Positions 1-63,172 of a DNA stretch of 63,172 nucleotides are shown here, piece by piece. The stretch is from Sphingobacteriales bacterium 44-15 (GTDB lineage: Bacteria; Bacteroidota; Bacteroidia; Chitinophagales; Chitinophagaceae), in NCBI GenBank assembly GCA_001899685.1, contig MKWG01000033.1:1-63172 (forward strand), read 5' to 3'. Below the pieces are notes generated by a model. The model saw nothing but the letters and a program-made list of their open reading frames with translations. It ran no database searches and was not told the DNA's origin. The translations under genes and the position numbers were made by a program. Positions within the stretch are counted from its first letter, which is position 1, and every line of letters begins with the position of its first letter.

Positions 1-54
1 GCTACATTTGAAAACTCTAACTAAACCTGGCACTAAAATATGGGGAGCTTACAG
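1..54. repeat. 54-bp inverted repeat, left copy
   Basis: Bases 1-54 are the exact reverse complement of 63109-63162. The match stops at base 55. The copy covers the last codons (CKLPIF-stop) of the first cassette gene plus 32 bases beyond its stop. Because it starts exactly at base 1, a contig-end or assembly-graph effect is as likely as a real duplicated sequence. Confidence 0.9.
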
Positions 55-251
55 ATCTTTTTGATTTGATCAATCCAGGTTGAATTTTGGGAACGCCCAA
101 TTTCCATGTAAAATGGAACAGCCCACTTTCTAACGAAATCAGGAGATAAGTCCACATCGTTTTTATGAGTCGGTAAGTTGTCAAATGGCGAAACGTGTCT
201 TATTATTGCACCAGCAGAATGAAGTCTTGCCATTTCGTTTAGGTCGTCCAT
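33..251 (-). CDS. hypothetical protein, outermost cassette gene
   Basis: A 72-residue protein starting MDDLNEMARL and ending CKLPIF; no family recognised. The open frame runs upstream to 317, but the ATG at 251 is chosen because it lies 12 bases inside the cassette boundary (minus strand GTTAGCTGC), while codons further upstream lie in the palindrome. There is no signal peptide or membrane segment. The mirrored core expected after its 3' end is not seen before the window edge, so the cassette is either cut by the window or altered by the 54-bp repeat that overlaps its stop codon. The cassette layout supports it being a real gene; its function is unknown. Confidence 0.5.
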   Translation of the reverse strand: MDDLNEMARLHSAGAIIRHVSPFDNLPTHKNDVDLSPDFVRKWAVPFYMEIGRSQNSTWIDQIKKICKLPIF

Positions 252-259
252 AATATAGC

Positions 260-459
260 AGCTAACGAGTAGGTATTGCCGATGGTGGGGAATTAGAATT
301 CCGTCCGCCGGAACCACTGCCTGGCTTTTTGATAAAGTTAAATATTAAAAACTAAAGCTGGGCTTTATTCGTCGAGCCCTGAACCGCAGCACAGCAGAAT
401 TAGCGCTGCTGATTGCTCCAATGTCCAGCCCCACTATTGGCAATACCAATGTTGGCTGC
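260..459 (-). repeat. attC-like site 1 (family III)
   Basis: Imperfect palindrome from AAC (264-266) to GTT (451-453), 190 nt. The arms GGTATTGCC and GGCAATACC pair, followed by a GGTGGGG/CCCCAC pairing further in. It lies 3' of the lipoprotein gene 481-1176 on the minus strand and serves as that cassette's recombination site: its GTTGGCTGC is mirrored by GCAGCCAAC at 1193-1201, on the other side of the gene. Confidence 0.75.
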
Positions 460-480
460 CGTTAATTCAATTTAGGGTGT

Positions 481-1176
481 TCAATATGAAAAAAAGTCTT
501 TTACATTTTTTTCGTCAGCAATTTGACGATGCACCCAGTCAACTATGTAAAGGTTTTCTGCCTTTAAAAATTTTGAAATTTTGTCAACGGAAATTTCTGA
601 ACCCACGTCGGTGTCTGCTATATAAAAGCACAAGACTGAAACAACATTATTTTCGTCTTTTATTCCGTAGTAGTTAAACCCCTGCGATGAAATTGAAAAA
701 CCATTTTTAACTTGCCCAACGTTTCCATTTATATTAATTCCAGCAAGTTTATTTTTTGCGTCCCCTAAATACAGTTGTACTTTTTCAAATGTCAGTGAAA
801 CGGGCTTTGTAATAAGTCGTCTAACGTAAAGATTTTTAAAAGTTGAATAGTCTTTACCTTGATGCATCTCGTGTTCAAAAATGTAAGTAATACTGTCAAT
901 TTCTTGGTCAATCAAATGCTTTTGGTCTTTAGAAACAAATTCAATCTGCCGCCAATCATCCTCAAGAATTTTTAAGTTGTTAGTATCGGATTTATTTTCA
1001 AAATCTGGGAATGTGTTTTCAATGGTCGGAATTGTCATTAATAGCTCGTTAGGGTTTATTGTCTGAACATTTCCTGAACTGTCGGTCGCAATGATTTTGG
1101 TTTCCTTTTGATTGTTGCAGCCAAAAAAGGAAAATAGTCCGGATATTATTCTCATAAAAATTAAAAGTTGTTTCAT
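481..1176 (-). CDS. cassette lipoprotein, unknown function
   Basis: A 231-residue predicted lipoprotein. The start at 1176 (MKQLLIFM) is preferred over an upstream TTG because it opens a signal peptide ending in a lipobox-like FSFFGC with the cysteine near residue 20. The mature part is acidic and soluble; no domain recognised. The gene fills its cassette: 22 bases from the core AAC to the ATG and 27 bases from the stop to the next GTT, so no promoter of its own is apparent and expression probably depends on transcription entering the array from the recombinase side. Lipoprotein cargo recurs in this array (also at 1540, 4028 and 6170). Confidence 0.7.
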   Translation of the reverse strand: MKQLLIFMRIISGLFSFFGCNNQKETKIIATDSSGNVQTINPNELLMTIPTIENTFPDFENKSDTNNLKILEDDWRQIEFVSKDQKHLIDQEIDSITYIFEHEMHQGKDYSTFKNLYVRRLITKPVSLTFEKVQLYLGDAKNKLAGININGNVGQVKNGFSISSQGFNYYGIKDENNVVSVLCFYIADTDVGSEISVDKISKFLKAENLYIVDWVHRQIADEKNVKDFFSY

Positions 1177-1192
1177 GCAGTAAGTTTTAATT

Positions 1193-1393
1193 GCAGCCAA
1201 CGGTACGGCTTGGCGATGTGGCGGTATTCCGTGATTCGTCTGCCCGTAACCGAAGTTAAATATAGAACTAAATGTTCATTGTTTATTCCATTGCCCGGCG
1301 TTATTCGTCGGCTGGTACTGAAGCTGAACAGCGAACAAAAAGTTGAGGATATGTTCGTCGCGCCGCCATATAGCCAAGCCGAATGTTGGCTGC
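1193..1393 (-). repeat. attC-like site 2 (family I)
   Basis: Imperfect palindrome, AAC 1199-1201 to GTT 1385-1387, 189 nt. The outer stem GGCTTGGC/GCCAAGCC is followed by a 4-nt mismatch and TGGCGG/CCGCCA. The loop carries short ATTCGTC words also found in the other sites. It is closely similar to sites 4, 5 and 6. It separates the cassette of 481-1176 from that of 1540-2118. Confidence 0.85.
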
Positions 1394-1539
1394 TGCCTTA
1401 GTCCTGCAACTTTTCCCATTTGTTATAATGTTCTTGAATTGGCCCGTGATTAACTGTTTCTCTTTCTATTCCCAAACTGAGACCATAAAGATGTTTTAAG
1501 ATGTCCATTTTAAAATGTTGCTGGAAGTGCAAAGTAGTT

Positions 1540-2118
1540 TTATCTTTTTTGAGCAATTGCAATTTTGAAACCACTCTTTCCTGGCTCTGTTAAAGGTATT
1601 TCTTCTGTAAAGATGACAATTTTTCCTGAAGAATAAGTTGTCACTTGTCCGCCATACTCATTTTCTTTTTTGCTTAAAATTTCAAAATTTTGTTTTTTTA
1701 TGCCTTTGCTGATTTCAAAGAAATGGTTTTTACTAAAAGAAAGGTATTCTAAAATATACTTTTTGTAATGATAAATCAAAAGCTCTTTTGTTGTCTCGTC
1801 ATTATCTTTAATAAAATATATTCCCTCATTATCAGTTGCTTCGTACCTCCAATTCTTGTTTAATTGGTTCAGATAATTTGAAATAGTTTTTGAGTTAAGA
1901 TTGTCTGTAGTTATAAGAGCAACTAGGTCTTCTATGTCAAGAAAGTTTTTTGTGGTAATTACTTTTTCTACGTCTTTCTGATTATCTTTTTCTTTTTCAC
2001 TTTCTGCCATTGAAACGGCTTTTCCTTTTGCTTTGTCGGATTGCACGGCTTCGTTAGTGTCACAACCAAAAAGTATAAATGTAAGCGATACTGTAAAAAT
2101 CAAAAATCCTTGTCTCAT
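1540..2118 (-). CDS. cassette lipoprotein, unknown function
   Basis: A 192-residue predicted lipoprotein starting MRQGFLIFTV with lipobox ILFGC (Cys about 19). A Lys/Glu-rich low-complexity linker (about residues 25-55) precedes a soluble domain not assigned to any family. Its cassette ends are mirrored: GTTGGCTGCT at 1385-1394 and AGCAGCCAAC at 2181-2190. About 150 bases lie between the stop and the left core, more than in most cassettes here, so a shortened reading frame or non-coding tail is possible. The upstream junction is the vestigial site at 2181-2204. Confidence 0.7.
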   Translation of the reverse strand: MRQGFLIFTVSLTFILFGCDTNEAVQSDKAKGKAVSMAESEKEKDNQKDVEKVITTKNFLDIEDLVALITTDNLNSKTISNYLNQLNKNWRYEATDNEGIYFIKDNDETTKELLIYHYKKYILEYLSFSKNHFFEISKGIKKQNFEILSKKENEYGGQVTTYSSGKIVIFTEEIPLTEPGKSGFKIAIAQKR

Positions 2119-2180
2119 ATTGTTTGAAGCGTTAAAAAAATAATGCGATTTGTTTCGTGTTGAAGGCTATGTCGGAAGAT

Positions 2181-2204
2181 AGCAGCCAACTCAAAATTGG
2201 CTGT
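2181..2204 (-). repeat. vestigial attC-like junction
   Basis: Only the two core words remain: AGCAGCCAAC, a six-base spacer (TCAAAA) and TTGGCTG. The roughly 185-nt palindrome present at every other junction is absent. The left word mirrors the far end of cassette 1540-2118 and the right word mirrors the far end of cassette 2215-2865, so both neighbours are still recognisable as separate cassettes. The simplest reading is internal deletion of one site, which would lock these two cassettes together. Confidence 0.65.
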
Positions 2205-2214
2205 AGACCTGGCT

Positions 2215-2865
2215 TTATATATCGCAAAGGATTTCATATTCGCCTGTGAGACCTTTGTTTATTTGCCACTGCAATTGAGGTTCTCCATAAAGTTTATTTG
2301 CCTCATATTTTTTTGTCAGCCAGTTTTCAAAATTTTCTATTGTTTCTGAATCTCGAATTAAGAGATGTCCTTGTTCTTTTTTTATGATGCTGTCAAACTC
2401 CTTCGGAATAGGAATTGCATTTTCACCAAAGTAATAAAAGTTTGTCGACAGTAAGGTGTACTTCCCGCTAAGATCTCTTGGTTTGTCTTTTTCTTTATGT
2501 AATACTTTTCGAAGTCTGGGAATGTCGCCATAGGAAAAATCGTAAATACTGTCGCCTACAATTCTCTTCCAATCTTTTCTGTCAATAAATGCAATCTTCT
2601 TTTTTTTATTTTCTTTGCAATATTGGTCATAATTCTGCATTGTCATTTTTTTTGTAACCTTCATTGCAAAAACTAATTTTCCTGAATAGTCTTTAGCGGA
2701 GCCATTTTTTGTTTTTACATTTTTAGAGCCTGTGCCAATTATCCAATCGTCAATTGAAGCACTTTGTCTAATTTTTGGCTTACAAACGTTTAAAGTTAAT
2801 TCGTCCCAAAAAGGATTCGGAGCTAGTCCTGTGTCAAATGCAATTATATACGAATAAAGTTTCAT
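2215..2865 (-). CDS. Nmad2-like nucleotide-modification-associated protein
   Basis: A 216-residue soluble protein. The N-terminal pattern (MKLYSYIIAFDTG, APNPFWDELTL, CKPKIRQSA, DDWIIGTGSK) fits the nucleotide modification associated domain 2 (Nmad2) family known from phage and bacterial DNA-hypermodification contexts; this is family recall, not a search. Lysine-rich middle and C-terminal parts follow. The ATG at 2865 lies 35 bases inside the core word. Cassette ends are mirrored over seven bases (TTGGCTG/CAGCCAA). No other modification enzyme is adjacent, so its substrate is unknown. It could protect DNA or act against modified phage DNA; that is inference. Confidence 0.65.
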   Translation of the reverse strand: MKLYSYIIAFDTGLAPNPFWDELTLNVCKPKIRQSASIDDWIIGTGSKNVKTKNGSAKDYSGKLVFAMKVTKKMTMQNYDQYCKENKKKKIAFIDRKDWKRIVGDSIYDFSYGDIPRLRKVLHKEKDKPRDLSGKYTLLSTNFYYFGENAIPIPKEFDSIIKKEQGHLLIRDSETIENFENWLTKKYEANKLYGEPQLQWQINKGLTGEYEILCDI

Positions 2866-2894
2866 AAAATTTAGAAGCTGGTTGATTTAAGCTT

Positions 2895-3091
2895 GCAGCC
2901 AACGAACAGGGCTTTATGCAGGTTGGGTATTAGTATTCCGTCTGCTGATAATCGCTGCCGATTGAAAATATATTGTTGAAGTTAAGAACTAAAGCCGATA
3001 AATATTCGTCTGCCCGAACTGAAGCCGGGATTTTCAATTAGCTGATGATATATTCGTCTGCCCAACTTGCATAAAACCCCATGTTGGCAGT
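2895..3091 (-). repeat. attC-like site 3 (family II)
   Basis: Imperfect palindrome, AAC 2901-2903 to GTT 3083-3085, 185 nt. The stem pairs GGGCTTTATGCAGGTTGGG (2909-2927) with CCCAACTTGCATAAAACCC (3061-3079) with two mismatches. The arm lengths next to AAC and GTT differ by about two bases, an asymmetry of the kind that gives classical attC sites their polarity. Near-identical to site 7. Confidence 0.85.
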
Positions 3092-3097
3092 AGTTTT

Positions 3098-3457
3098 TTA
3101 GCTGTCAATTAAGTTATATTCAGCAAGTGTGTCTGCCCAAATATACTCTTGGTTAATTTTAATAATTTCCTTAACCAATGATGTCAATTTCTTTTGGTCT
3201 AACTTATCCCTCGTTATCTCTTCAACGAGTTTTTTGGACATTTCTGTAGTTAGGGGATTTGCTTTGTCTGTTATGTCACAGCAACCATAGCCGTCAAAAG
3301 ATATTCTACATAATGTAATGTTTCCATCACTTGTTTGGTTGAAATCAATAAACACGGAACCGTCAAGACAACCTAAATAGAAGTCTGCTTTTCTACTGTC
3401 AGGCATTGTTGTTTTAAAAAAACCAAGGGCTTGTCCCATTACAAAGGAATATTCCAT
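3098..3457 (-). CDS. hypothetical protein, second gene of a two-gene cassette
   Basis: A 119-residue acidic soluble protein starting MEYSFVMGQALGFF; no family recognised. It contains three cysteines around residues 30-60, including a Cys-Cys pair, which could bind metal, though no standard motif is visible. It overlaps the end of the upstream gene (3439-3813) by 19 bases, so the two are probably translationally coupled. Only 12 bases separate its stop from the cassette's left core GTT (3083-3085). Confidence 0.6.
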   Translation of the reverse strand: MEYSFVMGQALGFFKTTMPDSRKADFYLGCLDGSVFIDFNQTSDGNITLCRISFDGYGCCDITDKANPLTTEMSKKLVEEITRDKLDQKKLTSLVKEIIKINQEYIWADTLAEYNLIDS

Positions 3458-3813
3458 TTTGTTTCAAAGGTTATCTTCTCTATTTCTCTAACTTGAAAAT
3501 GCTTTTTAAAATCCTCTAAAAGTAAATTGTTGTCTGTCCAATAGCCATAATTGTCTTTATAGGGCATTTTCAAAATTGTGTTCCCTTTATCGTCAAGTCC
3601 GATTTCTCTTTGTGGAATTCCTGAATCAGTTTCAAGTTCAACAAGCCAACTCTTTACATTATCAATTTGGTTCTCATAGTCTGGATTTGCTTTTGGAATA
3701 ACAGTTGTCAAAACTCCTATGATTGCTTTTTTTAAAGACTTCTTTAAAAGTCCGTCTGGCGAAGTTCGGCTTTCGCTTTTTGGTACTTCAAATTGTATGT
3801 AGATTGTCTCCAT
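3439..3813 (-). CDS. hypothetical protein, first gene of a two-gene cassette
   Basis: A 124-residue protein starting METIYIQFEVPKSES; no family recognised. The ATG (3811-3813) lies 12 bases inside the core word CTGCCAAC (3821-3828), which fixes the start. It overlaps the next gene by 19 bases. Both sit between mirrored ends (GTTGGCAGTA at 3083 and TACTGCCAAC ending 3828), so this pair moves as one cassette. Two-gene cassettes are a common form for interacting partners such as effector/immunity or toxin/antitoxin; that is only a possibility here. Confidence 0.6.
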   Translation of the reverse strand: METIYIQFEVPKSESRTSPDGLLKKSLKKAIIGVLTTVIPKANPDYENQIDNVKSWLVELETDSGIPQREIGLDDKGNTILKMPYKDNYGYWTDNNLLLEDFKKHFQVREIEKITFETKWNIPL

Positions 3814-3818
3814 AAAAT

Positions 3819-4021
3819 TACTGCCAACGGTACGGCTTGGCGATGTGGCGGTATTCCGTGATTCGTCTGCCCGTAACCGACGCTAAATATATAACTAAAA
3901 GTTCATTGTTTATTCTATTGCCCGGCGTTATTCGTCAGCCGGAGCTGAAGCCGAACAACGAACAAAAAGCCGAGGATATATTCGTCCAGCCGCCATATAG
4001 CCAAACCGCCTGTTGTAGGCA
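3819..4021 (-). repeat. attC-like site 4 (family I)
   Basis: Imperfect palindrome, AAC 3826-3828 to GTT 4012-4014, 189 nt, closely similar to sites 2, 5 and 6. Left word CTGCCAAC mirrors the far end of cassette 3098-3813; right word GTTGTAGGCA mirrors the far end of cassette 4028-4474. The two words of this one palindrome do not match each other, which shows that the words belong to cassettes and not to the spacer. Confidence 0.85.
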
Positions 4022-4027
4022 GGCTTC

Positions 4028-4474
4028 TCAATCAGTCCAACTACTTGGAATGCCATTCACTTTAAGTCTTCGCTTTGCCAAACTGTCTAACCATTTATTG
4101 TTTAGTTTATCCATAATACATCCTAAAGGTCGCTTTCCATTTGAACCTTCAGCTCTGCGATGTCCTTCCGCAGAGTCAGCAATCAAGCGCTGATTGTCAA
4201 CTGTAGTTAAACTGTCAATAAGTTTAAAATCTTCTTCTGATAAAATTGGTTCTGTAAAGCCGCTGTGGTCAGCATTAATAATTTCTCTAACAGCAGTTGA
4301 ATTGTCATAGCTTTTAATTAGTAGTTGTCGAAAATATGTCAGCTTAAACTGGTTAATGTAAATGTCTTTGTACTGTGCTTTAAGAGACTGTGTCCTACGT
4401 GAATTTTCGCAGGAAATTGTCGTTAGTAAAGTTGTCAAGAAAACAGAATAAATTAAAAGTCTTGTTATCAGCAT
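4028..4474 (-). CDS. cassette lipoprotein, unknown function
   Basis: A 148-residue predicted lipoprotein starting MLITRLLIYSVF; the hydrophobic segment ends in TTISC (Cys about 23). The mature part is basic and helical, with no recognised family. Cassette ends are mirrored over ten bases (GTTGTAGGCA at 4012-4021; TGCCTACAAC at 4521-4530). Thirteen bases separate the stop from the core and about 53 separate the other core from the ATG. Same orientation as all other cassette genes. Confidence 0.7.
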   Translation of the reverse strand: MLITRLLIYSVFLTTLLTTISCENSRRTQSLKAQYKDIYINQFKLTYFRQLLIKSYDNSTAVREIINADHSGFTEPILSEEDFKLIDSLTTVDNQRLIADSAEGHRRAEGSNGKRPLGCIMDKLNNKWLDSLAKRRLKVNGIPSSWTD

Positions 4475-4520
4475 ATATTATTTGATAATTCTTTTTGTGA
4501 GGCGTGTCTGTCGCAATGCT

Positions 4521-4723
4521 TGCCTACAACGGTACGGCTTGGCGATGCGGCGGAAATCCGTGATTCGTCTGCCCGTAACCGATGCTAAATATATAACTAA
4601 AAGTTCATTGTTTATTCTATTGCCCGGCGTTATCCGTCAGCCGGGACTGAAGCCGAGCAGCGAACAAATAGCCGAACATATATTCGTCGCGCCGCCATAT
4701 TGCCAAACCAAATGTTGCCTGTA
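4521..4723 (-). repeat. attC-like site 5 (family I)
   Basis: Imperfect palindrome, AAC 4528-4530 to GTT 4714-4716, 189 nt, a close copy of sites 2, 4 and 6 with scattered substitutions. Left word belongs to cassette 4028-4474; right word GTTGCCTGTA belongs to cassette 4727-5164. Confidence 0.85.
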
Positions 4724-4726
4724 GCC

Positions 4727-5164
4727 TTATGTCATAATAGGTTTGGCTTTGATTGTCCTGATAAAATAAATCAGAAACAAAATTTGTCCAACGATAAAAA
4801 GTGTCCAAGCAACAGGTATTACTTTTATTCGAAATTCTATCGCTCTTATCAATTCATTCTGGTCTGTCAACTGAACGTCTAAAAGAATAGATGGAAACTT
4901 CAAATAAATTATTGTCGGAATTGTCAATACAAAGTGAATTGCAAATAAAGTCCAGTTTGTCTTGTCTGTTCGTTTTGATAATAGCCAGTATCCTATTGTC
5001 ACAAGAAGCAAAACAATCATAACAATAAGTCCCCAAATAAAATACGGCGGAAAAATTGTCGTATGCCAACCTGGAACTACAGAAGTTGCGAAGTCAAATG
5101 AAAATGGGATTGTCAGCAATAGTAAAATAAGAAATGCAAGAAATGGTATGTAGGGTTTTGTCAT
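4727..5164 (-). CDS. cassette membrane protein, four predicted helices
   Basis: A 145-residue integral membrane protein. The ATG at 5164 (MTKPYIPF) is preferred over a GTG 15 codons upstream because it directly precedes the first membrane helix. Four hydrophobic segments are visible: about residues 4-24, 41-62, 74-92 and 116-134. No family recognised; the only conspicuous polar stretch is between helices 3 and 4. Cassette ends GTTGCCTGTA (4714) and TACAGGCAAC (5217-5226) mirror each other over ten bases. It may be a small inner-membrane immunity or stress protein, but nothing in the sequence decides this. Confidence 0.65.
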
Positions 5165-5216
5165 AAATTGTATGTCTTGTCTATGCTGACTTATGTTTGA
5201 TGCTCTCACGAAGGGT

Positions 5217-5420
5217 TACAGGCAACGGTACGGCTTGGCGATGTGGCGGTATTCCGTGATTCGTCTGCCCGTAACCGATGCCAAATTTATAACTAAATGT
5301 TCATTGTTTATTCTATTGCCCGGCGTTATCCGTCAGCCGGGACTGAAGCTGAACAGCGAACAAAAGACGGGCATATATTCGTTCAGCCGCCATATTGGCA
5401 AACCGAATGTTGCACGCCAT
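5217..5420 (-). repeat. attC-like site 6 (family I)
   Basis: Imperfect palindrome, AAC 5224-5226 to GTT 5409-5411, 188 nt, one base shorter than its relatives (sites 2, 4, 5). Left word belongs to cassette 4727-5164; right word GTTGCACGCC to cassette 5421-5915. Confidence 0.85.
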
Positions 5421-5915
5421 TTATTTTGAGTTGTCTATTAAGTATTTTTTCGCCTCAACCATTAATGGGTTATTGTCAATTTCTTGTTCAGCCAAAGTTT
5501 CTTGTTCTTGAACCTTAAAGTCAATTGTGTCGGTCAAATAAATGCCTATGTCATAAATATGTTTAGGGTGCTTGTCGTTTATGAATTGAACTAAATTATA
5601 AACAGCCGCACAAGCATTCAAAGCGTATGAACCTAATTCGTCACTTCCAAAGTCTTCCATGTCTGGTGTGATAGCGTCTAACTGACTTAACGTTTTTACG
5701 ATAAGGCTTTCTTTTATGTCATTAGTTCTCGATTGCTCTACAATGGTTATTGCATCAAGCAAAATGTCTTTGTCGCCCCATTGATATTTCTCTGAAAAGT
5801 CAACGTAGTCAAAATAGAGTCTTTTACAAATGTCAATAGCCAAGGTCAACTGCTTATGGTAGTCAATTGAGAATACCTGTTTATTGAACTTTGTTATAAA
5901 CTCCTGATACGTCAT
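5421..5915 (-). CDS. DUF416 (YjaG-like) protein
   Basis: A 164-residue soluble, helical, acidic protein. The order of motifs (LAIDICKRLYFDY near the start, GDKDILLDAI, then DFGSDELGSYALNACAAVYNL, and NPLMVEAKKYLI near the end) matches the DUF416 family typified by E. coli YjaG, whose function is not established. It is slightly shorter than YjaG. Cassette ends match over 13 bases (GTTGCACGCCATT and its mirror at 5929-5941), the longest mirrored word in the array. The ATG at 5915 lies 23 bases inside the core. Confidence 0.7.
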   Translation of the reverse strand: MTYQEFITKFNKQVFSIDYHKQLTLAIDICKRLYFDYVDFSEKYQWGDKDILLDAITIVEQSRTNDIKESLIVKTLSQLDAITPDMEDFGSDELGSYALNACAAVYNLVQFINDKHPKHIYDIGIYLTDTIDFKVQEQETLAEQEIDNNPLMVEAKKYLIDNSK

Positions 5916-5928
5916 GATGGTTGTGTCT

Positions 5929-6130
5929 AATGGCGTGCAACGAACAGGGCTTTATGCAGGTTGGCAATTAGTATTCCGTCCGCTGCTAACCGCTGCCGAT
6001 TGAGAATATATTGATAAAGTTAAGAACTAAAGTTGATAGATATTCGTCTGCCCGAACTGAAGTTTGGATTTGCAATTAGCTGATGATATATTCGTCCGCC
6101 CAACTTGCATAAAGCCCAATGTTGTACGCT
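5929..6130 (-). repeat. attC-like site 7 (family II)
   Basis: Imperfect palindrome, AAC 5939-5941 to GTT 6121-6123, 185 nt, near-identical to site 3. Left word belongs to cassette 5421-5915; right word GTTGTACGCT to cassette 6170-6688. Confidence 0.85.
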
Positions 6131-6169
6131 GCCTTGGTCTGTCCGCTAAAATGCTTTTAAACATACACT

Positions 6170-6688
6170 TTACTCTCCCCACAAATGATAAACTGCTAAT
6201 TCGCTTTTGTCTTGATTTAATATTACAAAACCATTTTCTTCAATGGAGTTGTCTGTTCCTGGTTCAATTGTTACCCAACCTGTTTTGAATTTGTAAAGTT
6301 TTAATTGTCCGCCAAACCACCTCGGAAAATATTTGTATGTCGAAATGCTTTTGATTGTGTCGTTAAACCCTGTATGGGAAAGTGGAAATATTTCCCTGTT
6401 GCCATAAGTCCATTTTATTGTCTGGTTTTGGTCGAACTCTGAACTATCCGTAAGAGTCCAACCATTTTTTGCTGCAAAGTCAAGAATGTCTTTCGTGTCG
6501 AACGTTAATGATTTTTCGGACTTCCAATAGACGGCTCTGTATCCCCCGTAAGGACCTTGGTCGCTAATATTTTTTACAAGAAAATTTGTCTTGTAGTTTT
6601 TCCAAAAACCTGTCGGTGTAGCTCTGTTGCAAGAAACCAAAGTCACAGTCAAAATAAGGGGCAATAAAATAAAAGGTTTTGATGTCAT
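6170..6688 (-). CDS. cassette lipoprotein, unknown function
   Basis: A 172-residue predicted lipoprotein starting MTSKPFILLPL with lipobox TLVSC (Cys about 20). The mature part is rich in aromatic residues (W, Y, F), suggesting a small beta-rich domain; no family recognised. Cassette ends are mirrored over ten bases (GTTGTACGCT at 6121 and AGCGTACAAC at 6741-6750). About 46 bases lie between the stop and the core and 59 between the other core and the ATG. Confidence 0.7.
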   Translation of the reverse strand: MTSKPFILLPLILTVTLVSCNRATPTGFWKNYKTNFLVKNISDQGPYGGYRAVYWKSEKSLTFDTKDILDFAAKNGWTLTDSSEFDQNQTIKWTYGNREIFPLSHTGFNDTIKSISTYKYFPRWFGGQLKLYKFKTGWVTIEPGTDNSIEENGFVILNQDKSELAVYHLWGE

Positions 6689-6740
6689 TATAAACTGTCA
6701 AAATGGAATATTCAAATTTGAACGAAATGTCAAATAAGGT

Positions 6741-6946
6741 AGCGTACAACGGTTGAGCATTTGTGTTTGTGGCGGAATTTGGAAAACGTCCCGCTGGGAA
6801 CAAATGCTGAATAAAGATATAAAAGTTCATTGTTAATTCTATAGCCCAATTTATAACGTCCGGCCGGAACTACAGATGATAGCCCGGTGAAGCTGAGGCG
6901 GTGTTGTCTGTCCGCCGACATAACACAAATGCACATGTTATAGGCA
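6741..6946 (-). repeat. attC-like site 8 (diverged)
   Basis: Imperfect palindrome, AAC 6748-6750 to GTT 6937-6939, 192 nt. Stem arms GCATTTGTGTT and AACACAAATGC pair perfectly. The sequence differs from families I and II but keeps the length and the layout. Left word belongs to cassette 6170-6688; right word GTTATAGGCA to the SymE cassette. Confidence 0.8.
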
Positions 6947-7035
6947 GGGCAGTCGAGAGTTTCCGGTCTAAATACAAAGTATTGTGTCAAGGTGAATAAA
7001 GCCGCCAATTCGTTTTGAACTGACGGCTTTAGGTC

Positions 7036-7254
7036 TTACTGTTGTTCGTCCAGCCGGATAATGAGTAATTTGTCCATTGTAGTGACTGTCACCCGTTGCT
7101 CGGGGGCAAACCCTAACTTGTCAAGCCAAACGCCACTTAGCCTGATTACCGGAACAATCGTCCGGCTACATTCGTTAAACCTGGTGTCTGGTTGGATTTT
7201 TAAGCTCCTGACCTCTGGTCGTTTGCTTACTTTTTTCTTCTTGGATGTACGCAT
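7036..7254 (-). CDS. SymE-like toxin, first cassette
   Basis: A 72-residue basic protein. The lysine-rich start (MRTSKKKKVSKR) precedes a C-terminal domain with the pattern VPVIRLSGVWLDKLGF...VTVTTMDKLLIIRL, which matches the SymE/AbrB-like fold of the type I SymE toxin family (E. coli SymE is SOS-induced and checked by antisense RNA SymR). This cassette is next to the recombinase, the position expected for the most recently inserted one. About 300 bases lie between the ATG and the cassette core, much more than in the other cassettes, leaving room for a leader or antisense RNA. The start codon lies in one arm of a 17-bp inverted repeat. Confidence 0.65.
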   Translation of the reverse strand: MRTSKKKKVSKRPEVRSLKIQPDTRFNECSRTIVPVIRLSGVWLDKLGFAPEQRVTVTTMDKLLIIRLDEQQ

Positions 7255-7309
7255 AGTCTTTTGAAGATTTTAAATAAGTAGCCCGACAGTGCTGCGTACA
7301 TCCAAGAAG
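7237..7309 (-). promoter_or_regulatory. 17-bp inverted repeat spanning the SymE start
   Basis: Bases 7237-7253 and 7293-7309 are perfect reverse complements, 39 bases apart. On the mRNA the second arm covers codons 1-6 of the SymE-like gene and all but the first base of its ATG, so a hairpin would hide the start. This fits post-transcriptional control of a toxin but is not proven; an antisense RNA over the same stretch is an alternative. Confidence 0.5.
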
Positions 7310-7543
7310 TCTTGAAGTGTGCAGGACTTTCACCTGCTCTCTGTCAGGCATATTGTTAAGTAATAAAACTGTCATTGGAATTGACTTTATGGATTGTACG
7401 CAACACAAATATAAAATAATTTTTGCGTGGTTAATTGTCAAAAGTGGAATTTAATTTTTTTATAGGATGTCAATATGTGAACAGGCTAATAGTATATAGT
7501 CAGTCATGCTGGTTTTATTTTTAGAGAGCTGTTGGTTACGCCT

Positions 7544-7667
7544 TGCCTATAACTCAAAAATATGCGAAAGTTTTAAGGAATAAAAACTTTCGTTTTTTTT
7601 AATATTTAATTGATAAGTAATGCTCTGTAAATATTGTTACGCTCCTTCGAACTTTCGCAAATACAAT
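7544..7667 (-). other. candidate primary recombination site (attI-like region)
   Basis: The stretch between the recombinase stop and the first cassette. TGCCTATAAC (7544-7553) mirrors GTTATAGGCA at 6937, so the first cassette ends here. Beyond it there is no 185-nt palindrome. Instead CGAAAGTTTT (7565-7574) can pair with AAAACTTTCG (7583-7592, followed by eight T on the plus strand), or the overlapping TGCGAAAGTT (7563-7572) with AACTTTCGCA (7650-7659). These mutually exclusive hairpins could be recombinase binding sites or a plus-strand terminator. Confidence 0.45.
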
Positions 7668-8798
7668 TTAGTCAAGCTTTAGATCGTCAAGTGGACTTAT
7701 AATTTGCAACATATCCCGGTTGGTTACATGTAAGTAACGAAGCGTTGTTTTTATATCATTGTGACCAAGCAGCTTCATTATCATGGTAACATCCGTGCCC
7801 TTATCGAGCAAATGAGTAGCAAAACTGTGCCTTAGGGCATGAATGCTTCCGGATTTCATAATTCCCGCTTTTTTCTTTACAGCCATAAGCACCATTTGCA
7901 AACTCCGGGTGCTATACGGCTCGCCTTTTATCTGCCCTGGAAAAAGATAGCCGTCTTTCCCCGGATGATAAGCATTCCAATATTCACGCAGCATTACTAA
8001 TATCACAGGACTCAATGGTACTATACGGTCTTTTTTGCCCTTTGCCCGGCTAATAAAGATGCACATTCGCCTGCTGTCTACAGCACTTGTTTTAAGAGTA
8101 ACCACTTCGCTAACCCGTAAACCAGCACTATAGGCAAGCATCAGCATTACTTTATGTTTTAAGTTACCTGTTGCTTTTATGATGTTTGCTATCTCATCCT
8201 GATTAAAAAAATGCGGCAGCAGTAATGGCTTCTTCGGCCTAGGTATCTCCAAAAAAAATTTCTCCTTTTTCAGCACGTTCTCATAATAAAACTTTAACGC
8301 ACTTATCCTGCCGTGCAGGGTGTTTTCGCTCAGCTTCAACTGGGCAAAGCAATATTGCAGGTACGCTTTGATACGATTAACCGGGAATGTGTCTGCAACT
8401 TCAGCTTTGAGCGCCTGCAAAAATTGACTCATTTCGTTCGTATACGTTTTTATGGTGGATGAGCTGTACGCCTTTAATACCAGCATCTGATGTACTGCCT
8501 GCAATACATGACCATTAACCGGGTGAATGCCCGCAATTGCTTTTAAACTTCCTGCTGTTTTGAGTTGCGGTAACAGCGCCCTGCCAACAGGTGAAGCTGT
8601 AGCAGTATTCTCTTTTTTACCATTATATTGCTTTAGCGCGCTGTTGTCAATACCTGCAACCGGCTTAACGTTCCTGAGCAGGTCATCATAGTATTCTTTT
8701 TCAAAAGGGATATACCAGCATTTGCCGGACTGGCCCCATCTGATATTTCTGGTTTTTCTTACTGCCCGCTGCAGGACTGCCGTATATGGAAAATGCAC
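7668..8798 (-). CDS. tyrosine recombinase of the cassette array
   Basis: A 376-residue tyrosine site-specific recombinase. An N-terminal arm-binding-like segment (about 1-45, with WGQSGKCWYIP) precedes a core-binding SAM-like domain (about 98-180) and the catalytic domain with R228 (AGLRVSEV), a likely Lys near 253-256, H320-x-x-R323 (HALRHSF), H346 (LLGHND) and nucleophile Y355 (LRYLHV). The 19-20-residue insertion that marks integron integrases (IntI) between the last two patches is absent, so it is Xer/phage-like by domain content. It lies 115 bases from the first cassette and points the same way as the cassettes, as in so-called reverse integrons. The GTG start is uncertain: the frame is open upstream, and one extra A in the seven-A run near 8840 would join it to an ATG giving MQNTNRKK. 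Confidence 0.9.
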   Translation of the reverse strand: MHFPYTAVLQRAVRKTRNIRWGQSGKCWYIPFEKEYYDDLLRNVKPVAGIDNSALKQYNGKKENTATASPVGRALLPQLKTAGSLKAIAGIHPVNGHVLQAVHQMLVLKAYSSSTIKTYTNEMSQFLQALKAEVADTFPVNRIKAYLQYCFAQLKLSENTLHGRISALKFYYENVLKKEKFFLEIPRPKKPLLLPHFFNQDEIANIIKATGNLKHKVMLMLAYSAGLRVSEVVTLKTSAVDSRRMCIFISRAKGKKDRIVPLSPVILVMLREYWNAYHPGKDGYLFPGQIKGEPYSTRSLQMVLMAVKKKAGIMKSGSIHALRHSFATHLLDKGTDVTMIMKLLGHNDIKTTLRYLHVTNRDMLQIISPLDDLKLD

Positions 8799-9103
8799 GG
8801 CTATGCATTTTTTGCCGCAATGCTCAAATACCGTTAAGGTTTTTTTCTGTTGGTGTTTTGCATGGTTTGCTGATAAGCGTTACTATAGTATAAGTGTGCA
8901 ACTCGCGATATTCATCGGGGCAGGCGCAAGGGGTGGTGATCAGCGATCGAAAACCGGCTACGAGAAATCCTCATCCTGTTGCGCCGGCTGCCTGCGGCTT
9001 CGCCTCCCTCACTACCATATACACAGCAGCGCAGTAAAAATAATTTTATGAAACGGCGTATTGATCAAAAGATATACAGGATTGAAGTAATTAAATATAA
9101 GCA
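8799..9103. other. intergenic region upstream of the recombinase
   Basis: No convincing gene. The first part (8799-8855) reads in frame with the recombinase and probably encodes its true N-terminus after a one-base frameshift. The rest has a GC-rich segment around 8920-9010 and an AT-rich tail. A recombinase promoter would be expected here, but no clear TTG/TAnnTTTG pair was found. Confidence 0.4.
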
Positions 9104-9143
9104 GTTTTTATAAAAAGAACGTGCGGACTTTGCAGCCCGCACG
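9104..9143 (-). terminator. Rho-independent terminator of the HEAT/DUF1080 gene
   Basis: On the minus strand CGTGCGG and CCGCACG (9120-9126 and 9137-9143) form a 7-bp GC-rich stem with a ten-base loop, followed by TTCTTTTTAT. It lies 27 bases beyond the stop of the gene at 9171. Confidence 0.75.
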
Positions 9144-9170
9144 CATGGAACAGTATCAGGTAATATATGT

Positions 9171-12100
9171 CTATTTTTTCTTCTTCGCTTTCTTCACAGC
9201 CTTGGCCGGTGCAGCAGCGGGCTGGTTCAGGTCTCTCACCCGGATATTGCGAAAATATAAAATATCCCCATGCCCGAGAAAACCGATATGACCGGTTTTG
9301 TTGAACAAGCCCGGGTGCTCCCTGTGATCAGGAGTGCCGTTCTTCGTGGCTTCGGCTATATCCCCGTCCACTATCACGGTTCCGTTGAGCGTCACTTTGA
9401 TATGGTTGCCTTTGGCTTCTATCTCTTCCTGGTTCCACTCTCCTACCGGCTTGAGGTAGCCCCGTTTTGCAGGAATGATACCATATACCGAACCATGGTA
9501 CTGGTAAGGCTTGAGGTCTTTGTAAATATCGGCGTCATTGTCCAGCACCTGTATTTCCATACCCTGGTACGCAGCATCGCCTGTGAGCGGCGCTCTTATG
9601 CCTACCCCGTTGTTGGCGCCGGGAGTTAACTTAAATTCAAAACGGAACACAAAATCACTGTATTCATCGTTCGTGTACAGGTTACCGTTACCTCCGCGTT
9701 TGGGATATACGGCTATAGTACCGTCTTCAATAGTATAGGCGGTTTTATTACCGGTCCATTCGTGCAGGCTGGTACCGTCAAACAGCACCTTGTATCCTTC
9801 TTTCTTTTCATCGCCTGTAAGCGTGTAAGGCGTCGGGCGGGGGATCTCTCTTACATAAATATCCCTGTACGCTACATAAGTGCCATGCGCCTGCAGCTCA
9901 ATCTGTTCTTCGGGGAAGATGGGCAGGCTCCTGTCCCAGTAATTTTCGAGCGGCACGCCATTCACTACCAGCTTGCCGTTGAGATATACGGTTACAAGGT
10001 CGCCAACCATAGTAATATGGAAAGTGTTCCAGTCGCCGATGGCGTTATCAGCCAGCACCAGTGGCTTGCTTGCATTCTTCTGGTTGTTGTACAATCCGCC
10101 TGAGCCTACCTGGGCGCCTACATCTGTGCGTGAGGTATCCCATATCTGCACCTGCGGTGAACCTCTCAGGTATATACCGGCATCACCCTGCGGCGTGATC
10201 TTCCAGTCTACATACATTTCAAAATCACCATATTTTTTATCGGTGCAGAGATTGTTGCCATGCCCGTTGAATACCAGCAATCCGTCTTTCACGCTCCAGC
10301 CGGCACGCATCTCTTCGTCGGCTTTTACCTGTGCAGCCGCCAGCGTTTTTGCATCCATCTTCGCTCTTTCGATGGGATTAGCCACAAGTCCTTTCCACCC
10401 CGTGAGGTCTTTGCCGTTGAACAAAGGAACAAACCCTTTGCCTTCAGGCATTGCCGCCAGGTGCTTGCGGATAGCTTCCGTCTCGTAAGTAGCTTCCGAG
10501 CCTTTGAGCACGGTAATAGTCTTTTCGAGCAGGGCACGCACATTGTCGCCATAAATATTTTTATCGCCTAAGGCAATGTTCATTACGGCGGAACCTGCCT
10601 GTGACTTCAGATCAGGATTGTCCAGAAACTGTCCTGCATATAGCAACGCAGGGAAGGTCTTGCATTTTTCCACCTGCGACAGGATGGCTTTTTTCTGATC
10701 GGTGGTTTGTGCAAAATCCATGGCATCCCGTAGCATGATCAGCTTTTCATCCCCGGTATTATCAGATACGCTGATCTGCTTTACAAAAGCATCTACCGCA
10801 TCTTTGGCATAAGCGCCGCTGCCCGGCTGGTTAAGTATTTTGTACAACTGGTAAGTGGCAAGTCCGCCTTTCCAGTCAGCAAGCGAGGCAATGACAGCTT
10901 TCTTAGCAGCATCGTCGCCGTTGGTAAAAGCATCACCTGCTGTTTGCAGGTTGTCTTTGCCGCCAATGCCCGACAGCACATTATAGAACTGAGATCTCTG
11001 GGCCGCAGGCACTTTATTCACCAGGTCGAGCGCTGCTTTGTTGCGGTCGGCTTCATTGGGAATACCATTGAATGCTGCCACCATGGCATCCTGCAGGTCG
11101 GATACATCTTTTTTATCTTTTGCCGCCAGCAGGAGCGGGTACAGTTGCCCTATTTGCTGAGGCGTTACTATCTGCTTCACTGCGGCGCGTGCAGGGGCGC
11201 TTATATCCGCATCGCTGCTGTTCATAAGGGGCAATATCTCTGATATACGGCTGTTGTCGCCGCGTGCGCCAAGCACATCAATGACAGCAGCTTTGCCGGC
11301 AGGAGAAGCGCTGCCAAGCGCAGCACCTACAGCAGACACTACATTTTCACCTTTTATAGACAGCAACGCTGATTTTACCGCCGTTGCTTCCCGGGTATCT
11401 GCCGTTTTGAGCAATCCCAGTAAAGCAGGCAGGGCATCCTGCTGTCCGATCTTTCCGGCAGCAGCAATGGCAGCAAGCTTCAGGGATGCATCTTTACTGC
11501 CTGTAGCCTTAAGCACTGCAGGCAACGCTGCTTTTACATCATTGTTGCCAAACATTTTAATCATTTCAGCCTGGGCAGGAGCAGAAGATTTGCCGAATGT
11601 CTTTAACCATGCAGCAGTATTGGCTTCATTGAGATAAGGCTGTGCAAACTTGAGCGCGGCTTCACGATACTCCGCATTCTTATCTTTCATGGCGCCGGTA
11701 AGCAGGCTGATATTTTCAGCGCCGTCAATATCAGTGAGTATTTTCAACGCGGCGGTACGGGTATGCACCAGGTTGTCGGCACCTGCTTTTTTAAGCAGCG
11801 CTGCGGCGGCTTTGGAAGCATCTGCAGTTTGCCCGTTAGCTACGAGCTGATTCAAATATTTGAGATAAGAAGAGGTAGCATTGGTAACATCGTAAGTATA
11901 CCCGCTTTTGGCAGCAGCATCGCTGAAGATCTTCAGGGAAGAAGGATCAGCGATCTCAGCCAGAGCGTGCAAAGCTGTTTTTGCCAGCCCGGGATCAGCA
12001 GCATTCGCAAAAGCGCTGATCGCCGGTACCGCAGGCTGATATTTTGTATAGCCCAATGACTCAATGATAGAAAGTCGCGCGTTGCCGGAGGCGCTGCCCA

Positions 12101-12608
12101 GTGCATCCAGCAATGCTTTTTCAGAAGCGTTGCTGTGGATAGCAGCCAGCGCCCTGGAAGACGCATCAGATAAACGATCGTCTTTCAAAAAAGGGGTAAG
12201 CGCAGCTATGGCATCGTCCTTTCCAACATGTTCGAGTTGGGTAATGATGAACAGCTTTGCTTCATCGTTGCTGAGCCGGGGCAATGCCGAGCTATACGCT
12301 TTGACAGCCAGTGCGCGCCAGGCTTCCTTACCGGTTTCGGTGGCGGCGTATGTAAACCCGTTTATGGCAAAATGGAGCTTTGTATCATCACCGCCGGCAT
12401 CAAGCTTTTTAACCAGTTCTACAATGCCCTGCTCACCCAGCCCGGCAAAGGCAACGGCATTGGCTTTGAGTTGTGCGGCATCTTCGGCAGGCGCCTTTGC
12501 CAGCAGGTCGGCGATCTTGGTGGTCACCGTTCTGTTGACGTCGTTTTGCGCCACAGCGGAGCCCGCCACCACACATACAAATAACAGGGAGAAAATAAGT
12601 TGTCGCAT
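9171..12608 (-). CDS. secreted HEAT-repeat protein with two 3-keto-disaccharide hydrolase (DUF1080) domains
   Basis: An 1145-residue protein with signal peptide MRQLIFSLLFVCVVAGSAVAQ. Residues of about 25-700 are alanine-rich helical HEAT-like repeats. Two DUF1080 (3-keto-disaccharide hydrolase) beta-sandwich domains follow, starting around FVPLFNGKDLTGWKG (about 725) and YKVLFDGTSLHEWTG (about 940), and the protein ends in a lysine-rich tail. The family is linked to cleavage of 3-keto-glycosides; periplasmic or surface action is inferred from the signal. The neighbour upstream is a TAT-exported Gfo/Idh/MocA oxidoreductase on the same strand, which fits an oxidise-then-cleave pair for glycosides. 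The fusion of long HEAT repeats to two DUF1080 domains is typical of polysaccharide-degrading Bacteroidota and Planctomycetes. Own terminator downstream. Confidence 0.85.
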   Translation of the reverse strand: MRQLIFSLLFVCVVAGSAVAQNDVNRTVTTKIADLLAKAPAEDAAQLKANAVAFAGLGEQGIVELVKKLDAGGDDTKLHFAINGFTYAATETGKEAWRALAVKAYSSALPRLSNDEAKLFIITQLEHVGKDDAIAALTPFLKDDRLSDASSRALAAIHSNASEKALLDALGSASGNARLSIIESLGYTKYQPAVPAISAFANAADPGLAKTALHALAEIADPSSLKIFSDAAAKSGYTYDVTNATSSYLKYLNQLVANGQTADASKAAAALLKKAGADNLVHTRTAALKILTDIDGAENISLLTGAMKDKNAEYREAALKFAQPYLNEANTAAWLKTFGKSSAPAQAEMIKMFGNNDVKAALPAVLKATGSKDASLKLAAIAAAGKIGQQDALPALLGLLKTADTREATAVKSALLSIKGENVVSAVGAALGSASPAGKAAVIDVLGARGDNSRISEILPLMNSSDADISAPARAAVKQIVTPQQIGQLYPLLLAAKDKKDVSDLQDAMVAAFNGIPNEADRNKAALDLVNKVPAAQRSQFYNVLSGIGGKDNLQTAGDAFTNGDDAAKKAVIASLADWKGGLATYQLYKILNQPGSGAYAKDAVDAFVKQISVSDNTGDEKLIMLRDAMDFAQTTDQKKAILSQVEKCKTFPALLYAGQFLDNPDLKSQAGSAVMNIALGDKNIYGDNVRALLEKTITVLKGSEATYETEAIRKHLAAMPEGKGFVPLFNGKDLTGWKGLVANPIERAKMDAKTLAAAQVKADEEMRAGWSVKDGLLVFNGHGNNLCTDKKYGDFEMYVDWKITPQGDAGIYLRGSPQVQIWDTSRTDVGAQVGSGGLYNNQKNASKPLVLADNAIGDWNTFHITMVGDLVTVYLNGKLVVNGVPLENYWDRSLPIFPEEQIELQAHGTYVAYRDIYVREIPRPTPYTLTGDEKKEGYKVLFDGTSLHEWTGNKTAYTIEDGTIAVYPKRGGNGNLYTNDEYSDFVFRFEFKLTPGANNGVGIRAPLTGDAAYQGMEIQVLDNDADIYKDLKPYQYHGSVYGIIPAKRGYLKPVGEWNQEEIEAKGNHIKVTLNGTVIVDGDIAEATKNGTPDHREHPGLFNKTGHIGFLGHGDILYFRNIRVRDLNQPAAAPAKAVKKAKKKK

Positions 12609-12684
12609 GTATATTCTTGTTGTGATTGATTTGTAATTGAAACTTTGAAAAAAACAGCATTAAAATTTTTGCTGCATTTGGTTA

Positions 12685-13962
12685 TCAAATAAACCAGGGC
12701 TCGCGCATCGGGGGATTGAGCAAACGATTGGCGCCATCATCATTGATGAACTCCTGCTTAACAGGATCGAATTTCAATGACCTGCCAAGCTCCAGGGCTA
12801 TTTTGCCGAGGTTCACTATGGTGCAGGAGCGATGACCGTTCTGCTCGTTGAGCGCAAATTTTTTCCTGTTCTTTACCGCATCTATAAAATCAGTAACCTG
12901 CGGTTCCGGATCAGGGAATGCGGCCAGCTTTTTCTCAAAGTCGGGTATATCGCATTTAAAGCCTTTGAATAATTTTCCTTTGGGTCCTTCAATATATGCC
13001 GCGCCTTCTGCTGTGCCTGCGCCGTCAAGAATGATCTGGCAGCCATCTTCATAGGTGAAGCTGATCTTACGCCAGGTGCCTACCGCATCATCATGCTGCT
13101 GCGGGGCGTCTACCTCTACCGATACCGGGCTGGTATCATCTTTGCCAAGGAAATACTGAATGGGATCTATATAGTGTTGTCCCATATCGCCAAGACCGCC
13201 TCCGTCATAATCCCAGTAGCCGCGGAATGTGGTATGCACACGGTGGGGATTATAGGGTTTGTAAGGTGCGGGGCCAAGCCACATATTATAATCAAGCTCT
13301 GCAGGTATCGGCTGCGGCTCCAGGTGTGTTTTGCCCACCCAGTAAAATTTCCAGTCGAAGCCGGTATGACGGCTTACGGTAACTTTTAAAGGCCATCCCA
13401 GCATACCGCTGTCCACCAGCTTTTTGATGGGCTTCACCGTAGTGTTCATACCGTAAAAATTATCCGAGAACCTGAACCATGTATTGAGGCGGAATATACG
13501 ACCGTGCTGCTGCACTGCTTCTACCACTCTTTTACCTTCGCCTATTGTTCTGGTCATTGGCTTTTCGCACCAGATATCTTTGCCGGCACGCGCCGCATCG
13601 GCAGCGATGATGCCATGCCAGTGCGGGGGAGTGGCGATATGTACGATATCCACTTCGGGTAGGGTGATCACCTCCCGGTAGTCTCTGAATGTTTTGACAC
13701 CTTTACCTCCGCCCATGGCGTCGAGGGCAAGCTGTATATGACTGCTGTCTACATCGCATACGGCCACCACTTTAGTGCCGCCATAGGGAATATGACCGCG
13801 ACCCATGCCGCCTACACCGATGATCGCTTTTGTAAGGGTATCGCTGGGCGCGAGGTATCCCTGCCCACCCAATACATGACGCGGCACTATGGTAAATGCC
13901 GCCAGGGCGCCTACTGAATTTTTAATAAACAGGCGCCTTGAATTTTTTTGCTTTGATTTCAT
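12685..13962 (-). CDS. TAT-exported Gfo/Idh/MocA oxidoreductase
   Basis: A 425-residue NAD(P)-dependent oxidoreductase. The start MKSKQKNSRRLFIKNS carries a twin-arginine motif followed by a hydrophobic stretch, so the folded enzyme is probably exported. The Rossmann motif GVGGMGRGH lies near residue 50, and WCEKPMTRTIGEG near 135 is the conserved EKP signature with the catalytic lysine. Members oxidise sugars or sugar alcohols, several at C3 of glycosides. It is followed 76 bases later by the DUF1080 protein (9171-12608) on the same strand, probably one transcription unit. Length is normal for exported members. Confidence 0.88.
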   Translation of the reverse strand: MKSKQKNSRRLFIKNSVGALAAFTIVPRHVLGGQGYLAPSDTLTKAIIGVGGMGRGHIPYGGTKVVAVCDVDSSHIQLALDAMGGGKGVKTFRDYREVITLPEVDIVHIATPPHWHGIIAADAARAGKDIWCEKPMTRTIGEGKRVVEAVQQHGRIFRLNTWFRFSDNFYGMNTTVKPIKKLVDSGMLGWPLKVTVSRHTGFDWKFYWVGKTHLEPQPIPAELDYNMWLGPAPYKPYNPHRVHTTFRGYWDYDGGGLGDMGQHYIDPIQYFLGKDDTSPVSVEVDAPQQHDDAVGTWRKISFTYEDGCQIILDGAGTAEGAAYIEGPKGKLFKGFKCDIPDFEKKLAAFPDPEPQVTDFIDAVKNRKKFALNEQNGHRSCTIVNLGKIALELGRSLKFDPVKQEFINDDGANRLLNPPMREPWFI

Positions 13963-14048
13963 TGTGCTGATGAGAAGTTTAAGATATGCGCACTAAAATA
14001 CCGATAAAATCAATAACAGGGATAATTTAATAATGGAGCGCAGGATGC

Positions 14049-14524
14049 TTTGTGTCTCTGTGCCTCCGTGGTTCAACAGGGTTTCACGCAAAGAACGCTG
14101 AGGAAGCAAAGAGCGCAAAAAAAAATCTCTGTGAAACTTCGTGTCTCCGTGACTCCGTGGTTCAACAGGTGTTTCACGCAAAGAATGCTGAGGAAGCAAA
14201 GCGCGCAAAGAAAACCTCTCTGTGAAACTTCGTGTCTCCGTGACTCCGTGGTTCAACAGGTGTTTCACGCAAAGAATGCTGAGGAAGCAAAGAGCGCAAA
14301 GAAAACCTCCCTGTGAAACTTCGTGTCTCCGTGACTCCGTGGTTCAACAGGTGTTTCACGCAATACGCTGAGGAAGCAAAGAGCTCAAAGAAAACTTCTC
14401 TGTGAAACTTCTTGCCTCCGTGACTCCGTGGTTCAACAGGCGTTTCACGCAAAGAATGCTGAGGAAGCAAAGAGCGCAAAAAACATCTCTGTGAAACTTC
14501 GTGTCTCCGTGACTCCGTGGTTCA
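14049..14524. repeat. tandem repeat, five ~90-bp units plus a partial
   Basis: The word GTTCAACAGG recurs at 14071, 14160, 14251, 14342 and 14431, and its first six bases at 14520, giving a period of 89-91 bases. Units are nearly identical and contain TTTCACGCAAAG and GTGAAACTTCGTGTC, whose GTGAAA/TTTCAC parts can pair. Open frames on both strands across it are repeat translations. No gene lies between 13963 and 14557; the promoter of the oxidoreductase must lie at its right edge or upstream of the array. Confidence 0.9.
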
Positions 14525-14557
14525 AAAAACCACAAGGATCCACACCATTCAATGCAC

Positions 14558-15124
14558 CTATAATGCATCTTCTTCGGATCCTTCTTCGCTGCTTTCTTCA
14601 CCGGTATCTTCATCATCTCCATCACCTTCTTCTCCAAAACCTTCAACACCTTTTGTAAGATCATATTTTTCTTCCACATCTACAAAGCGATCGCCCAGCA
14701 CACTTTTAGTACCGTACTGGCTGGGAGCAATACCTTCACTCCGGATGAGCGCCGGATAAGTAAGCTTGGGATTTTCATCTTTTGACACCCCAATAAGCTC
14801 TATAAGAAATGTCCAGTTCCTGGAAAAATCATATACATATACAAATTTCTCGTTCGGGTTTTTGATCTCCGAGCCGATAGTAGTTTCAGTCATGATCAGG
14901 GGGGGAACCTGGTATGACTTATCATATTTTTCAAACGTTATTTCGCGTCCGCGAAGCCATTTATCATTGCTCCTGAAAAAAGTAGCCTGGTGCTTATTAT
15001 CAAACTCAAAGCTCTTCAGCAGCGTGAAATGAAGATCCTGGAAAGACTGTGTATGCTTTATTGCAATATCCCTGTAAATGCTGTCATCTTCCTCAAAATA
15101 CACCCTGAATTTTAAGATGGCCAT
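14558..15124 (-). CDS. plasmid pRiA4b ORF-3-like protein
   Basis: A 188-residue soluble protein. The N-terminal domain (about 1-125; KFRVYFEEDDSIYRDIAIKH, then DNKHQATFFRS and YDFSRNWTFLIEL) follows the pRiA4b ORF-3 family, also called the IS1096 TnpR-like family, whose role is unclear. The last 35 residues are an extreme Glu/Asp/Gly tail (GEEGDGDDEDTGEESSEEGS). It stands alone between the tandem repeats and cca; the 65-base gap to cca could allow co-transcription. Confidence 0.7.
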   Translation of the reverse strand: MAILKFRVYFEEDDSIYRDIAIKHTQSFQDLHFTLLKSFEFDNKHQATFFRSNDKWLRGREITFEKYDKSYQVPPLIMTETTIGSEIKNPNEKFVYVYDFSRNWTFLIELIGVSKDENPKLTYPALIRSEGIAPSQYGTKSVLGDRFVDVEEKYDLTKGVEGFGEEGDGDDEDTGEESSEEGSEEDAL

Positions 15125-15189
15125 GTTTATCTTTTGGATTTGAAGCGGTTTAAAATTTTCAAATTTAATATAAATAAACCAGTTACGCT

Positions 15190-16608
15190 CTATTTAACGG
15201 GTTCCAGCCCCAGTGTTTTGGCCGTCTTGAGCATGAAATCAAAAGCGGCATCATAATTATTTTCTATTTCCCCGTCTAAAATAGCGTCTTTAATAGCAGA
15301 TTTCAAATCACCAACCTTCTTACAGGGCCCTATACCGAAAATATCCATGATCATCTCACCGGTAACAGGCGGCTGCCAGTTCCTTATCCTGTCGCTTTCT
15401 TCCACATCGTGAAGCCTTTTGCGCACCATTTCAAAATTATCAAGATAGCGCTTCACTTTTTGCTTATTCTTTGAAGTAATATCAGCTTCGCAAAGCATCA
15501 TCAGCGCCTCTATATCATCGCCTGCATCAAACAGCAGCCGCCTGATGGCAGAATCTGTTATATTCTCCTTTGTAAGGCTGATAGGGCGAAGATGAAGTTC
15601 CACCATCTTTTGCACAAACCTCATCTTATTATCCAGCGGGAGCCGCATTTTGGCAAACAGCTTTGGCACCATTCTTCCTCCTACCACCTCGTGCCCGTGA
15701 AAAGTCCATCCATGTCCTTCTTCAAATTTCTTGGTAGCGGGCTTTGCAATATCATGCAAAACTGCAGCCCACCTGAGCCAGAGATCATTTGTCTTCATCG
15801 CGATATTATCTGTTACCTGCAGGGTATGATAAAAATTATCCTTGTGCCCCATCCCGTCTTTATATTCAGCTCCTGCTAATTCTACCATCTGCGGGAATAT
15901 AATATGCAACAGCCCTGATTTGTACAGAAGGTCAAAGCCGATGGAAGGCCGGGGGCTCATCAGTATCTTATTCAATTCATCGGTTATCCTTTCCTGTGAG
16001 ATGATAGTGATCCTGCCATTATTATTTTTTATTCCCTGCCAGGTATCTTCCGCTATGTCAAATTGCAGTTGCGTGGCAAAACGTATTGCTCTCATCATCC
16101 TGAGAGGATCATCGCTGAATGTCTGATCAGGATCGAGCGGCGTGCGAATGACCTTATTACGGATATCTTCTATCCCGTTAAAAGGATCAAGCAACGCGCC
16201 ATAGTCATTCCCGTTTAAGCTTATTGCCAGCGCATTTATGGTAAAATCCCGCCGGCGCTGATCATCTTCCAGCGTTCCGGGCAGCACCTGCGGATTACGC
16301 GAATGATACTGGTAGCTTTCTTTTCTTGCCCCCACAAATTCAATATCCATATCTTCCACGCGGATATGCGCCGTACCATAATTTTTAAACCATGACACAT
16401 GAGGCTCAGGATTGAAAAGCTTTGCTGTGGCCTGCGCCAGGGCAATCCCGTCTCCCACGCATACAATGTCGGCATCACTGGTCTGCCTTCCGATAATCTT
16501 GTCCCTGACAAATCCCCCGATCACAAAACAGGCAACACCTGTCTCAGCAGCGGCATGAGCTATTTTTTTAAAGATAAACCTCTCCTTTTCAGAACAATCA
16601 ATATACAT
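15190..16608 (-). CDS. cca: CCA tRNA nucleotidyltransferase
   Basis: A 472-residue enzyme that adds or repairs the 3' CCA end of tRNAs. The nucleotidyltransferase head has FVIGGFVRDKIIG (near 30) and SDADIVCVGDG (metal-binding DxD), then RRRDFTINALAI and the RNA-binding DPLRMMRAIRFA motif. An HD domain (HTLQVTDNIA...AVLHDIAKP, about 260-300) follows, as in many bacterial CCA/poly(A) polymerase-family enzymes. Length and motif order are complete. A palindromic element (16683-16727) lies upstream. Confidence 0.93.
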   Translation of the reverse strand: MYIDCSEKERFIFKKIAHAAAETGVACFVIGGFVRDKIIGRQTSDADIVCVGDGIALAQATAKLFNPEPHVSWFKNYGTAHIRVEDMDIEFVGARKESYQYHSRNPQVLPGTLEDDQRRRDFTINALAISLNGNDYGALLDPFNGIEDIRNKVIRTPLDPDQTFSDDPLRMMRAIRFATQLQFDIAEDTWQGIKNNNGRITIISQERITDELNKILMSPRPSIGFDLLYKSGLLHIIFPQMVELAGAEYKDGMGHKDNFYHTLQVTDNIAMKTNDLWLRWAAVLHDIAKPATKKFEEGHGWTFHGHEVVGGRMVPKLFAKMRLPLDNKMRFVQKMVELHLRPISLTKENITDSAIRRLLFDAGDDIEALMMLCEADITSKNKQKVKRYLDNFEMVRKRLHDVEESDRIRNWQPPVTGEMIMDIFGIGPCKKVGDLKSAIKDAILDGEIENNYDAAFDFMLKTAKTLGLEPVK

Positions 16609-16682
16609 ACCCGCAAAAATAAGATGGAGATGTTATACAAAGATATTATTTCACGCAGCGCTCGTCAGATGTGAAAAGTCAA

Positions 16683-16727
16683 ACGTCAGAAGTCAAACGT
16701 GAAGATCTCACGTCTCACTTCTGACGT
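16683..16727. repeat. 45-bp interrupted palindrome
   Basis: ACGTCAGAAGT (16683-16693) and ACGTGA (16697-16702) pair with TCACGT (16708-16713) and ACTTCTGACGT (16717-16727), a 17-bp stem with one symmetric internal loop of three bases. It lies between cca and a REC protein, both minus. The words GTGAAAAGTCAAACGT and TCACGT resemble other simple-word palindromes in this window. Confidence 0.7.
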
Positions 16728-16769
16728 CTCACGATTGTTTACGATACAATAGTCTTAGCTTAACACCAG

Positions 16770-17156
16770 CTATTTCTGCTTTATATATTTCTGCCCCGAA
16801 AGGATGGTTTTAATCGCCGAGGCCAGTTCGGCGGGGGCTGAATCTTTGTTCAGATATCCTGAAGCGCCTGCGGAAAGAACATTATCTGCATATTGATCTT
16901 CGGGGTAAATGCTGAGCAGGAGCACAGGCACGGCAGGGCTTTTGTCTTTGATCACCTGCAACGCTTCCAGTCCGCCTTTGCCCGGCATGGAAATATCTGA
17001 AATGATGATATCCCATTCCTCCGCAAAGGCAAGATCTAAAAGTCCGTCGGTATCCTCGGCTTCTTTGACATATAACTGATCAAATTCATCAAAAAGTATC
17101 TGTTTTATCCCCTTCCGGATAAATTCGTGATCGTCTGCAATTAATATCCTTAACAT
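16770..17156 (-). CDS. REC-only response regulator
   Basis: A 128-residue receiver domain: acidic pair D8-D9, phospho-acceptor D54 (IISDISMPG), Ser/Thr switch position in LLLSIYPED and K104 (YLNKDSAP). It stops where the linker to a LuxR-type DNA-binding domain begins in its full-length neighbour (17313-17942), to which it is clearly related. It is either a stand-alone receiver acting as a phosphate sink or competitor for the adjacent CHASE3 kinase, or a copy that lost its HTH. No HTH remnant is seen downstream. Confidence 0.8.
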   Translation of the reverse strand: MLRILIADDHEFIRKGIKQILFDEFDQLYVKEAEDTDGLLDLAFAEEWDIIISDISMPGKGGLEALQVIKDKSPAVPVLLLSIYPEDQYADNVLSAGASGYLNKDSAPAELASAIKTILSGQKYIKQK

Positions 17157-17312
17157 GTAATAGGCTTAACTCGTTGCTCAACGAGAAAGATAGGCAAGAA
17201 TGGGGGTTATGAATGTAGAATAGATATTTTAAAACTTGTAGACAGTTTACTACATGCAGTGCCGGAACGACAAACGGGAAACGGCAAACGACAAACAACA
17301 GCTATCCGGGCG

Positions 17313-17942
17313 TTATATCAGGTTGTTATTTAACGCATACCTGGTAAGGTCGGCATTTGATTTAAGATTCATCTTTTCGAGTATCCTTGCCCGGTATGTG
17401 CTCACCGTAGTGACGCTCAGGGAAAGCTGGTCGGCTATATCAGACACGGCTTTTCCTCCTGCCAGTAGTTTAAACACATCAAACTCCCTGTCCGATAATT
17501 TTTCGTGAGGCAGTTGATTGGTATCGCCCTCAAGCGCCTGGGCTAATTTTTCAGCAACAGAGGGAGTGATAAACTTTTTGCCGAGCAATACAGTGCGTAT
17601 GGCCTTAATAATATCTTCGTGGATATTGTCCTTCCCCAGGTAGGCTGAAGCTCCTGCTTTCAATACCCGTAAGGCATACTGATCTTCATCATGCATGCTC
17701 ATTATCAGCACCGGTAAAGAAGGATGCATCTGCTTTATCTGCCTTAAAGCGTCAAGTCCACTCCTCCCGGGCATGCTCAGATCGCATACAACGATATCCC
17801 AGTCTTTATCCGACACTTTAGATATCAGCTCTTCGGCGTCTCCTACTTCAGCAATTTCTGCCGAGGCAAATTCATCCCTGATCAATTGCGTCAGTCCCTT
17901 TCTTACAATGGCATGATCATCTGCTATAAGGATCCTTATCAT
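17313..17942 (-). CDS. NarL/FixJ-type response regulator
   Basis: A 209-residue two-domain regulator. The receiver domain has D8-D9, D54 (VVCDLSMPG) and the lysine in YLGKDN; a LuxR-type helix-turn-helix lies at about 143-205 (LSDREFDVFKLLAGGKAVSDIADQ, then SVTTVSTYRARILEKM). Its start overlaps the 3' end of the kinase gene (17917-20097) by 26 bases, so the pair is translationally coupled and forms a two-component system. Target genes are unknown. Confidence 0.92.
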   Translation of the reverse strand: MIRILIADDHAIVRKGLTQLIRDEFASAEIAEVGDAEELISKVSDKDWDIVVCDLSMPGRSGLDALRQIKQMHPSLPVLIMSMHDEDQYALRVLKAGASAYLGKDNIHEDIIKAIRTVLLGKKFITPSVAEKLAQALEGDTNQLPHEKLSDREFDVFKLLAGGKAVSDIADQLSLSVTTVSTYRARILEKMNLKSNADLTRYALNNNLI

Positions 17943-20097
17943 TGGTAATCGTTTTAGTAGTTAAGTTTTCTGCGCCGGCTTCAATAGGGATCGTTACCAT
18001 TACCGAAGTGCCCCTCCCGGGATAACTTTCAATGATGTACTCCCCGCCCATACCAAGGCTTCTTTCTTTCATACCTAATATGCCCAACGTTCTTTTTTGT
18101 GAAGAAGCAGAAATATCAAATCCTTTTCCATCGTCTTTAATATGCAATATAATCATCTTGTCGGCTACTGCTAAGCACACCTCTACTTTTTTCGCCTCTG
18201 CATGCCTTACTACATTAGTAAGGGACTCCTGGAATATCCGGTACATGCCCGTCTTTATCTCCGGTGTGAGGTTGCTTATTTCTTCAGGAGCATTAATGTC
18301 AATATTGATACCTGTGCTCGACTGAAGTTGTCCCGCATGCCACTGCAAAGCCGCGACAAGCCCGAGGTCGTCGAGTAAAGTAGGACGTAGCTCCGAGCAG
18401 ATCCTCCTGACAGACCGCATAGTGCCGTCTATTGTTTCCAGCAAACCTTCCAATTTTACTTCCTGCTTCCCGGGGTGCTTTAGCTTCCTGATAGCCCAGG
18501 CCACCTCCATTTTTAGCACGGTCAACTGCTGGCCGAGCTCATCATGTATTTCCCTCGCAATATTTTTTCTTTCCTCCTCGCGGATCTCCAGCAGGTGCCC
18601 CGTAAGCATCCGTATTTCCTCAAGATATTGTTTAAGCTTATTATCGGCCTCCACTTTCTGCGTTATATCATGTGCCAGTATCAGCTTGGTTTGCCTGCCT
18701 TCAAAGATCATTCCGTGTGTAAAGAGCTCAACATATATCAGGCTTCCATCCCCTTTTTTATGCTTACACTCGCCACCGTAATGATATCCCAACGATTCTT
18801 CTGTTAAAAGACTACTGTAGGATTCGCCGTCAGCGGCCAGCAGATCATATATTGTTTTTCCTACAAAAAGCTCTTTCGGGTAGCCGTACTGCTCAATTGC
18901 CGCATCGTTTACATCAGTGATCCCCATCCCCGGCAACGTAACCATCATCATGGGCAACGGGTTATTTGCAAACAACAGCTTGTACTTCTTTTCAGACAGC
19001 ACAAGCTGCTCAATAACATCGTTCAGCTCGGAACGGCGTTCTTCCACCTGCTTACCCAGCTCTTCATTAAACATCTTGAGCTGTTCTTCTACCTGCTTCC
19101 TCGATGTGATATCCCTGGCTATTGCAACCGTTCCCGTGATTTTGCCATAACTGTTCCTGATCAGCGAGCCGGATAATAATATGGTGATGATATCGCCATT
19201 CTTTTTTTCTATGTTTACTTCCCCCGACCATATCCCGGTTTTTAGGAACTCTTTTATTACCGAGGCGCGGGAACTGTCTTTATAAGAAGGACTCATCATT
19301 GAAGCGAAAGTTTTTCCTTTCATCTCCTGTTCTGTCCATCCAAAAATAATTTCTGCCTGTTTATTCCAGCTTACGATATTAAAATCTTTATCAGTAGATA
19401 CTATGGCATCCCTTATATTATTCATAAGGGTAGCGTTGTATTGCATGATACCGTACGTCTCTTTATCGGCAATAACTTCAACCCGCAGCTTTTGAATGAG
19501 CACCATCACCAGGATAACAAGCAATGAAATACCAACATACAGCACTGCACGCAGGTTCGACATAGCGTTTATATTTGCCGTTCTCCTGTCTTTTAAAAGC
19601 TTTTGTTCATGATTCTCCACGTTCACTATCAGTTGCCTGATCATGCTTCCTGTCTTTTTTACTTCTTCCGTTGCCAATAGCCCGGCTCCTGCCGAACGTC
19701 CACCGGTCTGTACCAGCACAACCAGGCTGTCGGAAATTGCTGCACCCTGCCGGATATACCTACCGAGGGAATCAAGCCGCTTTTGCTGATCGTCATTGTC
19801 TACGGTATGGGCTTTCAGCCTGGAGAACTCGTGATCAACAGATTGCCCCGACTTCTCCAGTAAGCGCAGGTAGTCCTCATCGCCTGTCAGCGCATACTCC
19901 CGGGTAAGCGTCTCCCTTTCGGTTAATGCAGCCAACAGCTTTTCCGCCTGGAACAATACTTCCTGTGTGTGGGAAACACGCTGGAAAGTAATGTTCATCT
20001 TTTCAGACTGGTCAGCAGAGATATAAAGCGCAATGCCCACAGTAATAGCTGTCAGAAAAAGTGTGATCAGTAATATTTTTCCGGTAGATAATCTCAT
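17917..20097 (-). CDS. CHASE3/PAS sensor histidine kinase (HisKA_3 type)
   Basis: A 726-residue membrane sensor. TM1 is at about 7-27; a CHASE3-like periplasmic helical domain (with LTREYALTGDEDYL) follows, then TM2 at about 185-205. Two PAS domains (NNIRDAIVSTDKDFNIVSWN..., then YKLLFANNPLPMM...) lead to a HisKA_3 dimerisation domain with H518 (NIAREIHDELGQQ) and a HATPase domain (DDGKGFD, GILGMKERSLGMGG). This architecture partners NarL-type regulators, and that regulator overlaps its 3' end. The ligand is unknown. Confidence 0.92.
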   Translation of the reverse strand: MRLSTGKILLITLFLTAITVGIALYISADQSEKMNITFQRVSHTQEVLFQAEKLLAALTERETLTREYALTGDEDYLRLLEKSGQSVDHEFSRLKAHTVDNDDQQKRLDSLGRYIRQGAAISDSLVVLVQTGGRSAGAGLLATEEVKKTGSMIRQLIVNVENHEQKLLKDRRTANINAMSNLRAVLYVGISLLVILVMVLIQKLRVEVIADKETYGIMQYNATLMNNIRDAIVSTDKDFNIVSWNKQAEIIFGWTEQEMKGKTFASMMSPSYKDSSRASVIKEFLKTGIWSGEVNIEKKNGDIITILLSGSLIRNSYGKITGTVAIARDITSRKQVEEQLKMFNEELGKQVEERRSELNDVIEQLVLSEKKYKLLFANNPLPMMMVTLPGMGITDVNDAAIEQYGYPKELFVGKTIYDLLAADGESYSSLLTEESLGYHYGGECKHKKGDGSLIYVELFTHGMIFEGRQTKLILAHDITQKVEADNKLKQYLEEIRMLTGHLLEIREEERKNIAREIHDELGQQLTVLKMEVAWAIRKLKHPGKQEVKLEGLLETIDGTMRSVRRICSELRPTLLDDLGLVAALQWHAGQLQSSTGINIDINAPEEISNLTPEIKTGMYRIFQESLTNVVRHAEAKKVEVCLAVADKMIILHIKDDGKGFDISASSQKRTLGILGMKERSLGMGGEYIIESYPGRGTSVMVTIPIEAGAENLTTKTITNDKDPYSR

Positions 20098-20564
20098 TGC
20101 AGGATAAAGCGAACTATTTTAGCCGAACCTGTTATCATCAGGAAGCCCGAAATGGCTATAAATTAATATGCTACGACAATTAAAATTAACAAAAATTACT
20201 GTTAACCCGATGTTTACGGCAACAAATCTCTGCCCGTATTTCTGCATAATAAAGCATAAGTATAAACCTCTATCGGGAATAGCAAAAATTATTATCAACT
20301 ACCCTGTTAGCAGACTGTTAATCGTTCATTATCATTTAAACCGGTAAAACGGAAGGTAGTCTCTTTATGTATAATAGTAGTAAAGTGATAGGTGGTAAGT
20401 GATAAGTGATAAGATAAATAAAATGGTGAACGGGTGAAAAGTCAAAGGAGATAACTGAGATATGAGCCATTGACCGCTCACGTTTCACCTCTCACGTTTC
20501 ACCTCTCACATATACACTATAGCCTGTTCACCCCATCAATAATGCAAAATGAAAAACGAACATT
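20098..20564. other. intergenic region with simple-word palindrome
   Basis: No gene seen. The first 240 bases are AT-rich and could hold divergent promoters for the kinase (minus) and the DUF4136 lipoprotein (plus). Around 20421-20512 the text switches to repeats of GTGAA/TTCAC words (GGTGAACGGGTGAAAAGTC against a twice-repeated CTCACGTTTCACCT), giving several alternative hairpins. Confidence 0.5.
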
Positions 20565-21215
20565 ATGAAAAATAAATCTCGTATAATGGCGAGCATTGCA
20601 ACCGCAGGGCTGTCGTTGCTGCTCCTGGATAGCTGCACCAAAGATCCTATTAAGCATTTATCGGATGATGACAGCAGGATATATATCACTAATTACGACA
20701 GCACAGTCCATTTTGGCGCTTTCAGCACCTATAGCATTTCCGATTCTGTAGCTGTGATCAGCAATGGTCAGTTAAAAGACAAGACCCTCTCCGGGGCTGA
20801 CGCTTCCCTGATCAATGCTGTAAAAGACAATATGCAGCAAAGAGGCTACCAACTGGTAAACAAGGATAATAATCCGGATATCGGCATTAATGTTAATAAG
20901 GTGATCAGCACGCAAACAGGTATTATAAGCTATCCTTCTTACTGGGGATATTACAATAGCTACTGGGATCCGTATTACTGGGGATACGGCGGGTATGATT
21001 ATTACTTTCCCTATGCTTCTTATGCTGTATACCAGGTGAGCGAAGGCGCATTGTCTATTGATATGGTTGACCTGAAGGACGCAGGCGCCAACAAGCAGAT
21101 TAAGGGTATATGGAACGGATTGATCCGGGGAGAAGCCATTTTCGACAATGCCAACGCCGCTGTCCAGGTAAAAGCCTTGTTTGACCAGTCACCTTATATT
21201 AATTCGGCTAACTAA
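20565..21215 (+). CDS. DUF4136 lipoprotein
   Basis: A 216-residue predicted lipoprotein: signal peptide with lipobox LLLDSC (Cys about 24). The mature domain has the DUF4136 pattern: FGAFSTYSISD near the start, a conserved run of small helices (LINAVKDNMQQRGYQLV), and a Tyr/Trp-rich stretch (YPSYWGYYNSYWDPYYWG) before the C-terminal GALSIDMVDLKD...IWNGLIRGE. Function unproven; members are envelope-associated. The next gene starts 12 bases later, so they form an operon. Confidence 0.85.
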   Translation: MKNKSRIMASIATAGLSLLLLDSCTKDPIKHLSDDDSRIYITNYDSTVHFGAFSTYSISDSVAVISNGQLKDKTLSGADASLINAVKDNMQQRGYQLVNKDNNPDIGINVNKVISTQTGIISYPSYWGYYNSYWDPYYWGYGGYDYYFPYASYAVYQVSEGALSIDMVDLKDAGANKQIKGIWNGLIRGEAIFDNANAAVQVKALFDQSPYINSAN

Positions 21216-21227
21216 AAATATTTTACA

Positions 21228-21845
21228 ATGAAACGGTATATAGTATTTGCAACAGTGCTGTCTTTAGGCTTTGGCGCCACAGCGCTTGCGCAGCAGGGAA
21301 AAACAATTATGAACGTCAACTATTCAGTGAATACACCGCTTGGCAGCTTTAAATCGGATGTAGTTGGCAAAACTTCATTACGGGGCTGGAATGCAAGCGT
21401 ACTGTATGGTCTGAGCAACAGCTTTTCACTTGGGGTGCAGGCTGGTTTTAATGATTTTAATGAAACATATCCTCGAAAAGTGTACGACATAAAGGATGGC
21501 GCCATCTCAGCAGTTTTGACCAATTCAGTACAGACCATACCCATACAGGTGAAAGCGAAATACAATTTTTTGCCCGGCGCTATCGTGCAGCCTTATGTAG
21601 CTGCAGGTGCAGGAGGAAATATTGCCACTTTCAACCAGTATCTCGGTGAGTTCTCTAACAGCGGTAAAACGAAATTCAGTTTCGCAGCTACACCGGAAGC
21701 AGGCGTAAATATCCCCTTTGGAAAAATAAGCGCTTCGGGAATTACTATCGGGGCTAACTACAACTATATGCCCTTCTCGTACCAGGGTATAAAAAATCTG
21801 AACAACTGGGGCGTTTTTGCAGGAATAAAATTCCCGCTTAAATAG
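21228..21845 (+). CDS. outer-membrane beta-barrel protein
   Basis: A 205-residue protein with signal peptide MKRYIVFATVLSLGFGATALAQ and alternating amphipathic strands ending in an aromatic-rich strand (WGVFAGIKFPLK), as in small eight-stranded porin-like barrels. Glycine-rich turns (YVAAGAGGNIATF) fit the family. It is co-transcribed with the upstream DUF4136 lipoprotein and followed 46 bases later by a strong terminator. Confidence 0.8.
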   Translation: MKRYIVFATVLSLGFGATALAQQGKTIMNVNYSVNTPLGSFKSDVVGKTSLRGWNASVLYGLSNSFSLGVQAGFNDFNETYPRKVYDIKDGAISAVLTNSVQTIPIQVKAKYNFLPGAIVQPYVAAGAGGNIATFNQYLGEFSNSGKTKFSFAATPEAGVNIPFGKISASGITIGANYNYMPFSYQGIKNLNNWGVFAGIKFPLK

Positions 21846-21891
21846 CAGCCTTCATTCCGCCGGTAAAAATTATTGGCAATGTGCGCAGAGC

Positions 21892-21921
21892 GTCCCCCAG
21901 GCTATTGCCGGGGGACTTTTT
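21892..21921 (+). terminator. Rho-independent terminator
   Basis: GTCCCCC (21892-21898) and GGGGGAC (21910-21916) form a perfect 7-bp stem with an 11-base loop, followed by TTTTT. It ends the DUF4136/beta-barrel operon. Confidence 0.9.
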
Positions 21922-21922
21922 A

Positions 21923-22093
21923 TACAACAAAGCCACGAATGCACTAATGTTTTAAGATATTTATTCGTGCATTCTGTACAACAAAAGGAGATATAGCCCC
22001 AAATGCACGAACGGATGGTCATTTTAAAAAAGCCTCATTCGTGCATTCGTGGCTTTGTTGTATTCATAAATCAGTCCGCTTGCGGACCTATGG
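21923..22093. repeat. dispersed palindromic repeat, copy 1
   Basis: Bases 21923-21944 and 22041-22062 are perfect 22-bp inverted repeats containing CCACGAATGCAC. A tail (about 22057-22087, TTGTATTCATAAATCAGTCC then GCTTGCGGACC) follows. The same arms and tail occur at 48122-48275 and, inverted, at 54941-55009. Non-coding. Confidence 0.85.
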
Positions 22094-22112
22094 AATTAGC
22101 GGCGTACTTACT

Positions 22113-22664
22113 TTAGTTCAACTGAGGATCGGTAGGAAAATTGGTCATCATTACATATTCTCCACCCAAAAGCCGGAGCGCATCCTTCCATACCTCTTCA
22201 GCTTTGCTGTGAAATACGAGCCTCCGGGTGGCTTTCGCCGTCATCCAGCTTTTATTTTTCATTTCATCATTCAGTTGCTGATAATCCCAGCCGGAATAGC
22301 CTACATAAAACCTTATAACGTCTTCATCCAGCTCTCCTTTTATCAACAGGCTCTTCATGATCTCAAAATCACCGCCCCAATAGATCCCGTCAGATATCTC
22401 ATGACTACCCGGAAGCTTCTCGGGGCAGGTATGCAAAAAATGCAGGGTATCCGCCTGCACGGGTCCTCCGGCATATACCGGTATCTTCCTGCCCTCAAGC
22501 TCGGGAATCAGCTCATCAAGCGTATATTTAAAATGCTTATTCAGCACAAAACCAAAGCTTCCCTCTTCCTGGTAGTCGCACAATAAGACTACGGTTCTCA
22601 TGAAATTAGGATCCTTCAGGAAAGGTTCCGCTATTAACAATACTCCCGGCGAAAGTTCAACCAT
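22113..22664 (-). CDS. YqgE/AlgH family protein
   Basis: A 183-residue protein of the YqgE/AlgH family: LSPGVLLIAEPFLKDPNF at the start, TVVLLCDYQEEGSFGFVLNK, then AGGPVQADTLHFLH and GIYWGGDFEIM, FYVGYSGWDYQQL. Molecular role is not settled. The ATG at 22664 is chosen over a TTG 12 codons upstream because homologues begin just before LSPG. It is a single gene, with a dispersed repeat on its 3' side. Confidence 0.9.
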   Translation of the reverse strand: MVELSPGVLLIAEPFLKDPNFMRTVVLLCDYQEEGSFGFVLNKHFKYTLDELIPELEGRKIPVYAGGPVQADTLHFLHTCPEKLPGSHEISDGIYWGGDFEIMKSLLIKGELDEDVIRFYVGYSGWDYQQLNDEMKNKSWMTAKATRRLVFHSKAEEVWKDALRLLGGEYVMMTNFPTDPQLN

Positions 22665-22830
22665 ATCTTCTAAGATAGGATAGAATTTATTTTTCAGCAA
22701 TTAATATTGCCGAATTTTGTATAATTGTTGCACCCAAACCTCATCCTCCTCTATCAACTTGTGTAAAACTTAGTTAAATACCCTGTATGCAGGCATGCTG
22801 CAGATATTATGCAAGTAATTTTACAGGCCG

Positions 22831-24162
22831 ATGAAGAAAGTCTACATTCTGATTATCATACTGATCTCCATTTCCCTTATAGGCATTATCGCCGTGCAGG
22901 TGATGTCTATAAAGAACGCGCTTATTCTTCAGAACGAACAGATAGAACAAAATATCCAGTTTGCATTGAATGATGTGGGTCAGGAGATCGCCGAACAAAA
23001 GGGCAAGATCCCCGCTACCGGCTTTCCTAAGTTATCGCCGGAATGGCCCTCCGATCAATTTCTCTTCAGCCTTCGCCCTCCCACCGTCGCTCAACGCTAT
23101 ACGCCCAACCAGATACTTGACAAATTAAAGGCTTCCTTTCATAAGCATAATCTTAACAAAACAAACTTCGAATTTGCTATTCTTAACAGGAACAGCCTGA
23201 GCAACACTTACGAAATGCAGACGGTAAATTTCAGCAAGCTCCTGGCAGACACCGCACAGAACCGCGCATTCATGTACCCCCTGTCTGCCCCAACAGGCAG
23301 CATAGCGGAAGGGCTTGTTGCCGATGAAGAGCTTTGGGTGATCGTGCCTAATCTCAACACTTTTTTATGGAGGTCGCTGGGCTGGATGATCGCAGGCTCC
23401 GTATTGTTCACGCTCATCATTTGTACCGCTTTCTTTATCACTGTGCGCACTATGCTGCTGCAGAAAAAGCTGAGCGAGATCAAAAGCGACTTCATCAATA
23501 ATATGACCCATGAATTTAAAACACCTCTTGCTACCATATCACTTGCCGTAGACGCACTGAAAAATGAAAAAGTAATCCGGAGCAGAGAAAAGATGGATTA
23601 TTTCAGCAGCATCATAAAGGATGAAAACAAGCGTATGAATAAGCAGGTAGAGACCATATTACAGGCAGCCCTGCTCGACAAGCAGGATTTCCAGCTCAAT
23701 ATGAAGCCACTCCATGTGCATGAAACGATACGGAATATGATGGGTAATTTCCGGCTGCAGCTCGAAGACAAGCAGGGGAAAGCAGAACTGAAGCTTAAAG
23801 CAGAGAATGATATTGTACTGGCAGATGAAGTGCATTTTACAAACCTGCTGAGTAACCTGGTGGACAATGCCATTAAGTATTCAAAGGATACGGGACTTCA
23901 GATTGCTATATGCACGCAAAACGCCGGCAATTACCTCCGCATCAGAATAGAAGACAACGGCATCGGCATGAACAAGGAGACGGTGAACAGGATATTCGAA
24001 AAATTTTACAGGGCGCATACCGGCAATCTTCACAATGTAAAAGGGTTTGGACTGGGACTTAGCTATGTAAAAGCGATGGTTGATGCCCACAAAGGCCGGA
24101 TAAAAGTAGAGAGTGTTCCCGGCCGCGGATCGGTATTTACACTTGATTTCCCGCTGAGCTGA
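22831..24162 (+). CDS. sensor histidine kinase
   Basis: A 443-residue membrane kinase: TM1 about 4-27, periplasmic region to about 178, TM2 about 180-205, HisKA with H227 (INNMTHEFKTPLATI), and HATPase with DNAIKYSK (N box), IEDNGIGM (G1) and GFGLGLSYVKAMVDAH (G2). No response regulator is adjacent, so it is an orphan kinase here. Its 3' end overlaps the convergent queA gene by 26 bases. Confidence 0.92.
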   Translation: MKKVYILIIILISISLIGIIAVQVMSIKNALILQNEQIEQNIQFALNDVGQEIAEQKGKIPATGFPKLSPEWPSDQFLFSLRPPTVAQRYTPNQILDKLKASFHKHNLNKTNFEFAILNRNSLSNTYEMQTVNFSKLLADTAQNRAFMYPLSAPTGSIAEGLVADEELWVIVPNLNTFLWRSLGWMIAGSVLFTLIICTAFFITVRTMLLQKKLSEIKSDFINNMTHEFKTPLATISLAVDALKNEKVIRSREKMDYFSSIIKDENKRMNKQVETILQAALLDKQDFQLNMKPLHVHETIRNMMGNFRLQLEDKQGKAELKLKAENDIVLADEVHFTNLLSNLVDNAIKYSKDTGLQIAICTQNAGNYLRIRIEDNGIGMNKETVNRIFEKFYRAHTGNLHNVKGFGLGLSYVKAMVDAHKGRIKVESVPGRGSVFTLDFPLS

Positions 24163-25381
24163 ATAAAAGGCACCCGTCTCCATAGCTCAGGAAGCGAAAC
24201 GAATGATCAAGCGCATATTGATATATTTTCTTCCAGTCATCTCCCACTAAAGCGGCTACCAGCAGTAAGAGCGTGGATTGCGGCTGGTGGAAATTGGTAA
24301 TAAGCCCACGGATGATCCGGCCGGTATATCCCGGAGCGATAAGGATCCGAGTTTGCGTAATCAGTTTTTGTAATTTTTTATTATCCATCCAGTCCAGCAA
24401 GCGCTGCAATGCTTCGCCTGCGCTTAATGTATATTGACACAGCTCATCATATACTTCCCACTGGCCGATGACCAGCTCATCTTCGGTTATAGCCGGCCGT
24501 TGGTTTATTTTAACGCCCATCCAGTACAGGCTCTCTATCGTCCGGAGGGATGTGGTGCCTACACAAAATATACGGCCGGTATTTTGCCGAAGCTTTTCAA
24601 TGGTGCTCCTGTTCACTACTATATACTCTGCGTGCATCTCATGATCATGCATGAGCTCAGCCTTAACAGGCTTAAAGGTACCTGCGCCTACATGCAGGGT
24701 CACAAAATCGCTGTCAATATTTTTGTGTGTGAGCGACTGAAATATCCCATCCGTAAAATGCAAACCGGCAGTGGGTGCAGCAACAGAACCATTATGGGCT
24801 GCGTATATTGTCTGGTATCTTTCGGCATCATTTGTTTCTGCCTCCCGTTTCATATACGGCGGTAAAGGAATTTCTCCTGACAGATGCAATACTTCAGCAA
24901 ACGATAAACCTGCAGGCTCCCAGGTCAGCTCCACTACAAAATTTTCTGCAGCCCTGCCTGCGATAGCGGCTTTCAACAGTATTAAGCCATTGCTTGTTTC
25001 AATCTGCTTTTCAAGCACCATTCCATGCTTCCATTTTGAAGCCCCGCCTATCAGGCAGTTCCACCAGACTTTGCCACACTGCAGCATGGCGGAAGTGATA
25101 TCGGCATATTGACTATGTGGTGAAAGACAGAATATCTCAATGGCGCCGCCGGAAGGCTTTTTGAACTTCAGCCTCGCTTCTATAACCTTTGTATCATTAA
25201 AAACAAGCAACGACTGTTCGGGAATGTGCTCACTGATATTTTTGTATATATCTTCTGAGATGTTTCCTGATCGGTAGATCAGCAGCTTTGAATCATCTCT
25301 CTTACTGAGCGGATATTGTGCAATCCTGCTTTCAGGCAGGTCGTAAGTGAAATCCTGTATAGTGAGGTATTGTGGGTGCAT
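24137..25381 (-). CDS. queA: S-adenosylmethionine:tRNA ribosyltransferase-isomerase
   Basis: A 414-residue enzyme that transfers and isomerises the ribosyl part of SAM onto 7-aminomethyl-7-deazaguanine in tRNA, making epoxyqueuosine. Signatures: FTYDLPESRIAQYPLSKRDDSKLL, VFNDTKVIEARL, the GSVAAPTAGLHFT motif, HVGAGTFKPVK, and C-terminal NFHQPQSTLLLLVAAL. The ATG at 25381 (MHPQYLTIQ) is preferred over an upstream TTG. Somewhat longer than the E. coli enzyme, as is common in Bacteroidota. Overlaps the convergent kinase gene. Confidence 0.94.
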   Translation of the reverse strand: MHPQYLTIQDFTYDLPESRIAQYPLSKRDDSKLLIYRSGNISEDIYKNISEHIPEQSLLVFNDTKVIEARLKFKKPSGGAIEIFCLSPHSQYADITSAMLQCGKVWWNCLIGGASKWKHGMVLEKQIETSNGLILLKAAIAGRAAENFVVELTWEPAGLSFAEVLHLSGEIPLPPYMKREAETNDAERYQTIYAAHNGSVAAPTAGLHFTDGIFQSLTHKNIDSDFVTLHVGAGTFKPVKAELMHDHEMHAEYIVVNRSTIEKLRQNTGRIFCVGTTSLRTIESLYWMGVKINQRPAITEDELVIGQWEVYDELCQYTLSAGEALQRLLDWMDNKKLQKLITQTRILIAPGYTGRIIRGLITNFHQPQSTLLLLVAALVGDDWKKIYQYALDHSFRFLSYGDGCLLFSSAGNQV

Positions 25382-25438
25382 GATCAATACAGCCAACTGC
25401 TGTAATGCTGCAAAATAAGCACATAAAGTTGTATTATC

Positions 25439-26518
25439 TTATTGTACGGTCACTTTTGAGAAAATATTCATTTTTGCAAACAGCCGGAACAATGTTTTCA
25501 ATATTTCCGGCCCTGCAAATCCTGTATCCATTTCACAGATGATCCTGTTGTCCTCAACTTCCGTTCGCCAGTTGTGCACGGCATCTTCCTCGTTCTTTTC
25601 AGCTTTTATGTTAAAATCATTAATGCATGTGTCAATTTTTTGAATGGCCTCTTCAGCCTGGCTTAAAGCATCGTCTTTAAGCGTCATGGTAAGAATACAA
25701 TCAATATTCAGGCGTTCTATTATTACCTCAAAAGGAAGGTTTTTAAGATTAAAAGGAAGCTCTACTTTAGGATATAATTGTTTGTGATAGAGTAAGGCGT
25801 CAAAGCTGTCATCAAACCAAAATTCAATATCATCGCAGGGAATGCCGGTATCCGCAAGATCGTATATTTTGTGTGATTTTGATTTCCAAAGGATGAAAAG
25901 GCTGTTACCATTACCATTAACAATTAAATCAATACTAAGTTTTGAAAGAACGTTTTTCCCGTATAAAAACTCATTTCCATGTACAGGAATAGAGATACAG
26001 ACATTCCTGTTAATTTTAATACCTGTTCTTGTCTCAAATTGTTTGGATAACTGATCGTCTGCACATTTTATAAACTCTAAAGATATTTTCCTTTTATGGT
26101 GACGTTGTAATCGTTCAACTATAGTTTCCGGGAAGGTAACCAGGCTCCATTTGGGTTTTATGAGATGGCTCATTTTAGCGGTATCAAGCCCTTCTAATTC
26201 AAATACAATGTCCGCACAGTTAATATCAGTGTCTGCAATATCGTAAATTCTCCCGGATTGAGAATGCCATTTTATATTCACCGGCAAATGCCCATATACA
26301 AATGAAAACTTTGATTGCAATAAAGATATTCTTCCCTTAGTATACATCAAACTTCCCCCGCTATCCCAGCGTACTCGCGTATGTTTTGAGCTACCGGGCA
26401 GGCTTTCTTCTAAAAAACCTAAAATCCTATTATTTGCACAATCAATAAATACGACAGATATGTCTCTATTGAAATAAAGTTTAAATAAGTCCACCCAATC
26501 ATGACTAAAGACTTGCAT
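25439..26518 (-). CDS. hypothetical protein with internal duplication
   Basis: A 359-residue soluble protein; no family recognised. Two related halves can be seen: IYDIADTDINCADIVFEL...TIVERLQ and IYDLADTGIPCDDIEFWF...VIIERLN share the IYD-ADT, C-DI and ERL positions about 135 residues apart. An acidic, helical C-terminal part follows. No signal peptide. It stands alone, 58 bases upstream of queA on the same strand, with an AT-rich 687-base gap behind it. Confidence 0.6.
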   Translation of the reverse strand: MQVFSHDWVDLFKLYFNRDISVVFIDCANNRILGFLEESLPGSSKHTRVRWDSGGSLMYTKGRISLLQSKFSFVYGHLPVNIKWHSQSGRIYDIADTDINCADIVFELEGLDTAKMSHLIKPKWSLVTFPETIVERLQRHHKRKISLEFIKCADDQLSKQFETRTGIKINRNVCISIPVHGNEFLYGKNVLSKLSIDLIVNGNGNSLFILWKSKSHKIYDLADTGIPCDDIEFWFDDSFDALLYHKQLYPKVELPFNLKNLPFEVIIERLNIDCILTMTLKDDALSQAEEAIQKIDTCINDFNIKAEKNEEDAVHNWRTEVEDNRIICEMDTGFAGPEILKTLFRLFAKMNIFSKVTVQ

Positions 26519-26940
26519 AAGTGAATAAGATTTTTAATCAGGTTTTAGATAAATGAAGTTTTAATCTCCTATTGAGCTATGCATAACAATAATAAAATTT
26601 CGCATAAGAACACCAACCTCATTACTTCCATAATAAAGCTTACACTTTAACCCCAGCCTTATTACTTTATCGATATTATTTTTAAAATGGAAAAGGCATA
26701 CGCCAATTAATGCCAGGTAAATCTTCCAATGTTGTTATTTACTATCCTGGTAATATACTTTTCTAACCTTTTCCGATAATGCCCGGTAATCAATGGCACC
26801 ATGTTCTTCGTGATCAGAATAAAATGTGTGTAAAGACTGTAATATTCTATTTTCATGATTAGCTATATAAGGTAATAAGGTGAGGTGTGTAATGAATTAT
26901 CAGTTACTAAGGTAATAAGGTTTTTTGAATACGTTGCCTT
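26519..26940. other. AT-rich intergenic region
   Basis: No gene seen. The word AAGGTAATAAGGT occurs twice (around 26869 and 26909) with GTAATGAATTATC between. Base composition is lower in GC than the flanking core genes. Confidence 0.4.
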
Positions 26941-27055
26941 TAACAGGGCGTATTCCAAATTTTCGCATCATTTCTCTTTTTGTCGCTAAGTAAAAAGGGA
27001 TTGCAGGGGTAAGAGAAAAACAAGCAGCGAAAATTTGGAATGCGTCCTATTTAAC
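26941..27055. repeat. imperfect inverted repeat
   Basis: Bases 26948-26966 pair with 27026-27044 with one mismatch (core TTCCAAATTTTCGC / GCGAAAATTTGGAA). Weaker pairing continues outward through AACAGGGCG against CGTCCTATT and inward through TTCTCTTTTTG against AGAGAAAAAC. It may be a small mobile-element remnant or a structured RNA; no coding potential seen. Confidence 0.5.
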
Positions 27056-27205
27056 AGCATATTAAATTATGAACCTATAAAATGGGACTGACCAAAAGGT
27101 TAATTGATGCCTGATCTACCCCGGGTAAGAGATGAAGACAGGTAGTCGTTTAAGCGATTCTCAGGGGCATCATTTACCTTCTTAGCCAGCTTCAATTATT
27201 GTATA

Positions 27206-28987
27206 TTACAATAAGCGGGCAATTCTCACCAATTTGTATGCCATTAAAAAGCTTGCCCAATCATCCGCAACGCCAGCACCGAAGGTTATTATATCCTCTA
27301 CGATTGTACCTACTATTATAGTAATCGCTGCACCAACAGCAGCAGCTTTAATATAATTTACAATTTCCGGATTGTCGCGTAAATAAACGAGTATTTTTTC
27401 TTCCAGGTTATCCATATCCTTTTTTAATTCCTTTAAAAGATCTTTTATTTTATCAAGTACGTTTTTAGGCACTACCACAGAAAAGGGAACAGTATTTTTT
27501 TGAACTAATTTATATATTATTACACCGGCTTGGTTAAGTTCCGTTGTAAGTTGCTTTGTGGGATCGGGAGGGTAAGGCAATACCCTTGATTCATACAACA
27601 CACCTGCTGTCCATTTTTTATTACCTCCTGATATTGAAGGTGAACAATACTTATTAGCCTTGTCTATATAATTGGCTACTTCTTCTGCCCCCAAAGCAAA
27701 TAGGTCTTTGGGCTTGATCTCAAATATCTCATAACTATTTAAATTTACTATATCGGCTCGCCCCCTGTAAACACCTCCTTTACTGCTTTCAGGAATTGAA
27801 TATTCCCGAAAACTATTAGGATGCGTTGCTAAATAATCGTATTGTATTAACCAATGCTGAAGTGTTCCGTTACGATTAATGTTTCCCATAGCATGGGTTC
27901 CATAGCATGGAGGCGGAGTATTTAATATTTCATCCGCCATTTCATCTTCTTCTTTGATCTGGTTGATGATCCTTTGATCTTCCTCGGTAAGGTTATATGT
28001 AAGCTCCAGCTTTGGCTTCGGCTCATACGGCTGTATGGTAGCGCCGCAGCTTATTTCCTTATATGCATTGCCGGGAAGCTGCAGCGCCAATACCTTCCCG
28101 TCCTTACACCCGTCATACCAGTTTACAGTTGCAAGTGCGCTTGCGCTGCCGCTACTGCCGAGCGGCTGATTGGAAGATACACCGGATGGAAAGGGAATGC
28201 TGCCTCCACCTGAAGGGAAGGGTATTACCGGGTCAGGGAAATAAATAAAATGAACATAGCATATTTCCTCCGTCCAGTAGTAATTATTACTCTCGCCGGG
28301 CGCCGTGCCGGTAAGATTACCTTTATCACCTTCATGAGTAACCGTATAGCACTGGGTAGCCTGTATTAAACGGTTCGAAGCAGATACATTTGCTTTCACG
28401 GGTGTTACAGTTATTGTCTCTTCCTTGCTTTCCATTCTTTTTGATGCCTTACTGTTGAACAGTCGGTTGTCTTTTATCCTGAAAACACTATCGCCGAATA
28501 TTTTTTGATCAAACGATAAGCTTTGAAGCACTACCGTATTAGCTGTTACTTTGCTTACGGTATTATCAAACCCGTAGGCTTCGTAAAAACGGGTTCTCAC
28601 CAGGTCAATGATATCAACGTTCTCCCTGCCCGCTTTACATACGAGGAAACCGCTTACCTGCTTATGGTTTTTGATCACCAGTGGCACGAGCACAAGCGTA
28701 TCAGTGTTGTTGTCTGTTGGGGAGAGGCTGCTAATGACAGATTTGCCCCATACGGGTATCCCTTCTTCCTCCTGGATGCGCGGCAAAAAGCCTGCAGAAA
28801 GGTTTTGCTGACATATCCTGTTTGCAATCCTGTGTAATACTGCCGGGCTGGAAGGAGATAACCGCAGGAATTCATAATCATGAGTGGGCAGTAAAGGGTG
28901 TAAGGCTTCATTCTTCTTCTGGCAGGAGAGCGTATACAGCAAAAAAAATGACAGCAATAGCGCTGCCTGTAAGGTGCTTTTCTTCAT
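27206..28987 (-). CDS. lipoprotein with PD-(D/E)XK-like nuclease motif
   Basis: A 593-residue predicted lipoprotein. The start at 28987 (MKKSTLQAALL) gives a signal peptide with lipobox LYTLSC; the longer frame adds 13 unlikely residues. The N-terminal half (to about 250) is a novel secreted domain; a Pro/Gly/Ser linker (about 255-285) precedes a C-terminal region with GRADIVNLNSYEIFEIKPK, in which D412 and E423-I-K425 match the spacing of PD-(D/E)XK nucleases. The last 60 residues include a hydrophobic, glycine/alanine-rich segment (AAAVGAAITIIVGTIVEDI), as in some polymorphic toxins. A surface-anchored toxin or effector is a reasonable guess; no immunity gene is evident. Confidence 0.6.
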   Translation of the reverse strand: MKKSTLQAALLLSFFLLYTLSCQKKNEALHPLLPTHDYEFLRLSPSSPAVLHRIANRICQQNLSAGFLPRIQEEEGIPVWGKSVISSLSPTDNNTDTLVLVPLVIKNHKQVSGFLVCKAGRENVDIIDLVRTRFYEAYGFDNTVSKVTANTVVLQSLSFDQKIFGDSVFRIKDNRLFNSKASKRMESKEETITVTPVKANVSASNRLIQATQCYTVTHEGDKGNLTGTAPGESNNYYWTEEICYVHFIYFPDPVIPFPSGGGSIPFPSGVSSNQPLGSSGSASALATVNWYDGCKDGKVLALQLPGNAYKEISCGATIQPYEPKPKLELTYNLTEEDQRIINQIKEEDEMADEILNTPPPCYGTHAMGNINRNGTLQHWLIQYDYLATHPNSFREYSIPESSKGGVYRGRADIVNLNSYEIFEIKPKDLFALGAEEVANYIDKANKYCSPSISGGNKKWTAGVLYESRVLPYPPDPTKQLTTELNQAGVIIYKLVQKNTVPFSVVVPKNVLDKIKDLLKELKKDMDNLEEKILVYLRDNPEIVNYIKAAAVGAAITIIVGTIVEDIITFGAGVADDWASFLMAYKLVRIARLL

Positions 28988-29458
28988 GGTTGGTGTTTTT
29001 GATGGTTTGAAATTACGGCGATGCATGAGGCATTACCGTTTAGCGGAAGTAAAATAGTAACTTTTCAGATCTTTTCAAAAAAAATACTGATTCGTGAGGC
29101 ACCATAGCCGGTCAACTTAAGCAAAAAAGAAATCCTGACGATCCGGCGGATTTAATGCTAATAAACTGTTATACCAATGCAATTGCTGAAGGCTCTTATA
29201 GATGAAGAAGAGCAACATCTCACCATGTTTTGTATAGCAAAGAAAAATACAACACTCAATCCTGTTCTTTTTCAGCAGGACCGGTATTTTTTGCAACGCC
29301 CAATATTGCAATAGAGTTCAATGTCGGATACTATAATAATTCGGTAAGAGATGAAAACCCCATTGGCACAACCCGTTTGTAGACAAAGATGGTAATTTTC
29401 AACCATGCGCCCGACCTTCCAGTATTACCCGGATTCAATTACCGCTAAACATTGAATA
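28988..29458. other. intergenic region, possibly decayed coding sequence
   Basis: No intact gene. On the plus strand around 29270-29375 a stop-free stretch reads FFATPNIAIEFNVGYYNNSV, which looks protein-like, and another lies near 29140-29200; they are short and separated by stops, so they may be remnants of a lost gene. Nothing else recognised. Confidence 0.3.
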
Positions 29459-30047
29459 TTACATATCAGCCTCAGGAGGAAGTTGTTTATTCCTGGTCAA
29501 ATCAATAGCATCCATGTATATTTCTTTTGAGCGATCAGGAGAAAGACTTTCGATTTTTGCTATCAGGAGAAATCTTTGTAGATCTCTGGTATATTTTTTA
29601 TACAGATATTTTTTAATGAAAGCCATCTTTTCATCCTTCTGCAAGGCAACTTGTTCAACGCTAATGCCATCAAAAATAAGAAGTTGGTTCTTTTGGATTA
29701 TCGGTTAAGTAATACCAAACACATAAACTGTCAGGCGATTCATCCGCAAAAACTATACGTGTAACCATGGGACCTCCCTCAACACCTCTGAGATTACTCA
29801 ATGAATCGAACTCAACAATATAAGAGGCATAAATAGAATCCATTTGAAAGGAATATGATTTTAAAATTCCAGTCTCGTAAAATTCATATCTATTGCCATT
29901 GTCATTTGAATTACTTGTATCTCCGGCTTCCTTCAATTTCCCACTTTCAAAGAATTCTTTCCTTTTGGAATTCAGATCATCCACTTTAGATATTGTCTCC
30001 ACAGTATATATGGTACCTGAATCATTATCTAAGCATCCCGACAACAT
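29459..30047 (-). pseudogene. frameshifted lipoprotein with MORN/YwqK-like repeats
   Basis: Two frames read as one gene. The upstream part (29670-30047) starts MLSGCLDNDSG, a bare lipobox without a preceding signal peptide, and contains FFESGKLKEAG and FYETGILKSY, variants of the MORN/YwqK repeat. It ends TSYF-stop at a run of five T. Removing one T would continue SYFDGISVEQVALQKDEKMAF into the downstream frame, which ends at 29459. A one-base indel in a homopolymer (real or sequencing error) plus loss of the signal peptide (an in-frame TAG lies just before the ATG) argue for a decayed gene. Confidence 0.55.
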
Positions 30048-30353
30048 TAACTATTGTGATGAAGGGATATAAGTAGTTTACTTTCATGTCTTCTCAACGG
30101 GATTTTTTCTCCATTATTTCTCCCTTTATGGCAGTCCCATTAATTACGCACTGCATTTGCGCCTTTCTTTTCCCTCTTTGCGCTCTGCGTGAAAACCCCA
30201 TCTTTTCCACAGATATTCACACTAATTCACATTAAAAGCAGGTCAATACAGCCGTCTCAACCGCTCCCACCCTCCTAACTCCCTATGGGGAAAGGGATTT
30301 TGAAAAATATTTTCCTGTGGATAAAATAATTAATTTAAAACTTGCGTTAAAGG
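30048..30353. other. leader region of the dcw cluster
   Basis: No gene seen. Around 30150-30200 the text TTGCGCTCTGCGTGAAA resembles the tandem repeat unit at 14049. The part nearest mraZ is AT-rich and should contain its promoter; a TTG at 30342-30344 and TATTTTG at 30368-30374 have roughly the spacing of a Bacteroidota -33/-7 pair but are one base off the TAnnTTTG consensus. Confidence 0.4.
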
Positions 30354-30388
30354 TGGGAAAATGTGTTATTTTGTGGGAATAAATGGGA
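30354..30388 (+). promoter_or_regulatory. MraZ operator (phased TGGGA boxes)
   Basis: TGGGA occurs at 30354, 30374 and 30384, i.e. at 20- and 10-base steps, with a degenerate TGTTA in the 30364 register. MraZ in other bacteria binds TGGGN direct repeats separated by five bases upstream of its own gene, so autoregulation of the dcw operon is expected. The last box ends 21 bases before the mraZ ATG. Confidence 0.75.
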
Positions 30389-30409
30389 AATTGATATAAC
30401 GCACTGTAA

Positions 30410-30865
30410 ATGATACGGTTTTTAGGGGAATATGAAGCTACTCTGGACGCAAAAGGTCGGTTTCTCTTTCCAACAGGATTTAGAAGGCAAATCCCGGAAG
30501 GAGAAACCGGTAGCTTCTTTATTAACAGGGGGTTTGAGCGTTGTCTGACCCTGTACCCGATGAAAAACTGGGAGCCGATATTTGAGGAGATAAGCAACAA
30601 GAATGATTTTGACGCAAAAGTACGCGAATTCAGGCGCTACTTTTTGAATGGGATCACGGTAGATATGGACAGCGCCGGAAGGCTGCTGCTGCCGAAAAAC
30701 CTGATGGAATATGCCGGACTGCAAAAAGATATTGTATTGCTTTCGGCTATTGACAAAATTGAGATCTGGGATAAAGATAAGTACCAACAGCTCTTTGACA
30801 CTTTTTCACCCGAAGCATTCAGCGCTCTGGCACAGGAAGTAATGGCTGCTAAAAAAGAAGGGTAG
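30410..30865 (+). CDS. mraZ: transcriptional regulator MraZ
   Basis: A 151-residue protein with two AbrB-like (SpoVT/MraZ) halves, each with the family signature: EATLDAKGRFLFPTGFR near residue 9 and VDMDSAGRLLLPKNL near 82. It forms a ring-shaped oligomer and represses or tunes the dcw operon in other bacteria. It is first in the operon, behind phased TGGGA boxes. Length is normal. Confidence 0.95.
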   Translation: MIRFLGEYEATLDAKGRFLFPTGFRRQIPEGETGSFFINRGFERCLTLYPMKNWEPIFEEISNKNDFDAKVREFRRYFLNGITVDMDSAGRLLLPKNLMEYAGLQKDIVLLSAIDKIEIWDKDKYQQLFDTFSPEAFSALAQEVMAAKKEG

Positions 30866-30966
30866 CCCCGGCAGCAACACGCTGAACGGTGGAGGTTAAA
30901 GGCAATGGTAATTTTTTCACTTACCTGCCGGTGCATATTTGCCGGGAGGGCTATTGGTTCAGCACG

Positions 30967-31875
30967 GTGTCGCAACAATACCACATACCTGTTTTGCTCA
31001 GCGAAACGATTGACGCCCTGCAGGTAAAAGCAGGGGGAACTTATGTGGATTGCACTTTTGGCGGTGGCGGTCATAGCAAAGCCATACTCAATATGCTGGA
31101 TGCTGATGGCAGGCTGCTGGTGTTTGACCAGGATGCTGACGCCAGACAGAATGTGCCTGACGACCCGCGCATTACTTTCCTCCAATACAACTTCCGTCAT
31201 GTGCAGCGCATACTGCGACTGCACAGGATAGAGACGGTAGATGGCATATTAGCCGATCTTGGCGTGTCGAGCCACCAGTTTGATGAAGCCGGACGCGGGT
31301 TCTCCACCCGGTTCAATGATGCATTGCTTGATATGCGGATGGACCAGCGGCAGGAGCTCACCGCCGCCGGTATTATAGAAACCTATACCGAGCAGGCGCT
31401 GCACAAGCTGTTTGAGCAATATGGCGAAGTGACCAATGCAAAAACGCTGGCGAAAACCATCGTGCAATACCGTCAGCTTACCCCCGTCAAAACAGTAAAT
31501 GAGCTCAGGGCGGCAGCAGCTTCCGTGGTGAAAGGTAATCCCAACAAATATTTTGCCCAGGTATTCCAGGCGCTGCGCATGGCGGTAAACGATGAAGCAG
31601 GCGCATTGCAGGAACTGCTCCGGCAACTTCCCTCCCTCCTGAAGAAAGGCGGCCGCGCTGCCATCATCACTTTTCACAGTATTGAAGACAGGCTGGTAAA
31701 AAACTTTTTCCGCAGCGGAGGGTTTGACGAAGTGGCGCCGGATGCTCTTTTTGGCACACGCCCTGAGAGCCCGTTCGTGCTGGTCACCAAAAAACCAATT
31801 ATCCCTTCCGCTGCCGAAATACGGCAAAACCCCAGGAGCCGGAGCGCTAAGCTGCGGGTGGCGGAGAGAAGATGA
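30967..31875 (+). CDS. rsmH: 16S rRNA (cytosine(1402)-N4)-methyltransferase
   Basis: A 302-residue SAM-dependent methyltransferase that N4-methylates C1402 of 16S rRNA. SAM motif GGTYVDCTFGGGGHSKAIL; downstream ADLGVSSHQFDEAGRGFS and DALLDMRMDQ are diagnostic of MraW/RsmH. A GTG start at 30967 (MSQQYHIPVLLSE) matches the usual N-terminus; the frame is open to a GTG at 30889, which would add 26 atypical residues. It follows mraZ directly. Confidence 0.93.
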   Translation: MSQQYHIPVLLSETIDALQVKAGGTYVDCTFGGGGHSKAILNMLDADGRLLVFDQDADARQNVPDDPRITFLQYNFRHVQRILRLHRIETVDGILADLGVSSHQFDEAGRGFSTRFNDALLDMRMDQRQELTAAGIIETYTEQALHKLFEQYGEVTNAKTLAKTIVQYRQLTPVKTVNELRAAAASVVKGNPNKYFAQVFQALRMAVNDEAGALQELLRQLPSLLKKGGRAAIITFHSIEDRLVKNFFRSGGFDEVAPDALFGTRPESPFVLVTKKPIIPSAAEIRQNPRSRSAKLRVAERR

Positions 31876-31888
31876 AAAAGGGTGAATG

Positions 31889-31943
31889 GTGAATAGGCAA
31901 TGGTGAATGGCGGCAAATTCACCATTCACCATTGCCCATTCAC
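31889..31943 (+). promoter_or_regulatory. 22-bp hairpin inside the dcw operon
   Basis: Bases 31889-31910 and 31922-31943 are inverted repeats matching at 21 of 22 positions with an 11-base loop, built of GTGAATGG/CCATTCAC words and followed by TTTTATT. It lies between the rsmH stop and the ftsL start. The T-rich tail makes it look like a terminator or attenuator; it could also be an RNA processing signal or a mobile palindrome. Confidence 0.65.
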
Positions 31944-31979
31944 TTTTATTACAGACATATTTTGGAGAATAAAAACATC

Positions 31980-32336
31980 ATGGACCCGACTAATGAAACA
32001 GAAGAAAACAACCAGCCCCGGGCACCGGTGAACAAAACGGCAGCAGGCTGGAAAAAGTGGATCAACCACCAGTGGATCGTGAAGCATATTTATTACTTCC
32101 TTTTCCTGGCGGTTTTGGCTGTTATATATATATACAATGGCCATTATGCTGAAAACACTATTAAAGACATTAACCGTAGCGCAAGAGAACTTAAAGAGCT
32201 GCAATATGAATATAAAACAGTAAAAGGTGAGCTGATGATGCGCGGCAAACAGAGCGAAATAGCCAAAGCGGTAGAACCCCTCGGGCTGAAAGAACTGAAA
32301 AAACCACCGGTAAGGATCGTTGTCAGTGCTAAATAA
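31980..32336 (+). CDS. ftsL: FtsL-like division protein
   Basis: A 118-residue bitopic membrane protein: about 38 polar cytoplasmic residues, one TM (about 38-58, YYFLFLAVLAVIYIY), then a coiled-coil stretch (IKDINRSARELKELQYEYKTVKGELM) and a short C-terminus. Topology, size and position between rsmH and ftsI identify FtsL, although sequence identity in this family is low. ATG 31980 with GGAG upstream is chosen over a start 16 codons earlier. Confidence 0.8.
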   Translation: MDPTNETEENNQPRAPVNKTAAGWKKWINHQWIVKHIYYFLFLAVLAVIYIYNGHYAENTIKDINRSARELKELQYEYKTVKGELMMRGKQSEIAKAVEPLGLKELKKPPVRIVVSAK

Positions 32337-32350
32337 TTATTAAAGAGCAA

Positions 32351-34480
32351 TTGGAAATAAAGAAAGACATATTGTGGAGAGTTTACCTGTGCTTCCTGGG
32401 TGTTGTAGCGCTCAGCCTTTTCGTAGTGGGAAAGGCTTTCTACATACAGCAGGTACAGGGCGCCTACTGGAAAAGCCTGAGCGACAGCCTTCATCTTGAA
32501 TACCGTGCGCTCGATGCCGACAGGGGTACCATCTACAGCGAAGACGGCAGCATGCTGAGCACTTCTATACCGTTCTTCGACATACATATAGATTTCCTGG
32601 CAGACGGGCTGCGCGAAAAAGACGGGAAAAGATTTAAAGAAAATATAGACTCCCTGAGCATAGGGCTGAATGGCTTGTTCAAAGATCAGCCTGCTGCCGC
32701 CTATAAGAAGCAGCTTGAATCGGGATACCGGAAAAGAGACAGGTATTTTTTGCTGAAAAAGAAGATCAGCTTTGAGCAATACCAGGCGCTCCGCAAGCTC
32801 CCGCTGGTAAGGCAGGGCAGGAACAAAAGCGGCTTTATCATAGAAGATATGGAAAAGCGGCTCACCCCGTTTGAGCTGCTGGCAAACCGCACTATCGGCT
32901 TATCAAGGTCTTATGTTGATGGCAACAAGCAGGTGGTGACCCAGAATGTAGGGCTGGAAAAAACTTATGACAGCCTGCTGAAGGGTATTTCCGGAAAACG
33001 ATTAGTAAGAAGGATTTCCGGCGGAGCTTTTGTACCCGTGGAAGGGTCGGAAATAGAACCGGAGAATGGTAAAGATATCGTTACCACTCTCGATGTAAAT
33101 ATCCAGGATATTACCCAAACAGCCCTCATGCGCATGATGATTGACAACGAGGCGCTGGAAGGCTGCGCTATTGTGATGGAGGTAGCTACCGGCAAGATAA
33201 AAGCCATAGCCAACCTGGGGAAAATGCCGGATGGCTCTTATTTTGAAAATGACAACTATGCGCTGAAGACCTCTGAGCCGGGCTCTACGATTAAGCTGGT
33301 CACCGTGATGTCGGTGCTGGAAGACAAATATGCTACCATATCGGATATGGTGAATATTGACGATGGCACCTGGATACTGAAAGGAAGGCGTATACAGGAT
33401 GCAGAAAGATCTCCCAAATCGGTAATGACCATCAAAGAATGCTTTGAGCATAGCAGTAATGTAGCCATGGCTAAGCTGGCATACAATTATTACAACAGTA
33501 ACCCGGGAAAATTTTATCAGCATTATGAAACCCTGGGACTTACTTCCCGCACCGGCATAGATCTCAACGAAGAGTTCAGACCTACCGTTAAAAATCCCAA
33601 ACGCAAAGACTGGCACCTGCAAACCCTGCCTTCTATGGGATTTGGTTATGAAGTGATGCTGAGCCCGCTGCAACTGCTTACTGTATACAATGCCGTAGCC
33701 AACAACGGGAAGCTGATGAAGCCCTACCTGGTCAACAGTATTGAAAAAGACGGGAACATACTTCGTGGTTTTGAACCCCAGGTAAAAAACGAAAAGATAT
33801 GCTCTCCGGCAACACTGAAGCAGTTACAGGAATGCCTGCGGGCGGTTTGCATCGATGGCACGGCAAAAACGGTTTTTAAGGATGCGGCATATACAGTAGC
33901 CGGTAAGACCGGAACAGCCAAAGTGAATGACGGTAATTTTAAATACAATGATGGCGTATACCAGTCCTCATTTGTCGGGTATTTTCCGGCAGATAAACCT
34001 GTCTACACCTGCATAGTGGTCATCAAAAATAAACCTCATGCGGTGAGGCATTTCGGCGGCGCTGTGGCAGCGCCGGTATTCAGGGAGATCGCCGATAAAC
34101 TCTATGCCGAACGCAAAGAAGATCAGCCGGAGTATATAGCCGTCAGGGCAACAGACAGCAACAGCTACAGGTGGAGCGGCTATGCGGAAGAGGTAAAAAG
34201 CATTATGAAAAAAATGAACGTCAGCTACCAGGATTCCAGCAATAAGGATCAGTGGAGCTATATATATAATAACAACTACACCCCGGCGCTTAAAGCGCTG
34301 GCAGTGTCAGATGATATCATTCCTGACCTGAAAGGTATGGGGCTTAAAGATGCGCTGTACCTGCTGGAGAATATGAAGCTGAAAGTAGAGGTCAAAGGAA
34401 ACGGCAGAATAGTGAATCAGTCTCCCGCATCCGGAGCGACATTCAGTAAAGGGCAAACCGTAACACTGGAATTAAATTAA
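32351..34480 (+). CDS. ftsI: division transpeptidase FtsI (PBP3) with PASTA domain
   Basis: A 709-residue class B penicillin-binding protein that crosslinks septal peptidoglycan. TM about 10-30; PBP dimerisation domain; transpeptidase motifs S312-T-I-K315, S368-S-N370 and K519-T-G521. A single PASTA domain (about 645-709, IIPDLKGMGLKDALYLL...VNQSPASGA) ends the protein, usual in Bacteroidota FtsI but absent from the E. coli protein. The TTG start at 32351 is 15 bases after ftsL; no in-frame ATG fits before the TM segment. Confidence 0.94.
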   Translation: MEIKKDILWRVYLCFLGVVALSLFVVGKAFYIQQVQGAYWKSLSDSLHLEYRALDADRGTIYSEDGSMLSTSIPFFDIHIDFLADGLREKDGKRFKENIDSLSIGLNGLFKDQPAAAYKKQLESGYRKRDRYFLLKKKISFEQYQALRKLPLVRQGRNKSGFIIEDMEKRLTPFELLANRTIGLSRSYVDGNKQVVTQNVGLEKTYDSLLKGISGKRLVRRISGGAFVPVEGSEIEPENGKDIVTTLDVNIQDITQTALMRMMIDNEALEGCAIVMEVATGKIKAIANLGKMPDGSYFENDNYALKTSEPGSTIKLVTVMSVLEDKYATISDMVNIDDGTWILKGRRIQDAERSPKSVMTIKECFEHSSNVAMAKLAYNYYNSNPGKFYQHYETLGLTSRTGIDLNEEFRPTVKNPKRKDWHLQTLPSMGFGYEVMLSPLQLLTVYNAVANNGKLMKPYLVNSIEKDGNILRGFEPQVKNEKICSPATLKQLQECLRAVCIDGTAKTVFKDAAYTVAGKTGTAKVNDGNFKYNDGVYQSSFVGYFPADKPVYTCIVVIKNKPHAVRHFGGAVAAPVFREIADKLYAERKEDQPEYIAVRATDSNSYRWSGYAEEVKSIMKKMNVSYQDSSNKDQWSYIYNNNYTPALKALAVSDDIIPDLKGMGLKDALYLLENMKLKVEVKGNGRIVNQSPASGATFSKGQTVTLELN

Positions 34481-34505
34481 AGCAATATAGCGCTTAACCA
34501 AGCAG

Positions 34506-35972
34506 ATGGCTGTTTTACAGGACATATTATATAAGGTGCATATCCGCTCTGTGCAGGGAAACCTTGGTGTGCAGGTAACCGACCTGCAGATAGATTCGCG
34601 TAAGATCGCTGCAGGGTCGTGCTTTATTGCCATTAAAGGCACAGCGCAGGATGGGCATAATTATATAGAGGCGGCGGTGATGAAGGGAGCAACTTCAATA
34701 GTAGCAGAGCAATTACCGCCTGTATTATCCGGAGAGGTCACTTATATACTGGTAGAGAACACCGCTGTTGCTGCCGGCTATATGTCGGATAACTTTTACG
34801 GGTCGCCCTCTTCAAAAATGAAAGTGGTGGGAATAACAGGCACCAACGGCAAAACCACTATTGCCACACTACTGTTCAAATTATTTTCCGGGCTGGGCTA
34901 CAAATGCGGGCTTTTATCTACTGTACAAAACCAGATCGCGGATAGGGTACTTTCCGCTACGCATACTACTCCCGATGCCATCAGCATTAATGCATTGATG
35001 CAGCAAATGCTGGACGAAGGATGCTCACATGTATTTATGGAATGCAGCAGTCATGCCATACAGCAGCATCGCATCACGGGGCTGCACTTTGCAGGAGGGA
35101 TATTCAGCAATATTACCCACGACCACCTGGACTATCATAAAACATTTGATGAATATATCAGGGTAAAAAAATCTTTTTTTGACAACCTCCCTTCCGACGC
35201 TTTTGCTATCAGCAATGCCGATGATAAAAGAGGTTTGGTGATGCTGCAGAATACCCATGCTAAAAAACATCTATACAGCCTGCGGTCACTGGCGGAATTT
35301 AAAGGGAAGATCCTGGAGAACAACCTTACCGGCCTGCTGATGAATATAAATGAGCAGGAAGTGCATTTCCGGCTGATAGGGGAATTCAACGCCTATAACC
35401 TGCTGGCGGTATATGGAGCAGCTATATGTCTCGGCGAAGAAAAGCAGAGGATCTTACAGGTACTGAGCAACCTTACCGGCGCAGAGGGCAGGTTTGACTA
35501 TATCGTATCTCCCGGTGAAAGAATTATAGGTATCGTGGATTATGCCCATACCCCTGATGCGCTGCTGAATGTGCTGGGCACGCTGAAAAAGCTGAGACAG
35601 GGCCATGAAAAGATCATCACCGTGGTAGGCTGCGGCGGCGACAGGGATAAAACAAAACGTCCTGTCATGGCCGAAGTAGCGTGTGAGCATAGCGATAAGG
35701 TGGTCTTTACTTCAGACAACCCCAGGAGTGAAGCGCCGGAAGATATATTGAAAGATATGGAAGCAGGACTGCAGCCGTCGTTGCGGCGCAAATATATTTC
35801 CATCGCTGACCGGAAAGAAGCCATAAAGACAGCGATCAGCCTTGCAGCCAAAGAAGACATCCTGCTGATAGCAGGCAAAGGACATGAAAAATACCAGGAA
35901 ATAAAAGGAGTGAAATATCCATTTGACGACAAACAGGTGCTCACAGAGCTGTTTGCATTACTTGGCAAATAA
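34506..35972 (+). CDS. murE: UDP-MurNAc-tripeptide synthetase MurE
   Basis: A 488-residue Mur ligase that adds the third stem-peptide residue to UDP-MurNAc-L-Ala-D-Glu. ATP loop GITGTNGKTT near 114; TTPDAI motif; D404-N-P-R407 is the DNPR signature of enzymes using meso-diaminopimelate, so the peptidoglycan is predicted to be meso-DAP type. All three Mur domains are present. It is 26 bases upstream of mraY; murF is not between them. Confidence 0.95.
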   Translation: MAVLQDILYKVHIRSVQGNLGVQVTDLQIDSRKIAAGSCFIAIKGTAQDGHNYIEAAVMKGATSIVAEQLPPVLSGEVTYILVENTAVAAGYMSDNFYGSPSSKMKVVGITGTNGKTTIATLLFKLFSGLGYKCGLLSTVQNQIADRVLSATHTTPDAISINALMQQMLDEGCSHVFMECSSHAIQQHRITGLHFAGGIFSNITHDHLDYHKTFDEYIRVKKSFFDNLPSDAFAISNADDKRGLVMLQNTHAKKHLYSLRSLAEFKGKILENNLTGLLMNINEQEVHFRLIGEFNAYNLLAVYGAAICLGEEKQRILQVLSNLTGAEGRFDYIVSPGERIIGIVDYAHTPDALLNVLGTLKKLRQGHEKIITVVGCGGDRDKTKRPVMAEVACEHSDKVVFTSDNPRSEAPEDILKDMEAGLQPSLRRKYISIADRKEAIKTAISLAAKEDILLIAGKGHEKYQEIKGVKYPFDDKQVLTELFALLGK

Positions 35973-35997
35973 AAAACATAAACAATAAAAAGCAGGC

Positions 35998-37317
35998 ATG
36001 CTGTATCTACTATTTGAATGGTTTAAACATGAAGGCATAAAATTCCCGGGGAGCGGGTTGATGCAATTCATCACCTTCAGGCTGCTGATGGCGGTATTGC
36101 TGTCGCTTTTTATATCTACCGTATATGGCAAGCAACTGATCAACCTCCTGAAAAAAAAGCAGATCGGCGAAAGCGTGCGCGACCTGGGCCTTGCAGGGGA
36201 ACAGCAAAAGAAAGGCACTCCTACCATGGGTGGTATCATTATACTGCTCGCTATCCTGATACCTACCCTGCTGTTTGCCGACCTGAGCAAGCTGTATATA
36301 CGGCTGATGTTGCTTTGCACGGTATGGCTGGGATTTATAGGATTCATGGATGATTACCTCAAGCTGAAAGCCAGGAAAGCCGCACAGGCAAAAGGGGAAA
36401 AATATAAAAAGAAAGACAGCGACGGGCTGGCAGGCTTTTCAAAAATAATAGGCCAGGTTGGACTGGGCATCATCATCGGCGCTACGCTCTATTTCAACCA
36501 GAAGGTAGTAGTATGGCGGGAGTATTATGATCCGCAATCTTCCGGCCAGGTTTCCCCTATCCTCAAAAGCGGGGAGAAGAAAGTTGGCGATACGATTGTT
36601 GTAATGGAAGGAAAAGAGCACCGCTACGCCATAGTTAAAACGCCCATTACTACTATACCTTTTGTAAAAAGCCACGAGTTCAATTACAGCCGGCTTATCA
36701 GCTGGATAGGCGAAGGAGCCGAAAAATATACCTGGATCATTTACATCATTGCGGTAACGCTTATCATTACCGCTGTATCAAATGGTGCAAACCTTACAGA
36801 CGGCCTTGACGGGCTGGCAGCGGGAGTAAGCGCATTGATAGGAGCATGCCTGGGAGTATTCGTATACGTCAGCGGCAGCACCCGCTTTGCGGAATACCTC
36901 AATATCATGTATATCCCTAACCTTGGGGAATTGTCTGTATTCGTGGGTGCATTTGTGGGTGGGTGTATCGGTTTCCTGTGGTACAATGCCTATCCTGCAC
37001 AGGTATTTATGGGCGATACGGGAAGCCTTGCGCTGGGAGGCATTATTGCATCGCTGGCGATAATAGTGCGGAAAGAGCTGCTGATCCCGATATTCTGCGG
37101 CGTTTTTCTCGTGGAAAACTTAAGCGTGGTATTGCAGGTGAGCTATTTCAAATACACAAAGCGAAAATATGGTGAAGGGCGAAGGATATTCCTGATGAGC
37201 CCGCTGCACCATCATTACCAGAAGCTGGGATACCATGAGAGCAAAATAGCGGTCAGGTTCTGGATAGTGACTATTCTTTGTGTATTGTTTGCGATAGCAA
37301 CATTCAAGATGCGTTAA
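35998..37317 (+). CDS. mraY: phospho-MurNAc-pentapeptide transferase MraY
   Basis: A 439-residue polytopic membrane enzyme that makes lipid I. Motifs: PTMGG near 77, D118-D119 (FMDDYLK), [10 protein letters not shown] and the C-terminal SPLHHHYQK. About 70-80 residues longer than the E. coli enzyme, owing to a soluble insertion at about 175-235 ([17 protein letters not shown]...HEFNYSRL) that is common in Bacteroidota. Confidence 0.95.
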
Positions 37318-37352
37318 GTATAAAAATAATAAAGGAAACGATTGAAAGGAAG

Positions 37353-38693
37353 ATGTCAAAAAAGTTAGTGATACTGGGTGGCGGCGAAAGCGGCGTGGGA
37401 GCGGCTATCCTTGCACGTAAGCAGGGATACGAGGTCTTTCTGTCTGACGGGGGACTGCTGAAAGAACAATATAGAAACGAATTGCTGCAAAACAATATTG
37501 CATTTGAGGAAGGAAAACACAGTGAGGAAAAAGTTTTAGCGGCAGACGAGATCATGAAAAGCCCGGGCATCCCCGAGAAAAATGAGCTCGTAAAAAAAAT
37601 AAGAGCCAAAGCCATCCCGGTGATCAGTGAAATTGAGCTGGCTTACAGGTACAAAAGTGAAAGCCGTATCATAGCCATCACGGGCAGCAACGGTAAAAGC
37701 ACTACCACTTCTTTGATATATCATATCTGCAAGACAGGAGGTATGGACTGTGCGCTGGTGGGCAATATCGGTTACTCTTTTGCAAAGCAGGTAGCAGAAG
37801 ACCCGAAACCGTTGTATGTGGCAGAGATCAGCAGCTTTCAGTTGGACGACATTAAAGATTTCAGACCTGATGTTGCTGTGCTGCTCAACATCACCGAAGA
37901 TCACCTTGACAGGTACGAGTACAAATTTGAAAACTATATCCGCTCCAAATTCAATATCACCAAAAACCAAAGGCCGGAAGATACATTTATCTATTGCGCC
38001 GACGATCCTGTGATCACACAGTTCATGAAAGAAAACCCATTACATTCCAACTTATTACCATTTTCTATGTATCAAGAACTACCCAAAGGAGCTTATATTA
38101 AAGACAGGATGATGATACTTGCCGTTGACAGTGACAAGCTGGAAACGAGTGTGTATGATTTTGCATTAAAAGGAAAGCATAACCAATATAACAGTATGGC
38201 TGCAGGACTGGCAGGCGCCACAGTTGGCATCCGCAAAGAAAAGATACGGGAGGCCGTTGAAAATTTTGAAGGGCTTGAGCATCGCATGGAGCATGTCCTT
38301 ACCGTTCGTGGTGTTGACTTCATCAACGACAGCAAGGCAACCAACGTCAACAGCACCTGGTATGCGCTGGAGAGCATGACACAGCCTGTGATCCTTATTC
38401 TTGGAGGAGTAGATAAAGGAAATGATTATAGTGCACTCCTCGATCTTGTGAAAGAAAAGGTAAAAGCAATAGTATGCCTTGGAGTAGATAACAGGAAAAT
38501 TCATGAAGCATTCGGCAAGCACGTGGAAGTGATGGTGAACACCGCCGGCGCGAGGGAAGCCGTGCATGCAGCCTTTCACCTGGCAAATAAAGGAGATGTG
38601 GTGTTGCTGAGCCCCGCCTGTGCCAGCTTTGACCTCTTCAGGAATTATGAAGACAGGGGAAGGCAGTTCATTGAGGCGGTAAGGGAATTGTGA
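37353..38693 (+). CDS. murD: UDP-MurNAc-L-alanine:D-glutamate ligase MurD
   Basis: A 446-residue Mur ligase adding D-Glu. The N-terminal Rossmann segment KLVILGGGESGVGAAIL binds UDP; ATP loop ITGSNGKSTTTSL near 110; C-terminal HRMEHV and NDSKATN(V) motifs are diagnostic of MurD. ATG at 37353 (MSKKLVIL) is preferred; the frame extends 25 codons upstream into mraY. About 100 non-coding bases with simple repeats separate it from ftsW. Confidence 0.95.
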   Translation: MSKKLVILGGGESGVGAAILARKQGYEVFLSDGGLLKEQYRNELLQNNIAFEEGKHSEEKVLAADEIMKSPGIPEKNELVKKIRAKAIPVISEIELAYRYKSESRIIAITGSNGKSTTTSLIYHICKTGGMDCALVGNIGYSFAKQVAEDPKPLYVAEISSFQLDDIKDFRPDVAVLLNITEDHLDRYEYKFENYIRSKFNITKNQRPEDTFIYCADDPVITQFMKENPLHSNLLPFSMYQELPKGAYIKDRMMILAVDSDKLETSVYDFALKGKHNQYNSMAAGLAGATVGIRKEKIREAVENFEGLEHRMEHVLTVRGVDFINDSKATNVNSTWYALESMTQPVILILGGVDKGNDYSALLDLVKEKVKAIVCLGVDNRKIHEAFGKHVEVMVNTAGAREAVHAAFHLANKGDVVLLSPACASFDLFRNYEDRGRQFIEAVREL

Positions 38694-38792
38694 GGTATCG
38701 GCTGTCAGCTATCAGGACATAAGGCGTAAAGAATAAGAAAGGAAGGCTTAAGGTGTAAGGCGCAATCTCAAATTTCAAATCTCAAATCTCTC

Positions 38793-39989
38793 ATGCAGGG
38801 ATTATTAAACAGAACAAAAGGCGACAGGGTAATATGGGCTGCTGTAGTACTGCTCACCCTGGTAAGCATGCTGGTAATATATAGCAGTACCGGCACGCTG
38901 GCTTATCGCCTTTCCCGCAGCGCCGAGTCTTACCTGTTCAAGCAGTTTGCATTTACTGCCATCGGGCTGTTCATTATATATTTTGCCCACAGGGTAAATT
39001 ATACCCTGTACTCAAGAATAGCATTGATATTATTTATACTCTCTATACCCTTACTTATATATACTCTCTTTTTCGGAGCAGAGATCAATGAAGGCACCCG
39101 CTGGATAAAGCTGCCTATTATCAACCTCACTTTCCAGACTTCCGACCTGGCCAGGCTGGCATTGTTCATGTATTTGTCACGGCAGCTCAGCCGCTCGCAG
39201 GACGATATCAAGGATTTTAAAAAAGGATTTCTGCCGCTCATCGTTCCCGTGATCATCATTTGCGGGCTCATCGCGCCGGCTAACTTGTCTACTGCCTTAC
39301 TGATCGGCGCTACAAGCCTGATCCTCATGTTCATCGGGCGGGTAAGCGTAAAGCATATAGCCATGGTCATCGGTGTAGCGCTCATCCCGATATTGATCCT
39401 GGTAACTATTGCCTTTGGATTTTACAACAAGGAAGAGCACCAGCCTAAAGAATTGCCTTCCATATTGCGTATCGGCAGGATACCCACATGGATCAAACGT
39501 ATACAGGACTTTGCTTATGCAGACAAAGAAGAAACCGCTTACCAGGTGCAACAGGCAAAAATTGCTATCGCGAAAGGCGGATGGCTGGGGCTCGGCCCCG
39601 GCAACAGTGAGCAGCGCAACTTCCTGCCCCACCCTTACAGCGATTTTATATATGCCATTATTATCGAAGAATATGGAATTGTCGGCGGCATAGTGATATT
39701 ATTTATATACCTGCTGTTCCTGTTCCGGAGCATCAGGATATTCAAAAAATGTCCTTTTGCCTTTGGAGCATTTTTATCGCTGGCATTAAGCTTTACGCTG
39801 GTCATACAGGCGCTGGTGAATATGGCGGTGAACGTAAACCTATTCCCGGTGACGGGTGTGCCATTGCCACTGGTAAGTATGGGAGGAAGCAGTTTTCTTT
39901 TCACCTGTATGTCTATAGGTATCATATTGAGTGTTGCCAGGAATGCGGAAAAGATGGAAGGCAAAACAGCAGCGGCAGTTAACGAATAA
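38793..39989 (+). CDS. ftsW: septal peptidoglycan polymerase FtsW
   Basis: A 398-residue SEDS-family membrane protein with about ten TM helices. Typical motifs: WIKLPIINLTFQTSDLARLAL, GLIAPANLSTALLI, LGPGNSEQRNFLPHPYSDFIYAIIIEEYG and VTGVPLPLVSMGGSS. It polymerises lipid II at the septum together with FtsI, also in this operon. A 99-base gap with repeated CAAATCTCA/AAGGCG words precedes it. Confidence 0.95.
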   Translation: MQGLLNRTKGDRVIWAAVVLLTLVSMLVIYSSTGTLAYRLSRSAESYLFKQFAFTAIGLFIIYFAHRVNYTLYSRIALILFILSIPLLIYTLFFGAEINEGTRWIKLPIINLTFQTSDLARLALFMYLSRQLSRSQDDIKDFKKGFLPLIVPVIIICGLIAPANLSTALLIGATSLILMFIGRVSVKHIAMVIGVALIPILILVTIAFGFYNKEEHQPKELPSILRIGRIPTWIKRIQDFAYADKEETAYQVQQAKIAIAKGGWLGLGPGNSEQRNFLPHPYSDFIYAIIIEEYGIVGGIVILFIYLLFLFRSIRIFKKCPFAFGAFLSLALSFTLVIQALVNMAVNVNLFPVTGVPLPLVSMGGSSFLFTCMSIGIILSVARNAEKMEGKTAAAVNE

Positions 39990-40001
39990 CAAGAGAAAGC
40001 A

Positions 40002-41090
40002 TTGGCAAAAAAGATCATCATAGCAGGCGGAGGTACGGGAGGACATATCTTTCCTGCCATAGCTATTGCCAATGCCATAAAAAAGACAGACAACGATACA
40101 CAAATATTATTTGTGGGGGCAAAGGGGAAAATGGAAATGGAGAAAGTGCCCCAGGCAGGATATGATATAAAAGGACTGGATATAGCAGGATTGAACAGAA
40201 GCTCTTTGATAAAAAATATCGGGTTGCCTTTTAAGCTTATCAAAAGCTTTTTCCAGGTAAGAAAGATCATTAATGATTTCAAGCCGGATGCAGTGGTAGG
40301 CGTGGGAGGTTATTCAAGCTTTCCTGCACTGCGTTATGCACAGCAAAAAGGTATCGCCACATTTATCCATGAGGCTAATTCCTTTGCCGGTAAGGCAAAT
40401 ATGCAGTTGGGCAAAAGAGCCAGGAAGATATTCACAGGTACGAAAGGAATGGAAAAGTTTTTCCCTGCAGAAAAGATCATGGTAACGGGCAATCCTGTAC
40501 GAAAATCCATTGTGCAGAGCCAGGTGAGTAAAGCAGACGGGCTGAAATTTTTCGGGTTGCAACCGGGTAAAAAAACAATACTCGTTACCGGAGGAAGCCT
40601 CGGCGCTAAAACGATCAACGAGGCAGTAGCGGCCCATATCAATGCCTTTGAAAAAAATGATGTGCAACTGATCTGGCAAACCGGGAAATTGTTTACGGAA
40701 CAGGCAAAAGCAGTATCCACAGGGAAAGCCAATATATGGACCAATGATTTTATCACCCGGATGGAATATGCTTTTGCAGCAGCGGATGTGGTGATATCGA
40801 GAGCCGGGGCAATGTCTGTGGCAGAGCTGTGCGTGGTGAATCAGGCAGTCATATTTGTGCCTTATCCCTTTGCGGCAGAGGATCACCAGACCGTGAATGC
40901 ACAGCAACTGGTGCAGCAGGATGCTGCAATACTGGTAAAAGACAGTGAAGCAAAAGATCAATTGGTAGATGCTGCCATAAGTCTGGCAAAAAATGAGCAA
41001 AGACAACAAACGCTCAGAACGAATATTGCAAAGCTGGCAATAACCAATGCCGACGAAATAGTGGCGAACGAAATTTTGAAAAATATATAA
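40002..41090 (+). CDS. murG: UDP-GlcNAc:lipid I transferase MurG
   Basis: A 362-residue GT28 glycosyltransferase converting lipid I to lipid II at the inner membrane face. N-terminal GGGTGGHIFPAIAIA, then GVGGYSSFPAL, TGNPVR and TGGSLGAKTINEAV; the C-terminal donor-site motif is RAGAMSVAEL. It has a TTG start (40002) with AAGAGAAAG upstream; no ATG is available before the glycine-rich loop. It starts 12 bases after ftsW. Confidence 0.94.
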   Translation: MAKKIIIAGGGTGGHIFPAIAIANAIKKTDNDTQILFVGAKGKMEMEKVPQAGYDIKGLDIAGLNRSSLIKNIGLPFKLIKSFFQVRKIINDFKPDAVVGVGGYSSFPALRYAQQKGIATFIHEANSFAGKANMQLGKRARKIFTGTKGMEKFFPAEKIMVTGNPVRKSIVQSQVSKADGLKFFGLQPGKKTILVTGGSLGAKTINEAVAAHINAFEKNDVQLIWQTGKLFTEQAKAVSTGKANIWTNDFITRMEYAFAAADVVISRAGAMSVAELCVVNQAVIFVPYPFAAEDHQTVNAQQLVQQDAAILVKDSEAKDQLVDAAISLAKNEQRQQTLRTNIAKLAITNADEIVANEILKNI

Positions 41091-41116
41091 TAACAGTAGC
41101 AGGAAGTACCCGGAAA

Positions 41117-42499
41117 ATGAAAACGATAGACGACATACATAAAATATACTTTATAGGCATCGGCGGCATCGGGATGAGCGCACTGGCAAGGTATTTTAAG
41201 TCGAAGGGTAAGGAGGTAAGCGGCTACGATAAAACTGAATCCGTATTAACGCAGCAGTTAGCGGAAGAAGGGATAAGCATAACCTATACCGATGATGCGT
41301 CGCTTATACCAAAGGATGTGGATATTGTGGTATATACCCCTGCCATACCAAAAGACCATGCAGGACTGGCATACTACCGGGAGAACGGGTATGAACTGTT
41401 GAAGCGGAGCGATGTGCTGGGCATCATCACGGAAAGTTCTTTTAATATATGCGTGGCAGGCACACACGGAAAGACGACCACCACTACCATGATAGCGCAT
41501 ATCCTGCGTCATTCGGAGTATGGGTGCAATGCGTTCCTTGGTGGCATTGCCGTTAACTACAACAGCAATTTCTGGAGCAGTGAAAGGAATGTGTGTGTGG
41601 TAGAGGCGGATGAATACGACAGGAGCTTCCTGAAGCTGAGCCCTGATATAGCCATCATCACGGCGATGGATGCCGACCATCTTGATATTTATGGTACGGC
41701 AGCGGAAATGGAAAAGGCCTTCATGGATTTTGCAGGCAGGATCAAGAAAGGCGGCACGCTGATCAGTAAGCTCGGACTGGAAAAAAAGGGAGCACTGCAT
41801 GCAGATCATCACTTTACCTATGCGCTGGATAATACCGTGGCTGATATAACCGCCGTAAATATTATTGCGGGCAACGGGGGATACCTGTTTGATGTGAAAA
41901 AGGATGGTGCGGTCATAGAAAAGATCAGCCTGAATATGGGCGGACTGCATAATGTGGAGAATGCCACCGCCGCCATAGGTGTGGCAATGCAGTTGGGCAT
42001 TGAAGCAGCTAAGATCAAAGCAGCTGTGGCTGCTTTCAGGGGAGTGAAAAGAAGGTTTGAGTATATCGTGGCGCCTTCAGCGGAAAACGATGTGGTATAT
42101 GTAGACGATTATGCTCATCATCCTGCGGAGCTGGAAGCGTTGATCAAAAGCGCTGCATCCATGTTCCGCGGCAAAAAGTGTACGCTGATCTTTCAGCCGC
42201 ACCTGTTCAGCCGCACCAGGGACTTTGCCGCTGAGTTCGCGCAAAGCCTGGAGCTGGCGGATGAAGTGATACTGCTTCCCATATACCCTGCAAGGGAGCT
42301 GCCTGTAGAAGGAGTAACAAGCGCTACAATAGCGGACAGGATGGATCCGGGGCGGGTGAGCATAATGGAGAAGAATGAATTGATGCGCTGGATTACGCAG
42401 GAATATAAAAACGGGAAGAACGGGTTATTGATCACCGCCGGTGCAGGAGATATAGACAAGCTCGTGCCGGAAATAAAAAATATTTTAACAGGAAAATAA
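41117..42499 (+). CDS. murC: UDP-MurNAc:L-alanine ligase MurC
   Basis: A 460-residue Mur ligase adding the first amino acid. UDP-binding IGIGGIGMSALARYF, ATP loop VAGTHGKTTTTTMIAH near 112, EADEYDRSFL and the C-terminal DDYAHHPAEL and FQPHLFSRT motifs are complete. It ends five bases before ftsQ, so the two are probably coupled. In E. coli murB and ddl follow; here they are absent. Confidence 0.95.
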   Translation: MKTIDDIHKIYFIGIGGIGMSALARYFKSKGKEVSGYDKTESVLTQQLAEEGISITYTDDASLIPKDVDIVVYTPAIPKDHAGLAYYRENGYELLKRSDVLGIITESSFNICVAGTHGKTTTTTMIAHILRHSEYGCNAFLGGIAVNYNSNFWSSERNVCVVEADEYDRSFLKLSPDIAIITAMDADHLDIYGTAAEMEKAFMDFAGRIKKGGTLISKLGLEKKGALHADHHFTYALDNTVADITAVNIIAGNGGYLFDVKKDGAVIEKISLNMGGLHNVENATAAIGVAMQLGIEAAKIKAAVAAFRGVKRRFEYIVAPSAENDVVYVDDYAHHPAELEALIKSAASMFRGKKCTLIFQPHLFSRTRDFAAEFAQSLELADEVILLPIYPARELPVEGVTSATIADRMDPGRVSIMEKNELMRWITQEYKNGKNGLLITAGAGDIDKLVPEIKNILTGK

Positions 42500-42503
42500 A
42501 TAT

Positions 42504-43304
42504 ATGCGGGTAAGCAGGAAAAAAATAGGAAGGTTTATTGCAGCTACGCTGTGGATCAGCGCAGGGATAACCCTTATTGTTTTCCTGGTAGCGGCTATGA
42601 GAATGCGTGATGACAAGCTTTGCTCCGGCCTGAACATAGAGATCACAGACACAAAAAACAATCTCTTTGCAGATAAAAATGATATAGGCGGAATGATCAG
42701 TTACATGGTTTCCGGTATCAAAGGAAGGCCTATAAGCGACTTCAACCTGCAACAGATGGAAAAGACGCTGGAAGGTAATATATGGATAAAAGATGCAGAG
42801 CTGTTTTTTGATAACAACGAGATATTACAGGTGAAGGTGAAAGAGCGGGAGCCGGTAGCAAGGATCTTTACTCAGTCTGGAAAAAGCTATTATATAGATA
42901 AAGCGTTTGTGAGGCTGCCGTTGAGCACAAAATTCTCTGCAAGAGTGCCTGTCTTTACCAACTGCCCTTTGGATAAAACAAAGTGGAATGCGGAAGACAG
43001 CACAGTGCTGGCACAGGTCACCGCCATCAGCTCATTTTTGATGAACGATGACTTCTGGATGGCGCAGATCGAACAGGTGGATTACACAGCGCAAAAGCAG
43101 TTTGTCATGTATCCCAAGATCGGAGATCATGCCATCATACTGGGCGACGGCAATGATCTTGAAAGCAAATTCAGGAAACTGTTCATTTTTTATAAAGAAG
43201 TGCTGGCGAAAAGCGGGTGGGATAAGTATTCAACCATTAATGTACAGTTCAAAGGGCAGGTAGTGGCGGTGCCGGGAAATCAGCAAAAAATGTCAGTCAA
43301 TTAA
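42504..43304 (+). CDS. ftsQ: FtsQ/DivIB-like division protein
   Basis: A 266-residue bitopic membrane protein: basic start (MRVSRKKIGR), TM about 10-32, then an extracytoplasmic region with a diverged POTRA-like part and the FtsQ beta domain (GNIWIKDAELFFDNNEILQVKVKEREPVARIF is the conserved stretch). Position between murC and ftsA confirms the assignment. It bridges FtsL/FtsB to the rest of the divisome. Confidence 0.85.
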   Translation: MRVSRKKIGRFIAATLWISAGITLIVFLVAAMRMRDDKLCSGLNIEITDTKNNLFADKNDIGGMISYMVSGIKGRPISDFNLQQMEKTLEGNIWIKDAELFFDNNEILQVKVKEREPVARIFTQSGKSYYIDKAFVRLPLSTKFSARVPVFTNCPLDKTKWNAEDSTVLAQVTAISSFLMNDDFWMAQIEQVDYTAQKQFVMYPKIGDHAIILGDGNDLESKFRKLFIFYKEVLAKSGWDKYSTINVQFKGQVVAVPGNQQKMSVN

Positions 43305-43347
43305 AAATATTTAACCAACAGTTATACAACGCAATAAACAACAGACC

Positions 43348-44721
43348 ATGAATAACGAACAACCCATTATTGTAGGACTTGATATAGGAACAACGAAGAT
43401 CGCCGCCATAGCCGGAAGAAAAAATGAATATGGCAAGCTGGAGATATTAGGATTTGGCCGCGCTAACAGCAATGGTGTGCAACACGGCATGGTGCTGAAT
43501 ATAGACCAGACGATCAAAGCCATACAGGCAGCCCTGGAAAGCTGCTTTGCTTCCAATCCCGATCTTGAGATCAATGAAGTATATGTGGGTATAGCCGGAC
43601 ACCATATAAAAAGCTTGCAAACGAGAGGCGATATCGTAAGGCAGCATACCGAAGAAGAAATATCCCAGGTGGAAATTGATCAGCTGATAGAAAACCAGTA
43701 TAAGACCTATATACCTGCAGGCGACCAGATCATTGATGTGATCCCCCAGGAATTTACAGTGGATAATTTTCAGAATATCGCGAATCCCATCGGGTACAGC
43801 GGTGTAAAGGTTGGCGCCAACTTTCATATCATCACCGGCGACAGGAATGCTATCCGTAATATCAACAGGAGTGTTGAAAAATCAAACCTGAAGGTAAAAG
43901 ACCTGGTGCTGCAGCCGCTTGCTTCAGCAGCGTCGGTAATGTGCGAGCAGGATCTGGAAGCTGGTGTGGTTATTGTTGATATAGGTGGCGGCACCACGGA
44001 TATCGCCATCTTTTATGAAGGGGTATTAAAGCATACTGCCGTGATACCGTTTGGCGGGGAGAATATCACCAATGATATCAAAACAGGATTAGGCGTGCTG
44101 AAAACACAGGCTGAGCAGATGAAAGTACAGTTTGGCAGCGCGCTTACCGATGAAGCCCGCAGCAATGCATTCATCACTATACCCGGGCTTCGCGGTATGA
44201 CACCCAAAGAGATAAGCGTGCAAAACCTGGCCAAGATCATACAGGCGAGGATGAGCGAGATACTTGACTTTGTAACCTATCACCTCAACCAGGTAGGCAT
44301 TGAGAAGAAATTGCTGAACGGGGGTATCATACTCACCGGCGGCGGCTCACAGCTCAAGCACCTGATCCAGCTCACGGAATATATCACCGGGCTTGATGCA
44401 CGCATCGGTTATCCCAACGAGCACCTGGCCTCAGGGCATATGGAAGAGCTTACCAAGCCTATGTACGCCACCTGTATAGGGTTGATACTGAAAGGATACA
44501 ATGTGTACGAAAATGAAATAGAAAAGCAGAAATACAAGGTAGCACCTGCAAAGGAAATAACAGCAGATCAAAAAACCGTAACAAAAACAAAGCATAAAGA
44601 AAAGGGTGTTGACGTCGTGAAAACAAAAAAGCGGTCAAAAAGCCTTAAGGATTTCATGGATTCCATCAAAGGCGGATTGATAGAGCTTTTCAAGGAGGAA
44701 GAAGACGAGCAATTCAAATAA
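43348..44721 (+). CDS. ftsA: actin-like division protein FtsA
   Basis: A 457-residue protein anchoring FtsZ to the membrane. Actin-fold motifs: GLDIGTTKIAAIAG (phosphate 1), VIVDIGGGTTDIAIF (phosphate 2) and GGIILTGGGSQLKHL (adenosine). A lysine-rich linker leads to a C-terminal amphipathic helix (LKDFMDSIKGGLIELF) that fits the membrane-targeting sequence. The tail is longer than in E. coli, as usual in Bacteroidota. Confidence 0.95.
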   Translation: MNNEQPIIVGLDIGTTKIAAIAGRKNEYGKLEILGFGRANSNGVQHGMVLNIDQTIKAIQAALESCFASNPDLEINEVYVGIAGHHIKSLQTRGDIVRQHTEEEISQVEIDQLIENQYKTYIPAGDQIIDVIPQEFTVDNFQNIANPIGYSGVKVGANFHIITGDRNAIRNINRSVEKSNLKVKDLVLQPLASAASVMCEQDLEAGVVIVDIGGGTTDIAIFYEGVLKHTAVIPFGGENITNDIKTGLGVLKTQAEQMKVQFGSALTDEARSNAFITIPGLRGMTPKEISVQNLAKIIQARMSEILDFVTYHLNQVGIEKKLLNGGIILTGGGSQLKHLIQLTEYITGLDARIGYPNEHLASGHMEELTKPMYATCIGLILKGYNVYENEIEKQKYKVAPAKEITADQKTVTKTKHKEKGVDVVKTKKRSKSLKDFMDSIKGGLIELFKEEEDEQFK

Positions 44722-44833
44722 GCACAGCAAACAACATTTAACCATAAAAACAGACTTACTACTTACAACCATTAATTCACACTCATTCCCGGCAGTTGGC
44801 AAAGCGCTGCGGGGATCAAATTAACCTGATATT

Positions 44834-46645
44834 ATGATACATTTTGATTTGCCCAAGGAAAAGTCCTCCATCATTAAGGTCATAGGCGTAGGCGGTGGCG
44901 GCAGCAATGCGGTTAATTACATGTTTAACCAGGATATTGAAGGCGTGAACTTCATTATCTGTAATACCGATGCGCAGGCACTTTCGCTGAGTAAAGTCCC
45001 CAACAAGGTACAGTTAGGCCCCATGCTCACACAGGGACTTGGAGCCGGCGCCAATCCCGATATCGGCAGGCAGGCCACCGAGGAGAGCCTTGAAGAGATC
45101 AGGCGCATACTGGAGGTAAACACCAAGATGGCATTCATCACCGCCGGTATGGGCGGTGGTACCGGTACGGGCGGTGCGCCTATTCTTGCAAAGATCTGCA
45201 AGGACCTTGGCATCCTGACGGTAGGTATTGTTACTACTCCCTTCGCCTACGAGGGTAAAAAACGTTTTGCCCAGGCAGAGGAAGGCATTGAAAAATTAAA
45301 AGACTATGTAGATACGCTGCTGGTGATCAGCAACGATAAAATGCGGCACCAGTATGGCAACCTCACCATGAGGGCTGCCTTCTCCAAAGCCGACAACGTA
45401 TTGGCTACTGCCGCCAAATGTATCACGGACGTGATCAATTCCACCGGGCAGATCAACGTGGATTTTGCCGATGTATGTACCGTTATGCGCAACGGTGGCG
45501 TTGCCATACTGGGAAGCGCGGCAGCAGAAGGAGAAAACCGTGCCCAGAAGGCGATACAGGATGCTATCAACTCACCGCTGCTTAATGATAATGATATCCG
45601 CGGCGCTAAATGGATCCTTATCAATATCAATTCCGCTGAAGGTGAACATGAATTTACCATGGATGAAGTGGATGTTATCCAGAACCACCTGCTGAGCCAG
45701 GCAGGCGAGCACACCAATGTGATCATGGGACTGGGGTATGATAATACGCTTGGAGAAAAGATCGGCATCACGCTTATCGCCACCGGTTTTGATCATAAAG
45801 ACCCCTTTGCACAAACAGAGGTGAAAAAAGAAGCTGTAAAAGAAGAAAAGATCATTCTTACGCTTGACGGTCAGCAGGTGAATAAGCAGGAAGCCCCCCT
45901 GCCGGTAGTGGAAGAAAAAGACCCGATGGCGCCAAGCATTGTGGAAGTAATTGAAAATAAGAACATTCTGGAGGTAGTGCCGGCAACGCCCGGAAAACCG
46001 GAAAAAGAAGAGAAAGAAATATTGCATTTAGAAATAACTTCTTTACCTTCATCCTCTCCTGAATCCGTTGAAAAAAGCACTGCTTCAGGTGCTGCCCAAA
46101 CCTTTGAACCAAGCCCCACCCGGTTGAATAATAGTACGATCAATAAAGAAGCTAGCACCACCCCGACGTCAGGTGGTTATTTGTCCAAGCCATCCAACAT
46201 CTATGCAGAGGAACCCGAGCAAACTTCAAATTCTGTAGAAGAACCATCACCTGTGCAGCATCATCCATCGTCCGACGGGAAGATGAATGAAATGCATATC
46301 GTGATCAAAGATTCCGGTGCGGCGGACGAGCCGTTGGTACAAACAACTCAGGGCGAAAGCCGTTCTGTCGAGGAACCTGCAACGCAGGACGAGGCAGAAG
46401 AACAAAAAAGGCGTGCAGCCGAGCGTTTGAACAAGTTGCGCAACTTGTCTTACAACTCTAACCCTGCCGATCCTACTAATGAGTTTGAAACAGTACCGGC
46501 TTATGTCCGCCGCAATTTTCATTTAAAGGATGCCCTCGCATCGGTAGAGAAATTCTACAGCAATTACACCGTAAAAAAAGATGAAAACGACCAGACCCAG
46601 ATCAGTACTATCAATACTTTTCTGGATGGTAAAAGACCAGACTGA
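44834..46645 (+). CDS. ftsZ: tubulin-like division protein FtsZ
   Basis: A 603-residue GTPase forming the division ring. The GTPase domain (about 1-325) has GGGGSNAVNYM and the tubulin signature GGGTGTGGAP; T7 loop NVDFADV. A very long, Pro/Glu/Ser-rich variable linker (about 330-545) follows, then VPAYVRRNF, which fits the C-terminal FtsA-binding peptide, and a further 45-residue tail ending TFLDGKRPD. The extra tail and linker are typical of Bacteroidota. A 112-base gap to ftsA may hold a separate promoter. Confidence 0.95.
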   Translation: MIHFDLPKEKSSIIKVIGVGGGGSNAVNYMFNQDIEGVNFIICNTDAQALSLSKVPNKVQLGPMLTQGLGAGANPDIGRQATEESLEEIRRILEVNTKMAFITAGMGGGTGTGGAPILAKICKDLGILTVGIVTTPFAYEGKKRFAQAEEGIEKLKDYVDTLLVISNDKMRHQYGNLTMRAAFSKADNVLATAAKCITDVINSTGQINVDFADVCTVMRNGGVAILGSAAAEGENRAQKAIQDAINSPLLNDNDIRGAKWILININSAEGEHEFTMDEVDVIQNHLLSQAGEHTNVIMGLGYDNTLGEKIGITLIATGFDHKDPFAQTEVKKEAVKEEKIILTLDGQQVNKQEAPLPVVEEKDPMAPSIVEVIENKNILEVVPATPGKPEKEEKEILHLEITSLPSSSPESVEKSTASGAAQTFEPSPTRLNNSTINKEASTTPTSGGYLSKPSNIYAEEPEQTSNSVEEPSPVQHHPSSDGKMNEMHIVIKDSGAADEPLVQTTQGESRSVEEPATQDEAEEQKRRAAERLNKLRNLSYNSNPADPTNEFETVPAYVRRNFHLKDALASVEKFYSNYTVKKDENDQTQISTINTFLDGKRPD

Positions 46646-46662
46646 ATATGAGATCGGGACAT

Positions 46663-46693
46663 GCGGGAGCAAAAGAATATGATTTGCTCCCGC
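46663..46693 (+). terminator. hairpin at the end of the dcw operon
   Basis: GCGGGAGCAAA (46663-46673) and TTTGCTCCCGC (46683-46693) form a perfect 11-bp stem with a nine-base loop, 17 bases beyond the ftsZ stop. There is no long T-run after it, so termination is likely but not certain. Confidence 0.65.
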
Positions 46694-46786
46694 TGCCCGC
46701 TCACTAACTGATTAAGTTCTACCCCCGCTTTAATTTACCGTTTCTTAGGCTGCGCCTTAATCATATAGTTAATTGCCAATGCTATC

Positions 46787-46960
46787 AGGAGATTGCTTCT
46801 CCCGCCGCAACATTCATTCAATTCAAATCTTGATGCTGGCGGGATCGCAATACGGCTAATGGTTGAGTTAATGTATACTTTGCTTTGATGCCGGTTTTAA
46901 AAACAAAATACTTTTGTCACTGCGATCCCAACCGAGGGTCGGGAGAAGCAGTCTCCCGAA
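46787..46960. repeat. nested inverted repeats in the ftsZ-epimerase gap
   Basis: GGAGATTGCTTCTCCCG (46790-46806) pairs imperfectly with CGGGAGAAGCAGTCTCC (46939-46955), and, inside, GGGATCGCAATA (46842-46853) pairs with CTGCGATCCC (46920-46929). The 46646-47121 gap otherwise shows no gene. The arrangement suggests a short dispersed element rather than a gene. Confidence 0.5.
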
Positions 46961-47121
46961 GATGGAACAGATCGCTTCATTCCTGCAATCTTCCCAGCCG
47001 AGTCTCTGCTTAGCTTCACCTGTGATAGGCTGGCAGGACTTGGCGTTCTATAATTTGAATATATCCCTCCTCTTTCTCAGAAAAGTAAATACATACGTAA
47101 TATTGCTGAACAAATATTCGT

Positions 47122-48048
47122 ATGCCGGTTGTACTTATATGCGGCGGGTCTGGCTTAATAGGGCAAAGACTCACCACCATGCTCATCGAAAAGGGTCATG
47201 AAGTAATTATTGTAACCCGTTCTCCTCAAAAAGCCCGCAATACTACCGGCAACCCCTCCTATGCTTTATGGGATACAGAAAAAGAAGCTATAGACACCGG
47301 CGCCATTTCCCGGGCCGATTACATTATCAACCTCGCCGGCGCGGGCATTGCCGATAAACGATGGACGGCTAAAAGAAAAAAGGAAATTACTGGCAGCCGT
47401 GTGCAAAGCGGAAGAACTATTGTAAAAGCACTGCAGCAATATGACAACAGGGTAAAAGCAGTGATCAATTCCTCAGCTATAGGATGGTATGGAGAAGATA
47501 ACCCCGCAAAGACAGGTAAAAAATTTACGGAGGAAGATCCCCCTGCTCCCGGCTTCTTGGGCGATACCTGCAAAGCCTGGGAAGACAGCATAGCGCCGGC
47601 AAAAGCGCCGGGAAAAAGACTGGTAATACTCAGGACAGGAATTGTACTGAGCAATAAAGGAGGGGCGCTGAGCGAATTTGCAAAACCGGTGAAGTTCGGC
47701 ATCGCGGCCATACTGGGCAGTGGAAAGCAGGTAGTGAGCTGGATTCATATTGATGATCTTTGCCGCATCTTCCTGTATGCCATCGAAAACGAAAGCCTGC
47801 ACGGTGTATATAATGCTGTAGCGCCTGTGCCCGCGGACAATAAATCGATTACCATAGCCATTGCAAAAAAAATAAAAGGATCTTTTTTCATTACTGCCCA
47901 CGTGCCTTCTTTTATCCTGAAATTAATGCTTGGTGAGCTTAGCGCTGAAGTATTAAAAAGCACTACGGTAAGCAGCAGCAAACTAAGAGCAACAGGCTTT
48001 CAGTTTATCTATCCCTCCATTGAAGCCGCCATACAGCAGTTGGGCTGA
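47122..48048 (+). CDS. TIGR01777 family epimerase (YfcH-like)
   Basis: A 308-residue short-chain-dehydrogenase-like protein. NAD(P)-binding GGSGLIGQRL at the start, VTRSPQKA, NLAGAGIADKRWT, VINSSAIGWYG (family hallmark), and a C-terminal DUF1731 region (LGELSAEVLKSTTVSSSKLRATGFQF). The substrate is unknown; E. coli YfcH is the usual relative. A GC-rich hairpin (48086-48107) follows the gene. Confidence 0.9.
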   Translation: MPVVLICGGSGLIGQRLTTMLIEKGHEVIIVTRSPQKARNTTGNPSYALWDTEKEAIDTGAISRADYIINLAGAGIADKRWTAKRKKEITGSRVQSGRTIVKALQQYDNRVKAVINSSAIGWYGEDNPAKTGKKFTEEDPPAPGFLGDTCKAWEDSIAPAKAPGKRLVILRTGIVLSNKGGALSEFAKPVKFGIAAILGSGKQVVSWIHIDDLCRIFLYAIENESLHGVYNAVAPVPADNKSITIAIAKKIKGSFFITAHVPSFILKLMLGELSAEVLKSTTVSSSKLRATGFQFIYPSIEAAIQQLG

Positions 48049-48121
48049 GCTTGCCGCATCTATCCGGGAAGAGCAGTCACGAATTCCCGCGTCCCGCGGA
48101 ACGCGGGATGATTTTGGGATA

Positions 48122-48275
48122 TAACAAAGCCACAATGCACGAATAAAATATTAAAATACATTCGTTCATTCTGTACAAGAGAAGAAGGTATAGCCACGGA
48201 TGTACGAATAAAAATACATTCGTGCATCCGTGGCTATTTTTAATTGTATTCATAAGTCAGTCCGCTTGCGGACCG
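48122..48275. repeat. dispersed palindromic repeat, copy 2
   Basis: It shares with copy 1 (21923-22093) the ACAAAGCCAC and GCACGAAT words and the tail TTGTATTCATAAGTCAGTCC then GCTTGCGGACC. Inside it, TAGCCACGGATGTACGAAT pairs with ATTCGTGCATCCGTGGCTA (48191-48236) with one mismatch. Non-coding. Confidence 0.85.
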
Positions 48276-48314
48276 CTGGAATTCGTGGCATATTTATAAG
48301 AAGTGCGTGGCTAT

Positions 48315-50369
48315 TTACAACGCCACTTTAATTCCCCCACCAAAGTATTTCTTATTGTCAGGCGATACCGGGTAAGTGGCTGAATCAATAAGATTACGGC
48401 TGCTGAGAAACAGCTCTCCATCCAGGCGCCGGGTATTGAACCCATAGGCAAGAAACAGGTTAGCCAACTGGAGGGTATTGTATTTTTCAACCAGCACCTG
48501 GCCCATGCTCATACTTCTTTCTTCGTGGTTCAACAGAAAAACCATATCCACCCCGGCATAAAAGTTTTTATATTGAACCCTGTTGATCAGCCCGCCTGTT
48601 GATGGCTGCTCCGTATATACCAGGAGATCAGGTGAAGGAATATTATCATATCTCGAATCATTCTTTACAATGTTGACAAATAGCCCGGAATTCCATTTAA
48701 GATTATCAGTATGCAAAATATCCGCGTCTATGCTGAAATGGTGTTGCTTTCTCAGGTATTCCCCGGAGATTATCCTGTATCCCATTCCGGTTCCCGGAAA
48801 CACCGCTATGGCTATGAGCTGAATTTGCTCGGTATTCAGGTAATTATAATTGATCCGGATCTTTTCTTCAAGAAACGACAGGTTGCTACCTGTCTGCCAT
48901 TGCGTAGCTATCTTATTGGCAGGAGTAATAGCTGATGGAAATCCAATGACATATATAGAAGGTTGAAGTCCCTGGGGCAATACAGGGCTATGATTGAAAT
49001 CGTTCAACTGGTATACTCCGTCATAGCCTGAAAAACGTTCGGAATACGATCCAAAGATCTTCCAGCCAAAATGCGCTTCCGGTGACAGGAGTTTTGCCAC
49101 GTTAACCGTACCGTTCACGAAAGGATATGACCTGGTATTCCTATACATAGAATCAATAATTTTTGAACCATCCAGCAATATCCCACCCTGCAGGAGAAAG
49201 AGGGATGCATAAGATAGCGTAACTGATGGCGTAGCGGTCAACAGCTTTCCTGTTTCTCTTTGCATTGACCAGGAGTATGATCCGTACAGCGGAGATTGTT
49301 CATAAGCATCAGACATAGCAGAGGTTACTTTGTAGAAGGCTTTCTGGAAGCTGATATTTAAAGAGGGTTCTATTTGCCAGTTCCCCGCTTTTTTGATGAA
49401 CGACAGGTTATCACTGAAGATAATGCTCTCAGCCCGCAGACTGTCCTTCACGCGGGCATTCCGGATATTCCCGTTGTAATACTCGGTTCTGCGCAAAGTA
49501 CTATCCAATGCCCTGCCATTGGTATAGCTGAAGGTGAATTTATTTAAAAAGTCAGAAGCCCTTGTTTCCAGGCTGATATAAGGATTGATGAGGTATTGCT
49601 TATTTTTTTGCAGATCGTCAATATTCCTGTCGTCCTGTATTTCATACCCTTGGCTCCTTTCCGTTTGTGGCACATAGTTGAGGTAAGCCGACAGCACATT
49701 GTTTTTGTTTATGGCAAACCTTCCCCACAGGTTAAGCTTTACCCGGTCAATGCCCGGTATTTTTTTATCGTAAAGGGAGTCTTTGCTGTTCCTGCGCGGC
49801 AGCGCATCATGTATAAAGCCCACTGAGCCGCCATAACTGATCCGTTCATTGCCGCCCCGCGCCGTAAGAGCATATTGCTGAAAATTGCCTGAAAAAACAT
49901 TTTCTGTCTGCTGGTCGTGGGATGAGATCTTTGTAACCACTTTACGGTACAGTGCAGCGCCCTGCGCTGAAAAGGTGATATGTCTGGAGCCCTCTTTCCA
50001 CTGCTTTGTTCTCACCAACGCCAGCAGTTGCAGGTTGCCGGCGCCGTTCTGGTTCACAAGCGCGTTGCGGATGATGGTAATATCCTCAATGTCCTGTATG
50101 TTGTAGGCGTCAATATCGGCTACGGTTATGCCATCCACTACATATACCATCTGGTCTTTTTGGGTGAGCGCCCCGTTAGCCCAGCTCCTGATCACCTCGC
50201 TGAGGCTTAAAAAAGGCATCCTGGCAATATCCGCTGCCTTAATAGTGGTAACCTGGGTGAACTCCTTTCTAAGCTGTAGCCTGCCAATATCAAGATAACC
50301 TGAATCAGACTGGGCCGAAGCGGCTTGTGCAAGCAGCAGAAAGGCAAAAATTGTCCGCAATTGTTTCAT
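48315..50369 (-). CDS. TonB-dependent receptor-like outer-membrane protein
   Basis: A 684-residue outer-membrane protein. The start at 50369 (MKQLRTIFAFLLLAQAASAQ) gives a clean signal peptide; the open frame adds 20 residues upstream. A plug-like domain (about 35-120; IKAADIARMPFLSLSEVI, MVYVVDGITVADIDAYNIQDIEDITIIR) resembles SusC/RagA-type plugs, and the rest is a beta-barrel with aromatic strand ends. There is no N-terminal carboxypeptidase-like domain and no SusD neighbour, so the substrate cannot be guessed. The AraC regulator upstream on the same strand may control it. Confidence 0.8.
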   Translation of the reverse strand: MKQLRTIFAFLLLAQAASAQSDSGYLDIGRLQLRKEFTQVTTIKAADIARMPFLSLSEVIRSWANGALTQKDQMVYVVDGITVADIDAYNIQDIEDITIIRNALVNQNGAGNLQLLALVRTKQWKEGSRHITFSAQGAALYRKVVTKISSHDQQTENVFSGNFQQYALTARGGNERISYGGSVGFIHDALPRRNSKDSLYDKKIPGIDRVKLNLWGRFAINKNNVLSAYLNYVPQTERSQGYEIQDDRNIDDLQKNKQYLINPYISLETRASDFLNKFTFSYTNGRALDSTLRRTEYYNGNIRNARVKDSLRAESIIFSDNLSFIKKAGNWQIEPSLNISFQKAFYKVTSAMSDAYEQSPLYGSYSWSMQRETGKLLTATPSVTLSYASLFLLQGGILLDGSKIIDSMYRNTRSYPFVNGTVNVAKLLSPEAHFGWKIFGSYSERFSGYDGVYQLNDFNHSPVLPQGLQPSIYVIGFPSAITPANKIATQWQTGSNLSFLEEKIRINYNYLNTEQIQLIAIAVFPGTGMGYRIISGEYLRKQHHFSIDADILHTDNLKWNSGLFVNIVKNDSRYDNIPSPDLLVYTEQPSTGGLINRVQYKNFYAGVDMVFLLNHEERSMSMGQVLVEKYNTLQLANLFLAYGFNTRRLDGELFLSSRNLIDSATYPVSPDNKKYFGGGIKVAL

Positions 50370-50525
50370 AAAGAGGGTTGAAATAAAAGGCAAATATACC
50401 TGTTTCGGGGAGGATATTCCTTTTGGCACAGGACAGAAATATAGCCAACAGGGAGTGATGCAAAAAAATAAGCAAAAGATAATTCCCGGTGCTGCATTTG
50501 CCTGATTGTATACGCCGTTGTGATG

Positions 50526-51374
50526 TCACAATGCCTTAAACTGTGTAGGCGTCATACCGGTTTGCGACCTGAAGAACTTTGAAAAATTAGCATGATCGTA
50601 AAACCCCAGCTCATACACTATATCCTTTACCGACATTTCCGAAACCTTCAGCAGCCGTTTTGCCTCCAGCAAAATGCGATCGTAGATAAGAGAAGAAGCT
50701 GCCGCATGCAGGTTTTTCCGGCAAACAATATTGAGATAATTGGCAGAGATATGCAGCTTACCGGCATAAAATGCCACCGAATGCTCCTGCTTAAAATGCT
50801 GGTCAACCAGGGTTATATATTTTGTTATAACAGGGCTGGAATGATATCCTTCAAAATCTGCAGAAGCGCCTTCCGCCATCTTGCTGATCAGTAAGCAGAT
50901 GAGCTGGCAACGGGTTTGCACAAGCTCCCAGCCGGTGTTTGCACCGCTCAATTCTTTTTGGATCTCCCTGAATTCATACAGCAGCAATTGATAATGCGCT
51001 TCTGAAATATCCATTACAGGATGGCTTTGGTAATAGGATGCAGAGAACCGCAAGGAAGGGCGGAACCACTCAAACCATTCGCGGCTGATCATCAGTTGGT
51101 AGCCAATGGTCTGCTGCGCCATTTTCCACCGGTGCACCTGGCCGGGAAAAAGCAGGTGGGCCTGGCGGCTTTTGATCCGGTGTGGGATGAAGTCTATTGT
51201 ATGTGTGCCGCTGCCGCGCTCAAACAGCATGATCACAAAAAAATCATGCTTATGCGGATCATCAATCGAGTGTGCTCCCCTCAGCTCATGGAATAATACA
51301 TTACAGCGTGGGGACTGGCCTTCGCTGAACCCGCTGATGCTTAAAACCGGGAAGTGACCGGGCGGATGCTTCAT
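50526..51374 (-). CDS. AraC-family transcriptional regulator
   Basis: A 282-residue regulator: N-terminal cupin-like sensing domain (about 20-120, with HDFFVIMLFERGSGTHTIDF and LLFPGQVHRW) and a C-terminal double HTH (about 185-282; FYAGKLHISANYLNIVCRK and VKDIVYELGFYDHANFSKFFRSQTGMTPTQF). It lies about 155 bases upstream of the TonB-type receptor on the same strand, its likely target. Confidence 0.9.
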   Translation of the reverse strand: MKHPPGHFPVLSISGFSEGQSPRCNVLFHELRGAHSIDDPHKHDFFVIMLFERGSGTHTIDFIPHRIKSRQAHLLFPGQVHRWKMAQQTIGYQLMISREWFEWFRPSLRFSASYYQSHPVMDISEAHYQLLLYEFREIQKELSGANTGWELVQTRCQLICLLISKMAEGASADFEGYHSSPVITKYITLVDQHFKQEHSVAFYAGKLHISANYLNIVCRKNLHAAASSLIYDRILLEAKRLLKVSEMSVKDIVYELGFYDHANFSKFFRSQTGMTPTQFKAL

Positions 51375-51613
51375 ACAGCTTCAAAACTTGTTGCTTAAAA
51401 ATAGGATATTCTGAAGCAATACATGGTTATCTTATCGGGTCATTTTTACCCTCATCAGATTCAATTAAGTGCTGTATTTCTTCCTGGAGTTAAATTATAA
51501 TGGCTGATGGTTACCTTTCCCGGAGCAACCGACCGTTTGTCATTCCGGGTATAAATTTCTATCTTGAACAATGCTTTATCATCCAGGCATCCACCATTTT
51601 TAGCGTTCATACA

Positions 51614-51934
51614 ATGGAAAAAGACCAGCTTTTTAATTTCAGGCAACCGCTTGTTACAGCCGCCGGCATCATTTTGGGGTTCGTTTTAAACTTTGCAACG
51701 GAGTTGGTAAAGCGGGATACCAGAAGTGATGTAATCCCTTTGCTGATACTGTTTTTTACCCTCATTGGAATATCACTTTTAATAGTATCGTTATACCGTA
51801 TATTATATAACGATTATGACCGGGTGCATGCGGACAGGTTTTACCGGAGAACCCTGAATTACTTTATGACCGGCGTAATTTTCTCATTTCTGGGCGGGCT
51901 TTTGAAAATGGTACATACCCTTTTTCTTTCCTGA
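51614..51934 (+). CDS. small membrane protein, unknown function
   Basis: A 106-residue protein with three hydrophobic segments (about 12-30, 38-60 and 82-102). ATG 51614 (MEKDQLFNFRQ) is chosen because residues upstream in the open frame do not look like protein. No family recognised. It stands alone, divergent from the AraC gene. Confidence 0.55.
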   Translation: MEKDQLFNFRQPLVTAAGIILGFVLNFATELVKRDTRSDVIPLLILFFTLIGISLLIVSLYRILYNDYDRVHADRFYRRTLNYFMTGVIFSFLGGLLKMVHTLFLS

Positions 51935-52374
51935 ACAGCATGCTATTACTAAGTCAGGCCAATTATGTCTGTATGTTATCGTGAAAAGTGAGAGCCCGCC
52001 CGGCTGAATACCATTCGGACGGGGATAAAGGTGAAAGAAATGTTTCACTTCTCACATTTCTCGTTTGACACAGCACTATACAGTGTTCACTAAAGCAGAA
52101 ATTTGCTAACTTTATTCAGTACCCCATTGGTCCGTATTCCAAATTATCCGGGCAGGCACGTCTGCAAAACACAGTATATATCCGGTGAGTTTCTTAGTTC
52201 ATTAAAAGGATTGTAAACAAGTTATGGTTCCTTTGAGGTCTTTGCCCACCTGAATGACCAGTCGGGCAGGCAAAGAACCAAAGCCGTGTTAAGGAGTATA
52301 TATAATTCCATTCCAAACCCGCTGCTTCATCATGTGATATAATAATTATAGTAACCGTCATAAAACAATCTATT
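51935..52374. other. intergenic region with palindromic words
   Basis: No gene seen. Around 51980-52070 are GTGAAA/TTTCAC words like those at 16683 and 20421. At 52225-52285 TCTTTGCC...GGCAAAGA forms a hairpin. The promoter of the Ntn amidase gene probably lies in the last 100 bases. Confidence 0.4.
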
Positions 52375-53436
52375 ATGCATACACTGGCAAAACAAATTGT
52401 AGCAGCTATATTGCTTATTACCTTTTTACCTGCAGCAGTTAATACAACAGAAGCCTGTACAAGAGTGGTGTATAAAGGGCCTAATAATACTGTTATTACA
52501 GCAAGGAGCATGGATTTTTCTATGGAGATCCCTGCCAATCTATGGTTGTTCCCAAAAGGAATGGAACATACCGGCAATGTAGGAAGCAGCTCCATCAAAT
52601 GGAAATCACGATATGGAAGTGTTGCTGCAAGCTCGTGGGACATTGCAGTGTCGGATGGCATGAATGAAAAAGGGCTGGTTGCCAATTTGCTATGGCTGGT
52701 AAGCTCGCAATATCCCGAATTTAAAAAAGACGGAGATAAGAAAGGGCTTGCCGTATCACTCTGGGCACAATATGCATTAGATAACTTTGCTACCGTAAGC
52801 GAGGCTGTTGACCATTTCAAAAAAGAAGAATTTGCAGTGGTTACAGATTTTATTCCCGGCACAGATAAGTATACCACCGTTCACCTTTCACTATCCGATG
52901 CCACCGGCGACAATGCCATCCTGGAATATATAGGAGGAAAGCTGGTCATTCATCACGACCCGTCTTATGTGGTGATGACCAATGACCCGTCGTTTGAAGA
53001 ACAACTGGCCATCAATGAATACTGGAAAGGTGTCCCGGGAAATATCTTCCTGCCCGGTACGAACAGGGCTGCCGACAGGTTTGTACGGGCCTCCTATTAT
53101 ATCCATGCCATACCGCAAACAGACAACACCAGGATCGCAATAGCAAGCACCTTCAGCGTCGTCAGGCAATGCTCGGTTCCTTATGGGATCTCTACCGAAG
53201 GATTTCCCAACCTCTCTACCACAAGATGGAGAGCCGTGGCCGATCAGAAAAACCTGGTGTATTATTTTGAAAATGCTCTTACCCCCAATACAGTGTGGGT
53301 GGATCTGAAAAAGCTGGATTTTAATGAAAAAACCGGGAAGGTAAAAAAGCTGCCGCTGGACAAAAACCAGACCTATGCAGGCGAATCATCCCGGCAGTTT
53401 ATCATTGCAAAGCCATTTGTATTTCAGGGGATATAA
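52375..53436 (+). CDS. secreted choloylglycine/penicillin V acylase-type amidase
   Basis: A 353-residue Ntn hydrolase of the linear amide C-N hydrolase family. A signal peptide ends just before C28-T-R (EACTRVVYKG), so cleavage or autoprocessing would expose the catalytic N-terminal cysteine; TARSMDFS supplies the conserved Arg/Asp region. Further family motifs: GMNEKGLVANLLWL, YVVMTNDPSF and STRWRAVADQKNLVYYF. Members hydrolyse bile-salt, penicillin V or acyl-homoserine-lactone amides; the substrate here is not deducible. Confidence 0.88.
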   Translation: MHTLAKQIVAAILLITFLPAAVNTTEACTRVVYKGPNNTVITARSMDFSMEIPANLWLFPKGMEHTGNVGSSSIKWKSRYGSVAASSWDIAVSDGMNEKGLVANLLWLVSSQYPEFKKDGDKKGLAVSLWAQYALDNFATVSEAVDHFKKEEFAVVTDFIPGTDKYTTVHLSLSDATGDNAILEYIGGKLVIHHDPSYVVMTNDPSFEEQLAINEYWKGVPGNIFLPGTNRAADRFVRASYYIHAIPQTDNTRIAIASTFSVVRQCSVPYGISTEGFPNLSTTRWRAVADQKNLVYYFENALTPNTVWVDLKKLDFNEKTGKVKKLPLDKNQTYAGESSRQFIIAKPFVFQGI

Positions 53437-53486
53437 GCGCACTGATATGGGGGGACGGAACAATTTGTATAGCCGGTTTGCTGTAC

Positions 53487-54818
53487 TTAAAACACCAGCT
53501 TCCCCCCATAGATCAGCGACTCCACCTGCGAAACCCTCGACACCGCTTCAGCAGAGCAACTCGCATTCAAAAGCACCAGGTCGGCTTTGTCTCCAGGTTT
53601 TGGCCATTGCCGGTTGCCTTTATCATCTAAGGGCAGCACGCCTGCTGTTGCCAGCCGCAGGCTTCGCGACAATCCGAACTCCGTGGAATAGCCATACAGT
53701 TGCGCCATCATGTTAGCTTTGTGCAATACGCTTCCCGTGCCGAAAGTATTCCAGTGATCCACGATGCTGTCGTTACCGGTCATCACTTTTACGTTATGCT
53801 TATATAGTGTGGGGATAGGCATGATCAGCCCCCCGAATGGAATAGTGGAGTTGATGCCTATCTGTGCAGCACCTAATTTTTCTGCTATTGCTTCCTGCTT
53901 AAGATTGTCAATTTTTCCCAGCACAAAGCAATGGCTGATATAGGTCTTTCCCTTTAGCACAGGGTTTTCATTTACTTTGTCTATTAAATATTCCACCGTT
54001 TTCAATCCTGATTCCCCGGTTTCGTGCAGGTGAATATCTATACCCTTGTTGTGATCCAGTGCCAGTTGAACGGTAAAGTCAATCGTTTTTTCAATGGCAC
54101 CGTCAATAGTGTAGGGATCCAGTCCTCCTATAAAATCAATATCCATTGTAGCCGCTTCCTTCATGTAAGGAACGGAGTTGGTATAGAATACGCCGTGTTG
54201 CGGAAAAGCCACCAGCTCAGCGCCAAAGCTGTCTTTCCTGTTTTCCAGGGCTTGCTGCAGATGCTGTAATGATTCCAGCTTAGAGGTAGGCTCTATATTC
54301 ACATGGCTGCGTGCAAAGCCCGTGCCTTTGGATTGCAGCAGCTCCATCATTTTTTCCGCTTTGTAGGTGGAGTTTTTCAGCATTTCAGGAAGTATCTTTT
54401 GTTCCAGGGCGATCATTCCTTTCACGCCGCCTGTTCTTTTCCGCGCTGCCCGCCAGCTATCGCCGTAAAAGGTTTTATCCATGTGAATATGCATGTCCTT
54501 AAAAGAAGGCAGCATCAGGAAGCCCTTTGCATCAGTAGCATCGGCATTGGGCTGGTTGGGAGATATGGCAGCAATGTTGCCGTTCTCTATCTCAATATAA
54601 AACAGCCCGGTGGTGGTTGCCGTCACTTCACCCTCTTCATATACAAAGCCGGTTTCCAGGCGAACATTTTTGAGGCTTAATGTATTTTTACCTGCTGCGG
54701 GTGTATGTTCCGGGGTATTTTTTAAACCCGGTATACCCGGTGTTACGGTTAATCCTGCCATAGCTAAAGCTGAATTTTTGATGAAATTTTTACGGGAGAT
54801 ATTACTGGAAGTATTCAC
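53487..54818 (-). CDS. TAT-exported amidohydrolase (cytosine-deaminase-like)
   Basis: A 443-residue metal-dependent hydrolase. The start MNTSSNISRKNFIKNSALAMAG resembles a twin-arginine-type signal with RK in place of RR. Metal ligands: H110-x-H112 (KDMHIHMDKTF), a later HLHETG and SHC, and TGNDSIVDHW with the catalytic aspartate, the pattern of the cytosine deaminase/ammelide hydrolase branch. Convergent with the Ntn amidase gene. Substrate unknown. Confidence 0.82.
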   Translation of the reverse strand: MNTSSNISRKNFIKNSALAMAGLTVTPGIPGLKNTPEHTPAAGKNTLSLKNVRLETGFVYEEGEVTATTTGLFYIEIENGNIAAISPNQPNADATDAKGFLMLPSFKDMHIHMDKTFYGDSWRAARKRTGGVKGMIALEQKILPEMLKNSTYKAEKMMELLQSKGTGFARSHVNIEPTSKLESLQHLQQALENRKDSFGAELVAFPQHGVFYTNSVPYMKEAATMDIDFIGGLDPYTIDGAIEKTIDFTVQLALDHNKGIDIHLHETGESGLKTVEYLIDKVNENPVLKGKTYISHCFVLGKIDNLKQEAIAEKLGAAQIGINSTIPFGGLIMPIPTLYKHNVKVMTGNDSIVDHWNTFGTGSVLHKANMMAQLYGYSTEFGLSRSLRLATAGVLPLDDKGNRQWPKPGDKADLVLLNASCSAEAVSRVSQVESLIYGGKLVF

Positions 54819-54940
54819 TGTTATTTCTTTATCGCAAAAGTATGGTTCACCTGGTTTGGATAAAGGTAGATGTTATAACAGATGCTGTAGGATTTATTGA
54901 TCCGGTGCCAAGAATTTCGGCGTTCTGCAATCGGGCTGAT

Positions 54941-55009
54941 TTATGAATACAATAGCCGCGAATGCACGAATGCATTTTAATATATTTATTCGTGCATTCG
55001 TGGCTATAA
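54941..55009. repeat. dispersed palindromic repeat, copy 3 (inverted)
   Basis: TTATGAATACAATAGCC is the reverse complement of the tail of copies 1 and 2, followed by CGAATGCACGAAT and, after a short loop, ATTCGTGCATTCG. It is a compact copy lying between the amidohydrolase and fasciclin genes. Confidence 0.8.
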
Positions 55010-55096
55010 TACTGGGATTAGAATCAGTCCTTTACATGACTGCCCTCATAAGGTTTAGGATAAGCTTCTCAATAACTTTCGGGAAACTATTCGAAT

Positions 55097-55648
55097 ATGA
55101 AAAGATTACTTTTTATTTTTCTTGGCGCCGGCACACTGACCGCCTGCAGCTCCGGGGCCGACACAACAACTGACGCATCACCAGGAACTGCTGTTGAAAC
55201 GCATTCGCAGGCGGGTGTGATAGACAGCACCTCTCAGCCAAATGTAGTGCAGGTCGCCGTCGGCAGTGCAGACCACAGCACTTTGGTGAAAGCAGTAAAA
55301 GCCGCCGACCTGGTAACTTCACTGAGCAACGCAGGCCCCTTTACAGTATTTGCTCCCACCAACGCTGCTTTCGACAAGCTCCCGGCAGGTACAGTAGAAG
55401 ATCTGCTGAAACCCGAAAAGAAAGACGCTTTGATTGATATTTTGCAGCATCACGTATACGTGGGCGTGCTTAAAGCCGAACAACTGCAGGATGGTCAAAG
55501 CCTTGGTATGGTGGATGGAAAAAATATAACGATCAAAATAGTAAACGGCAAGCCGCTGATCAACGGGAAGGCAAATATCATTGCTTCCGTGCCTGCATCC
55601 AACGGGATTGTTCATGTAATAGATGAAGTGTTAACACCCGCGCAATAA
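55097..55648 (+). CDS. fasciclin-domain lipoprotein
   Basis: A 183-residue predicted lipoprotein: MKRLLFIFLGAGTLTACSSG with lipobox LTAC (Cys 17), a Thr/Ser linker, and one fasciclin domain (about 55-182) with the H1 motif FTVFAPTNAAFDKLP and the H2 motif NGIVHVIDEVL. Such proteins mediate surface adhesion. A terminator follows 22 bases after the stop. Confidence 0.92.
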   Translation: MKRLLFIFLGAGTLTACSSGADTTTDASPGTAVETHSQAGVIDSTSQPNVVQVAVGSADHSTLVKAVKAADLVTSLSNAGPFTVFAPTNAAFDKLPAGTVEDLLKPEKKDALIDILQHHVYVGVLKAEQLQDGQSLGMVDGKNITIKIVNGKPLINGKANIIASVPASNGIVHVIDEVLTPAQ

Positions 55649-55667
55649 ATCTTTACGCTATGGTTGT

Positions 55668-55868
55668 TTAAGCAGGAGCTTCGAAAGGCTCCTGCTTTTG
55701 CCCCCAATCAGAGCGTTTGGCAATTGATTTGATCTCTGCTTCCGAAGCTACAGATACGTATACCAACCGGTTTTCAGGATTAAGAAAGTTAATAACACCA
55801 GCATAATTCCGGGAACGTACAATGGCCAGCAGGATGTTCGTGTCAAAAAGCAAATGCATACCCGTCAT
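55668..55868 (-). pseudogene. truncated PIN-domain toxin (VapC-like)
   Basis: 66 residues starting MTGMHLLFDTNILLAIVRS, the first conserved strand and aspartate of a PIN nuclease, then VYVSVASEAEIKSIAKRSDWG with the conserved Glu. PIN toxins are usually about 130 residues; this one ends in EPFEAPA encoded by the fasciclin terminator, so the second half and remaining acidic residues are gone. Its ATG overlaps the stop of a small upstream gene (ATGA), the coupling typical of toxin-antitoxin pairs. Probably inactive. Confidence 0.65.
55671..55699 (+). terminator. Rho-independent terminator of the fasciclin gene
   Basis: AGCAGGAGC (55671-55679) and GCTCCTGCT (55688-55696) form a 9-bp stem with an eight-base loop, followed by TTT. 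It also covers the last codons of the convergent PIN fragment. Confidence 0.85.
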
Positions 55869-55987
55869 TTATTTTGCTCCAATTGCTTCAATGCTTCTTT
55901 CCACTCGATCGCCATGGTACGTGTCTCACGTACCATCGCCAGGAACTCCTTTTTGCTCAAGTTGACAGCTATGATAAAGACACCCAC
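55865..55987 (-). CDS. possible antitoxin-like small protein
   Basis: About 40 residues from a GTG (MGVFIIAVNLSKKEFL) to QLEQNK, with stop TGA overlapping the ATG of the PIN fragment. It is charged and helical (MVRETRTMAIEWKEALKQLE). Too short for confident assignment; it may be the remaining antitoxin C-terminus, since the frame is closed by a TAA shortly upstream. Confidence 0.35.
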   Translation of the reverse strand: MGVFIIAVNLSKKEFLAMVRETRTMAIEWKEALKQLEQNK

Positions 55988-56289
55988 CGATAGTGAAATA
56001 AATCCCGTTACGGAGATCAGGGGTTTTATTCCTTATGCCGGGCCTTGCGCCGCCATTGCCTCAACCAGTAGTGGCGCTGCTTTTTTCTCCATTTGGAAAA
56101 ACATGCAATTTATTGCAATCTAAAAAGTACAACATTCCCTACCTTTATAACAATGAAAAACATTCCTGAACACTTACCCAACGGAAGCAAGCTGATATCA
56201 TTAAGGATACGATGAATCCGGGAACGGTCATCTTATTTTTCGCAATGAGAATGCTATAATAGCAGCAACCGTATTTTATTTAGCTAACC
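55988..56289. other. intergenic region
   Basis: About 300 bases, AT-rich toward the right. The left part continues the small antitoxin-like frame without a start codon. No other gene, repeat or clear promoter seen. Confidence 0.35.
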
Positions 56290-57590
56290 ATGACAACAGA
56301 AGAACTGGAAATACTGATAAAGCAGGGCGAAGGCTATAACATAGAATTTAAGAGTTCTATCCCCTCCAAAGCAAGCGACCTTGCAAACGAAATATGCGCC
56401 TTTGCCAATACTGCCGGAGGAACGATCATAGTGGGAATAGATGATAAGGGGAATACGACAGGCATTACAACAACGGATAACATCACCCGGTCGCGACTTC
56501 AAAATGTGTTCAGTATCATCGAGCCGCACATTGAAGTTTCCATTCAGGAGCTTACCAGAGACGGTAAAACTGTGCTTTGCCTGCAATGTAAATCAGGCAG
56601 GGAAAAGCCCTATATAGTTTCCGGAAGCATTTTTGTGCGCAATGGGCCTAATTCCGAAAAAATTACTTCCGCCGATCAAATGCGGGAATTCTTCCAGTTG
56701 TCCGACAGGATATTTTTTGACGAAGGGCCGTGCAGGAATTTTAAACACCCTGATGATTTTGACCACGACCTCTTTAACCGGTTTCTTACTACTGCTGGTA
56801 TAAGCAATGTGCTGCCGCAACAAACCCTCTTGGACAACCTGCAATTAGTAACCAACGATCACCAGTTTAAAAACGGCGCGGCGTTGTTTTTTGGCCGAAA
56901 TCCGCAAAGGTTCTTCCCTCAGGCTATTACCCGCTGCCTGCTTTTTAAAGGCACTGATAAAGTGCATATAATGGACGATAAAACTTTTGGTAGAAATATT
57001 CGATGACAGGGTAGATATAACCAACCCGGGCGGCTTAGTGCTTAGCATACCAAAAGAAGAGTTTGGCACCAGGAGCTTTTCGCGCAAATCACTTGTGTTC
57101 GGGCTTTTCCTCCGGATGGAAATGGTAGAAAAAATTGGCTCAGGGATTAAGCGGATGAAAGATGAAATGGCCCGCGCGAACCTGCCGGAGCCGGCTTTTG
57201 GTCTGGAGGGCTTTTTCACTGTAACGTTTTACCGGCCGATGGAGTTTGAAAGGTGGATAGATACCTGGATACCATACCTGACCCCTTCGTTAATCAATGT
57301 TCTAAAAGCGATTAACAACAATGCGTTTATAACCAAACCTGAGCTATCTGAAATAATTGGTCACGGTCACACCTCGATCTCAAAATATACTTCTCAATTA
57401 AGGGGGTGGGCTTGTTAAAACGCACCAGTTCACGAAAAGCGGGGAGCTGGACTGTTATAAAAATACCGCCACAAAGCAAATAGTAAGCGATAAAGTGTAT
57501 GATAAACTTAAGCGTGTGTTTACAATCAAAATTTATAAGCTATTTATTATCAATAATATACAAAAACACTACCTTCTTGTAAAAACATAA
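56290..57590 (+). pseudogene. broken AlbA_2/HATPase (RecG-like) regulator
   Basis: The first frame (56290-57006) encodes an AlbA_2 (Schlafen-type) domain: YNIEFKSSI, ICAFANTAGGTIIVGIDDKG, SGSIFVRNGPNS. It breaks after KTFGRNIR. A second frame, from about 56990, continues LVEIFDDRVDITNPGGLVLSI...GSGIKRMKDEM, the HATPase_c_4 part, but the helix and first ATP-binding segment normally between them (roughly 60-70 residues) are missing. A second frameshift lies in the run of G near 57405: one G fewer would read LRGGLVKTHQFTKSG and on to a stop at 57590. The intact family forms putative ATP-binding transcriptional regulators. Confidence 0.75.
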
Positions 57591-58051
57591 AGCGTATGAT
57601 AAAGTGTATGATAAGCTTAAGTCCCGGCTTCTATCTCTTATAAGTATAGATGCTGCAAAGGCTGGAAGTTACGGGAGCGGCATATGTGTAATATTAAAAG
57701 GAAATTGAAAAAGCTGAGCAAATAGGCGGGCAGAAAATCATTATTTGGGTAACTAGCAGTTGAATTTCTATTGGGCTTTTGTTGCAGCCTGTCCCGCCTG
57801 GGCGGGATACTTCAACAATACTATTCAACTACTCATGAAGCACATTGATGAATATCAGCGACACATTCGGCTCATTATTGAGCATATACATTGTGCAAAG
57901 TATGAAACAAGCTATGTGCTAAACAAATAACATACAAAGGACAGCTTCGCTACAGGCCCGACAGAACGGTTACTTAAAACCGTCATTATCTATCACCTAT
58001 GCAAAATTTGAACAAATGTTGTAATTTAACAAGCGTAATTCCATAACGCTT
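57591..58051. other. intergenic region
   Basis: No gene seen. GCGTATGATAAAGTGTATGATAAGCTTAAG near 57590-57620 partly repeats the end of the upstream pseudogene, and a TCCCGCC/GGCGGGA hairpin lies near 57793-57808. The last part, before the HNH gene, is AT-rich. Confidence 0.35.
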
Positions 58052-58927
58052 TTGCAGCCAGACTTTACAATAAATGAAATTATTCAACGATCTACTATTC
58101 ACGACTCCTATGGAGGAAGTCGCCAGTCTGGAATTTCCGTTTCTGCTACGCATCCTTACATTTTCATTTTTTCAGGTACTACCGGCCATAAACATGGTTA
58201 CAAAGATCAATGGGAAAACGAGAACGTATTTTCTTATACCGGAGAAGGCCAAACAGGGAATATGAATTTTGTGAAGGGGAATTTAGCTTTGCTTGAACAT
58301 AAGAAAAATAATAAAAGCATTTTTCTTTTTGAATATGTTGCCAAAGGATTTGTACAATATAAAGGAGAACTAGAGTTAATTGATTATGACTTTTTTACGG
58401 GGCCAGACCGGGAAGGAAAAGAAAGAAACGCGATTAAATTCTTTTTTAAGAAAAAGGGAATAACGCTTAGCTATCGGGAAGATTTTCAGGAATTGATTAT
58501 GGAAGATCCGCCTGCTGAATATGGCACTCAAATTCCAAACGAAACTGAGCGGAAGGGATTGGTTACTTCCCGAATAGGGCAAGGAGCTTACCGTAAAAGT
58601 GTATTGCACCGTTGGAAGTTTGCTTGCGCTGTAACTGGTTATACAAAGCATGAAATTTTAATTGCCTCTCATATTGTACCATGGCGGCTTGCCAACAATA
58701 ATGAAAGATTAGATGTACATAACGGTATATTGCTCACCCCTGCTTACGATGCATTGTTTGATCAACATCTGATCAGTTTTGAAAACAACGGTAAAATTAT
58801 TTTATCAGCCCCCCTCAAAGCAAGTGACTATCATAGGATAGGTATTAGTGGAAGAGAAATGATCAAAAACCTGTCACTGGAAAATCACGATTATCTAAGC
58901 CGGCACAGAAGCGAGCTGATATTTTAA
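58052..58927 (+). CDS. SRA-like/HNH restriction endonuclease
   Basis: A 291-residue two-domain protein. The N-terminal part (about 20-150: IFSGTTGHKHGYKDQW, FSYTGEGQTGNMNFVKGN, NKSIFLFEYV) follows the SRA-like modified-base-reading domain seen in ScoMcrA-type enzymes. The C-terminal HNH domain (about 180-270) has the metal-binding set around H207 (IASHIVPWRLA), LDVHNGILLTPAYDALFDQHLISF. This architecture suits a type IV restriction enzyme cutting modified DNA; that function is inferred. A TTG start is used; no in-frame ATG precedes the domain. Confidence 0.75.
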   Translation: MQPDFTINEIIQRSTIHDSYGGSRQSGISVSATHPYIFIFSGTTGHKHGYKDQWENENVFSYTGEGQTGNMNFVKGNLALLEHKKNNKSIFLFEYVAKGFVQYKGELELIDYDFFTGPDREGKERNAIKFFFKKKGITLSYREDFQELIMEDPPAEYGTQIPNETERKGLVTSRIGQGAYRKSVLHRWKFACAVTGYTKHEILIASHIVPWRLANNNERLDVHNGILLTPAYDALFDQHLISFENNGKIILSAPLKASDYHRIGISGREMIKNLSLENHDYLSRHRSELIF

Positions 58928-59071
58928 TGTTCCTTACTTAGGTGTCTCACTCACCAACAAAAATCCTCTACTAACGCTATCCACCTACCAATAAAGTAAT
59001 CGGGGAGCAGGTTACAGGGAGGCGTATCTATCTGCCGGCAGAGCATCCGGAACTGGTGGGGAAGGATAAAC

Positions 59072-59428
59072 TCAAGATGTTTCTCTTTTTACAAAAATTG
59101 TTTCTGGTATATAGCCAAATACAAATTCTGTTACAGCGCATAACCATAAATGCTGGTTAACTGTTTTGTTCTCCCATTGTGGCATGATATAATTGCCTCC
59201 ACCGATATAGGGATCACATTTCTCCATCAGTATTATTTTCTCTGCACCATCAAATTCCTTATCATCAAACTTGAGGGTAATGGAAGAGCCATCTTCTGCC
59301 ATAATATCCAGCATAGTATCCGCACCGTCCACCATTGCTAAATCTGCTTTACTGCCACCTTGGGCGATATACTCCGGTAACTCAATGTACCAGCCGGATA
59401 ATTCTTTGGTGAAAATGTGGATGTGCAT
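59072..59428 (-). CDS. DUF6717-like protein
   Basis: A 118-residue soluble acidic protein: GWYIELPEYIAQGGSKADLAMVDGADTMLDIMA, then LKFDDKEFDGAEKIILMEKCDP and WLCAVTEFVFGYIPETIFVK. This order resembles the DUF6717 family of short uncharacterised proteins; the match is from memory and modest. Stand-alone gene of complete length. Confidence 0.5.
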   Translation of the reverse strand: MHIHIFTKELSGWYIELPEYIAQGGSKADLAMVDGADTMLDIMAEDGSSITLKFDDKEFDGAEKIILMEKCDPYIGGGNYIMPQWENKTVNQHLWLCAVTEFVFGYIPETIFVKRETS

Positions 59429-59480
59429 TTGAGCAAAAATATTATTATACTCCTAAACTTTAGCCGCTTATTTCAATAGC

Positions 59481-61370
59481 CTATTCTTCTTTCGGCTTTG
59501 AAATAATAGCTCTACCTCTGATTTCTTCTAAAGCGGTGAGTCTCTGAATTACATTACCAATTTCATTATCTAATTCACTCCATAAATATCCAGTAATATC
59601 CTTTTGTCCATATAAATCATTTTGCTTTCTTACCAATTCTTCTAAGCTCTTAAAAAAATTGATTTCTGGCTTAAGTGTGAAATATGGGGAATTATACCTT
59701 TTTTTAAGAATTTGAGCAAACTCATAGATTCTTTGATTTTTTTGCCGCAAGTATTTAAAGGCTTTTTTATGATTGAACTCCTGAAATATTGGCTCTATTA
59801 TGTAGCTTTCATTTGCATCAAATATAGCTTCTCTGAAGTCGGGAAAGCTTTCATAATATAATTTCTCAATAAACTTAAACCTAGTTATATCTTGTTGATG
59901 CTTAAGTTTGCTATTTGTTTCTATGATGACATTTCTTACCTCTGCTAATAGTTTATAATATTCTCCTTGTTCATTAGGCTCCGGAATATAATGTGCTAAA
60001 TCAGAATGATATTCAGATAAAGAGCGGTTCTTTCTAATTGTAACCAAAATTCTCTTCCTTAAATTTTCAATTTTATAATTTAAGGGATTTCCAAATCTTG
60101 TGATGTAATGTAATGCGGTAATTGTATCTGCGAAGCCAAAATCTCCTTCTAAACAATGCCTATATAATTTCCTAGTCAGGTTATGATATTCTTTTTTTGA
60201 TAAGAAAAAGCATTTGCTATAGCTAAGATCATTTAAAGTTTGATATTGAGGCAGCATCTGAGGTCCTTGAAGGTGATATAAATCTTGCAAATCCTTCTTC
60301 ATTTCTTCATGATTAAGAGCCCCTCCTCCTGTCAAAAAATTATATATCGCACTAAAAAAATAATACTCTCGTTGCCTGAAATAGTTTTCTTGAAAAGAGG
60401 CACTATAAATATACTTTTCATCTGAATTCTGATTTAATCCAAAAATCGCTTTGTGTACTATAGAATTATTGATTTTATCAATCTCTTTTCGATCGTTAAA
60501 ATTTAATTGACCTAACTTGTATTCATTACTAACAGCTAATGTAAACTTTAAGACATCTCTTAATATTCTATCTTTCAAAGCTTGAGTAAAATCTTCATCT
60601 AAAGAAATTTTAGTAATACTTTCAAATATATATTCAAAGTAGTTTAATGCGAAGATCATCGTTCTTATATTCTTTCCATGATCTTCAAAAAAGTGTACTA
60701 TACTACTACCATTTGCATCTAGGAATTGGTAGTACTTTGAATTCGGGTTAAATCTTTGGTTAATTATACCTTTGAATGTTGTAAGTAGGTCAGGTGTAAA
60801 TTCAATAGTATTCCCAATTACCTTTTCTTTAAGTTTCTTATAACTTTCATCACTTATTTTTCCCTCGTTAGCAATAATTATAATTTTAGCATTACTATTC
60901 TCCACTAAGTCGTTTATGAAACCAATTACTTCTTCTATCTTTAATTCTGGGCTAGTACGTTCTAGATCATCAAAACATATCACAAAATCTTCAAACCTAA
61001 TCCAATCAGTTTTTTCAATTTCTGAAAGTAAATCACCTTCTTTTATCCCTTTTAATGCAAATAAACCATTCACAACTGCTTTGCCAATGCCCTTCACGAC
61101 TTTAGCATACTTGTTTTGAAAAATAGGATATAATGATAAAAGAATCTGTGTTTTAATTTCATCGACACTCTTTATACCAAAAAGTGAGATCAATATATTT
61201 TTATATTCCCTCTTGCTTTCTTGATGTAAAATTTGTGTTTTAGCAATTCTATCTTGAAGAACATTTTTATAATAATAAGTTTTTCCCAATCCCCATTCAC
61301 CATTTATCATGAGTGCATGTTGAGTATCCATTTTAAGATAGAGATCAATAGTTTCTTCTATATTATTCAT
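59481..61370 (-). CDS. KAP-family P-loop NTPase
   Basis: A 629-residue ATPase. ATG 61370 (MNNIEETIDL) is preferred over an upstream start ten codons earlier. Walker A is at 24-31 (GEWGLGKT) and Walker B near 125 (FVICFDDLERT), followed by NAKIIIIANEGKI, the pattern of KAP-type STAND-like NTPases. The long helical C-terminal part (about 330-629) has no recognised domain. No transmembrane insertion is obvious. KAP NTPases recur in phage-defence islands, and the neighbours (HNH enzyme, PIN remnant, AlbA pseudogene) fit that. AT-rich relative to the core genes, suggesting transfer. Confidence 0.8.
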   Translation of the reverse strand: MNNIEETIDLYLKMDTQHALMINGEWGLGKTYYYKNVLQDRIAKTQILHQESKREYKNILISLFGIKSVDEIKTQILLSLYPIFQNKYAKVVKGIGKAVVNGLFALKGIKEGDLLSEIEKTDWIRFEDFVICFDDLERTSPELKIEEVIGFINDLVENSNAKIIIIANEGKISDESYKKLKEKVIGNTIEFTPDLLTTFKGIINQRFNPNSKYYQFLDANGSSIVHFFEDHGKNIRTMIFALNYFEYIFESITKISLDEDFTQALKDRILRDVLKFTLAVSNEYKLGQLNFNDRKEIDKINNSIVHKAIFGLNQNSDEKYIYSASFQENYFRQREYYFFSAIYNFLTGGGALNHEEMKKDLQDLYHLQGPQMLPQYQTLNDLSYSKCFFLSKKEYHNLTRKLYRHCLEGDFGFADTITALHYITRFGNPLNYKIENLRKRILVTIRKNRSLSEYHSDLAHYIPEPNEQGEYYKLLAEVRNVIIETNSKLKHQQDITRFKFIEKLYYESFPDFREAIFDANESYIIEPIFQEFNHKKAFKYLRQKNQRIYEFAQILKKRYNSPYFTLKPEINFFKSLEELVRKQNDLYGQKDITGYLWSELDNEIGNVIQRLTALEEIRGRAIISKPKEE

Positions 61371-61707
61371 AATTTTTTTTTGCAGAAATAGATGTATCAA
61401 CGCTCATTAACCAAATCATATATCAAATATATTAATAATAACACATTAATGTTGTTAGGAGCAAAAAGCGAATCCATCAGAGTAGATATTGGATTATTTT
61501 GTTCTTAGCGCATATGGCAGCATAAAAAAGTTGACCTATTATGACATATTTGCTAGGAGCTTTTCTCTACTGATATCTTCATCTGTTAGAAGAAAATTAG
61601 AAGTGTCATTTAACGACTTTATAATAATCAACTATCCATAAGCGTTTTTTAATATTTAAAGTTGTGTAAAAAACAATAACACATTCTTAATCAATGCTGT
61701 TATATTT
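61371..61707. other. AT-rich divergent intergenic region
   Basis: No gene seen. It lies between the KAP gene (minus) and a secreted protein gene (plus) and should hold both promoters. Strongly AT-rich; CAATAACACATT and its near-mirror AATAATAACACATTAATG occur twice (about 61428 and 61672). Confidence 0.35.
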
Positions 61708-62841
61708 ATGAAAACAATATTTACCCTTCTCACTGTGCTATTTACTTGCTCAATAAATGCATTGGGGCAAGAACCTATTGATATTACTGACCAGACCATT
61801 AAAATTGGGGGATTTAAGGAAGAAGAACTCTATTTTGGTTTTGCAGCAGGTGACAAAATCATATTCAATTTTAAGGAAGCAGATAACAAACAGTTAAAGG
61901 AAGTTGAAATTGTTGAATATCCTAACAGCTCAAAATTTTCCGACTACAAAACCAAATTGGTAGAAAACAAAGCCATCGCAGTAACAAAACAGGGTGTGTA
62001 TGTTTTTAGGTTTAAAAATTCAGCACTCGGTGGCAGGGTTTGTAAAATAAAAATTCAACGCATTCCAGCAAGTGAAGAAACAAGAAACTTTAACCCAACA
62101 GTAACCTGGGAAACTAAACAGGAAACAACCTACAATACATACACTAAAGATGTAATTGTTGGCTACGATACTACTTATATTCAGAAAACAAAAAGAGTTC
62201 TTGTAAGTACAGAACAAAAAGAAGATTTAATTGTTGATAAACCACAAAGAGTTCACTCAACCAGTAACGGCAAGGGAAGCAAAACAGCATTGTTTTTTAC
62301 TCTTCCTCAAAATCAAATAAGCCTATACAAAACAACAAAAGTAATTTCCTGGGCGTATTGGGTCGGCGTGGGTGAAGAAGCTAATCAAGCCTGGAAACAA
62401 AATGCCGCATCTATTAGTAACGTTGTAAAAGGCGCAGCAACCTACTTTACAACACCATTAGGGGCATTAGCTATCGGAGCTATAACTGATTTAATGATTC
62501 CTAAAGTGGGCGAAGATGTCTATTATGCAATTTCAGACCAAACAAATAAAGACCTTTTTCTATCAGGTAATCAATATAGAATTTTTGATGAAGGTAAAGG
62601 GATAGCAGGTTTCAGAAAATTTACAGATCAATCAATTTGCCAGGGAACTTATTATGTCTTGCTTTCAAATGACAATGTGGTGCAAGGAATAGATGCAACA
62701 GTAAAAGTTGTTGCAATTACGGAAACAAATATTTATGAAGATCAGGAATATATTGAAACAAAAGTGGAGCCACGGTATGAAAAAAAGACTTTTTCAGATC
62801 CAATAGTAAAAACATCTAAAGTACCAGTTACAGGGAAATAA
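61708..62841 (+). CDS. secreted protein of unknown function
   Basis: A 377-residue protein with signal peptide MKTIFTLLTVLFTCSINALGQ. A beta-rich N-terminal half (about 25-140) resembles a jelly-roll; then a Thr/Tyr/Lys-rich stretch and a hydrophobic helix pair around 245-275 (ATYFTTPLGALAIGAITDLM). The C-terminal strands are ISDQTNKDLFLSGNQYRIF and YYVLLSNDN. No family recognised. AT-rich like the preceding gene. Confidence 0.65.
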   Translation: MKTIFTLLTVLFTCSINALGQEPIDITDQTIKIGGFKEEELYFGFAAGDKIIFNFKEADNKQLKEVEIVEYPNSSKFSDYKTKLVENKAIAVTKQGVYVFRFKNSALGGRVCKIKIQRIPASEETRNFNPTVTWETKQETTYNTYTKDVIVGYDTTYIQKTKRVLVSTEQKEDLIVDKPQRVHSTSNGKGSKTALFFTLPQNQISLYKTTKVISWAYWVGVGEEANQAWKQNAASISNVVKGAATYFTTPLGALAIGAITDLMIPKVGEDVYYAISDQTNKDLFLSGNQYRIFDEGKGIAGFRKFTDQSICQGTYYVLLSNDNVVQGIDATVKVVAITETNIYEDQEYIETKVEPRYEKKTFSDPIVKTSKVPVTGK

Positions 62842-62974
62842 GAAGAAATCATCGCATCACCAATTCCTTTAACTGATCAACCGTAATGATCCCAAACTGT
62901 TGGTATAGCTGTAATAGCTACAACTTAATCTGACAGTTAGGGTTAACTTTAGTAACCACTGCATAACGCTACCC

Positions 62975-63130
62975 ATGCCAATAAATTATTTGATATTATC
63001 AAAAAAAAGCTTGCCACTTAAACCTTCAATCTTTATTTCATTTTGTTTGCTTGTATATAGTTATTCTTTAAATGCGCAGCAGGCAAAAAAGCCCCAGTTG
63101 GAAGTAACCTGTAAGCTCCCCATATTTTAG
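62975..63130 (+). CDS. short secreted protein cut by the 54-bp repeat
   Basis: 51 residues: MPINYLILSKKSLPLKPSIF, a hydrophobic segment and AQQ, a plausible signal peptide with cleavage after NAQ, then KKPQLEVTCKLPIF-stop. The final CKLPIF lies in the inverted repeat and is also the end of the unrelated protein at 33-251, so the true continuation of this gene has probably been replaced, by recombination or by assembly. Confidence 0.4.
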   Translation: MPINYLILSKKSLPLKPSIFISFCLLVYSYSLNAQQAKKPQLEVTCKLPIF

Positions 63131-63162
63131 TGCCAGGTTTAGTTAGAGTTTTCAAATGTAGC
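63109..63162. repeat. 54-bp inverted repeat, right copy
   Basis: Exact reverse complement of bases 1-54; ten more bases follow before the window ends. Confidence 0.9.
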
Positions 63163-63172
63163 ATTGTTTTGG

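Follow-up and report, generated by a model that had tools for sequence, protein, structure and literature searches.

An integron-like gene-cassette array linked to a tyrosine recombinase without the IntI insertion in Bacteroidota

Introduction

Integrons are the best known bacterial way to collect and shuffle genes. The genome of Sphingobacteriales bacterium 44-15 contains a contig (MKWG01000033.1; the 63,172-nt stretch analysed here is called the window) that opens with a run of compact genes separated by long palindromes and flanked by a tyrosine recombinase gene. This raises the question of whether a recombinase other than IntI can serve a gene-capture system of the integron kind. A preliminary description of the locus had proposed a functional analogue or a distinct lineage of integrons, a reading which the comparisons below support and which survives the tests made. 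The I2 domain is treated as specific to integron recombinases in the portions of PMC4792948 and PMC9024848 available to us. A cassette system with a recombinase that lacks it makes two points testable, namely whether folded single-stranded DNA can be recombined without I2 and how Xer-like enzymes gave rise to this ability.

Organization of the array

Direct reading of the sequence confirms the layout given in the preliminary description: ten same-strand cassettes occupy positions 1-7553 of the window, with a tyrosine recombinase at their end. All cassette ORFs, like the other window features given below, lie on the minus strand. The eight palindromic junctions, which we term attC-like sites, measure 185-192 nt from AAC to GTT on the plus strand. 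In positional order these are S1 (264-453, 190 nt), S2 (1199-1387, 189 nt), S4 (2901-3085, 185 nt), S5 (3826-4014, 189 nt), S6 (4528-4716, 189 nt), S7 (5224-5411, 188 nt), S8 (5939-6123, 185 nt) and S9 (6748-6939, 192 nt). The remaining junction, S3 (2181-2204), is short and has no palindrome; counting it beside the palindromic ones gives nine junctions and ten cassettes. It carries TTTTGA|GTT as at the attI end and, by analogy with the junctions described in the accessible part of PMC12901181, could be a delta-attI-like junction. Apart from S3, the tandem cassettes have one downstream attC-like site each. Because the contig begins at base 1 of the window, the array is truncated there; towards the recombinase, the first cassette and the attI-like site bring the end of the system to 7573.

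The first cassette (6748-7553) comprises a gene at 7036-7254 with S9 downstream of it. The product is weakly SymE-like (score 21 bits, cut-off 132). Moving away from the recombinase, the cassette genes are those at 6170-6688 (lipoprotein-like by eye, no Pfam family), 5421-5915 (DUF416; Pfam, 1.3e-13), 4727-5161 (membrane-protein-like by eye, no family over cut-off) and 4028-4474 (lipoprotein-like by eye, no Pfam family), followed by a cassette with two overlapping ORFs (3098-3813; ORFs 3098-3457 and 3439-3813, no family over cut-off). Beyond these lie 2215-2865 (Nmad2, nucleotide modification associated domain 2; Pfam, 7.3e-55), 1540-2118 (lipoprotein-like by eye, no family over cut-off), 481-1164 (no Pfam or NCBIfam family) and the ORF of the tenth cassette (33-317), which is cut by the contig start. 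Most of the remaining products bear no family name, and a PADLOC run on the ten cassette proteins returned no match. The cargo had been described as lipoproteins, a DNA-modification protein and toxin-like genes; the second of these holds in the form of Nmad2, the SymE-like assignment is weak and the lipoproteins were recognized by eye.

The recombinase

The recombinase gene (7668-8798; Pfam Phage_integrase, 1.6e-37, and Phage_int_SAM_4, 3.6e-9) specifies 376 residues from a GTG start, which in most aligned relatives is preceded by some 25-30 further residues. As had been claimed, it lacks the IntI-specific insertion: the corresponding region spans 28-33 residues in 119 of 119 recombinases of this kind, against 70 in 30 of 30 IntI proteins (two recombinases shorter than 250 residues were excluded here and from the tree), and alignment with the IntI4 structure 2a3v leaves a gap where the insertion sits. 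The protein scores 164.9 bits with the integron-integrase profile TIGR02249, below its cut-off of 265, and an integron-integrase search of the whole genome gave no match at E<=1e-50. It also falls short of the Xer profiles, with 189 bits for XerA, 171 for XerC and 158 for XerD against cut-offs of 220, 335 and 330; XerA_Arch is nevertheless its highest NCBIfam score, and NCBIfam names its relatives XerA-like. Foldseek places IntI4 (2a3v, E 5e-16) first and XerA just behind (2e-15), with TM-scores of only about 0.4 over the query for both, and a C-terminal SPL is common to the protein and IntI. In a tree with 15 of the 30 IntI proteins and only two Xer-like rows of our own, a branch with support 100 separates the 15 IntI rows from all others. 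The point where IntI and Xer rows come together was flagged as possible long-branch attraction, the rows are few and the labelling of arrays is lenient, tolerating a single chance link, so we claim no sister group for the clade. The nearest relative, at locus L109, is 72% identical, with 74% identity of the attI region over 193 nt. A plasmid search with the window recombinase retrieved 252 records, every one below 60% identity.

An attI-like site downstream of the recombinase gene

Arm complementarity combined with a leave-one-out profile places an attI-like site at 7551-7573, 114 nt past the recombinase stop, reading AAACTTTCGCATATTTTTGA|GTT in the gene direction; on sequence grounds, such a site adjoins the recombinase gene. 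When arm complementarity alone is used, the partner of the first site's arm maps beyond the recombinase stop codon in 22 of 24 loci, with 6 or 7 of 7 matches; L075 and L103 are the two failures. The leave-one-out motif profile recovered the same GTT in 21 of these 22, and at L106, where it did not, the motif seems to be merely displaced by one base. Among 98 further loci, some of them distant relatives or cut by a contig end, 64 score at or below the 95th percentile of the upstream control. Homology between the window and L109 stops 8 nt past the GTT. In 38 recombinase pairs with at least 70% identity, downstream homology ends no more than 8 nt past a shared GTT in 7; in 18 it does not reach beyond 15 nt after the stop codon and in 6 it ends elsewhere, while 6 have no match and 1 is too short.

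Pairing, core and fold of the attC-like sites

The two arms of a cassette match each other across the cassette. In the window they pair in 9 of 9 cassettes, in unbroken runs of 8-13 positions from the core outwards, and this pairing is the best or tied best in every comparison (the ties being S1 and S3). Over all loci, 79 of 89 testable same-cassette pairs show five or more contiguous pairs beyond the core; the share is 3.4% among 119 same-junction controls, 5.1% among 750 other in-locus controls and 4.4% among random ones. In two cassettes the core changes to GTA/TAC, each time at both of the cassette's ends. The arm stem has 15 bp and follows GTTRNNNGYAA, with a bottom-strand G.T at position 8 in 61 of 79 pairs. 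The inner stem has a bottom-strand A.C mismatch in 52 of 93 and an asymmetric spacer, and the bottom strand forms the more stable fold in 68 of 84 sites. Of 141 sites, 12 without AAC and 16 without GTT near the expected place were left out before counting, and the position counts for the G.T and the core omit the 10 of 89 same-cassette pairs with fewer than five paired bases. IntI arrays under the same test (with a site-length limit of 160, against 260 for the present system) have neither a fixed mismatch at position 8 nor pairing at positions 9-12.

Of the canonical R''/R' boxes (RYYYAAC/GTTRRRY), the AAC and GTT are present, while RRRY occurs in 10 of 153 cassettes, none of the 8 window ones among them. 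Only 7 of 39 IntI controls obey the RRRY rule, and we therefore reject it as a discriminator; the earlier claim of non-canonical cores stands for the positions beyond GTT/AAC. The longest cassette ORF runs forward in 140 of 153 cassettes.

Cassettes as probable mobile units

One exact cassette recurs in two genera: comparison with genome G055, from another genus, recovers the first window cassette, gene and downstream palindrome together, at 84% DNA identity and with different neighbours. Its edges are sharp and both lie at GTT, identity rising from 25% before the GTT to 90% after it at the start and falling from 97.5% to 30% at the end. The 6170-6688 cassette alone is matched in G063 (81% DNA), and the 4727-5161 cassette has single-cassette matches in G058 and G055. 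Between L109 and the window array, the attC-like sites are the only DNA in common over the 2.8 kb available. These comparisons speak against a fixed gene order and suggest that the window cassettes move as units.

Distribution and linkage to the recombinase

A covariance model built from 15 sites of this genome (8 from the window, 6 on contig C2 and 1 on C41) matches 96 of 146 genomes of the family at E<=1e-4; hence, the junction palindromes are not a product of chance. The model is biased toward this genome and family, and strict filters lose some weak matches in its count of 40 of 296 genomes drawn from the phylum. Sites occur in 53 of 57 family genomes with the recombinase (E<=1e-40) and in 43 of 89 without it. 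In the phylum draw the recombinase profile is found in 29 of 40 genomes with sites and in 64 of 256 without, these co-occurrence counts not being independent because the genomes are related. The palindromes hence track the recombinase family, though some sites occur without it.

We inspected 41 recombinase loci (the window and 40 of 67 other recombinase places, some picked for sites already seen on the contig), of which 26 have sites and 15 do not, several of the latter with little downstream sequence left. In 24 of the 26, every site lies 3' of the recombinase on the same strand, the exceptions (L086 and L107) having sites on the other strand; in L139, L144 and L145 arrays lie on the opposite side, about 1-5 kb off. 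Downstream of the recombinase, 29 of 121 loci have chains of at least two linked cassettes; 5 of the 121 have them on the upstream side, and such chains arise in 2 of 363 shuffles. A single link or more arises in 91 of the 363 shuffles, so loci with one or two links (e.g. L165, L173 and L181) are only probable cases.

Sites are also present in other Bacteroidota beyond the family, with weaker signs in Nitrospirota, Bacillota and one archaeal MAG. The recurrence of the arrangement in many related bacteria makes it look like an overlooked branch of gene-swapping systems, and because two thirds of the sampled family genomes carry sites, a large pool of mobile genes without known function may have been missed. 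A survey with an IntI profile and canonical attC sites found very few complete integrons in Bacteroidetes, namely In0 only in an earlier study and then one in Salinibacter ruber, according to the pertinent section of PMC9024848. The preliminary description had likewise called integrons rarely reported in Bacteroidota, which does not hold in our phylum draw: canonical IntI exceeds the cut-off in 84 of 296 genomes, and of the 86 genomes with an IntI match 85 are related to the window genome at the level of the phylum only and one at that of the order.

Proposed mechanism and alternatives

We consider the locus to be a chromosomal, sedentary platform for gene capture that operates as an integron does but with a different tyrosine recombinase, at a probability of roughly 0.87. 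A cassette would be a circle of one gene, sometimes two, with one attC-like site. In the circle its two ends would pair into the 15-bp stem beside the longer palindrome, allowing the bottom strand of the attC-like site to fold. The folded site would next be joined by the recombinase to the attI-like site, which in most cases lies about 90-135 bp past the recombinase gene; the cut would fall inside GTT or next to it, and attC x attC recombination would excise cassettes. The neighbouring recombinase is the likely catalyst, the substrate is probably single-stranded and the cut presumably falls at G|TT. This scheme builds on the unit boundaries, the end-pairing rule, the attI-like site, the strand asymmetry, the exact cassette found among different neighbours in two genera and the linkage to the recombinase clade, all of which are established by comparison at the sequence level. 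Against it count the sites in genomes or arrays without the recombinase, the 15 of 41 recombinase loci that have no site, the five loci with sites on the other strand or arrays on the opposite side, the 64 further loci whose attI score does not exceed the control percentile, and the recombinase pairs whose downstream homology ends away from GTT.

An ordinary IntI integron that is merely difficult to recognise would share the same logic, from attI and cassette-plus-attC units to the GTT/AAC core and the better bottom-strand fold, and the Foldseek ranking of IntI4 just ahead of XerA and the common SPL fit it as well. Yet the insertion is missing from every recombinase compared, the TIGR02249 score is far below its cut-off, the IntI rows split off with full support and IntI arrays have neither the fixed position-8 mismatch nor the pairing at 9-12, making this account highly improbable; the system is not an IntI integron. 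The palindromes might instead be repeat elements that came to lie between ordinary genes, or else terminators or structured RNAs, as befits strong hairpins with similar copies, one in each intergenic gap. Yet the outer arms pair across the cassette rather than across the palindrome, and it is the top strand, that of a putative RNA, which forms the less stable fold in 68 of 84 sites; an Rfam search of window positions 1-9200 found no match up to E 1, and gene and palindrome recur together with sharp ends. The within-cassette pairing and the G055 unit speak against this as the main account; with the fold strand added, we reject repeats and structured RNAs and regard the account as extremely unlikely.

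It is also conceivable that the array is a relic or passenger whose cassettes are moved in trans by another recombinase, the neighbour having a different job such as dimer resolution or service to an unrelated element. Arrays or sites without a recombinase do exist, including the sites of 43 family genomes and a second array of the window genome (contig C2, about 255.5-262 kb), where the recombinase search of this genome found no relative of the window recombinase; the genome has three further tyrosine-recombinase matches and the relatives are called XerA-like. Against this stand the 3', same-strand placement of the sites at nearly all loci that have them, the conserved attI-like site adjoining the recombinase, the downstream homology that stops at the GTT or within 8 nt past it in 7 of 38 pairs and the co-occurrence at both family and phylum scale, and we regard a relic or passenger as quite unlikely.

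We take the gene-capture platform to be a distinct integron lineage that would recombine folded DNA without an I2 domain. We lean toward the wider view that it represents a second widespread integron branch, common in Bacteroidota, probably present in Nitrospirota and Bacillota (Paenibacillus) and possibly in archaea, with its own core code (the 15-bp arm stem, GTTRNNNGYAA and the position-8 wobble) and a large cassette pool that IntI-based tools miss. The system could be the I2-less intermediate, or the independent route, that Escudero et al. 2016 call for on evolutionary grounds. New recombination tools could also be drawn from the unusual core and stem.

Relation to known systems

Our literature search, with preprints and most subscription papers outside its scope, turned up neither I2-less integrons nor arrays of this kind in Bacteroidia. 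The integron-like subgroup of simple tyrosine recombinases of Smyshlyaev et al. 2021 (PMC8138268) is described as having a catalytic-domain insertion that is not fully conserved, so relatives of the window recombinase may be filed there. In the available text of that study, by comparison of descriptions, the insertion is nonetheless termed essential for integron function, and no cassette arrays are described for members lacking it. With XerA, XerC and XerD the window protein shares the core-binding and catalytic domains and, for XerA_Arch, its best NCBIfam score; it differs in the linked cassette arrays and attI-like site, in some 90 additional residues at its N terminus and in scoring under every Xer cut-off.

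The likeness to IntI integrons, whether class 1-3 or sedentary chromosomal ones such as the Vibrio superintegron, extends to the attI-like site beside the recombinase, cassettes of a gene and one site, AAC...GTT boundaries, arms matched within the cassette, the better bottom-strand fold, integrase-free (CALIN-like) arrays and one delta-attI-like junction. The differences are the missing I2, or additional, domain (located around patch III), the 15-bp arm stem with its bottom-strand G.T and GTTRNNNGYAA core, and the orientation of the recombinase, which is read in the cassette direction with attI at its 3' side; reverse-oriented IntI is known in Spirochaetota, as noted in the consulted part of PMC9668308. 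The window sites (185-192 nt) are also longer than IntI attC sites, given as 57-142 nt in the relevant passage of PMC2727003, while other loci of the present system include sites measuring about 121-125 nt.

The cassette array and its recombinase

The window, positions 1..63172 of contig C33 in a 6.0 Mb Chitinophagaceae genome of 46 contigs, had been described from a preliminary reading as carrying ten same-strand cassettes, with nine junctions, eight of them palindromes of 185-192 nt, and a tyrosine recombinase at one end. Direct reading of the sequence bears this out: the cassettes occupy 1..7553 with their genes on the minus strand, the eight palindromes lie within that interval on the same strand, and the recombinase gene (7668..8798, minus strand) adjoins the array. 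The remaining junction, S3 (2181..2204, minus strand), has no palindrome. It might be a delta-attI-like cassette junction because its end, TTTTGA followed by GTT, resembles an attI end and because delta-attI cassettes are on record, in parts of PMC12901181, for class 1 and 2 integrons. The surroundings look chromosomal since transpeptidase, Mur ligase and FtsA genes lie between 32 and 45 kb. Contigs stop in or beside arrays at base 1 of the window, on C41 of the same genome and in several relatives; the arrays are therefore probably longer, and more often linked to a recombinase, than the counts show. A second array of the same type occurs on contig C2 of this genome (about 255.5-262 kb; 5480..12030 of the fetched locus L011). 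One of its cassettes resembles, judged by eye, a HigBA-like toxin-antitoxin pair, and a relative of the window recombinase was not found on that contig.

The best NCBIfam scores of the window recombinase are to XerA_Arch (189, cut-off 220), XerC (171, cut-off 335) and the integron integrase (165, cut-off 265); the 24 aligned relatives all match the same three models, and the nearest named one is from Terrimonas sp. NS-102 (72%). The claim that it lacks the IntI-specific insertion is upheld by the spacing from the KKDR..LSP block to the conserved block that follows it: 28-33 residues in 119 recombinases of this system versus 70 in 30 IntI proteins; two Xer-like proteins of the same genome have 33 and 36. 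This insertion, I2, is regarded as specific to integron integrases in the relevant parts of PMC4792948 and PMC9024848, and a passage of PMC8138268 describes it as not fully conserved within the integron-like subgroup. In a tree of 136 rows, all 15 IntI rows group on one side of a branch with full support, with the 119 recombinases opposite (branch support 92). For the predicted structure of the window protein (mean pLDDT 82.5, pTM 0.53), the top-ranked match is integron IntI4 (E 5e-16), followed by XerA (2e-15); TM-scores over the whole chain reach only about 0.4. The GTG start is provisional: the frame continues upstream (8799..8870, where there is a run of A), and the majority of aligned relatives exceed the protein by 25-30 residues.

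Cassette ends and the unit of movement

The bases beside the AAC/GTT cores of the sites, here termed arms, differ among junctions. In 9/9 window cassettes, the arm following GTT at one site agrees with the arm preceding AAC at the next, so that the match joins opposite ends of a single cassette. These same-cassette matches cover 8-13 contiguous positions including the core, as against 3-6 for most other pairs; the arms of S1-S4 are alike, giving up to 9 matches between other pairs, which leaves two of the nine rows tied. Across 141 sites from 46 sources, at least 5 contiguous matches beyond the core were seen in 79 of the 89 testable cassettes, compared with 3.4% of same-junction pairs (n=119), 5.1% of other same-locus pairs (n=750) and 4.4% of random pairs (n=20,000; Fisher about 1e-69 from rounded counts). 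The pairing extends to arm position 12, beyond which it is at about chance level. Two cassettes start with GTA and end with TAC, so each carries the core change at its start and at its end. Such pairing is what excision of a circle and its re-insertion with crossover at the core would predict. Palindromes jumping between fixed genes were considered as another account, under which end pairing within a cassette is unexpected.

When the window array was compared as DNA with 146 family genomes, single cassettes were recovered at 76-84% identity in G055 (two, in separate places), G058, G063, G052 and G009; the remaining matches are to sites. For the first cassette (6748..7553), the match in G055 starts at the G of GTT and stops at the GTT of the downstream site. 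In 40-base flanks, identity rises from 25% outside to 90% inside at the start, and drops from 97.5% inside to 30% outside at the end. Its upstream neighbor also differs, being the attI-like site in the window and another attC-like site in G055. A cassette is thus a gene together with the site downstream of it. Among cassette proteins, those of Flavobacterium enshiense (L129) and a Kriegella array (L139) are 83% identical; only one more cross-locus pair, L091/L098 (51%), passed the 45% filter.

The attI-like site

We searched 24 loci for the sequence that pairs with the arm of the first site, using no other criterion. In 22 of them it fell at a GTT past the stop codon of the recombinase (6 or 7 of 7 matches); it was not recovered there in L103 and L075. 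In the window the resulting attI-like site lies at 7551..7573 (minus strand). This GTT is 93-134 nt from the stop at 15 of these 22 loci (full range 52-958 nt), and the 20 bases preceding it share a motif near TCGTATATTTATGA followed by GTT. A leave-one-out profile of this motif recovered the identical GTT in 21/22 loci. Among 98 further loci the profile exceeded the 95th percentile of upstream controls in 34 and did not in 64. We also compared the downstream DNA of 38 recombinase pairs of at least 70% identity. In seven, including the window/L109 (74% over 193 nt), L099/L115, L115/L118 and L156/L158, homology past the gene spans the motif and stops no more than 8 nt beyond the shared GTT; in most of the others, it stops near the stop codon or none was found. 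By DNA comparison, the 2.8 kb available for L109 and the window array have attC-like sites in common and no cassette gene.

Strand asymmetry and comparison with IntI integrons

At arm position 8, the right-hand base is A in 79/79 cases; a top-strand A opposite C, and thus a bottom-strand G.T wobble, occurs in 61, a Watson-Crick pair in one and another mismatch in 17. The bottom strand has the more stable fold in 68 of 84 reconstituted sites, with one tie (Wilcoxon 1.8e-10). Of 93 sites with a recognizable inner stem, 52 have a top-strand G.T, i.e. a bottom-strand A.C mismatch, in most cases at position 4 or 5 of the stem, and the other stem mismatches are mostly bottom-strand G.T. The spacers are also asymmetric, most commonly 1 nt versus 5 nt. 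In integron attC sites, as described in part of PMC2727003, the bottom strand is used and unpaired bases set the strand choice. The wobbles and mismatches of the present sites might work as in attC.

As a control, we took 20 IntI loci of this phylum, of which seven gave arrays of at least four under a four-base arm rule (39 cassettes). In these, arm positions 5-8 paired at 0.95, 0.95, 0.92 and 0.72, and later positions at 0.21-0.44. For the present system, under the same arm rule but with sites allowed to be longer, 16 of the 19 arrays chosen (111 cassettes) gave 0.02 at position 8, 0.68-0.80 at 9-12 and 0.09 at 13. Hence, the ends of IntI cassettes likewise match, but over a shorter arm and without the fixed mismatch at position 8. 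Position 5 is G in 128/153 cases here versus 14/39 in the IntI set, and position 7 is A in 107/153 versus 12/39.

By these sequence-based tests the system appears to work like an integron. Its recombinase has no additional domain, the trait by which an IntI integron is defined. There are also observations that count against the integron-like reading: 43 family genomes have sites but no recombinase, sites are missing from 15 of the 41 recombinase loci fetched, two loci have sites in the opposite orientation to the recombinase, the arrays of L139, L144 and L145 (Flavobacteriaceae) are on the opposite strand and precede the recombinase by 1-5 kb, and the 64 loci noted above lack an attI motif above control. 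The original proposal of a functional analogue or distinct integron lineage is sustained by the end pairing, the attI-like sites, the recurrence of the unit in G055 and the missing domain. We accordingly file the system as a putative distinct integron lineage, which may represent a second major branch of integrons.

Phyletic spread

Among the 146 family genomes, the recombinase (E<=1e-40) is found in 57, sites in 96 and both in 53. In a draw of 296 genomes from the phylum, 40 have sites, 93 match the recombinase profile and 29 have both; sites and IntI occur together in five. Canonical integron integrases score over the cut-off in 84 of these 296 genomes, and 85 of 86 IntI-matching genomes lie outside the class of the window. 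Further recombinase relatives (L173, L165, L156 and L181) come from Paenibacillus amylolyticus, a Micrarchaeota MAG contig and Nitrospirota MAGs, where a GTT by the recombinase is accompanied by one to three arm-matched cassettes. This is weaker evidence for the system in these lineages, and the MAG contigs are open to misassignment. A locus from another family of the same class (L259) has a nearly window-like site (194 bits) and three arm-matched cassettes, a possible case of transfer between families. Long arrays are seen in named organisms such as Arundinibacter roseus, F. enshiense and Flavobacterium difficile (12 linked cassettes). In the last (11097..20514 of L137), the sites are near-identical, about 121 nt long, and differ in their arms—a uniformity much like that of Vibrio superintegron repeats.
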